Assembly (NCBI GenBank): GCA_003162635.1
Contig: PMNE01000049.1
Span: forward strand, 67,806-102,208
Direction: 5' to 3'
Length of the DNA stretch: 34,403 nt
DNA from: Ignavibacteriota bacterium
GTDB lineage: Bacteria > Bacteroidota > Ignavibacteria > UBA10030 > UBA6906
Under the pieces are notes generated by a model, which was not told the origin of the DNA, did not search any database, and saw nothing but the letters and a program-made list of their open reading frames with translations. This document shows, piece by piece, positions 1 through 34,403 of this stretch (its first letter is position 1; each line of letters starts with the position of its first letter). A program made the translations under genes and the position numbers.

Positions 1-369
1 TCACTTGTCGTTGTCCTCTTCATCATCTTCGGCTCCTATTCCTTCGTGGAAAGCAACGTGGAATACACCGACATTGCGGGGGCGATGAGGAAGAACAAGA
101 AGGTCCAACTGAAAGGGGCCTGGGCGAAAGAGAAACAGTCGTCGTTTGACGCGGACAAGCGTCAATTCACGTTTTGGCTTGTCGATGACAGCGGGCGGGA
201 ATGCAAGGTGGTCCTCGACGGTGCCGCACCGAACAACTTCGAACTGGCGACCAGCGTCGTGGCAAAGGGACGTTTTACCGAAGAAGGATATTTCCACGCC
301 ACCGAAGTTCTCACGAAATGTCCGTCGAAGTATGAGGCAAAGGCGGAAGAAGTCAAGAAGATAAGTTGA
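1..369 (+). CDS. ccmE: Cytochrome c maturation protein CcmE, 5'-truncated, Cys-type
   Basis: The frame is open from base 1, so the start codon lies outside the window; 122 codons are visible, ending with TGA. The first ~16 residues (LVVVLFIIFGSYSF) are the end of the N-terminal membrane anchor. The rest is the OB-fold haem chaperone domain, which takes haem from CcmC and hands it to CcmF on the outer face of the membrane. The usual haem-ligating motif is His-x-x-x-Tyr after the last strand. Here it reads LTKCPSKYE, with Cys at codon 319-321 and Tyr at 331-333, so this is a CxxxY-type CcmE, a variant known from archaea and some sulfate reducers. The tail after Tyr is short and charged. ccmF follows 141 bases downstream, which supports the call. 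Confidence 0.9.
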   Translation, partial: SLVVVLFIIFGSYSFVESNVEYTDIAGAMRKNKKVQLKGAWAKEKQSSFDADKRQFTFWLVDDSGRECKVVLDGAAPNNFELATSVVAKGRFTEEGYFHATEVLTKCPSKYEAKAEEVKKIS

Positions 370-510
370 CGCTGCATCCTTCGATCCCCTTGAACGGGGA
401 AACAAGGATGGGAGGTTGTTCCCGCAGCCGCGCGTGACCGGAGCGCGGCGGTGGGGGGAGGCACGGGATTCGCGGTCGCCATGACTGTTCCTTTCAATAC
501 GAGGTTCGCT
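370..510 (+). other. ccmE-ccmF intergenic region with stacked hairpins
   Basis: These 141 bases hold several possible stems: CCCC 386-389 with GGGG 396-399; an alternative arm 397-405 with 416-423 (one bulged A); and CCGCGC 428-433 with GCGCGG 443-448. The first two share bases and are mutually exclusive. None is followed by a T-run. They could tune read-through or RNA stability between ccmE and ccmF, but this is inference. Confidence 0.3.
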
Positions 511-2808
511 ATGTTCGGCGGCATTGTAGTGGATATTGCCTTTGTCCTGTGCGTGACCTCGGTGATCAGCTATTTTCAGCATCATCGGCGCGGATCGCCC
601 ACAACGCTTCTTCTCGGGCGACTTTGTTACATCCTCACCGCCATCTCCGTCGCGGGCATCGCGGCGTTCCTCCTTTCGCTCATCCTTACACACCAGTTCC
701 AGTATACGTACGTCTGGAGTTACAGTTCCCGCGAACTCCCCACGCCGCTCCTCATCTCCACGTTCTATGCCGGACAGGAGGGAAGCTTTACGCTCTGGAC
801 CCTCTTCACGGCCGTCATCGGCGTCTTCCTGCTTCGTCACTCGTCAAAGAAGGGGTATGAACCGGAGGTCATGGCCGTTTTCGGCCTTATACAATCGTCC
901 CTCCTCCTGATGCTCATCGTCAAGAGTCCCTTCCTCCGTGTCTGGCAAAGCTGGCCGGGCCAGGTAGCGGAAGGGTTCGCACCGGCAAATGGACGCGGGC
1001 TGAATCCCCTCCTGCAAAACTACTGGATGGTGATCCATCCGCAGGTGCTCTTCAGCGGGTTCTCTGCGATGGGCGTCCCCTACGCGTACGCCGTAGCGGC
1101 TCTTCTGAAGCGCGATTACACGAACTGGATCAGACCCGCGACCCCCTGGATGATTTTTGCCGCCCTCATCCTGGGGACGGGAATCATGATGGGAGGATTC
1201 TGGGCCTATGAGACGCTCGGGTGGGGGGGATATTGGGGGTGGGATCCTGTGGAGAATTCTTCGCTTGTCCCTTGGCTCTTCTGCATTGCCACCATCCACA
1301 CGACGCTCTCCCAGCGGAAGACCGGAAGATTTGTCAAGACGAACCTCATCCTCGCGATGTTCTGCTTCCTCATGGTGCTCTATTCGACGTTTCTGACCCG
1401 TAGCGGCGTCCTCGGTGACACATCGGTGCATTCGTTCGTGGATCCCGGCATGTGGACATACTGGATGCTCATCGGCTTGCTGGTGCTGTTCGGCGGCATT
1501 GGCGGCGGACTTCTCTTTGCCAGACGGAAGGAGATCCCAAGGCCCGTGAAGGAGCATAGCTACTATTCAAGAGAATTTGCCCTGTTCCTCGGCTCGGCGG
1601 CTGTCGTCGTTGCCGCGATATTTATCGTCGTGGGAACATCCTCGCCGATCGTGACGGAAATCCTCCAGGGCAAAAAGAGCGCCGTCGACACATCGTACTA
1701 TGTCACGACGACGCTGCCCCTCGGCATCGTGATCGCCCTCCTTGCAGGCATAGGGCAATTGCTGTGGTGGACTCGCACACAGAAGGGGAACGTGTGGAAA
1801 GCCGTCCGCACGCCGGCGCTCCTGGCGGCGTGCGTCACATTGCTCCTGGTGACTGTCGGCGTCCGTGAGCCCGCCATCGTTGTGTTTCTCTTCGCCGCGG
1901 CGTTCGCCCTCTGCGCTAATCTGCAGGTGGGGTGGCGGATCGTGAAGGGGAACCCGAAACTTGCGGGCGGGTCCGTCGCGCATATTGGGCTTGCCATCAT
2001 GTTCTTCGGGTTCGTGGCATCGTCGAAATACGACTCAAAGGAGACGATCTCTCTGACGCAGGGAAAGCCCGTCGAAGCCCTCGGCTATACGTTGACGTAT
2101 TTGGGGTATTCTCCCATTGCAGGGGAGAAGTACGCGTTCCATGTGCAGGTCGACAGGGATGGAAGAAGGTACACTGTGGCGCCCATCATGTTCTACAGCG
2201 GGTACAACGACGGACTCATGCGTAATCCGGATATCGCAAATCTCATCACCCGGGATTTCTACCTTGCCCCATTGTCATTAGAGCAGAAAAGCGAGCAGGC
2301 GGAAGGTCTTTCCAAGCTGGAACTCAAAAGGGGGGAGACGAGGAAGGTCGGGGACCTCGAGGTCACGTTCATGGATTTTGATTTTCCTGTGATGCAGAAG
2401 GCCGCGATGCTGGAAGGGAAGGATGTCCGGATCGGTGCGATCCTGAAAGTAAGGAAAGGAAATGGCACGCCGGTCACCGTCGCTCCCGCGAAGGTATTGC
2501 ACCAGGGGGAATCGCGCGACGAGGCCGCGCGTATGGAAGGGGGATATGAATTTACGATCACCGCGATGCATCCCGACAGGGAAGCGAAGGAGAATTCACG
2601 CGTGGAGATCGGCGTGAAGAATCTCTCGGGAGTCGCTGCGGACGCGACACCCTCGCGGGATATCCTCATCGCAGAAGCCAGCGTCAAGCCCTACATCAAT
2701 CTCGTCTGGTCCGGCGTGATTGTGCTCCTGGTGGGTTTCCTTGTCACGATTGTCCGGCGCTCGCAGGAAGCCGCAATGCCCCCGGAGACCGTCGTTGAGC
2801 AGGCCTGA
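511..2808 (+). CDS. ccmF: Cytochrome c haem lyase subunit CcmF
   Basis: A 765-aa polytopic membrane protein, the haem-handling core of System I cytochrome c maturation; it accepts haem from CcmE and ligates it to apocytochrome CxxCH motifs. The haem-handling WWD signature is clear (WGGYWGWDPVEN, from residue 238). The flanking conserved His regions (VIHPQVLFSG, and TRSGVLGDTSVHSF) supply the known haem ligands. A late periplasmic domain precedes the last membrane helix near the C-terminus. I chose ATG 511 because GAGG at 501-504 sits 6 bases upstream and the protein then begins directly with its first membrane helix. ATG 481 and GTG 451 are in-frame alternatives with poorer spacing. No CcmG or CcmH is visible in this window. 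Confidence 0.95.
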   Translation: MFGGIVVDIAFVLCVTSVISYFQHHRRGSPTTLLLGRLCYILTAISVAGIAAFLLSLILTHQFQYTYVWSYSSRELPTPLLISTFYAGQEGSFTLWTLFTAVIGVFLLRHSSKKGYEPEVMAVFGLIQSSLLLMLIVKSPFLRVWQSWPGQVAEGFAPANGRGLNPLLQNYWMVIHPQVLFSGFSAMGVPYAYAVAALLKRDYTNWIRPATPWMIFAALILGTGIMMGGFWAYETLGWGGYWGWDPVENSSLVPWLFCIATIHTTLSQRKTGRFVKTNLILAMFCFLMVLYSTFLTRSGVLGDTSVHSFVDPGMWTYWMLIGLLVLFGGIGGGLLFARRKEIPRPVKEHSYYSREFALFLGSAAVVVAAIFIVVGTSSPIVTEILQGKKSAVDTSYYVTTTLPLGIVIALLAGIGQLLWWTRTQKGNVWKAVRTPALLAACVTLLLVTVGVREPAIVVFLFAAAFALCANLQVGWRIVKGNPKLAGGSVAHIGLAIMFFGFVASSKYDSKETISLTQGKPVEALGYTLTYLGYSPIAGEKYAFHVQVDRDGRRYTVAPIMFYSGYNDGLMRNPDIANLITRDFYLAPLSLEQKSEQAEGLSKLELKRGETRKVGDLEVTFMDFDFPVMQKAAMLEGKDVRIGAILKVRKGNGTPVTVAPAKVLHQGESRDEAARMEGGYEFTITAMHPDREAKENSRVEIGVKNLSGVAADATPSRDILIAEASVKPYINLVWSGVIVLLVGFLVTIVRRSQEAAMPPETVVEQA

Positions 2809-2818
2809 CAGGCCTCTT
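2797..2818 (+). terminator. Weak hairpin overlapping the ccmF stop codon
   Basis: AGGCC 2801-2805 pairs with GGCCT 2811-2815 around the loop TGACA, which contains the ccmF stop codon; a few further pairs are possible past a bulged C. It lies between convergent genes (ccmF and the DUF2231 gene) but has no T-run, so terminator function is only a possibility. Confidence 0.3.
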
Positions 2819-2851
2819 CGGTTCGAACGCCTATAAGCCGATTTCGGACGT

Positions 2852-3292
2852 TCAATGGAGGACGCCTCCTCCACTTCCTACGCCGACACCAAGGCGATAG
2901 ACCATCTCGCCGCCAAACCACGCTGTTCCCCAGAGCAGCGCAACGCCAACCCACATTCCCGCCAGGTACAGAAATGGATGCCCGGTGGGGATCCGCATGC
3001 GCGCGCCGATCCGCCAGAACAGGAGGATGGCAAAAAGTGCTGTCGAGATGAAGGCAAGCTCCTGGTGGGTTGTCCACATCGACACCGATGCCCCCGCGAT
3101 GTGGACCGATTCTCCGGCCCGCAGGCCCGAAAGGGCAGCCGCCCCCAGCCCGAGCGTCCCAAGGCATTGGGTCCACCAGCCGGCCGAAGAGAGACCGTCG
3201 CTCTTCCTCCAACGCGCCAAACACTCGAAGAGGGCTGCAGCCGACAGGAGGGCGATCGGAAAGTGAACGATGAGGGGGTGGACGTTCGGCAT
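2852..3292 (-). CDS. DUF2231 family integral membrane protein
   Basis: 146 aa with four predicted membrane segments. The N-terminus MPNVHPLIVHFPIALL is the family hallmark of DUF2231 (predicted inner-membrane proteins, function unknown), with the conserved HPLIVHFP histidines. A second conserved patch is WTTHQELAF near the middle, where further His and Glu residues could bind a metal or haem. The last ~10 residues are Gly-rich (GVGVGSGGG). The ATG is only 3 bases beyond the stop of bshB1, so the two are probably co-transcribed and translationally coupled. DUF2231 genes are often found near cytochrome genes, which fits ccmF next door, but no function can be assigned. Confidence 0.82.
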   Translation of the reverse strand: MPNVHPLIVHFPIALLSAAALFECLARWRKSDGLSSAGWWTQCLGTLGLGAAALSGLRAGESVHIAGASVSMWTTHQELAFISTALFAILLFWRIGARMRIPTGHPFLYLAGMWVGVALLWGTAWFGGEMVYRLGVGVGSGGGVLH

Positions 3293-3295
3293 GCT

Positions 3296-4018
3296 TCACC
3301 GGTTGAGGGCGAGGATATCGTCAATGCGCAGGGGCGCAGGTGAAAGGAATGCCTCTCCGTATTTCTTCCCGATGCGATCCCCATAATACTTGAGGCGGGT
3401 GGTGACCATGTCCTGAAAATCCGTCGTCGTCAGGATGGTCTCAGGTTCACTGCTGGAAGGATTGTGAAATTGCGAGCGGTACGCCTGCATCGCTTCCATC
3501 CTCTGCTCGTATTCGGCAGTGACGTCAACGACAAAGCTGGGTACGAACTCAAGCCACTGCATGTAGTGGTAGTATGCGCGGGGACGGAATGCTTTCTGGC
3601 GTTTGCCGCTCGAACGGGTGACGACTTTTTCAAGCCCTGCGGCAAACCACGCCTCGCGGCAGAGCGTATGAGTCCGCTCGTGGTCCGGGTGGCGATCCTC
3701 ACGATACGGGAAAAGCAGGATGTCCGGTCGATACCGGCGAATCACCTTGACGAGTTTCAACCTGTTCTTCATGGAAGGTTCGATGTTCCCATCGGGGATT
3801 CCCAGGTTCTCCCGAACCTCAACCCCCATGATAGCGGCAGCGTGTGCGGCCTCGAGGGCTCTGATCTTGGCGTTGCCCCGGGTCCCGAGCTCCCCCTGCG
3901 TGATATCCAGAACTCCGACGCGGTAGCCGTCCTTGATAATCCTGATGATGGTCCCGCCGCACGACAGCTCGACATCGTCAGGGTGGGCACCGATAGCCAG
4001 AACATCCAGTTTCATCAT
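3296..4018 (-). CDS. bshB1: Bacillithiol biosynthesis deacetylase BshB1 (LmbE/PIG-L family)
   Basis: A 240-aa zinc-dependent N-deacetylase of the LmbE/PIG-L family. It is expected to remove acetate from GlcNAc-malate, the second step of bacillithiol synthesis, in the cytoplasm. The zinc and catalytic motif AHPDDVELSCGG is at residues ~9-20, and the second metal motif HPDHERTH is at mid-protein. The full-length similarity, including the MxAxRSQFxNP-like stretch, points to the BshB1 branch rather than MshB or mycothiol enzymes. ATG 4018 is preceded by GGAG at 8 bases; ATG 4015 is the next codon. Upstream in-frame starts at 4045 and 4105 would add residues not typical of the family. No bshA or bshC is in the window. 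Confidence 0.88.
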   Translation of the reverse strand: MMKLDVLAIGAHPDDVELSCGGTIIRIIKDGYRVGVLDITQGELGTRGNAKIRALEAAHAAAIMGVEVRENLGIPDGNIEPSMKNRLKLVKVIRRYRPDILLFPYREDRHPDHERTHTLCREAWFAAGLEKVVTRSSGKRQKAFRPRAYYHYMQWLEFVPSFVVDVTAEYEQRMEAMQAYRSQFHNPSSSEPETILTTTDFQDMVTTRLKYYGDRIGKKYGEAFLSPAPLRIDDILALNR

Positions 4019-4176
4019 GCTCCGTTCTCCGATGAACTCTTCCATGGGTCCAGGATCGCTCCTGAAAGAACTGATCAATATAATGAGAACAAATCCGGAA
4101 GGCAAAGGTGCTCTTCACGGCGGATTTCGCTATATTGCACCATTCGCCATAGTGAACACCAGACCGTTCGTTCTGC
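4019..4176. promoter_or_regulatory. Divergent promoter region between bshB1 and xseA
   Basis: These 158 bases separate two genes reading away from each other, so both promoters must lie here or inside the genes. TATATTGC at 4131-4138 resembles the Bacteroidota -7 element (TAnnTTTG) for the xseA direction, but a convincing -33 partner is not obvious. The xseA start has no strong ribosome binding site. Confidence 0.35.
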
Positions 4177-5367
4177 ATGCCCACTCCTCAGACCCCGTTC
4201 ACGATCGTTGAGATCACGCGCCGGATCAAGCAGATCCTGGAGGGTGACTTCCCGTCGATTCTCGTCCAGGGCGAGATTTCGAACTTCAAGCACCACTCCT
4301 CGGGTCATCTCTATTTTTCTCTCAAGGACGACGCGGCGCAGCTGTCATGCGTCCTCTGGCGCAGCAGGGTCCCTTCCTTGTCCTTTGTTCCGGAAGACGG
4401 GATGAAGGTTGTGGCCTCCGGGAGGATAACGGTGTACGAACCGCGGGGTGCCTACCAGTTGGATGCGCAGTTTCTGCGCCCTCTGGGAGTGGGAGATCTC
4501 CAGATCGCCTTCGAGAAACTGAAGCAGAAGCTCGCGGCGGAAGGGCTCTTCGACCCGGAGAGGAAGAAACCGCTCCCGGAATTCCCGGAACGGATCGGCC
4601 TGGTCACCTCCCCCACGGGAGCGGTCATCCAGGACATCAAGAACGTGCTCCGGCGCAGGTTCCCTTCTGTCGAAGTCTATCTCCTCCCCGTGCGGGTTCA
4701 GGGAGGAGGCGCCGCCTCAGAAATTGCGAACGCCATTGCCGATTTCAACCGTTTTGGCAGGGTCGACGTCATACTTCTTGCGCGAGGGGGAGGATCAATG
4801 GAAGACCTCTGGGCGTTCAATGAGGAGAGCGTTGCGCGCGCCATCGCCGGGTCAAGAATCCCCGTGGTCAGCGCGGTTGGACATGAGACCGATTTCACCA
4901 TTGCAGACTTTGTGGCAGATATGCGCGCGCCGACCCCCTCGGCGGCGGCCGAGCTGCTGGTCCCCGACCGCCGGGCTCTTCTTGAAACTGTAACGGATTC
5001 TTGGTATCGTATGCGGGAGGCACTTGCGGAGCGCCTGCAAAGAAACCGGGACCGCATCGGGGGAATCCTCGCCAGCCACATTTTTCATAGGCCCATCGAT
5101 CTCCTGCAGCAGCGTTCGCAACGGGTCGACGAACTCCAGCGCACGCTTCTCCGCACGGCGGAACATGCGCTGGCCATGAACATCGCCCGCCACGCGGCGG
5201 CAGCCGGTCGGCTGGCCGGCGTGAATCCGCGGCAGATCCTCAGACGGGGTTATGCAATCGTCCGGAAGAGTGGGGCAGTCGTGAGCGTGCGCAAAGGCGT
5301 TCGCAAGGACGACGCCGTCGACATTGAATTCCAGGACGGCTCCGCACAATCCATCATTACATCCTGA
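4177..5367 (+). CDS. xseA: Exodeoxyribonuclease VII large subunit XseA
   Basis: 396 aa, somewhat shorter than the ~456-aa E. coli protein. It is the catalytic large subunit of exonuclease VII, which degrades single-stranded DNA from either end to oligonucleotides. Residues ~5-100 form the N-terminal OB-fold DNA-binding domain (FTIVEITRRIKQILEGDF, then SFKLKD-like SLKDDAAQLSCVLW). The catalytic domain follows, with the conserved stretches GLVTSPTGAVIQDI, LLARGGGSMEDLWAFNEE and SAVGHETDFTIADFVADMRAPTPSAAAE. The long helical segment near the C-terminus matches the family's coiled coil. xseB follows 5 bases downstream. The ATG is the first in frame and gives the typical family start; the upstream sequence is a divergent promoter region. 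Confidence 0.96.
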   Translation: MPTPQTPFTIVEITRRIKQILEGDFPSILVQGEISNFKHHSSGHLYFSLKDDAAQLSCVLWRSRVPSLSFVPEDGMKVVASGRITVYEPRGAYQLDAQFLRPLGVGDLQIAFEKLKQKLAAEGLFDPERKKPLPEFPERIGLVTSPTGAVIQDIKNVLRRRFPSVEVYLLPVRVQGGGAASEIANAIADFNRFGRVDVILLARGGGSMEDLWAFNEESVARAIAGSRIPVVSAVGHETDFTIADFVADMRAPTPSAAAELLVPDRRALLETVTDSWYRMREALAERLQRNRDRIGGILASHIFHRPIDLLQQRSQRVDELQRTLLRTAEHALAMNIARHAAAAGRLAGVNPRQILRRGYAIVRKSGAVVSVRKGVRKDDAVDIEFQDGSAQSIITS

Positions 5368-5372
5368 ACGAC

Positions 5373-5618
5373 ATGGCAGCGAAGAAGAAAGAGACGATCG
5401 TCCCGCCGACGTTTGAGGATTCGCTCCGGCGACTCGAGTTGATCGTGGAAAAACTGGAGGAGGGGGATGTCCCTCTCGATGATGCCATGAAGCTGTATGA
5501 AGATGGCATCGCAGTATCGCGGTTGTGCGCGGAGAGGCTCGCGAAAGCGGAGCTCACGCTCAAACGTCTGAGCAAAGACGCAGAAGGCAGTTTCACCCTC
5601 CAGGATGAAAAGGAATGA
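5373..5618 (+). CDS. xseB: Exodeoxyribonuclease VII small subunit XseB
   Basis: 81 aa, the normal size for XseB. The family motif FEDSLRRLELIVEKLEEGDVPL is at residues ~11-32, followed by the second helix (AMKLYEDGIAVSRLCAERL). XseB forms a small helical hairpin; several copies bind each XseA to build the exonuclease VII holoenzyme. It starts 5 bases after the xseA stop, and its own stop overlaps the dxs start (ATGA at 5615-5618), so all three are translationally coupled. The N-terminus is Lys-rich (MAAKKKE). Confidence 0.95.
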   Translation: MAAKKKETIVPPTFEDSLRRLELIVEKLEEGDVPLDDAMKLYEDGIAVSRLCAERLAKAELTLKRLSKDAEGSFTLQDEKE

Positions 5619-7525
5619 CGGACCACCGCTATGAGTGCCTGGACAAGGTCAATGTGCCGGCCGACATACGGGCGTTGACAATCCCGGATCTGGAAGTCCT
5701 CTGTGCAGACGTGCGCGATTATCTGATCGAAGTGGTCTCCCAGACGGGTGGTCATTTGGGCGCTGGACTGGGATCCGTCGAACTCGCCGTTGCGCTTCAC
5801 TATGCCTTCAATACGCCGCACGACAAGCTCGTCTGGGACGTCGGCCATCAGGCCTATCCACATAAGATCCTGACGGGCAGGAAAGAGAGGATGCGCACCA
5901 TCCGTCAATTGGGCGGACTGAGCGGATTTCTCAAGCGGGGCGAGAGCGAATTCGACACGTTCGGCGCCGGACATGCGAGCACTGCGATTTCCGCCGCCCT
6001 CGGAATGGTTGCCGCCCGTGAGCTTTCGGGTGAGAAATACCGTGTCATCGCGGTGGTGGGAGATGGCTCGATGACGGGCGGCATGGTGTACGAGGGGATG
6101 AACAACGCGGGGATCATGAAGAAGAACCTGATCGTTGTTCTGAACGATAACAACATGTCGATCGCTCCGAATGTCTGGGCCCTCTCGAATTACTTCACGG
6201 AGTTGATCTCCGCACCGTCGTACAACCAATTGAAGAAGAATGTTTATGAGTTGACGAACAAGTTCGATGTGTGGGGGGACCGGCTGCGGCGCGTTGCCGC
6301 GCGTGTCCAGGAAGGCATCAAGGTGGTGGTGACGCCGGGAATGCTCTTCGAAGCCCTCGGGTTCCGGTATTTCGGCCCGGTCAACGGCCACAATGTGACC
6401 CAGCTCGTCCGGATCTTCAATCAGGTGAAGGATCTGAACGGTCCGATCTTCGTCCACGTGACCACGCAGAAGGGAAAGGGATACGCACCCGCCGAGCAGG
6501 ATGTCCAGCGGCTCCACGGCGTCAATCCGTTCGACAAGACCACGGGACAGTCTCCAAAGAAATCCGAAACCGCTCCCTCCTACACGAAGGTCTTTGGCAA
6601 TGCGATCGTGCAGCTTGCCCGGAAGAATCCGAATCTTGTCGCTGTGACGGCAGCCATGCCCGACGGGACCGGACTCGATTTCCTCCAAAAGGAAATCCCT
6701 TCCCGGTTTTACGACGTCGGGATCGCGGAGCAGCACGGGGTGACGTTCGCGGCGGGATTGGCCACACAGGGAGCGATTCCCGTCGTGGCAATCTATTCCA
6801 CATTTCTTCAGCGGGCGTTCGATCAACTGATTCATGATGTCGCCCTCCAACATCTCCACGTCGTCTTTGCCCTTGACAGGGGCGGACTCGTCGGCGCGGA
6901 CGGGCCCACGCACCACGGGGTGTTCGATCTTAGTTATCTGCGGCTCATCCCCGGCATGGTCGTGATGGCTCCCAAAGACGAGAGCGAGCTGCGCGACATG
7001 CTCTATACTGCGGTGGAGTACCGGGGCGGTCCCATCGCGCTCCGCTATCCACGCGGGAACGGCGTCGGTGTGCCGTTGAAAGAGGATTTCGACCTTATCC
7101 CCCTCGGAAGGGGAGAAACCATCAGGAAGGGGAATGATGTTGCCCTCCTTGGGATTGGGACAATGGTCAATGCTGCATCAGCCGCGTCGGAACTGCTGGC
7201 TGCACGGGGTGTCTCAGCAGAGGTGGTGAGCATGCGTTTCGTGAAACCATTGGACGAGGATATTCTTGGCGACATCGGATCCCGTTTTTCGCGGGTCGTG
7301 ACGCTTGAAGACAACTCTGTTGTCGGTGGTTTCGGCGGCGCCGTCACGGAGTTTTTCTCCGGACGGGAAGGAAACATCCCTCACGTCCTCCGCATCGGCA
7401 TTCCGGACTGTTTCGTGCAACACGGGACGCAGCAGGAACTCCACGCCTCCCTCGGGACGGATGCGGCAGGCATTGCGGCGAACGTCGCACGTTTTGTGGC
7501 GGAGCACCAGGAAAAGGCCTCTTGA
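5615..7525 (+). CDS. dxs: 1-Deoxy-D-xylulose-5-phosphate synthase
   Basis: A 636-aa thiamine-diphosphate enzyme that condenses pyruvate and glyceraldehyde 3-phosphate to DXP, the first step of the MEP isoprenoid pathway and a branch point to thiamine and pyridoxal. The ThDP/Mg motif begins GDGSMTGGMVYEGMNNAG and ends NDNNMSI (residues ~150-185). The early substrate-site motif WDVGHQAYPHKILTGR is intact. The pyrimidine domain holds the catalytic Glu in DVGIAEQHGVTFAAGLA, followed by DRGGLVGADGPTHHG. The C-terminal transketolase domain is complete. The start overlaps the xseB stop by ATGA; the purine-rich stretch right before it is too close for an ideal ribosome binding site, so coupling with xseB is likely. 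xseA-xseB-dxs linkage is also found in other bacteria. Confidence 0.96.
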   Translation: MTDHRYECLDKVNVPADIRALTIPDLEVLCADVRDYLIEVVSQTGGHLGAGLGSVELAVALHYAFNTPHDKLVWDVGHQAYPHKILTGRKERMRTIRQLGGLSGFLKRGESEFDTFGAGHASTAISAALGMVAARELSGEKYRVIAVVGDGSMTGGMVYEGMNNAGIMKKNLIVVLNDNNMSIAPNVWALSNYFTELISAPSYNQLKKNVYELTNKFDVWGDRLRRVAARVQEGIKVVVTPGMLFEALGFRYFGPVNGHNVTQLVRIFNQVKDLNGPIFVHVTTQKGKGYAPAEQDVQRLHGVNPFDKTTGQSPKKSETAPSYTKVFGNAIVQLARKNPNLVAVTAAMPDGTGLDFLQKEIPSRFYDVGIAEQHGVTFAAGLATQGAIPVVAIYSTFLQRAFDQLIHDVALQHLHVVFALDRGGLVGADGPTHHGVFDLSYLRLIPGMVVMAPKDESELRDMLYTAVEYRGGPIALRYPRGNGVGVPLKEDFDLIPLGRGETIRKGNDVALLGIGTMVNAASAASELLAARGVSAEVVSMRFVKPLDEDILGDIGSRFSRVVTLEDNSVVGGFGGAVTEFFSGREGNIPHVLRIGIPDCFVQHGTQQELHASLGTDAAGIAANVARFVAEHQEKAS

Positions 7526-7549
7526 CATCGGGAAGGAACGCGCGGGTCC

Positions 7550-8554
7550 ATGGAAAAAGTACGCATCGGCATGGTAGGTCTCGGATGGGTCGCCCAGGTG
7601 ATCCATCTGCCCATCCTCTCGCACCTTCCTGATGCGGAGATTGTGGCAGTATGCGAGCGCGACAAGGCCAAGGCCCGGTTCGTCGGAGAAAAATTCGGCG
7701 TGAGGCGCACGTACCACGATCTTGACCAGATGCTTGCGAACGAGGGGCTTGATGCCGTGATCGTGACCGCCTCGACCGATGTTCACCACGACGTTGCCAT
7801 CGCGGCGCTCAAGGCGGGCTGCGATGTGCTGGTGGAGAAACCGATTGCCCGCGGCTATGCTGAAGCGCTCGAGATGGTGGAGACCGCGCACGCAATGAAG
7901 AAGAAGCTGATGGTGGGGATGAACCAACGGTTCCGCCCGGATACGATGCTGCTGCGAAGCTTCATCGAAGGGAAGGAGCTCGGAAGGATTCTCTACGCCA
8001 AGTGCGGGTGGTTGCGGAAGCGGACCGGCTACAGCGCGTGGGTGACGCAGAAGGAGAAGGCCGGGGGAGGCGTATTCCTCGACCTGGGAACCCCGATGCT
8101 GGACCTCGCACTCTGGCTCATGGGGTACCCGGAAGTCCGCCGTGTCGGTGCGTCGAATTTCCACCAGAAGACGAAGTCGGTCGAGGATACTTCCCTCGTG
8201 ACCGTGACATTGAAGAACGGCTCAGTGATCACTATCGAAGTGAGCTGGTCGTTGATCATGGACGATGATGTGTACTACTGCTCCGTCGTGGGGACGGAGG
8301 GGACGGCGAGCCTCGATCCGTTGCACGTGAACAAGGAACTCCACGGAAGTCTGGTGAACCTTGCCCCCGCCAGGGTCGATTCGCCGCAGAACCTTTTCCG
8401 GCGATCCTATGAGAACGAACTGAAGCACTTCCTCGGTGCCGTCCGCGGACTGCACCCGGAAATGTCCACGGGCGACGAAGCTCTCCAGCGCATGAAGGTG
8501 GTGGACGCGGTGTATAAGTCCGTCAAGACCGGGAAGGAAGTGGTTTTCTCCTGA
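7550..8554 (+). CDS. Gfo/Idh/MocA family NAD(P)-dependent oxidoreductase
   Basis: 334 aa. The N-terminal Rossmann fold starts at once with RIGMVGLGWVAQVIHLP, the dinucleotide-binding loop of this family. The signature EKPIARGYAEALEMVETA (near residues 95-115) contains the conserved Lys of the catalytic EKP motif. The C-terminal α/β substrate domain includes GGGVFLDLGTPMLDLALWLMG, where a His often replaces the Thr seen here (usual pattern GGGxLxDxGxHxxD). Family members oxidise or reduce sugars, inositols, or bile-pigment-like substrates; the substrate cannot be read from sequence. It lies 24 bases after dxs and 8 bases before the response regulator, so it is probably in the same operon. ATG 7571 is a later in-frame alternative but would cut the first strand. 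Confidence 0.88.
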   Translation: MEKVRIGMVGLGWVAQVIHLPILSHLPDAEIVAVCERDKAKARFVGEKFGVRRTYHDLDQMLANEGLDAVIVTASTDVHHDVAIAALKAGCDVLVEKPIARGYAEALEMVETAHAMKKKLMVGMNQRFRPDTMLLRSFIEGKELGRILYAKCGWLRKRTGYSAWVTQKEKAGGGVFLDLGTPMLDLALWLMGYPEVRRVGASNFHQKTKSVEDTSLVTVTLKNGSVITIEVSWSLIMDDDVYYCSVVGTEGTASLDPLHVNKELHGSLVNLAPARVDSPQNLFRRSYENELKHFLGAVRGLHPEMSTGDEALQRMKVVDAVYKSVKTGKEVVFS

Positions 8555-8562
8555 AAGAGACG

Positions 8563-9255
8563 ATGCCGTCAAAGAAAAGGATCCTCGTCGTCGACGATGA
8601 AAAGGATATCGTCGAGCTCCTCCGGTACAATCTGGCAAAGGAGGGATACGACGTTGCCACAGCGTACAACGGCAGGGAGGCACTGGACAAATCGGCCAAT
8701 CCGCCCGACCTGGTGATTCTCGATGTCATGATGCCTGTGCTCGACGGCTTCGAGACGTGCAAGAAGCTCAAGGCGGACCCGAGAACATCTGCGGTGCCGG
8801 TCATCTTTCTGACAGCAAGCTCGAGCGAGGTGGATGAGGTTGTGGGGCTCGAGCTTGGCGCCGACGATTACATTCAGAAACCGATCAGCCCGCGGAAGCT
8901 CGTGGCGCGCGTGAAAGCCGCCCTCCGCCGCGCAGCGCAGGGGGGAGATGAACAGCCGGAGCCGCCGATCATCAGGGCGGGAGGAGTGGAGATCAACCGC
9001 ACGAACTTCACCGTGCGGGTCGGGAAGAAGGAGGTTTTCTTTCCACGCAAGGAGTTTGAAGTGCTTGCGCTCCTTGCGGCACATCCAGGGAAAGTCTTCT
9101 CGCGCGAGATGCTGCTGCAGACGATATGGGGAACGGATGTCGTGGTGATCGACCGGACAATCGATGTGCATATCCGGAAGATCCGGGAGAAACTCGGGGA
9201 GGAGAATACGATCATCGAAACGATCAAGGGGGTAGGGTACCGGTTCAAGGAATAG
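8563..9255 (+). CDS. PhoB/OmpR-family response regulator
   Basis: 230 aa in two domains. The receiver (residues ~4-120) has the acidic pocket VVDDEKD, the phospho-acceptor Asp54 in VILDVMMP, the switch Thr in FLTASSS and the conserved Lys in QKPISP. The winged-helix DNA-binding domain (residues ~133-229) shows the OmpR/PhoB pattern: FPRKEFEVLALLAAHPGKVF, then REMLLQTIW, then a recognition-helix region ending VIDRTIDVHIRKIREKLG and a terminal wing GVGYRFKE. Its partner kinase begins 5 bases downstream. It is close to PhoB/PhoP of FCB bacteria, but with no phosphate-transport genes nearby the signal is unknown. Confidence 0.92.
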   Translation: MPSKKRILVVDDEKDIVELLRYNLAKEGYDVATAYNGREALDKSANPPDLVILDVMMPVLDGFETCKKLKADPRTSAVPVIFLTASSSEVDEVVGLELGADDYIQKPISPRKLVARVKAALRRAAQGGDEQPEPPIIRAGGVEINRTNFTVRVGKKEVFFPRKEFEVLALLAAHPGKVFSREMLLQTIWGTDVVVIDRTIDVHIRKIREKLGEENTIIETIKGVGYRFKE

Positions 9256-9259
9256 TCCA

Positions 9260-10702
9260 GTGACACTCCGCACGAAACTCCTCGGCAGCTACCTGGCCTT
9301 CACCGTCGTTGGTGTTGCCCTGGTCAGTCTGTTTTCCTCGTGGCAGATCAAGAACTACCTCGATCGCCGGACGGAAGCGACACTCCGTTCCAATCTCGAA
9401 TCCTTCTCCGGTTTGATGGAAGACCTCCATATCGACGCGAGGAATGTCGGGGGGGTTGATACGATGTTCCGGCGGATGTCCCGCACGCTCGGGATCCGCT
9501 TTACCGTCATCCGGAAGGATGGAGTCGTCGTGCTGGACTCCGACGTTCCGGCGGATTCCCTGCCGCACGTGGAGAACCATTTGCACCGCCCCGAGATCGA
9601 AGGAGCCCGCACGGGCTCCATCGGGATGAACCGGCGCAAAAGCGCGACGGTGTCGGAAGAGTTCCTCTATGCCGCCATGATGCTCCGCCGCGAGATGCCC
9701 GGAGGCGAGGACACGCTCTTCGTCCGGGCGGCACTTCCGTATGACGAGATCCGGCGGATCGATGGTCAGGTCCAGATCATCATCTGGGTGATCGGACTCC
9801 TGATCGCCGTAGGCATCGCCATGATGAGCGGGAAGGTGTCACGCCGCATCAGCAACCCGATCCTTTCCATCGCGACAACCGCCCGGCGGATAGGGGACGG
9901 CGATCTTTCGCTACGGATTCCCGTCACGTCCACCGATGAAATCGGCGCGCTGGGACGGGCCATCAACGACATGGCAGAGAAACTCGGGAGCGATATCGCC
10001 CAATTGAGAAAGCTCGAACGCGTGCGAAGCGAGTTCCTCGGCAACGTCTCCCATGAACTCCGGACTCCGATCTTCTCCCTGCAGGGTTTTCTCGAGACCC
10101 TGCTTGACGGAGCGATCGACGACCCGAATGTCAATCGGGATTTTCTTGAAAAGGCCTACCGGCATGCCAGCCGCTTGAATGCCCTTCTCGGCGATCTGAT
10201 CGAGATCTCCCGAATCGAGTCGGGGGAGATGAAGATGAGTTTTCGCTACATCCCCATTGCAGGTCTGCTGACCGAAACCGCGGAAGAGTTGCGCGGGGCG
10301 GCCGAAGCGAAAGCGATCACCGTGTCGGTCGACACGGCAGGCGTCGAGAAGACGAAGGTCTATGCCGACCGGGAGCGGCTGAAGCAGGTCCTGATCAATC
10401 TCCTTGATAATGCCATCAAGTACACGGATGCGGGAGGGAGCGTCCGCTGCATCGGCCGGCTTGAGGGAAATTTCTGTGCCGTCGATGTCCAGGACACGGG
10501 GATCGGCATTCCGAGCGAACATCTCTCCAGGATCTTCGAACGGTTTTACAGGGTATCAAAGGACCGTTCGCGCGACGTCGGCGGAACAGGACTCGGTCTC
10601 GCGATCGTCAAGCACATCGTCGAGGCGCACGGCGGCGTCATTCGCGTTGTCAGCGAACCGTCGCACGGAAGCTCGTTCACTTTCACACTGAAGCGGGAAT
10701 GA
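9260..10702 (+). CDS. PhoR-like membrane sensor histidine kinase
   Basis: 480 aa starting at GTG, with AAGGA (9247-9251) 8 bases upstream. Order of domains: membrane helix at residues ~8-27; periplasmic sensor region to ~170; second helix ~172-194 (IIIWVIGLLIAVGIAMMSG); HAMP linker; HisKA with phospho-accepting His265 in NVSHELRTPI; HATPase_c with N-box INLLDNAIKY, G1 DTGIGIP, F-box IFERFYRV and G2 GGTGLGLAIVKHIVEAHGG. It should autophosphorylate and pass phosphate to the regulator encoded 4 bases upstream. Its stop overlaps the ribD start (ATGA), which is an unusual neighbour for a kinase. The periplasmic domain matches no ligand fold that I recognise. Confidence 0.93.
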   Translation: MTLRTKLLGSYLAFTVVGVALVSLFSSWQIKNYLDRRTEATLRSNLESFSGLMEDLHIDARNVGGVDTMFRRMSRTLGIRFTVIRKDGVVVLDSDVPADSLPHVENHLHRPEIEGARTGSIGMNRRKSATVSEEFLYAAMMLRREMPGGEDTLFVRAALPYDEIRRIDGQVQIIIWVIGLLIAVGIAMMSGKVSRRISNPILSIATTARRIGDGDLSLRIPVTSTDEIGALGRAINDMAEKLGSDIAQLRKLERVRSEFLGNVSHELRTPIFSLQGFLETLLDGAIDDPNVNRDFLEKAYRHASRLNALLGDLIEISRIESGEMKMSFRYIPIAGLLTETAEELRGAAEAKAITVSVDTAGVEKTKVYADRERLKQVLINLLDNAIKYTDAGGSVRCIGRLEGNFCAVDVQDTGIGIPSEHLSRIFERFYRVSKDRSRDVGGTGLGLAIVKHIVEAHGGVIRVVSEPSHGSSFTFTLKRE

Positions 10703-11814
10703 CGAGAGAGATGCAAGCGACCCGGACGCCGGATGATCGGTTCATGCGAGAGTGCTTCGCACTCGCGGAGAAAGGAAAGGGAGCGGTCAGCCCGAATCCC
10801 CTGGTGGGGGCGGTTCTCGTTCGCGGCGGCAAGGTCATCGCCCGCGGCTGGCATCGCCGATTCGGCGGGCCTCATGCCGAAGTGGAGTGCCTGAAGCATG
10901 CCGGGGGAAATGCCCGGGGAGCCACGATGTATGTGAACCTTGAACCATGCTCCCATTTTGGGAAGACCCCGCCGTGTGCCGACGCCATTATCGCGGCAGG
11001 CGTCCGCCGCGTCGTCGTGGCGATGCGTGATCCGAATCCGCTCGTTTCCGGAGGGGGTATCCGCAAGTTTCGGGATGCGGGCATCGCCGTCACAACGTCG
11101 GTTCTCGAGCCGGAGGCGACGTGGATCAACAGGTTTTTCCTGAAGCATATCCGGAGCGGCATGCCGTACGTCCATATGAAAATCGCGCAATCGATCGACG
11201 GCTACATCGGGGGGCCGGGGGCGCCGCGATGGATCAGCTCGCCGCCGTCGCGCCGGCTTGTGCATCAGTGGCGGTCGGAATACGACGCGGTGCTGATCGG
11301 CGCGGGGACTGTTCTGGCCGATGACCCCCGTATCACTGTCCGCCACGTTCCGGGTCGCCACCCGCATGTCATCGTCCTTGATGGGCGCCTTTCGCTGAAG
11401 GATTCGCACGCGCTCATGCGCCGCACGAATGAGCGTTTCGTCTTCCTTGCCACACTCGATCGTTATGCAGCCCGGCGGCGGGAGACTGTGCGCGGGCTCG
11501 AGGACAAAGGGATCATCGTCCTCCGTTTTCACTCGACAGGCGACAGAATACCTCTTGGCGATGTGTTGAGGGAAGTGTACAAGTATGGGATTGGTTCCGT
11601 TCTTATCGAAGGCGGGAGCGGGGTGTTCGCGCAGGTGCGGGACGGGGATCTGGCCGATGAGGTCACGGTGATTGTTTCTCCCTTCATGCTCGGAGGGGGC
11701 GTCCCGACGTACGCGACGCCAGGGCAGGCGGGTGCGAATGGACGAGATGCGCGAACGATCGTCAGAACGGTCGGAAGAGATGTTCACTTTCATACGATAT
11801 TGAAGGAGGGATGA
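10699..11814 (+). CDS. ribD: Bifunctional riboflavin biosynthesis protein RibD
   Basis: 371 aa, the normal length for the two-domain enzyme. The N-terminal deaminase domain (residues ~15-155) carries the zinc motif HAEVECLKHAG and the PCSHFGKTPPCADAI motif, plus SPNPLVGAVLV. It deaminates the pyrimidinone made by GTP cyclohydrolase II. The C-terminal reductase domain reduces the ribosyl side chain with NADPH: MKIAQSIDGYI, SEYDAVLIGAGTVLADDP and IEGGSGVF are its conserved strands. The start overlaps the kinase stop by ATGA; ATG 10711 is a possible alternative four codons later. ribE follows 6 bases after the stop. ribA/B and ribH are not in the window. Confidence 0.95.
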   Translation: MTREMQATRTPDDRFMRECFALAEKGKGAVSPNPLVGAVLVRGGKVIARGWHRRFGGPHAEVECLKHAGGNARGATMYVNLEPCSHFGKTPPCADAIIAAGVRRVVVAMRDPNPLVSGGGIRKFRDAGIAVTTSVLEPEATWINRFFLKHIRSGMPYVHMKIAQSIDGYIGGPGAPRWISSPPSRRLVHQWRSEYDAVLIGAGTVLADDPRITVRHVPGRHPHVIVLDGRLSLKDSHALMRRTNERFVFLATLDRYAARRRETVRGLEDKGIIVLRFHSTGDRIPLGDVLREVYKYGIGSVLIEGGSGVFAQVRDGDLADEVTVIVSPFMLGGGVPTYATPGQAGANGRDARTIVRTVGRDVHFHTILKEG

Positions 11815-11820
11815 GAGCGC

Positions 11821-12474
11821 GTGTTCACGGGAATTATCAGCGACGTGGGGAAGGTTGCATCCGTCCTCCAGGAGGGGGGAGGAATCCGTTTTGCGGTGGA
11901 ATCCCCGGAGACGGCGCGGGAACTCCATCTGGGCGACAGCGTATCGATCAACGGCGCGTGTCAGACGGTTGTGGACGTCGCAGAGGGGCGATTTGTCATG
12001 CAGGCGGTTGAGGAGACTTTGAAGAAGACGACACTTGAAGGGCTGACCACGGGTTCGAGCGTCAACCTCGAACTTCCCGTCCGGCTGGGAGACCGGCTGG
12101 GTGGCCACATTGTGCAGGGGCATGTGGATTGCGTTGGTGTCATTGCCGAGGTTCGGAAAATCAAGAGCAGCTGGCTCTTGCGGGTGACTTTTCCGGATCA
12201 GTATGCCCGGTATGTCATCCTTCACGGGTCTGTAGCAATCGACGGGATTAGTTTGACCGTTGCCGCCGTGGGCAAAGGCGATTGCACCGTGTCGATCATC
12301 CCCCATACACTGGAAAAGACAACACTTTCGCGGTCGCAGGTAGGCATGAGGGTGAACATGGAGTTTGATGTCGTAGGAAAGTACGTTGAGAGCCTCCTGG
12401 CGTGGGGAAAACCGGGGTCACCCGCGTCGGTCTTAAGCCGCGAGAAGATGCGGGAATGGGGGTACGATATTTAG
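11821..12474 (+). CDS. ribE: Riboflavin synthase, alpha chain
   Basis: 217 aa built from two lumazine-binding repeats, residues ~1-97 and ~98-200. The first repeat opens with the canonical MFTGIISDVGKV, which fixes the GTG at 11821 as the start; the ATG at 11811 is out of frame. AAGGAGG lies about 11 bases upstream, inside the end of ribD. The enzyme dismutates two 6,7-dimethyl-8-ribityllumazine molecules to give riboflavin. The repeats share patterns such as DSVSINGACQTVV and GSVAIDGISLTVA, and the inter-domain GGHIVQGHVD motif is present. It completes a ribD-ribE pair. Confidence 0.95.
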   Translation: MFTGIISDVGKVASVLQEGGGIRFAVESPETARELHLGDSVSINGACQTVVDVAEGRFVMQAVEETLKKTTLEGLTTGSSVNLELPVRLGDRLGGHIVQGHVDCVGVIAEVRKIKSSWLLRVTFPDQYARYVILHGSVAIDGISLTVAAVGKGDCTVSIIPHTLEKTTLSRSQVGMRVNMEFDVVGKYVESLLAWGKPGSPASVLSREKMREWGYDI

Positions 12475-12478
12475 ACGC

Positions 12479-12507
12479 CCCTGTCTTGCAGGGATGAGTT
12501 TTTTTTT
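12479..12507 (+). terminator. Possible terminator after ribE
   Basis: A short stem, CCCTG 12479-12483 with CAGGG 12489-12493 (loop TCTTG), is followed five bases later by nine Ts at 12499-12507. The stem is short and set off from the T-run, so termination would be partial; secG may still receive read-through. Confidence 0.38.
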
Positions 12508-12552
12508 GTACCTTTCCACACTGCGTTTTTCCCCTTAGCATGAGGATCGGCT

Positions 12553-12912
12553 ATGTTCAGTGTGATGATGTCATTGGAAATCCTGGTCAGCGTTCTTCTC
12601 GTCATCGTCATATTGATGCAATCGAGCAAGGGGGGCGGCTTGGCCGGCACGTTTGGCGGCGGAAATGTGGGGATGGTTTTTGGTGTACGGCGCACGGCGG
12701 ATTTTCTGACGCGCGCGACGCAGATCCTTGCCGGTTCATTCGTCGTATTGGCGTTGGTGATTAACATCTTCTTCCTTCCGACGCGCGGGAAAGGAGTGGG
12801 GGAGAGCGTGTTGCAAAGGGGAGGCGTCCAGAGGACATCGACGACGCCGCAGCTCCCTCCGGTCGAGATTCCCTCGCAAGCACCCACGCCGACGCAGGCA
12901 CCGACCCAGTAG
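12553..12912 (+). CDS. secG: Protein-export membrane protein SecG
   Basis: 119 aa. SecG is the small two-helix subunit of the SecYEG translocon. Helix one is at residues ~5-22 (MSLEILVSVLLVIVILMQ). The conserved loop SSKGGGLAGTFGGG and the RRTADFLTRAT stretch follow, then helix two (residues ~57-75). The C-terminus from residue ~80 is rich in Pro, Thr and Gln and poorly conserved, common for SecG in this group. GAGG at 12542-12545 lies 7 bases before the ATG. It ends 17 bases before the tRNA-Lys gene, so it may be co-transcribed with it. Confidence 0.94.
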   Translation: MFSVMMSLEILVSVLLVIVILMQSSKGGGLAGTFGGGNVGMVFGVRRTADFLTRATQILAGSFVVLALVINIFFLPTRGKGVGESVLQRGGVQRTSTTPQLPPVEIPSQAPTPTQAPTQ

Positions 12913-12929
12913 GAAGTTCTCTGTTGTTT

Positions 12930-13002
12930 GCACCCATGGCTCAATTGGTAGAGCAACTGACTCTTAATCAGTGGGTTCCAGGTTCGAGTCCTGGTGGGTG
13001 CA
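12930..13002 (+). tRNA. tRNA-Lys (anticodon CTT)
   Basis: A full cloverleaf can be folded: acceptor GCACCCA 12930-12936 with TGGGTGC 12995-13001; D-stem GCTC/GAGC; anticodon stem ACTGA/TCAGT around loop CTCTTAA with anticodon CTT at 12963-12965; T-stem CCAGG/CCTGG with loop TTCGAGT; discriminator A at 13002. No CCA is encoded. The last 12 bases of the T-arm and acceptor region (12989-13000) recur at 14962-14973 as part of a direct repeat. Confidence 0.97.
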
Positions 13003-13048
13003 CAACCGATTGACTATGGTCAATAGACTATCGTCAATCGACATGGCC
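12989..13048 (+). repeat. Left copy of tRNA-proximal direct repeat (attL-like)
   Basis: It starts with the last 12 bases of the tRNA before its final C and continues downstream. It contains the 8-bp inverted arms CGATTGAC and GTCAATCG, and an inner ATTGAC-TATG-GTCAAT hairpin. The right copy at 14962-15028 matches it with three mismatches after the tRNA part and a ~7-base insertion. Weaker similarity at constant offset (1980) reappears up to about 13098. Confidence 0.75.
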
Positions 13049-13128
13049 TGACGACTGGGTGTTCTTTTCCCCCCCCCCATTCTCACCACACACAGCCCAC
13101 AACCCATTTACTTCTGCCCCTCGTTTGC

Positions 13129-14946
13129 ATGCCGGTGCAAGAACAAAACGTCCATTCGTTTCACATTCCCGTTCTTGGACTGGCATTCTCCATCGATACT
13201 CCCCTGCGGGTAGCGCGTTTTGGTATCGCCTCGGTGATCTCCATTGTCGACGACATACTCATCGAACGGATGCGGGAGTATTACTCGAACCTCTACAGCA
13301 AACCGTACATGGCCATTAATCAGAAAGAGGAAGATTACCGTGCGCGGAGGATCACCGCCTACCTCAATCTCGTGAACCAGATCGTCCATGAGCAGTGGAC
13401 AAAGCTGAAGGCCTCTCCCTTCGAGAAGGGGAGCGAAATCGTGAAGTACTTCGAGATGCTTGCTGAACACTCTCCATTGAAGGCCCTGTACCGGAGATTG
13501 GCGGTGGCACACGAGGCTGTTTACCGTGCAAGCCTGGAAAACGAACTTCGGTCCCGGATCGTCGTCGGTGCGATCGATGTGAACATTATGACGAAACTCG
13601 ACAAGGTCAACCGCCCCGCATCTGAATCGGAAGCGGTTCCGGACTCATCAGATGCCGTGGCCGCTCTCCGGGGCTTCGTGCGAAGTGAACTTGATTCGTC
13701 CGTCGTCCTCTCTGCAGGTCTCAATCCGCGTTTGTTCAACTACATGGAACGTTGCCCGGAGTTTCTTCCGGGTCAGGACGGTACATCGCCGAAGAGGGTG
13801 ATCTTGAAAGTCAGCGACTACAGATCCGCCTCGATTCAAGGAAAGATCCTGGCGAAGAAGGGAATCTGGATTTCGGAGTTTCACATAGAATCAGGCCTGA
13901 ATTGCGGCGGGCATGCCTTTGCGACTGAGGGCTTGTTGCTCGGACCGATTCTGCAGGAATTTAAGGAGAAGAGGGAATCCCTGATTTCCGATCTGCACGA
14001 GCTCTATTGCGCCGCCCTGCGGGAGAAAGGACACAACGTTCCCTCGGAGCCCAGGCCAGTTCGCATCATGGCTCAGGGAGGCATCGGGACGACAGAGGAA
14101 GACGAATTTTTGCGTGAGTACTTCGAAGTGGACGGAACGGGGTGGGGCTCGCCTTTTCTTCTGGTTCCGGAGGCGACCAACGTTGACGAACGGACCAGGG
14201 CCAAGCTCGCTGCGGCCGGCAAAGAGGATCTCTATATCAGCGACGCATCGCCACTCGGCGTGGCTTTCAATAATCTACGGGGCAGCTCCAGTGAAGAGCT
14301 GATTCGCCGACGTGTTGTGGAAGGAAGGCCTGGGAGTCCTTGCACCAAGAAGTATCTCGTCTCCAATACCGAGTTCACGAATGAACCGATTTGCACTGCT
14401 TCGCGTCAGTACCAGTCGCTGAAGATCAAGCAGCTCCAAGGACTGGATTTATCAGCAGAAGAGATCAAATTCCGCATCCAAAAGGTTGTGGAAAAATCAT
14501 GCCTCTGTGAGGATCTTGCTCCGTCTCCGTGTCTCCGAAACGAATTGGAGGACAAACGCGCTTCTCATGCAGTTGCGGTCTGTCCCGGTCCCAATATTGC
14601 CTATTTCTCCCGTATTGCCACGCTGGAGGAGATGGTGGGGCACATCTATGGGCGACTCCAACTGATATCCGTGCCCGATCGGCCGAACCTGTTTATTAAT
14701 GAACTGCGGCTCTACATCGATTATTTGAAGAACGAGATCGGAAAGAAGCTGGGATCGCTGACGTCGAACGAACAGAGGTATCTGACGACGTTCCGGGAGA
14801 ATCTGCAGGAAGGGATCGAGTATTACCGGTCCCTTGTCCCCAGGATGTCGAAAGAGACCGAGCGGTACCGCGATATCATACGAACACAGTTGCATGAGCT
14901 GGAACTGGAACTGGAGATGCAGGTCATCCCTTCGCCCGGGATCTAG
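13129..14946 (+). CDS. Conserved hypothetical protein, 605 aa, possible FMN-type barrel
   Basis: I do not recognise this family with confidence. The N-terminus HIPVLGLAFSIDTPLRVARFG and the mid-protein stretches AQGGIGT (residues 315-321) and DGTGWGSPFLLVPEATN resemble loops of flavin-binding TIM barrels such as nitronate monooxygenase-like enzymes, but this is only a resemblance. NCGGHAFATEG has Cys259 and His262. Six more Cys cluster in the C-terminal part (405, 422, 458, 460, 468, 485), including a CLC pair, which could bind metal or an Fe-S cluster. The last ~110 residues look helical. There are no signal peptide, no clear membrane helices and no integrase motifs. The gene stands alone between direct repeats next to tRNA-Lys. 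ATG 13129 is the first usable start, but no good ribosome binding site is visible. Confidence 0.85.
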   Translation: MPVQEQNVHSFHIPVLGLAFSIDTPLRVARFGIASVISIVDDILIERMREYYSNLYSKPYMAINQKEEDYRARRITAYLNLVNQIVHEQWTKLKASPFEKGSEIVKYFEMLAEHSPLKALYRRLAVAHEAVYRASLENELRSRIVVGAIDVNIMTKLDKVNRPASESEAVPDSSDAVAALRGFVRSELDSSVVLSAGLNPRLFNYMERCPEFLPGQDGTSPKRVILKVSDYRSASIQGKILAKKGIWISEFHIESGLNCGGHAFATEGLLLGPILQEFKEKRESLISDLHELYCAALREKGHNVPSEPRPVRIMAQGGIGTTEEDEFLREYFEVDGTGWGSPFLLVPEATNVDERTRAKLAAAGKEDLYISDASPLGVAFNNLRGSSSEELIRRRVVEGRPGSPCTKKYLVSNTEFTNEPICTASRQYQSLKIKQLQGLDLSAEEIKFRIQKVVEKSCLCEDLAPSPCLRNELEDKRASHAVAVCPGPNIAYFSRIATLEEMVGHIYGRLQLISVPDRPNLFINELRLYIDYLKNEIGKKLGSLTSNEQRYLTTFRENLQEGIEYYRSLVPRMSKETERYRDIIRTQLHELELELEMQVIPSPGI

Positions 14947-14961
14947 GCTGTTCATGCGGGA

Positions 14962-15028
14962 TCCTGGTGGGTGGAAAACCGATTGACAATGGGCTATCGT
15001 CAATAGACTATCGTCAATCGACCTGGCC
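14962..15028 (+). repeat. Right copy of tRNA-proximal direct repeat (attR-like)
   Basis: It opens with TCCTGGTGGGTG, identical to 12989-13000 in the tRNA T-arm/acceptor, then AACCGATTGAC and, after a short insertion relative to the left copy, TCAATAGACTATCGTCAATC. The same 8-bp inverted arms are present. It lies 15 bases after the stop of the 605-aa gene. Weaker similarity continues to about 15078. Confidence 0.75.
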
Positions 15029-15415
15029 AAACCGTCTGACCGTTCTGCTTCTCGCCTCATTCCTACCACGCACGCCCTTCAGCCTCTTCGCTCTCCGCGT
15101 TTCCTTGCCACCATTCGGACTTCTGCAGCTTTCGCTGAAGAAAGTACCGGCATACCCGTCACGGATAGGCGGGGCTAAAATACGACGATTTTGCGCCCTC
15201 AAGGCCAAACTGAATGATGACCAGGTTCCTAACCCGCCATCAGGGCAAATTTTTGCACCCAAAACGGAACCATCATGCACCTCTCTGGGTTCTTAAGGGA
15301 GTGTTCGCGTCCCGGAACAGGAGGGGAGACAGATCTCTGGGTTGACGGGAATCTTGACCCGTGCCCTCATTCCGCAGGCCGCCAAATCATACATACCCAC
15401 CTAAAGGAGTACCTC
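15029..15415. other. Non-coding stretch between the repeat and the exported-protein gene
   Basis: No convincing gene is seen on either strand. The first part is C/T-rich and aligns weakly with the sequence after the left repeat. ACGGG 15345-15349 can pair with CCCGT 15358-15362. The last 34 bases form a leader shared with the paralogous gene at 21272. The promoter of the 15416 gene should lie here, but I cannot place it. Confidence 0.4.
15382..15415 (+). promoter_or_regulatory. Duplicated leader with strong ribosome binding site
   Basis: CCAAATCA, then a CCCAC-T/A-TAAAGGAG block, precedes the ATG; AAAGGAG at 15403-15409 is 6 bases from the start. The same layout precedes the paralog (21237-21271), so the 5' leader was duplicated with the gene. 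Confidence 0.6.
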
Positions 15416-15787
15416 ATGGCCAGATTCTTGTCTCTCGTGGCAGTAATGACATTGTGTCTCGTAGTTGGTGTGAGGGCGCAAGACAAGATGATGAAGGCAG
15501 CCACGGACGGGAAGGTGACGGTCGTTGTCACACACGAGGTGAAGGACTACGCCACGTGGCGGAAAGGTTATGATGCGGACGCGGGCAACCGCAAGAAAGC
15601 CGGATTCAAAGTGACGGGCGTGTATGCTGATGTGAATAATCCAAACATGGTCTCCATTATCGGCGAATTCCCGAGCGCGGCGGCGGCAGACGCCTTTGCG
15701 ACCAGTCCTGTGCTGAAAGACGCGATGGAGAAGGCCGGCGTCATAGGCAAACCTGACGTCAAAGTGCTGACGGCGAAGTTAAAGTAA
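15416..15787 (+). CDS. Small exported protein, dimeric α/β-barrel (ABM-like), copy 1
   Basis: 123 aa. Residues 1-21 are a signal peptide (MARFLSLVAVMTLCLVVGVRA, likely cut before QDK). The mature part is one compact α/β domain: a strand (VTVVVTHEVKDY), then ATWRKGYDADAGNRKKAGFKV, a central strand around VSIIGEF, and a helix PSAAAADAFATSPVLKDAMEKAG. The pattern resembles the dimeric ferredoxin-like barrels of antibiotic-biosynthesis-monooxygenase relatives, with no catalytic residues that I can name. A paralog about 80% identical is encoded at 21272-21640. The pair brackets the sensor-kinase cluster. Role unknown; a periplasmic location is inferred from the signal peptide. Confidence 0.82.
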   Translation: MARFLSLVAVMTLCLVVGVRAQDKMMKAATDGKVTVVVTHEVKDYATWRKGYDADAGNRKKAGFKVTGVYADVNNPNMVSIIGEFPSAAAADAFATSPVLKDAMEKAGVIGKPDVKVLTAKLK

Positions 15788-15790
15788 GTT

Positions 15791-15813
15791 CTCTCCGTCG
15801 TCCGACGGAAGAG
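15791..15813 (+). terminator. Possible hairpin after the exported-protein gene
   Basis: CTCT-CCGTC (15791-15799) pairs with GACGG-(A)-AGAG (15804-15813) around GTCC, nine pairs with one bulged A, three bases after the stop codon. There is no T-run, so the call is tentative. Confidence 0.35.
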
Positions 15814-15908
15814 TTCCTCATCCAGGCCTGCTCTGGTCTCTCCCGGAGCGGGTCTCCTGGAGCACGTGTCAGAAAATCGGTAACGTCGGTCGAACGTGCA
15901 CTTGAGTT

Positions 15909-16103
15909 TCATTTGCGGAGCCGGAGCCCTCGGACGTGCACACCAGGGGCGTGTTTCTCGCTCCGACTTTTTGCATATATCACGATTGTGCGTTTTTCTG
16001 TTCTTTCCTTACGAATGTACGCGCTGATGCCCGGATCCCTCTGGTCCATGAAAAGGTGCACCTCCTCCTTGCGGCATAGTTCGCTTCCATCCTCTGCTAC
16101 CAT
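15909..16103 (-). CDS. Possible 64-aa basic protein, doubtful
   Basis: This short frame is divergent from the kinase gene. GGAG stands 5 bases before its ATG, better than chance placement, and the product is strongly charged (YIRKERTEKR in the middle, a basic tail RGLRLRK). I recognise no family, and in GC-rich DNA such frames often arise by chance. If real, it would share the intergenic region with the kinase promoter. Confidence 0.22.
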   Translation of the reverse strand: MVAEDGSELCRKEEVHLFMDQRDPGISAYIRKERTEKRTIVIYAKSRSEKHAPGVHVRGLRLRK

Positions 16104-16164
16104 CGTAGCTCCGTTTCTTCATCATCCATCCACTCGAAGCACAAATTGTAAGGGATTCCCTCCC

Positions 16165-19100
16165 ATGGAGAATATCCGCCCATGTGCTGTGCGGTTCCGG
16201 ATGTCGAGCGCTCTTCTGGTCCTCCTTTGCTTCACCTCAGTTATTGGTTTTGCTCAGCGCAAATCCATCAAACAATATGTCCATCAGGTCTGGACAACGG
16301 AGAACGGCCTCCCTCAGAATTCCGCGACCGACATCATCCAGACTCGTGACGGTTACATCTGGCTCGCGACTGACGAGGGGCTTGCCCGGTTCGATGGCTT
16401 GGAATTCAGGGTCTTCGACAGGACAAACACCAAAGAACTTCCCACTTCATACTTTGTTCGCATGAAGGAAGACAGCGAAGGGGGATTGTGGGCCCGGCCT
16501 TCGGCCTTCAATGATGGCGTCGTTCGCTCCCACGACGGCGTCTTCACGCTCTTCGACACATCGAACGGCCTCCCCAGTAATAATGTCATCGCCTGGGAGA
16601 ACGATCAGCATGGGACAACGTGGCTTGGAACGCCTCGTGGTCTCGTTGAGTTCAATGCCGGTAAACTCCGGACGTACACAACCAGGGACGGTCTCCCCGC
16701 TGACACGGTGAATGGGCTCGGACTGGATAGCAAGGGGAAACTCTGGGTCGGCACAACACGCGGCCTGGCCCGCCTTGACCAGGGCAAGATCGAAGTTATG
16801 ACAGGCCAGAACGGAATTCCCGACACGACCTTTGAGGGTGTGAACCCCCGGTCCATCTGCTACGAAGACCGCCATGGGACGATCTGGATGAGCACCCCCA
16901 CGTTCCTTCTGGCGTATGACGCAGGAGTTGTGAGGCGATACGAGAAGAAGAAAGTCCTCTCGAATCCTACGATCCATGCCATGCATGAGGATGGCAAGGG
17001 CGTACTCTGGATTGCCACTGCAGGGGGTCTGAATTCCTTTGCAGGCGGCACATTCACTGCGTACAACGTTTCTGCTGATCGTGAAGAAAATGATCTCTGT
17101 GAGTCATCGTTCATACAGGAGGACCGGGAGGGTAGTCTCTGGTTGGCCACCTCCAAAGGAATCGCGCGATTTGTCGATGGATCATTCGAACGATTCGACC
17201 GGAAAAGCGGTCTCTCGGATAATTTTGTGACGACAATCCTCATTGACAAGGAAGGGAGCATCTGGGTCGGAACCGTAGGGGGGCTGGACCGCTTCCGTGA
17301 CGAAAAGTTTGTCACGTATTCTTCCAAGGTCGGCCTCAGCTACGATGCGGTGGCATCGGTGTACGAGGATCATACCGGCGCAATCTGGATCGGGACTTTC
17401 TCCGGAGCCCTCAACAGGCTGAAAGACGGCGTCATCACGTCGTACGACAATAAGGTAGGGCTGCCGCTCGTCTTTACAAATGCCCTTGCAGAGGACGACG
17501 AAGGCACTCTGTGGATCGGAACCTTTCGGGGGCTCTATACGCTCCGGGACGGGAAGGTCACCATGCGTTCCCGTCTGATCGATGGAACATCCGATATCCT
17601 CCCCGGAACGTTTCTCCGTTTGGCGTCGGGTGAATGGCTCGTCGCTTCCCGGGACACGCTCCTCTCATACAAGGGAGGGAAATTCTCCCCTGTCGTCTCC
17701 ATCGGAGCAGGACCCGGAGACTGGAATTACATCTATCATCTCTTCGAGGACAGACGGGGGACAATCTGGATTTCCACACAAAGCGGCCTTTACTGGTACA
17801 CGAAGGGAAAGCTTGAAAAGATAGGACCGGAGCATGGATATACCGGGACATTCGCACTCAGTGTCTTCGAGGATTCGGAGGGAGTCGTTTGGTGCGGATC
17901 GTTTGACGCCGGGATCTTCCGGGTCAAAGACGGACACTTCGTCGAGATCACGCCACGGCAGGGGCTATGGGATTATGTCGCGTACACCATTTTTGAAGAC
18001 AAAGCCGGATACTTCTGGATGTCCTCCAACAAAGGCGTGTTCCGGGTGAGCAAGAAGGAACTCAACGATGTTGCCGACGGGAAGGCGTCGCTTGTCCATT
18101 GCACGTCCTACGGCACTGCGGATGGCATGGAGAGTCGGGAATGCAACGGCGGCAGGTTCCAGGGCGGCTGGCAGCTCCGGGACGGCAGAATTTGCTTCGC
18201 GACGATGCGCGGTCTGGCCGTGATTAACCCGGCGGACATCCGGGTCAACCCGGTCCCGCCTCCCGTGGTCATCGATGAATTCCTCGTGGAAGGCGACCGT
18301 CAGTCAACAACGGAATCCGTTCGCGTACCGGCCGGAAAATCGCGATTCGAGTTCCACTATGCAGGGATCAGTTTTGCCGGCGCCAAGGAGGTTCGGTACA
18401 GGTATCAACTGGTGGGCCTCGACAAGGAGTGGATCGACGCGGGCTCCCGCCGCGATGCGTATTACACTCATCTCGATCCGGGGAAATATACGTTCCGAGT
18501 CATCGCCGCGAACAGCGACGGCATCTGGAATGATGAAGGAGCTTCGGCCAGTTTCGTCCTGGAACCCCATTTCTATCAAAACGCATGGTTTATCGGGCTC
18601 GTGATCCTCGCTTTCGTGACGGGGGGACCCGCGTTCTATTTCTACAGAATGCGAAGCATGACCAGAAGAAAGAAGGAACTCGAAAGGATTGTGCAGGAGA
18701 GGACCGGTGAACTCCAAAAATCGGTGACCAACCTCAAAGAGACGCAAAACCAACTCATCCTCTCCGAGAAAATGGCATCATTGGGCCAACTCACGGCCGG
18801 CATTGCGCATGAAATCAAGAACCCGCTCAATTTCATCACGAATTTCGCCGTCCTGTCCCACGATCTTACGAAAGACCTCCGCGAGGAACTTGCCCATGAG
18901 CGGGATCGGGTGGATGCGAAGCGCGCAATGGAGATCGAGGGGATTCTGAATGATCTCGATCAGAACGTCACAAAGATCAACGAGCACGGGAAGCGGGCCG
19001 ACAGCATCGTCCGGGGGATGCTCCTCCATTCGCGCGGCAAAGCAGGTGAACGGCAGCTGACCGATCTGAACGCCCTTCTCGCGGAGTATACCAATCTTGC

Positions 19101-19566
19101 CTATCACGGCATGAGGGCGCAGGACAGCTCATTTAATGTGAAGATCGAGTCTGACTTCGACCCGGCCGTCGGTAAAGTCAATGTGGTTCCCCAGGACCTG
19201 AGCCGGGCGTTTCTCAATATCGTGAATAACGCCTGCTATGCAGCCAACGATAAGCGGAGGACCGCCGGAAACGGGTTCAGTCCTGTTGTGAGAGTCAGCG
19301 CCCGCAATGGTGCCGACAGCGTTGAGATCCGGATTCGCGACAACGGGAACGGCATCCCCCTTGCCATCCGGGAAAAGATCTTTAACCCATTCTTTACAAC
19401 GAAGCCCGCCGGGTCCGGTACGGGCCTCGGATTATCCCTGTCGTACGACATCGTCACTCATGAACACAAGGGTGAAATCCGCATCGATACGAAAGAAGGG
19501 GAGTACACGGAGTTCATTATCGTGATACCAAAGGAGCAAGTCAGAGAGGGAGCGGCCGTCGCATGA
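16165..19566 (+). CDS. Propeller-type (Reg_prop/Y_Y_Y) sensor histidine kinase
   Basis: 1133 aa. An N-terminal signal region ([17 protein letters not shown]) sends the sensor out of the cytoplasm. Residues ~40-700 are repeated two-component-regulator propeller blades, each with the W-x-G/A-T, D-G-L/V pattern (for example [22 protein letters not shown]), expected to form two β-propellers. A Y_Y_Y Ig-like domain follows (~710-800; [13 protein letters not shown]), then a membrane helix (~807-829), a coiled coil, HisKA with His882 ([12 protein letters not shown]) and HATPase_c with [20 protein letters not shown] and [13 protein letters not shown]. Unlike classical hybrid (HTCS) regulators it has no receiver or HTH; these functions are separate genes just downstream. 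ATG 16165 is chosen as it opens the signal peptide; ATG 16201 is possible. The next gene overlaps by ATGA. Confidence 0.92.
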
Positions 19567-19934
19567 AAATCATGATCGTGGATGATGAGCGGGACGTCGA
19601 GATTCTCTTCCGGCAGCAATTCCGTAAAGAGGTGAAGGCGGGCCGGATTGAACTCTGCTACGCATTCTCGGGGGAAGAAGCGCTGGAGTACCTTCAGACA
19701 AGGATTCCCACCGACGTGGTCGTCATCCTTTCTGATATCAATATGCCGGGGATCACAGGGCTGGATTTGCTGAAGGCAGTCAAGGAGCGATACCCGGAAA
19801 TACGCGTCTCCATGATCACGGCCTACGGCGATGAGAACAACTTCAAGAAGGCCATGTCCACGGGGGCGGAACACTATTTTACCAAACCGATCGATTTTGA
19901 CCTTATCAAAAAGGACGTGCTGAATATCCCCTAG
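19563..19934 (+). CDS. Single-domain response regulator (CheY-like)
   Basis: 123 aa, one receiver domain with no output domain. The acidic pair is in IVDDERD, the phospho-acceptor is Asp58 in ILSDINMPG, the switch Thr is in MITAYGD, and Lys108 is in FTKPID. Its start overlaps the kinase stop (ATGA), so it is almost certainly co-translated with the kinase and phosphorylated by it. It may act as a phosphate shuttle or sink towards the second regulator (19983), whose receiver has the same DINMP and TKPID motifs. Residues 14-30 (LFRQQFRKEVKAGRI) parallel the LIRQKFRKQIRE of the second regulator, which suggests the two receivers are paralogs. Confidence 0.92.
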   Translation: MKIMIVDDERDVEILFRQQFRKEVKAGRIELCYAFSGEEALEYLQTRIPTDVVVILSDINMPGITGLDLLKAVKERYPEIRVSMITAYGDENNFKKAMSTGAEHYFTKPIDFDLIKKDVLNIP

Positions 19935-19982
19935 ATTCTTGATCGACAACCACTCGGGGCCGGACCTACTTCCAAGGATATC

Positions 19983-21155
19983 ATGATGCTCCACAAAATT
20001 CTGGTGGTCGACGACGAACCTGATCTCGAACTCCTGATCCGGCAAAAATTCAGAAAGCAGATCCGTGAGGATGAATTTCACTTTGAATTCGCACAGAACG
20101 GGGTCCAGGCGCTTGACAAACTGGAGGAGCACAGGGATATCACGGTTGTCCTCTCCGATATCAACATGCCGGAGATGGACGGCCTGACGCTTCTGCAGCG
20201 GATCAATGAAAGAAACAATCCCATGCTGAAGTCGGTGATCATCTCGGCGTACGGCGACATGGAGAACATCCGGACGGCGATGAACCGCGGGGCATTCGAC
20301 TTTCTCACCAAACCGATCGACTTCACCGACCTTGAGTTGACGGTTCGCCGCACAATGGATCAGCTTGAAGTCACACGGCTTGCACTTAAATCCCGCAAGG
20401 AGCTCCTCGCTGTTCAGTGCGATCTGGAGACGGCGACGCGCATTCAGCAGTCGCTGCTCCCCAAGACTTTCCCGGCATTCCCGCATCGCCCCGAAATCGA
20501 CCTGTTTGCGGAGATGGTGACGGCAAAGGAAGTCGGGGGCGATTTCTATGACTACTACTTTATCGACGAAGACCGCCTTGCTTTCGCTGTTGGAGATGTT
20601 TCCGGAAAGGGGATACCGGCGGCGATCTACATGGCGGTGAGCCGGACGTTGTTAAAGGCCATCGCGAGTCAAGTGGTCAACCCGGGTGAAGTCCTCCGGA
20701 AACTCAATACGCTGCTCATCCCGGAAAGCGAGTCGGCGACATTCGTGACGGTGTTTTTCGGCGTGTTGAACATTCGGACGGGTGAAATGCAATTCTGCAA
20801 CGGCGCACACAACTCCCCGTATCTCTTGAAAACCACGGGGGCGGTCGAGCAGCTTCCGTTGACGGACGGATCGATACTCGGAAAGATCCCCCATATGGAT
20901 TTCGAGACCAAGAGGGTCAAACTCGATAAGGGGGACACGCTCTACCTCTATACTGACGGCGTCACCGAGGCGATGGATCCGGAGTCCGCGCAGTATGAGG
21001 ATGCTCGGTTGAAATCGTACCTGGGTTCGGCGAGAACGTTAAGCATCCGCGAACTGATCCAGGGAAACATTCAGGATCTGAAAAAACACACCCGCGGCGC
21101 CAATCAGTCGGACGACATCACTCTTCTCGCACTCCGCTATCTCGGCGCTGCATGA
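19983..21155 (+). CDS. Response regulator with PP2C/SpoIIE-type phosphatase output (RsbU-like)
   Basis: 390 aa. Receiver at residues ~4-120 with Asp59 in VLSDINMPEMDG and Lys in TKPIDF; a coiled linker (~125-155); then a PPM/SpoIIE serine phosphatase domain. Its metal-binding motifs are visible: EVGGDFYDYYFI, FAVGDVSGKGIPAAIYM, TLYLYTDGVTEA and SDDITLLALRY. Such proteins typically dephosphorylate an anti-sigma-factor antagonist in partner-switching pathways (RsbU-RsbV-RsbW) or c-di-GMP-type stress circuits; no antagonist or anti-sigma gene is in this window. AAGGA at 19974-19978 serves ATG 19983 or ATG 19986. The gene follows the single receiver by 48 bases. With the kinase it forms an apparent three-gene signalling unit. 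Confidence 0.93.
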   Translation: MMLHKILVVDDEPDLELLIRQKFRKQIREDEFHFEFAQNGVQALDKLEEHRDITVVLSDINMPEMDGLTLLQRINERNNPMLKSVIISAYGDMENIRTAMNRGAFDFLTKPIDFTDLELTVRRTMDQLEVTRLALKSRKELLAVQCDLETATRIQQSLLPKTFPAFPHRPEIDLFAEMVTAKEVGGDFYDYYFIDEDRLAFAVGDVSGKGIPAAIYMAVSRTLLKAIASQVVNPGEVLRKLNTLLIPESESATFVTVFFGVLNIRTGEMQFCNGAHNSPYLLKTTGAVEQLPLTDGSILGKIPHMDFETKRVKLDKGDTLYLYTDGVTEAMDPESAQYEDARLKSYLGSARTLSIRELIQGNIQDLKKHTRGANQSDDITLLALRYLGAA

Positions 21156-21236
21156 GAGATCTCTCCCATTCTGCCCGCCCTTGATGGTGGTCGCTGATAT
21201 TGATGGTCCTGGCGGGTGCCGTCGGTTCGCGTTTCA

Positions 21237-21271
21237 CCAAATCACAAATATCCCACATAAAGGAGTTGCCC
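21237..21271 (+). promoter_or_regulatory. Second copy of the duplicated leader
   Basis: CCAAATCA ... CCCACATAAAGGAG matches 15382-15415 with one gap and a few changes; AAAGGAG (21259-21265) is 6 bases from the ATG. Confidence 0.6.
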
Positions 21272-21640
21272 ATGACCAGACTCTTGTTTCTCGTCGCAGC
21301 AATGACGTTGTCTCTCGCTGTCGGTGCGAGGGCACAAGACACGATGATGAAACCAGCCCACGAAGGGAAGGTTCTTGTTATTGTCACACACGAAGTGAAG
21401 GACTACGCCACGTGGCGGAAGGGTTATGATGCGGACGCAAGCAACCGCAAGAAAGCCGGTTTCAAAGTGACGGGCGTGTATGCTGACGTGAATAATCCAA
21501 ACCTGATCTCCGTTATCGGCGAATTCCCGAGCGCGGCGGCGGCGGACGCCTTCACGACGAGTCCTCTGCTGAAAGATGTGATGGAAAAGGCCGGTGTCAT
21601 AGGCAAACCTGAGATCAAGGTCCTCGCGAAGCCGAAATAG
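21272..21640 (+). CDS. Small exported protein, dimeric α/β-barrel (ABM-like), copy 2
   Basis: 122 aa. The signal peptide is MTRLLFLVAAMTLSLAVGARA, then QDTMMKP. The mature domain is nearly the same as copy 1 (15416): HEVKDYATWRKGYDAD, SNRKKAGFKVTGVYADVNNP, IGEFPSAAAADAF and VMEKAGVIGKPEIKVL are shared or almost identical. Differences are concentrated in the signal peptide, the first mature residues and the extreme C-terminus, a sign of constraint on the folded domain. It lies 116 bases after the phosphatase gene, with its own strong ribosome binding site. A perfect hairpin follows its stop by 34 bases. Function unknown. Confidence 0.82.
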   Translation: MTRLLFLVAAMTLSLAVGARAQDTMMKPAHEGKVLVIVTHEVKDYATWRKGYDADASNRKKAGFKVTGVYADVNNPNLISVIGEFPSAAAADAFTTSPLLKDVMEKAGVIGKPEIKVLAKPK

Positions 21641-21674
21641 GACCTATCAATCATCTGTCGAGCATCTGCTTCCC

Positions 21675-21709
21675 GTTCGCCCGCTCGGAATTCTGCCGAG
21701 CGGGCGAAC
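21675..21709. terminator. 14-bp perfect hairpin between convergent genes
   Basis: GTTCGCCCGCTCGG at 21675-21688 pairs without mismatch with 21696-21709 around a 7-base loop. It lies between the plus-strand gene ending at 21640 and the minus-strand gene ending at 21810, so it can act in both directions. There is no T-run on either side, so it may instead be a transcript-end stabiliser or rely on Rho. Confidence 0.6.
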
Positions 21710-21809
21710 ATGCTTGGTCCCTGCGTGGAGCCGTGGCGGAGAGGTTATCTGAACCGGCTGAACGAGTCGGCGGGCAGGGGACAAGAAGGTAGCGGCACGA
21801 TGAAGTGTG

Positions 21810-22295
21810 TCACCCGTGGGGATCCGGCGCAGCCGCGGTGTACTGCTGGCTGCCCGGGATACCGAGAAATCTGTCAAACACCTCCTGGGTCTTTGCCGAA
21901 CGGTACCCACGTCGTTGGTAGAGAGCCTTCGCTTCACCCCGCACAACGTTTGTTCGAACCCGAATACGGCGGCAACCTCTCTGTTGTGCCCACCGTTCTG
22001 CCATTGCGACGAGTTTCCCTCCGATCCCCAAGCGCCGGTGCGAGGGCGCTACGACGAGCCCCCGAATTTCTGCAAATGGATCACTTTCCAGAGATTGCAC
22101 GGAAGAGACATGGATCCAGCCGACAACGGAATCGAGGTCCGCGACGTACACTCCGTGATCTGACCGAGAAATGAGTTCCTCGATACGAACCGTCATGTCT
22201 GCCGCTGTCGCGGGATAGCCGAGTTCCCCGGCAAGGGTCGCGAGTGCGTTTGCGTCGGATTTGTCGGCAGGACGAATGTGCAGAGGTTTGTTCAT
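21810..22295 (-). CDS. GNAT family N-acetyltransferase
   Basis: 161 aa. The GNAT fold starts at IRPADKSDANALATLAGELGYP. The acetyl-CoA pyrophosphate-binding motif is HRRLGIGGKLVAMAERWAQQRG, preceded by the β4 stretch IRGLVVAPS. A C-terminal motif (VVRGEAKALYQRRGYR) is typical for small-molecule acetyltransferases. The substrate cannot be told. The last ~15 residues (GSQQYTAAAPDPHG) are outside the core fold. No strong ribosome binding site precedes ATG 22295. It is the last of the minus-strand series and stops 100 bases before the hairpin. Confidence 0.87.
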   Translation of the reverse strand: MNKPLHIRPADKSDANALATLAGELGYPATAADMTVRIEELISRSDHGVYVADLDSVVGWIHVSSVQSLESDPFAEIRGLVVAPSHRRLGIGGKLVAMAERWAQQRGCRRIRVRTNVVRGEAKALYQRRGYRSAKTQEVFDRFLGIPGSQQYTAAAPDPHG

Positions 22296-22377
22296 ACGCG
22301 CGGAGGCGGCTCGGCATCGAAATGGATGACGTGATTGTCCTTCGGCGCAGGACGCAGACGATGGTGCTCATGGGATA

Positions 22378-22860
22378 TCATAGGAGGAGCTCCCAATACC
22401 CGACATCGACCCATCTGTTCTTTTTATATCCCACTTCCGAAAAGTGCGCAACTTTCTTAAAGCCGAGTTTTTCACACAGGGCTATGCTTGCAGGGTTCGG
22501 CAACGCGATGCCCGATATGACGCTATGGAGAGATACCGCTTTCAAACGATTCAGCAGCTCTTTCATGAGTTGCGTTCCGATTCCTTTCCCGACATGACGT
22601 GAATCCATGTATATCGCAGTCTCGACGGAATAGCGATATGCTGATCTCTCTTTCCATTTGCCCGCATAGGCATAACCGACAACACGACTATCCTTCTCGT
22701 ACACAAGCCATGGATAAGATTGCATGACAAGGCGGATACGGGAGGCCATTTCTTCCGCTTGTAATGGAGTCTCCTCAAAGGTAATTGTCGTATTCAGTAT
22801 ATACTCATTGTAAATACTGCAAATAGCATCGCCATCTGATGGTTCTGCATCTCTCAGCAT
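22378..22860 (-). CDS. Phosphinothricin/methionine sulfone-type GNAT acetyltransferase
   Basis: 160 aa. It fits the Pat/MddA branch of GNAT enzymes: RDAEPSDGDAICSIYNEYI at the start, TTITFEETPLQAEEMASRI, then YPWLVYEKDSRVVGYAYAGKWKERSAYRYSVETAIYM, and the CoA loop VGKGIGTQLMKELLNRL. Members acetylate the amino group of phosphinothricin, methionine sulfoximine or related amino acids. GGGGA stands 5 bases before the ATG (22860). The sequence is less GC-rich than the core genes upstream. Not part of a visible operon; the next gene upstream ends 125 bases away. Confidence 0.88.
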   Translation of the reverse strand: MLRDAEPSDGDAICSIYNEYILNTTITFEETPLQAEEMASRIRLVMQSYPWLVYEKDSRVVGYAYAGKWKERSAYRYSVETAIYMDSRHVGKGIGTQLMKELLNRLKAVSLHSVISGIALPNPASIALCEKLGFKKVAHFSEVGYKKNRWVDVGYWELLL

Positions 22861-22984
22861 AGTTTCCCCATTGGCTAATTATCTCTTCCTCAATAGCATT
22901 CCAGGCTTTCCGGGAAACGCTCTTTATGCCGGCGGGCCTTCAGTAAGGTTCAGCCGTCAGTCAGAAGGCACCCGATTGGGAAAC

Positions 22985-23566
22985 TCATACAATGCCTGGA
23001 ATGAGGGATTTTGTATGTGTCATATACTCTTTATACTGCTCACCGAACTTTTCCAGAAGAGCGGCCTCTTCACATCGAATCCGATAGAGGATTGCGCTCG
23101 TAATCGGTATCACAATCACCACCAAACTGACCCAGGTGCCGAAATACACGGCCAATCCGACAAATTCAGCGAGAAGGCCTGTGTAGGATGGGTGGCGAAC
23201 ATATTTGTACAACCCGCTATGAACGAGGGTGTGTTGCACTTGTACGGCAACATCCACGGTGAAAAACTTGCCCAGTGAAATAATTGAAAGCCAGCGAATT
23301 ACCAATCCTCCAAGCAGGAAGCAAAGCGCGATTGCATTGGCGATGGACCTCGGCACCTGGAATACTGCGGAGGGATGCCATTGAAGGAATATGGCAACGC
23401 CAATTGAGCCGATGATCGTCAGCCAAAGCAGCACAAGCGAGCCTCGATCTCCTTTTGCCGAGGATTTCTCTTTGGATCGTTTGAAGACCAACAGAGCGAT
23501 CTCTGAGAGCGGGAAGAGTATGACCACGTATTGCAGAATCGACGTAGTGTCCATAATCATGTTCAT
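22985..23566 (-). CDS. Isoprenylcysteine carboxyl methyltransferase-like membrane protein
   Basis: 193 aa with about five membrane segments. The C-terminal half has the ICMT/PEMT signature: GLYKYVRHPSYTGLLAEFVG, then RIRCEEAALLEKFGEQYKEYM, where HP, the EE pair and the terminal Tyr are the conserved SAM- and substrate-site residues. In bacteria this family methylates unknown lipid or small-molecule targets, since protein prenylation is absent. M3 at 23560 has AGGA at a better distance than the first ATG at 23566, so the true start may be two codons later. The neighbouring genes give no pathway. Confidence 0.85.
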   Translation of the reverse strand: MNMIMDTTSILQYVVILFPLSEIALLVFKRSKEKSSAKGDRGSLVLLWLTIIGSIGVAIFLQWHPSAVFQVPRSIANAIALCFLLGGLVIRWLSIISLGKFFTVDVAVQVQHTLVHSGLYKYVRHPSYTGLLAEFVGLAVYFGTWVSLVVIVIPITSAILYRIRCEEAALLEKFGEQYKEYMTHTKSLIPGIV

Positions 23567-23615
23567 CCTGAAAAGTTACAAAACGAGACTGTCCACGATG
23601 CCTGCGAGGATCACC

Positions 23616-24248
23616 TCATGCGGAGATCGACGAACTGGTTCGCACCGCAAAGTATCCATATGCCAGCTCTACTGATTTGAGCGTGAGCCACCACTGGAGA
23701 AGAAGGAGGGAGAGGCCCCCACCCAGGATGAGACACATGATCATCACGGGTGTAACCTGAAACGGGAGACGGAGCATTCCCTGGAGGTCGGCGCCCGTGG
23801 AGGGACTGGCGAGGGCAATGGCGGCTGATGCGACACACACGATGGCGAGGACGCTTGTCGTGAACGCGGCAGAATCCTTCGCTGCCTTCTTCATCCGTGT
23901 GGAATCCGCCCCGCGATGAACCAGCCATCCCCCGACAAAACAACCGGCGGGAAAGGCAAGCGCGACGTGGAAGAGCGGAACCCCCATGAAGAAGCCGAAC
24001 ATCCCCACGGAATAAACCAGATAGACCGACATCCAGACGATGGGCTTCATCGAATAGGCATGTCGAACCCACGTTGAGAGAAAAAGAATGTCGACAACGA
24101 CCCCGACAAGAAAACCCGCCAGACCGCAGAGGGGGATCCAGGACTCAGGAACAAGAGGGATGCTGATCCACCACCCGGCAACAAAGCAAATGCAGATCGG
24201 GACTGCACCAAAGATGACACTTAGAGTCACACGTTCGGTCATTCGCAT
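23616..24248 (-). CDS. Hypothetical polytopic membrane protein
   Basis: 210 aa with about six hydrophobic segments, beginning with VTLSVIFGAVPICICFVAGWW. A cytosolic or periplasmic basic loop (HRGADSTRMKKAAKD) splits the protein. I recognise no family. AGAGGA lies 7 bases upstream of ATG 24248, which makes that the likely start; ATG 24266 is possible but has no ribosome binding site. It is followed (downstream, minus strand) by the ICMT-like gene after 49 bases, so the two may be co-transcribed. Confidence 0.7.
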   Translation of the reverse strand: MRMTERVTLSVIFGAVPICICFVAGWWISIPLVPESWIPLCGLAGFLVGVVVDILFLSTWVRHAYSMKPIVWMSVYLVYSVGMFGFFMGVPLFHVALAFPAGCFVGGWLVHRGADSTRMKKAAKDSAAFTTSVLAIVCVASAAIALASPSTGADLQGMLRLPFQVTPVMIMCLILGGGLSLLLLQWWLTLKSVELAYGYFAVRTSSSISA

Positions 24249-24341
24249 GGTATATCCTCTTCTCATGGGTGGAGCCGTCCATCGAAGTCCCGCATGCCGA
24301 ATGTGAAGCTCGCATCTGATCCGTCGCTGGGGAACGAAGGG

Positions 24342-25070
24342 TCAGTTCCCTTTGGGACTGCTCGTTTCGAGGTGCCGCAGGTTTCTTTCGATCTTGATGA
24401 TGATCGACAAAAAAGCAATCATCAAGAAAGCCCCAAACGCGCCCGCCGCAACATACAAGCTTTGCATCCCATCCGTTTTCTTATCGACGTACTCCTGCTG
24501 GCGGCGGGAGTTCTCTGCCGTCACATTCTGCAACTGGGAATCAAAATCATCCGTGAACACAGTGAGGAGCTTATCCACCATTGCCAGACATGATGAAGAC
24601 TTCGCAGCATCGATAATGGCTTGATCCTTGAGAAGTCTCTCAACGCTCTCGGCAAAGTTCTTGGCAAATGCAGACGCTATCTTTGCGTCGCCGTACTTCT
24701 CCGCCCGGCTCCGGAGAATGTCGACCACTTGGGCGCTATCGACGGACTCCGTACTTAAAGAATGTGTCGTCACATAGCTGCTGATCGCTGTGGCCGCTCG
24801 TACGTAGAAGGGGAGGTTTGGGTCACCGGACTTTGCCTGCGCGTCCTTGTCTTCCACATTCCCCGGCTGTTGGGATTGCGTCGAAAGCATCCCTTGTTTT
24901 AAGGCTTGATCGGTGACGACGGGGGCTGCGTCATTCGGAGCGGGCTCGGGTATCAACGCCCGGAGTGAATTCAGGCCCAAGACGACAACCGCGAGCAACA
25001 ACACTCCGGCCGCCACAATGATGACGAAACGCAGAATGGCAAGATAGAGGTTTTCCAGTTTCTGCAGCAT
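24342..25070 (-). CDS. Hypothetical two-helix membrane protein with periplasmic helical domain
   Basis: 242 aa. A membrane helix at residues ~13-37 (LRFVIIVAAGVLLLAVVVLGLNSL) is followed by a Pro/Gln-rich linker and a long helical domain (residues ~85-200), then a second membrane helix (~205-228, AFGAFLMIAFLSIIIKI). The central domain would face the periplasm. The region VTAENSRRQQEYVDKKTDG looks coiled-coil. GGGAGG sits 6 bases before ATG 25070, a strong start. Architecture resembles accessory membrane proteins of unknown role; no family name is assigned. Confidence 0.75.
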   Translation of the reverse strand: MLQKLENLYLAILRFVIIVAAGVLLLAVVVLGLNSLRALIPEPAPNDAAPVVTDQALKQGMLSTQSQQPGNVEDKDAQAKSGDPNLPFYVRAATAISSYVTTHSLSTESVDSAQVVDILRSRAEKYGDAKIASAFAKNFAESVERLLKDQAIIDAAKSSSCLAMVDKLLTVFTDDFDSQLQNVTAENSRRQQEYVDKKTDGMQSLYVAAGAFGAFLMIAFLSIIIKIERNLRHLETSSPKGN

Positions 25071-25166
25071 GGCAATCCTCCCGAGGTTGAGCGGTGAGTG
25101 AGAGAGAACGCAGTCGAACGGCCGGGCTCAGCCACCGAAGAACCGACGCATCTGTAATCTACCGGG

Positions 25167-25186
25167 GTCGATGAGTGTCGATGAGT
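25167..25186 (+). repeat. 10-bp tandem duplication
   Basis: GTCGATGAGT occurs twice back to back in the gap between the two membrane-protein genes. No function can be assigned. Confidence 0.5.
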
Positions 25187-25242
25187 GTAGAGTGGCCGAT
25201 GACCGCATCATGAACGGTGCTTTATTCGGAGCGGAGGCAGAG

Positions 25243-25737
25243 TTATGCCGCCGGTTCGGCAGCCTTTGTTGTCCCCATGTTGTTTGTGATGAATGATGCC
25301 AACTGCTGGCTCGTGGCATTTCCGACCCACTGGGCCTTGCCGACCTCGACGACCGGCAACGCACGGATGCCTTTGGCAATCAGCAAATTCGGCTTGAGCG
25401 TAACATCTATTTCGGTCAATTGAAAGCCCATCCTGGATTGCAGTTCATTGAGCCTCCTTTTGACAAGAGGGCAGAAAGGGCATCCGAGTCCCGTATAGAG
25501 GATAACCTGGCCGGATGCATGCTGAATATCCGTTGCCGGTTGATCCGCTACTGATCCGTATCCCATGGAGCGCGAAAGGGAGGGGAAGTAACGCACGTAC
25601 AGCCAAAGAAAGAAGGCGACAAAAAACATCCATAGCACGGCCTGGAGAATATCTCCACGGATCATATAGAAGAGGAAACCGCAGAAAAGAATCAACCAAC
25701 TGCTATAGACGAATGAAATGTGACACTGTTGCTTCAT
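25243..25737 (-). CDS. Membrane-anchored glutaredoxin-like protein
   Basis: 164 aa. Residues ~10-50 hold two membrane segments (SSWLILFCGFLFYMI and LWMFFVAFFLWLYVRYF). A linker leads to a glutaredoxin/thioredoxin-fold domain from ~78, with the active site CPFC (Cys86, Cys89) in GLGCPFCPLVKRRLNE and the cis-Pro motif ALPVVEVG. The topology would place the domain in the cytoplasm if both helices cross, but it could be periplasmic; sequence alone does not decide. GGAG is 6 bases before ATG 25737. A role in thiol-disulfide exchange is likely. Low GC compared with the core genes. Confidence 0.8.
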   Translation of the reverse strand: MKQQCHISFVYSSWLILFCGFLFYMIRGDILQAVLWMFFVAFFLWLYVRYFPSLSRSMGYGSVADQPATDIQHASGQVILYTGLGCPFCPLVKRRLNELQSRMGFQLTEIDVTLKPNLLIAKGIRALPVVEVGKAQWVGNATSQQLASFITNNMGTTKAAEPAA

Positions 25738-25791
25738 TGCTCTCTCCCCAACATGGATGATAAAACCGTCAGCTTTCCACTTTTGCGCAGG

Positions 25792-26601
25792 TCAATCTTG
25801 TAGCACAAGGAAATTTGTGGTGCGAAATTGCTCATATTCTTCCTTGTATTGCTTCAGAGGAACCAAACAGCCTGACGGTGCTATTCTGAAAATGCTCTTC
25901 ATCCCGTTCTCGCGGAAGAAGTGCCAGAAATCCTGAAAATATGTTCGGGAATCAATATTGCAACCCCCAAACTCAAATGAAAGCATTGTAATCTTTCTGT
26001 CCCGGAACATCTGTCGTCCACCTTGCAGTACGTCAAGTTCATGACCTTCGACATCCAGCTTCAGACAATCGATGTGTTCAACTTTCCGGCTCCTACAGTA
26101 GTCATCAAGAGTTTCAATGGTGACCCTTTCTGAATATTTGAAGTCAATCCCAAAATGACCCAGTTCTCGTTTGGACAGAGATGCAAGACCAGATCCTTTC
26201 TCATCGTAGAAGAGTTCACACTCTCCGCTTTGCTTCCCTAATCCGGAATTATTGAGGAAGAGGTCCGAATATCCCCTTGCATTCTCAGACAGAATCTTAT
26301 AGGTGTACTCACTTGGCTCAAATGCGTGAAGACAAAAAGGTGTGCTCTGCAGACCCTGGACAATCAAACTTAGAAACTGACCTTTGTTCGCGCCAACATC
26401 AAAGATGCAAAGCGGCTGCTTTGTTGTTGCATACCGTTCCTCCAGCTTGAGAACAAGCACTTCTTCGCCGCTTGAATCCGGGAAACTGCCGGCCCCTATT
26501 CCCATCAAGGTCTGGGAGAAATTGACGTTACGCTCGAGGAGTCGTTGGAATCGCGAATTGTGTGACAGGCTCAAGAGAAGATTCTTCAGTAATTGCTTCA
26601 C
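25792..26601 (-). CDS. FkbM family SAM-dependent methyltransferase
   Basis: 269 aa from GTG 26601. The Rossmann-like SAM site is CIFDVGANKGQFLSLIVQG, followed by FCLHAFEPSEYTYKIL, the acidic loop of the FkbM family, and LKLDVEGHELDVLQGG, its hallmark motif. FkbM enzymes O-methylate sugars or polyketide hydroxyls. AAGGAG 5 bases upstream makes GTG 26601 a better start than ATG 26616 or 26625, which lie at or before that site. The gene is AT-rich relative to the housekeeping genes in this window. No glycosyltransferase is adjacent, so the substrate is open. Confidence 0.86.
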   Translation of the reverse strand: MKQLLKNLLLSLSHNSRFQRLLERNVNFSQTLMGIGAGSFPDSSGEEVLVLKLEERYATTKQPLCIFDVGANKGQFLSLIVQGLQSTPFCLHAFEPSEYTYKILSENARGYSDLFLNNSGLGKQSGECELFYDEKGSGLASLSKRELGHFGIDFKYSERVTIETLDDYCRSRKVEHIDCLKLDVEGHELDVLQGGRQMFRDRKITMLSFEFGGCNIDSRTYFQDFWHFFRENGMKSIFRIAPSGCLVPLKQYKEEYEQFRTTNFLVLQD

Positions 26602-26634
26602 CGTAACTCCTTCCATGCGCCTCACGATGTTGGG

Positions 26635-27165
26635 TCATTTTCCCGCCAGCCAGTTGGCAAGCTCGATCGCGCTTTGTGATGTGTTATGGTACGTGCAGTC
26701 CCCGTCGACACGCAATTCGATCCTTTGGAACTTCGACGAATCAGCCCGAAAGACGTAGCAGCAAGTGATGAAGAGGCCCCGATCTGCCCCCGCACAGATT
26801 GTGTCGGAATTTGCGCCGGGAACCGAGGCGAAGGCAAGTCGCCGAAGCATTTTCAAAGTATCAGCAGGAACGAATCCTCTCACAGTGTCGCTATGGTGGA
26901 TCTTTGCCCAAAGTTCGGCTTCGGTATAGTAGCCGGTGGAATTGGTAACCCATTGCGTGCCTGAGGATGCAAGATCATACGAAATGATATCACCTGCGGC
27001 GTCAATAAACCGGCCATTGTGAGAATAGCCCCAGGCGGAGTTGACGTATTCCGTCTCCAGATAGAGCTCCGAAGGGGGTTCGGACCCTGGACCGGTGCCG
27101 GCATCTTTACAAGAGGATACCACCACCGCCAGGAGTACGATCGGCAGAAAAGCAGATGCCTTCAT
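26635..27165 (-). CDS. Predicted lipoprotein of unknown function
   Basis: 176 aa. The lipoprotein signal MKASAFLPIVLLAVVVSSC ends in a good lipobox, with Cys19 as the lipidation site, followed by the flexible stretch KDAGTGPGSEPPS. The mature domain is rich in aromatic residues and has several Cys (CAGAD, CCYVF, DCTY) that may form disulfides. The family is unknown to me. GAGG 6 bases before ATG 27165 supports this start over upstream ATGs at 27177 and 27204. Surface or periplasmic location is inferred from the lipobox. Confidence 0.78.
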   Translation of the reverse strand: MKASAFLPIVLLAVVVSSCKDAGTGPGSEPPSELYLETEYVNSAWGYSHNGRFIDAAGDIISYDLASSGTQWVTNSTGYYTEAELWAKIHHSDTVRGFVPADTLKMLRRLAFASVPGANSDTICAGADRGLFITCCYVFRADSSKFQRIELRVDGDCTYHNTSQSAIELANWLAGK

Positions 27166-27217
27166 TGTTTGCCTCATCGTTTTCGACGGCTGTTGCGTAA
27201 CCATGGCAGTCAACCCT

Positions 27218-27955
27218 TCATTCTCCGTTCTCCCACAGTGTAAATTTCCTGACACCATGGGGAGACTTATAGGCCACGAGCACCCAAACACTTATGCAGA
27301 GAGCGAAACCTGAAAATGATATTCCGATACTATTGGACCAGGCATCTCCCCATCCCAAAGAGACTCCGAAAAAATCGTTTCCCGCAACATATCCAAAAAG
27401 CTTTTGACAATAGTTATTAGCGATATCAAACAGCGAACCCAGACAGAAAAAAACATACACAAAACCGGCCCCAAAAGCATTACGCACCCTTTCTCCTTTC
27501 AGGAGGAGAAAACCGATGATCAACAGAAGAACATCCTTGATATAAGGGGCCAGACCTGGTATGGTTCCTCGCCAATCATTGACGGGTTCTGATTGAACCC
27601 AGGCAGTTGTGAAATCGCCGGCCCAAAATTTTGGAACCAGTTGATACGCTATCGGCTTCGATCCGATCATATAGACACCGATAACATGGCTCAATTCATG
27701 CAACAGGGGAAGTGTAAAAAACCATACGATCATTATCACGGCAATATCTACTATGCAAATCGTGCGCGGCCAATTGTTGCGTAAATAGAAAACAATCAAA
27801 GGGCTTATGACAAATACGCATATTCCGATGAGTGCAAATCGTGTACGAACATCAGGTTCAATAACCCATACTATCAACGGGTTTACCACCATAAGAAAAA
27901 TAAGTATCCCCAGGATCCCAAGTCGGCCATGGCCCAATCCCGTTTCCTGTCCCAC
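27218..27955 (-). CDS. Membrane protein with HExxH motif, candidate intramembrane metalloprotease
   Basis: 245 aa from GTG 27955, with about six to seven hydrophobic segments. Residues 86-90 are HELSH inside a hydrophobic stretch (WFFTLPLLHELSHVIGVYMIG), the zinc-site layout seen in site-2-protease-type (M50) and related membrane peptidases. A second zinc ligand motif (as NPDG in S2P) is not obvious; DIANNYCQ in a later segment could supply an Asp. So this is a candidate, not a firm family call. The gene is strikingly AT-rich. GAGG is 11 bases upstream of the GTG, a long spacing. The lipoprotein gene starts 52 bases downstream, possibly co-transcribed. Confidence 0.68.
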   Translation of the reverse strand: MGQETGLGHGRLGILGILIFLMVVNPLIVWVIEPDVRTRFALIGICVFVISPLIVFYLRNNWPRTICIVDIAVIMIVWFFTLPLLHELSHVIGVYMIGSKPIAYQLVPKFWAGDFTTAWVQSEPVNDWRGTIPGLAPYIKDVLLLIIGFLLLKGERVRNAFGAGFVYVFFCLGSLFDIANNYCQKLFGYVAGNDFFGVSLGWGDAWSNSIGISFSGFALCISVWVLVAYKSPHGVRKFTLWENGE

Positions 27956-28052
27956 GGAGCAAATATCCTCATGTTGTGATGTTGTTCAAGACTCTACGAA
28001 TGCCGCAATCTTGTCCGCCAAAGCCTGATTGTCAAGGCAGAGGGGGGTCAGC

Positions 28053-28460
28053 TCAAGAATGGGTATCACGGGTTGTCATCGTTCGGAGATGTATAATGGC
28101 GATCTTCTGCCGCTGCACCAGAGATCCGACAAAGTACGCCAACGATGGAACGATAAGAAGGCCGGCCAGAGCACTCCACCACTCGCTTCCGGACCAGAGG
28201 GCGCGTGCGAGGAGACCCAAAAACAGAAAAGTGAGTAGAAGATGCCATCGGATGTTTGTTCGGGCGATGCCCATGGTCTTGACATTGTGAAGCGGCTGAT
28301 TCACTCTTCTTCTTTTGGTGATCCATCGCCGAATCACCTGGATGCGAAGAACACGCCAGAGCTCGAGCTCGCCCGGCACCACAGGGATGGCTGCGAGCGC
28401 AAGTGTTGAGGCCGCAAGCAACCCCAAGAGAATAAAGCAGACAATGAGAATCTCGGTCAT
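28053..28460 (-). CDS. Hypothetical small membrane protein
   Basis: 135 aa with three hydrophobic segments: ILIVCFILLGLLAASTLALAAIPVV at the N-terminus, WHLLLTFLFLGLLARALW in the middle and WWSALAGLLIVPSLAYFVGSLV near the end. A basic loop (RRWITKRRRVNQ) between the first two points to the cytoplasm. No family is recognised and no ribosome binding site is evident before ATG 28460. Confidence 0.6.
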   Translation of the reverse strand: MTEILIVCFILLGLLAASTLALAAIPVVPGELELWRVLRIQVIRRWITKRRRVNQPLHNVKTMGIARTNIRWHLLLTFLFLGLLARALWSGSEWWSALAGLLIVPSLAYFVGSLVQRQKIAIIHLRTMTTRDTHS

Positions 28461-28524
28461 GTTCGCGTGCGAAATTGCACCCGCCCTTCTTCGGTCATCT
28501 TACGTGCCGGGCGAGATCGTGGGC

Positions 28525-28645
28525 CTACTCGCTGAACGATGCATCAATATCATCAAAAAAGTTCCAATTGCCCGCATAAGCATCAACAAAGAAAGTGCCT
28601 GTGATGAGATCCAAGATAAACCATGAAGTACCAAAGCTCAACTCG
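28525..28645 (-). pseudogene. Possible C-terminal gene remnant
   Basis: The frame reads ELSFGTSWFILDLITG, then TFFVDAYAGNWNFFDDIDASFSE and a TAG stop. The pattern of Trp and Asp-Ala-x-x-Gly-Asn-Trp looks like the end of small bacterial lipoproteins that finish in a DAxTGxxY-type tail. Upstream, the frame runs into unrelated sequence and the 28706 palindrome, and no start region is found, so this may be the tail of a decayed gene. Confidence 0.3.
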
Positions 28646-28705
28646 TTCCTGCAGTCTCTCGTCACCCGAGTTCCCCGCCGACCGACATTCCCAGGCTGCC
28701 CTGCT

Positions 28706-28735
28706 TGCCGCCTGCCTGCCGTCAGGCAGGCGGCA
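28706..28735. repeat. 13-bp perfect palindromic hairpin, REP-like
   Basis: TGCCGCCTGCCTG (28706-28718) is perfectly complementary to 28723-28735 with a 4-base loop CCGT. The GC-rich, internally repetitive arms (GCCT units) are typical of dispersed palindromic elements between genes. Only this copy is in the window. Confidence 0.65.
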
Positions 28736-28793
28736 GGTGAAGCCGCTGGTTCGTCGCCGCAGAGATGAAAGCTTCGAGACGCCAAGCGCGGCG

Positions 28794-29360
28794 CTACGCA
28801 GGAAGCAGGTCAGAGAGCTGGCGCTCGAGGCCGTCGTACACAGGATCTGGCCCTGCTCCCAGCGCGTCGAACGTCTTGCTGGCGAAACTGCGCATCGTTG
28901 CCGTCAACGTAATGTCGAGAATGTCGAGGTCTTCGAGGCCGAGTGAACGCAGCGCGTCAACATCTGCCTGGGTCATTTCGTCGGCACTCCGGGCAATCTT
29001 CCGGGCGAAATCCATCATCGCGACCTCGGAAGGTTCCAGCCCCGCGTTATGGAAATCAGCGAGGATCGCACGCAACTGATCCACGCCGACCCCGCTCTGG
29101 ATCAGGATTGCCCCGTGAGCGAGGAGACAGTACCGGCAATTCAAGGCCTTCGCTGCCGCCAGCGTGACCAGCTCATAACGTCTCAATCTCAGGTTCTTTC
29201 GAATTGAACCCTGAAACGCGCGCCATGCTTCCAACACGTCAGGGCGCAGGCTGAATACTCTGGCATGATTTGGCACGTACCCCAGACTTTTTCGGTCGCC
29301 ATCATAGATTTCGCGGAGCTTGCCCGCCGCCTCCGCTTCTTCGGTGGTGTGAATGAACAT
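28794..29360 (-). CDS. Carboxymuconolactone decarboxylase/AhpD-like peroxidase-related protein
   Basis: 188 aa. The AhpD-type active site is visible at Cys75, Cys78 and His82 in LNCRYCLLAHGAIL, giving the CxxCxxxH pattern that relays thiol electrons for alkyl hydroperoxide reduction. Upstream are the helices typical of the CMD fold (LREIYDGDRKSLGYVPNHARVFSLRPDVL). The start ATG 29360 has GGAGG about 5 bases before it, clearly better than earlier frame openings. It begins 25 bases after the isochorismatase-like gene and is probably co-transcribed with it. The stop overlaps no neighbour. The substrate peroxide or thiol partner is not known. Confidence 0.87.
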   Translation of the reverse strand: MFIHTTEEAEAAGKLREIYDGDRKSLGYVPNHARVFSLRPDVLEAWRAFQGSIRKNLRLRRYELVTLAAAKALNCRYCLLAHGAILIQSGVGVDQLRAILADFHNAGLEPSEVAMMDFARKIARSADEMTQADVDALRSLGLEDLDILDITLTATMRSFASKTFDALGAGPDPVYDGLERQLSDLLPA

Positions 29361-29385
29361 GTGACCTCCTCGATCAAATCTCCGC

Positions 29386-29955
29386 TCATGAGGTGCCCGC
29401 CATCTGAAGAACCTCGCCTGTTGTGCAAATGTGAGCGTACTCCCCGTCAATGTTCGCCAAGGACATTGCATGGACCTCTTCAGCAGGGTGGAGGCGGCCG
29501 TCGAAATCCTGTCGGCCAAACGTGAATGTCGCATCAGACACAACGATTGTCCGAAAGCCGAGGTCGCCGGACACTCTTGCGGTCGCCTCTACCGAATTGT
29601 TTGTGATGGCGCCAACGATCACCACGTCCTGAGAACCTGAATCACGCAATCGCGCCTCCAAATCCGTCCCTATAAAGGCACTGCACACATGCTTCGTGAC
29701 AACCACTTCGCCGGGATGAGGTTGGGCAATCTCCTTGAACTCTACTCCTTGTTGACCGTCGCGGTAGGTCGAATTCTCAAACTGAGAGATATGGCGGACA
29801 TGAATGATGGGCATGTTTCCTTGCCGCCAGTGTGAAAGCAAACGCCCCACATTTGACTCAGCCTGGGGATTGTTGCGTACACCCCATGAGGGATCGTCGA
29901 TCGCCTTTTGCAGATCGATCAGGAGAAGCGCCGTATTCTTCGGAAGGTCCGGCAT
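29386..29955 (-). CDS. Isochorismatase/cysteine hydrolase-fold protein with Ser at the Cys position
   Basis: 189 aa. Family landmarks are present: Asp14 in LLLIDLQKAI, Lys89 in VVTKHVCSAF, and GAITNNSVEATARVSGDLGFRTIVVSDAT. In amidase-type members the nucleophile is a Cys in the TxxxCVxxTxR loop; here the position is Ser122. Isochorismatases that hydrolyse a vinyl ether do not need that Cys, so either a different chemistry or lost amidase function is possible. The ATG at 29955 fits the family start. The gene is followed by the AhpD-like gene after 25 bases, suggesting one oxidative or detoxification operon. Confidence 0.86.
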   Translation of the reverse strand: MPDLPKNTALLLIDLQKAIDDPSWGVRNNPQAESNVGRLLSHWRQGNMPIIHVRHISQFENSTYRDGQQGVEFKEIAQPHPGEVVVTKHVCSAFIGTDLEARLRDSGSQDVVIVGAITNNSVEATARVSGDLGFRTIVVSDATFTFGRQDFDGRLHPAEEVHAMSLANIDGEYAHICTTGEVLQMAGTS

Positions 29956-30020
29956 TGTGGAGTTCTCAGTCGGGCGCCTGAGGACCGCAGCTCAACTGCG
30001 TTTGATGTCTGTCTGACAGA

Positions 30021-30530
30021 TCATTTGAGACTAATGAGATGTTTCATCTGGAGGAGATGATTCAGGTCGTGGGCCGCCTCCATGATCACCAATTCCGCAA
30101 TGTTCGTTTGCCCGCGTTTTTCATGAATTCCATAACTGGACTCCCACGCCCCGGTACCCGCGGTTCTCAAAAGTGCCAGATTCGCCTCCCTGAGAACCCG
30201 AAATGTTGCCATTGATTTCTTCAACGGGACATGCACATAGTCACACTTTTCGGACCAAAGGTGTTCGTCCCACCACTGAAGTTGGACTCCAGGTGTCGCC
30301 ATCATGTTTCGGAATCTCCAGCCAAGAGCGAGTTCAGCGTCTGACAAGTGGGCCATAATTTCGATAATCGACCACTTTCCAACAGCAGGATGGCGCGTGA
30401 GAATACGCCGGGATCTTCCCTTAAGAAGAAGTTCCAGCCGTCGCGGTGTTGTTGAGAGAACACGCATTGGATCTCTCCCGCCCAAAAGCCCCAAGACTCG
30501 CTTCTTGTATTCTTCGAATGTTTCGGCCAA
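30021..30530 (-). CDS. DinB/YfiT-like metal-binding protein
   Basis: About 169 aa. Four-helix-bundle pattern of the DinB superfamily: KWSIIEIMAHLSDAELALGWRF holds the first His ligand, and the C-terminal EAAHDLNHLLQMKHL holds the His pair. These proteins are usually thiol-dependent (bacillithiol or mycothiol) transferases, which fits the bshB1 gene in this window. TTG 30530 is chosen because CGGAG stands 6 bases before it; GTG 30563 is an in-frame alternative without a ribosome binding site. Confidence 0.8.
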   Translation of the reverse strand: MAETFEEYKKRVLGLLGGRDPMRVLSTTPRRLELLLKGRSRRILTRHPAVGKWSIIEIMAHLSDAELALGWRFRNMMATPGVQLQWWDEHLWSEKCDYVHVPLKKSMATFRVLREANLALLRTAGTGAWESSYGIHEKRGQTNIAELVIMEAAHDLNHLLQMKHLISLK

Positions 30531-30747
30531 AGATGTCTCCGATTTGTGTTGGATGCGGGGCACGCCGAACGTCTACGGTTCACGTGCGGCGGATGGACGA
30601 CATGAGACGTTACCGTCCCCGTTGACCGGACAAACCGCGCTCTCATCATGACGGTATCTCTTCTTCAACGGCGCTATTCCAGGACACTAAATTGATGTCG
30701 GGGCACCGGTCAGCTTCTGCACCTTGATAGGCCGCTCGAATCCATTG

Positions 30748-31062
30748 CTACCTCAGGAACTGCAGAAACTCGACTGGCGCGCCGTCGCACTCGATGAATG
30801 CAACAAGAATGCCTTCGGAAGGACTGTTGGGTTCTATGAGGATCTTTTGTCCAGCGAGTGCTTGCTGAAGATCCTCCACTTCAAAAGCCACATGCGGCAT
30901 ATGCTTCACCAGATCAGGAAGAGAGCATTCCGGTTCGTAACGCATCCATTGAATTCCAAAAGGATTCTTCTCATGATCGGTGCAGAAGATCTTGTACTTC
31001 TCAAGATAGGTCTCTTCCGGCTGCGGCTTATTGGTTGGAATGCCGAGGTGATGATACTTCAT
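30748..31062 (-). CDS. VOC/glyoxalase-like protein
   Basis: 104 aa from ATG 31062 (MKYHHLGIPTN). The βαβββ unit has His4/His5 in YHHLGIPT as a possible metal ligand, HVAFEVEDLQQALAGQ in the second half, and a closing PVEFLQF with Glu as the last ligand, the VOC layout. Family members include glyoxalases, dioxygenases and fosfomycin-type thiol transferases. The reading frame is open upstream to 31230 (56 more codons), but the true start is probably the internal ATG, with GGAG 11 bases before it, a loose spacing. Confidence 0.77.
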   Translation of the reverse strand: MKYHHLGIPTNKPQPEETYLEKYKIFCTDHEKNPFGIQWMRYEPECSLPDLVKHMPHVAFEVEDLQQALAGQKILIEPNSPSEGILVAFIECDGAPVEFLQFLR

Positions 31063-31281
31063 GATTGCAGAATCTCCATCGATGATCTTCGATTGCCGTG
31101 GGAGCAACCCAATGGCCGCGGCTGACCGGCAGCGGATGGACGTTACACCAATATCCTCCACCTGCACCGATTCGTGAATTCTAAAAGCCTCAACTGTCCC
31201 GCCGATCTTCTCGCCAGTCGGATGTCGCACTGAGCGAAATCCCGACGGGTGAAGCCGCTGATAGGCGGCACGAGATGTAGG
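31063..31281. other. Gap upstream of the VOC gene
   Basis: 219 bases without a secure gene. The VOC frame stays open on the minus strand to 31230, and the reading GGTVEAFRIHESVQVEDIGV looks protein-like, so an N-terminal extension or an older fragment cannot be excluded. Confidence 0.3.
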
Positions 31282-31938
31282 TCAGGACGTACGCCTCTCC
31301 TTGAAGTAGTAGCGGATACCCAGGGTGAGATTGGCGCCGCCATAATCTCCAACCTGGTCAATAAGGTCGTGCCGGACGAAATTATGCTGCGCCTCGGCAA
31401 AAATCGAGAAGGGACTTTCCAAAAAATTCTTCTCAATTGCGAGTCCTCCAAACATCCCTAAAGCCCCGGATCCATGAAGGGATGAACTGACTCCCGTACC
31501 AGGAATCGGCAAGGTCTCGCTCACTCTCGTGTAGGTTACACCTCCATTCATGCCGAGTGTAAAGTCATCCGACAGAAATAGATTGTATTGGATGCCAACA
31601 TTGATAATCCACTGCCTAAAATACGCCCGTCCGCCATCCCCGGATTCACTGTAGGCATTGCTATAGATATTCCTATAGATCACAGGGGGGATACCGGATT
31701 TTGCAAAATAGGTGGCCTTCCCGTACAAGTAAGTTCTTGAGGACATCGGAAGACCCAGACCAGCTCCGAAAGCAAACCCCAGATTTGAGTCATAAATCTT
31801 GGAAAAGTCCTTAAGGGAAGTCATGAATCCGCCAATGTTGATGGAAACGAATGGGGAGCGCATAACTTTGGTTTGAGAAGTACCAGAATATCCCGCGACG
31901 AGAATCAAGAGCAATGCGCAAAGCACCTGCTTTTTCAT
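31282..31938 (-). CDS. Outer-membrane β-barrel-type protein
   Basis: 218 aa. A signal peptide (MKKQVLCALLLILVAGYSGTSQ) is followed by alternating aromatic and polar strands: FVSINIGGFM, GFAFGAGLGLPM, YLYGKATYFAK, WIINVGIQYNLFL, FTLGMNGGVTYTRV, and a closing strand TLGIRYYFKE ending near the C-terminus, typical of OmpA-like or OMP_b-brl barrels of about eight strands. Neither a known ligand nor a C-terminal peptidoglycan domain is seen. ATG 31938 opens the signal peptide; longer upstream frames add non-family residues. A location in the outer membrane is inferred. Confidence 0.78.
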   Translation of the reverse strand: MKKQVLCALLLILVAGYSGTSQTKVMRSPFVSINIGGFMTSLKDFSKIYDSNLGFAFGAGLGLPMSSRTYLYGKATYFAKSGIPPVIYRNIYSNAYSESGDGGRAYFRQWIINVGIQYNLFLSDDFTLGMNGGVTYTRVSETLPIPGTGVSSSLHGSGALGMFGGLAIEKNFLESPFSIFAEAQHNFVRHDLIDQVGDYGGANLTLGIRYYFKERRTS

Positions 31939-32078
31939 GGCAATCTCTCTTTGATGTGGAAGAAAGATGTTGGCTGCCGCGCATTCTGGCAGCCAGATAT
32001 CGTACTCCCGAAATTTCGTCAAGTCAGGCCGATGGACCGGCGGCCATCGGGGGTGAGATGCGGCCCACCGGTGGATGG

Positions 32079-32534
32079 CTACCTGCTCACTTTGTGAACA
32101 GACAAACCCCACTCCTCCCGTAGAATTTGAAGATACAGCGAATCAACACCGGAAGGAAGTGTGGCCCGCACTTTTGTCTTTCCTGGCTTTCTTGGCAAGA
32201 TCCGGCCCGCCGAAATGCTGACGATGCTTGTATCATATCCACTGACATCTATCAATTCTTTGGGAGTACCGATACCGTCAAGGGAAGTGATCTCTGTGCG
32301 GGAGTCTCCAAACCACGGTGCGAGCACTCGCGTCGTACGCAACGTGGAGCTGACGACCAAGTGTCTTTTGCCCTCCTTGTCCTGTACCGCGACAAGATTG
32401 TATCGGGCGTTCCTGGATAACAACCAAATTGATCGGTATCGCATCCAAGGCAGGAAGTCTGCGGACGAAAAGTGGTACAGGCCTGCAAATACAATCAAAA
32501 CTACGAGAGTGACGATGACCGTTTTCGATTTCAT
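32079..32534 (-). CDS. Membrane-anchored protein with Ig-like (Big_2-type) domain
   Basis: 151 aa. The N-terminal hydrophobic segment (TVIVTLVVLIVFAGLYHF) is a signal anchor. The C-terminal ~60 residues (DVSGYDTSIVSISAGRILPRKPGKTKVRATLP) match the pattern of bacterial Ig-like group 2 domains: short strand, S-I-V-S-x-S, then K-P-G-K/T-x-x-V/I-x-A-T. Such domains usually sit in surface or adhesive proteins. The middle part (RTTRVLAPWFGDSRTEI) is unfamiliar. ATG 32534 has GGAA about 8 bases upstream; an earlier ATG (32588) is less likely. Confidence 0.68.
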   Translation of the reverse strand: MKSKTVIVTLVVLIVFAGLYHFSSADFLPWMRYRSIWLLSRNARYNLVAVQDKEGKRHLVVSSTLRTTRVLAPWFGDSRTEITSLDGIGTPKELIDVSGYDTSIVSISAGRILPRKPGKTKVRATLPSGVDSLYLQILREEWGLSVHKVSR

Positions 32535-32704
32535 TCGACAATTCCGAAAAGAGCCCTGATAATTCCTCCAAGACCCCTCGAAAAACATTAACGTACGACG
32601 CACGCCCGGAATAATCAAGCCCAGGAGAAGGGGAGAGGCCTCAATAAATGATGTTCAGTCAGGATAAGGAGTGACCAAGAGCGGCGTAAAGTCCAAAATG
32701 CGAC

Positions 32705-32733
32705 TTGTTTGCCTCGCTCTTTTTCGCTATTTT
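32705..32733 (+). promoter_or_regulatory. Candidate promoter for the 42-aa peptide gene
   Basis: TTGTTT (32705-32710), 17 bases, then TATTTT (32728-32733) gives a σ70-like layout; the same bases also come close to the Bacteroidota TTG ... TAnnTTTG form. It lies ~100 bases before ATG 32834. Confidence 0.35.
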
Positions 32734-32833
32734 GTCCCATCACCGCGCATTTGCAAGACATCACAGGCTTCAGGTTTTCTCTCTCCCCTTCATCATTGGC
32801 AATCGTCCATCCACATTTTTTTTGGGAGTCGTT

Positions 32834-32962
32834 ATGGGCAAAGAAAATCAAGGTCCCGAAAACACCCAGAAACAGGGGAGCGGCCACTTCCTGTGGCTCT
32901 TCATGGGCTTCAATGTGCTGATGGGACTGATCATCATCTACATGATCTTCTTTTCGAAGTAA
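32834..32962 (+). CDS. 42-aa single-helix membrane peptide
   Basis: MGKENQGPENTQKQGSGHFL opens with a polar, Gln/Asn-rich cytoplasmic-looking segment; the rest (WLFMGFNVLMGLIIIYMIFF) is one membrane helix ending SK. GGGAG stands 5 bases before ATG 32834, and a candidate promoter is upstream. The size, single helix and good start signals support a real small membrane protein. It lies alone, on the opposite strand from its neighbours. No family is recognised. The ORF could extend upstream in frame, but those codons have no ribosome binding site. Confidence 0.65.
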   Translation: MGKENQGPENTQKQGSGHFLWLFMGFNVLMGLIIIYMIFFSK

Positions 32963-33200
32963 TGCGGCATCTGGGCTTGTAGAGGGCCGGCCGACAGATC
33001 GGCCACCGCTCGCTCGGTCCGAACGAACTGATCGGCACGGAGATTGGACGTTTTCGAAAGACGCTCCCGCGTTCTTGCGATAATCAACGTCGCATTAAAC
33101 GATTAACCTCCAACAATTGAACCGGTTAACTGGATGAACTTGGTTTAATTTCTTCTGCATTGATTCACCGCTTGACCGCAAGCAGGGATCCCGCTCCCCA
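32963..33200. other. AT-rich intergenic region with inverted repeat
   Basis: 238 bases without genes. TTAACC 33103-33108 and GGTTAA 33124-33129 form an inverted repeat 15 bases apart, and further TTAA units surround it, a possible operator. GCTTG 33170-33174 with CAAGC 33179-33183 could form a short hairpin beyond the ABC gene stop, but no T-run follows. Confidence 0.35.
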
Positions 33201-34403
33201 TTACTCCTCAACCAGGGTGTACGTCGATTCAGGAGGTATCAACGCCTGAAAGATGTCCTCATTGTGCGAGATCAGGAGAATCCCTTGACCAAGCTCCCTT
33301 CGCCTCTCGATTGCCTGAAGGACTCTCGTGATGCTTCGAAAATCAAGGGCATTCAGGGGTTCATCCAGTATGAGAAATGACGTTGAAAGGGCAAAGGCCC
33401 GCAGGAGGTTGAGGCGCTGCTTTTGCCCCCCGCTGAGATATGACACCCTCTTTCGGGCCAAGGCGGGTAGAGACCCGTCATCAAACAGCGACGCAAGGAT
33501 TCCTCGCCTTCCTTCCTCAGTCTGCGTGGATTCTACCGGAAGAATTGCAAGGGATTGCTCCACCGTGGATTTCAGGTTCAGCGCCTCATCTGCATGCTGG
33601 AAGACCATCGTCATCTTCTTCCCCCACAATTTCTTTTCCCAGTACCTCGGGGGGGACACTTCGCCGAGCCGGATTCCATCGAAGTTCATCCGAAAATAGT
33701 CGGCCCGCTGCAGTCCAATGATGATCTTCGCCACGGTTGTCTTCCCCGCTCCGCTTCTTGCCTTGAGGTAGACGAGGTCTCCGGATCTGATCTCAAGGTG
33801 GCTTCTCTCGCGGCTGTCTCCAGGGCCGTGAAACCCGAGCTTCTTCCCAAATATCCGCAAACCGCTTTCCACGCTCAGGAGGGGAGGGCCCGACACATGC
33901 TTTGTCACTTTGGGCCGTATCCCCTCAAGCCACTGCAGATAGTCGGCCGGACGAAAATCAGCCAGCGACAATCCGGCTCCATCGCGCCGTAATTCCCGAT
34001 AGGACACGTGCTGCTCCATCGCAGGATGGCGTTTGCGGACGTAACCAATCATCGAATAATCATGCGTGATCAGGAGGATTGTCCCTTTGCCATGCCGGTA
34101 GTGCCCAAAGAGTCCGTCCAAGAATCGATCACGCGCCTCCCGGTCGAGACTTCCCGTCGGTTCATCGAACACGAACAGACCCCGCCTCTGTTCGCCGGAC
34201 GAGGCCGCCAGCTCCATCTTCTCGAACGCCATCCCGATCAGGATTCTCTGTTTCTCTCCTCCGCTCGGTCGGTATGCCGTCGGAAAAACAGGCAGGATGC
34301 GGGCCAGATCGCGCTGTTCGTCCTCCCCCCACAATGTGCCGACGACTCGCACCGGGTCATCGCAGGCCGCAAGATCTCCCTCCCGCATCTGGGCGTCAAG
34401 CGT
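33201..34403 (-). CDS. Tandem ABC transporter ATP-binding protein, 5' end outside the window
   Basis: 400 codons are visible and the frame is still open at the right edge, so the gene is partial. Two nucleotide-binding domains are fused. The first lacks its Walker A here (beyond the window) but shows the signature PSGGEKQRILIG, Walker B LFVFDEPTGSLD and H-loop ITHD. The second is complete: Walker A ARSGAGKTTVAK, Q-loop VFQHADEALN, signature LSGGQKQRLNLLRA, Walker B ILDEPLNALD and H-loop ISHNED. Tandem ATPases of this kind energise peptide, nickel or similar importers, or related exporters. Nothing nearby in the window names the substrate. Confidence 0.88.
   Translation of the reverse strand, partial: TLDAQMREGDLAACDDPVRVVGTLWGEDEQRDLARILPVFPTAYRPSGGEKQRILIGMAFEKMELAASSGEQRRGLFVFDEPTGSLDREARDRFLDGLFGHYRHGKGTILLITHDYSMIGYVRKRHPAMEQHVSYRELRRDGAGLSLADFRPADYLQWLEGIRPKVTKHVSGPPLLSVESGLRIFGKKLGFHGPGDSRERSHLEIRSGDLVYLKARSGAGKTTVAKIIIGLQRADYFRMNFDGIRLGEVSPPRYWEKKLWGKKMTMVFQHADEALNLKSTVEQSLAILPVESTQTEEGRRGILASLFDDGSLPALARKRVSYLSGGQKQRLNLLRAFALSTSFLILDEPLNALDFRSITRVLQAIERRRELGQGILLISHNEDIFQALIPPESTYTLVEE

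Follow-up and report, generated by a model that had tools for sequence, protein, structure and literature searches.

What placed a single gene between an intact tRNA-Lys(CTT) gene and a downstream copy of the same tRNA's 3′ end? The window, i.e., the whole 34,403-nucleotide stretch analyzed here, is part of contig C108 of a 3.1-Mb genome (G000) assembled in 113 contigs, and the sequences compared with it are MAGs with fragmented contigs. Upstream of tRNA-Lys(CTT) stands the conserved block xseA-xseB-dxs-...-ribD-ribE-secG. This gene order, continuing into tRNA-Lys, is retained in most relatives, and the content 3′ of the tRNA varies.

A repeat of the tRNA-Lys 3′ end and its flank brackets one gene

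The sequence TCCTGGTGGGTG, located at position 12989 in the 3′ end of tRNA-Lys, is found again at 14962. The preliminary description had claimed such a recurrence 1.97 kb downstream (the spacing of the repeat starts), and this was confirmed: the direct repeats at 12989-13048 and 14962-15028 share 84% identity, and a 60-base query searched against the whole 3.1-Mb genome matched C108 82767-82833, corresponding to window positions 14962-15028, with E=8e-15. In contrast, the constant offset that had been reported between the copies did not hold, as it was measured at 1973 and then 1980, a shift that occurs because the palindrome of copy 2 holds 7 extra bases. The features of the locus are:

12930-13003, forward strand: intact tRNA-Lys(CTT), detected by ARAGORN and found in the same gene order in relatives
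12989-13128, forward strand: repeat copy 1, from tRNA nt 60 onward with palindrome, trailer, and flank; aligns with the tRNA-Lys flank of G013 and G014 to 13128
13007-13040, forward strand: imperfect palindrome CGATTGAC...GTCAATCG, a member of a dispersed family, with a CGATTGAC/GTCAATCG hairpin and 33 exact core matches
13129-14946, forward strand: 605-aa ORF with a predicted FabX/PfaD/FabK/nitronate monooxygenase-like fold and no family match
14962-15106 (end approximate), forward strand: repeat copy 2, with 12 bases of the tRNA 3′ end, the palindrome with 7 extra bases, and flank, as defined by the repeat match and flank alignment

The repeat unit runs from tRNA nt 60 to ~125 bases beyond the tRNA. 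Its suspected extension past 60 bases was thus real, but the repeat is not bounded at ~60 bases, reaching 13128 in copy 1 and ~15106 in copy 2. Copy 1 ends at the base directly before the ATG of the 605-aa ORF (13128), and copy 2 starts 16 bases past its stop codon (14962). When aligned with the tRNA-Lys 3′ flank of G013, window positions 12983-13128 scored 90, with the alignment stopping directly before the ATG, and the flank of copy 2 scored 48 against the same stretch, to ~15106. Compared with shuffles, the shared-flank alignments gave p=0.003-0.006 and the copy-to-copy flank alignment p=0.006. The tRNA part alone comprises 12 bases and was only slightly above chance (score 24 versus an opposite-strand maximum of 21 in a 3-kb search), and the significance of the repeat therefore rests on the whole unit. 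As initially described, one gene lies between the copies, the 605-aa ORF (13129-14946) being alone there, and the reported absence of an integrase agrees with a whole-genome PF00589 search, which gave no match in the segment. No promoter-like sites were found between 12800 and 15420. Elsewhere in the window, similar small secreted-protein genes (15417-15787 and 21275-21640) flank a two-component gene cluster.

The unit combines a dispersed palindrome with locus-specific sequence

Two components can be distinguished in the repeat: a dispersed palindrome core and a locus-specific part, consisting of the tRNA end, which precedes the palindrome, and the tRNA-Lys flank, which follows it. The palindrome is composed of 7-base units, with CGATTGAC and GTCAATCG forming the hairpin, and its core has 33 exact matches in the genome versus 0 for the reversed control. 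The search for the repeat at other tRNA genes proposed in the preliminary description was fruitful in part, with palindrome copies found after tRNA-Leu(GAG), tRNA-Arg(ACG), and tRNA-Arg(TCG); however, most copies are not near tRNAs, others following protein genes and some standing 3′ of stop codons. A dispersed family unrelated to tRNAs had been named as an observation that would argue against integration at the tRNA. This applies to the palindrome core, which is dispersed with copies away from tRNAs (33 versus 0 for the control), but not to the tRNA end and trailer, which are specific to the locus. Matching tRNA ends at second copies were significant for Lys, Leu, Arg, and Met (contig C6), and tRNA-end remnants ahead of the palindromes of C8, C24, C29, and C35 were not above shuffles. 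The palindrome as the sole cause of the repeat was excluded, since the tRNA end and flank were copied as well; it may rather have been a passenger, present in the trailer before the duplication.

Two further observations concern this family. The palindrome occurs in frame within T9SS sorting domains (C35:20288, C39:606, C24:16740, C24:21139, and C81:5785), yielding peptides like TIVNRQLTIVKVYDVLG. Genes for 23S rRNA IVP (PF05635) adjoin palindrome clusters in both of the two cases in the genome (C8:20935-21549 and C77:1-850).

The gene between the copies resembles a metabolic enzyme

The 605-aa protein gave no match in Pfam, NCBIfam, PHROG, or PADLOC, and no relatives of it were found in phage, plasmid, and viral-contig collections; support for the cargo being a recombinase, a defense protein, or a phage protein was thus absent from all of these searches. 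The AF2 model of the protein (pLDDT 85) aligned with H. pylori FabX (VIA Z 27, 330 residues, rmsd 3.4 Å) and also with PfaD, FabK, and nitronate monooxygenases, and its Foldseek matches were weak. Judging from this model, the protein looks like an ordinary FMN-type reductase or metabolic enzyme and not like the product of a mobility gene, the fold alone being no proof of function.

The gene was found in 17 of the 41 genomes searched, its own included, and no intact tRNA-Lys was present within the fetched flanks of the gene among the relative loci examined. In the sister genus, it is found 5.2 kb from tRNA-Lys, on the downstream side, in G005 and 118 bases past a decayed tRNA-Lys 3′ half in G013, positions from which the link between gene and locus may predate the genus split. 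Similarity to the genes of G005 and G013 starts at the start codon, so the regions upstream of those genes are absent here, and it runs, by eye, ~10 bases past the stop codon, to where the tRNA copy starts. The gene is 82% similar to that of G005, a level resembling that of core genes, and therefore need not be foreign.

Relatives show a hotspot of integration at tRNA-Lys(CTT)

The uninterrupted, single-copy site that the preliminary description proposed to look for in relatives does exist: in G013 (C211) and G014 (C108), the tRNA-Lys flank is uninterrupted, present as a single copy, and without the gene. A single repeat copy is also found in G016, with the palindrome at the same position. Among 60 genomes, clear flank matches were found at tRNA-Lys only (G013, G014, and G001), plus two matches with E of about 0.01. 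From these alignments, it follows that the unit is host flank and that the gene lies where two units meet. The flank that G013 and G014 have in common may in its turn have moved, so that the "empty site" is an alternative allele that leaves the ancestral state unproven.

Pieces of tRNA-Lys in displaced positions were present in five relatives (G004, G012, G013, G014, and G030), the cut being at the anticodon loop in most of them. Among the halves, the 3′ ones (G004, G013, and G014) start at nt 30-32 and the 5′ ones (G014 and G004) stop at nt 39-42, boundaries that would be expected if recombination took place in the anticodon loop. The 5′ halves adjoin broken ORFs that were integrase-like by eye only, with no integrase domain by Pfam and only E=0.22 for one ORF with PHROGs. 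The trailer and vapBC-like genes are 92-97% alike in G013 and G014, versus 81% for secG; the sequence of this trailer-vapBC segment, and not of the 605-aa gene, suggests that exchange may have taken place at the tRNA-Lys locus. We conclude that integration in this family has a hotspot at tRNA-Lys(CTT).

Tandem copies and a second single-gene segment occur at other tRNA genes

A comparable arrangement was found at tRNA-Ser(GCT) on contig C21 (L240 401-3350), where one MgtA-like gene, encoding an 891-aa P-type ATPase, is followed by a copy of the tRNA-Ser 3′ end. This 59-nt copy of the 3′ end and trailer stands just past the ATPase stop codon (83%, E=6e-11), in a layout that matches the Lys segment, but without the palindrome. 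None of the relatives examined carries mgtA beside tRNA-Ser. With tRNA genes masked, same-strand copies of tRNA 3′ ends scoring at least 24 were found at 4 of 33 tRNAs, versus 0 for the opposite-strand controls. Cargo-free copies in tandem or near tandem, spaced by about 86-127 bases, follow Arg(ACG), Arg(TCG), Leu(GAG), and Thr(CGT), showing that duplication alone does occur, and copies lie about 105-109 bases after tRNA-Lys in G012 and G030. Separately, two tRNA-Leu(CAG) genes 1.7 kb apart enclose one outer-membrane protein gene (C81, L243 4152-5979).

Origin of the segment

The account that we tentatively favor, as the likeliest of those considered, is that one gene was inserted long ago at the tRNA-Lys(CTT) hotspot, when DNA recombined across the 3′ end of the tRNA and the adjoining flank. 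The incoming DNA, which probably came from the corresponding locus of a relative, would have carried the gene together with another tRNA-Lys 3′ end and its flank, and would have recombined with the resident copy via RecA or a tyrosine recombinase acting in trans, leaving the tRNA intact, the unit duplicated, and the gene between the copies. The segment holds no recombinase, and no donor molecule was found. In view of the 84% identity between the copies, we judge the segment to be an old and inert scar; nothing indicates present mobility. The scar of tRNA-linked integration initially proposed is retained in the form of an insertion scar without integrase, with gene-less alleles and a hotspot, but the duplication also took in the flank between the tRNA and the start codon. 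A simple integrase insertion is unlikely, since it puts foreign sequence between tRNA and gene where host flank is found here; likewise, a classical island with foreign arms is disfavored by host flank on both gene sides.

Less probably, though still possibly, the tRNA 3′ end and flank were duplicated in tandem and illegitimate recombination trapped a neighboring gene at the junction or moved it there. Host flank on both gene sides would be explained in this way, and the near-tandem copies (about 86-127 bases) after Arg(ACG), Arg(TCG), Leu(GAG), and Thr(CGT), as well as those about 105-109 bases after tRNA-Lys in G012 and G030, are in line with it. However, this scenario takes two events, the coding sequence would have to fit the junction exactly, and tRNA-Ser/mgtA would demand the same coincidence again. 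Insertion by recombination is slightly preferred because of this Ser/mgtA parallel and of known additive tRNA cassettes.

We regard as doubtful that the segment is what remains of a classical tyrosine-integrase island that occupied tRNA-Lys and lost its integrase. The relatives' tRNA-Lys halves cut at the anticodon loop and the seemingly integrase-like broken ORFs beside the 5′ halves are compatible with such an island, as are a PF00589 tyrosine recombinase fragment with a stop codon at C108:112810-112998, ~32 kb downstream of tRNA-Lys and outside the window, and the T/J-type sites recorded by Islander, which would fit nt 60. Nevertheless, identity continues for ~125 bases past the tRNA, as host flank on both gene sides, and the broken ORFs lack a Pfam integrase domain, PHROGs giving only E=0.22 for one. 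More improbable still is a general mode in which tRNA 3′ ends and flanks are portable units that capture single promoterless genes without integrase, behind tRNA promoters, as could be imagined for Lys/605-aa gene and Ser/mgtA. Finally, independent insertion of the palindrome after the tRNA and after the gene is highly improbable, for although its core is dispersed and follows stop codons elsewhere, in copy 2 the palindrome is preceded, at the same place, by 12 exact tRNA-Lys bases and is followed by the tRNA-Lys flank.

Relation to known systems and significance

The E. coli tyrT repeats, associated with RtT RNA, are tandem units that start with a tRNA 3′ end. The Lys units begin in the same way but are not adjacent, lying 1.97 kb apart with a 1.8-kb gene between them; near-tandem copies are found at other tRNAs. 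Like REP-type palindromes (PMC3733652), the palindromes here are short, dispersed, and often after genes; in contrast to the REP/RAYT system, no Y1_Tnp gene is present in this genome and no GTAG tag was seen. With the tRNA islands of Islander (PMC4383910), the Lys segment shares an intact tRNA, a same-strand 3′ fragment downstream, and relatives with gene-less alleles. It differs from them in having no integrase (PF00589, whole genome), a homology that extends ~125 bases past the tRNA instead of being confined to the tDNA, and a length of 1.97 kb rather than at least 2 kb. Additive cassettes of flexible genomic islands, with tell-tale tRNA repeats, have been described at tRNA genes of Ca. Actinomarinales (PMC7771536), and fGI-2 at the tRNA-Lys(ctt) of Methylophilaceae is another additive cassette at a tRNA (PMC10872708). 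The Lys segment resembles them in that the content beside tRNA-Lys varies in relatives and a gene-less allele exists, and it departs from them in being old (84%) and in having a repeat that includes ~125 bases of flank and the palindrome. The best reading is that the segment belongs to this known kind, the additive tRNA cassettes.

These results document tRNA-Lys(CTT) as a hotspot of integration within a family of uncultured, Ignavibacteria-like bacteria. Single-gene insertions of the type seen at tRNA-Lys would be overlooked by standard island finders, with their requirement for an integrase and a length of 2 kb, and the two single-gene cases (Lys and Ser) in one genome make their mode of origin testable.
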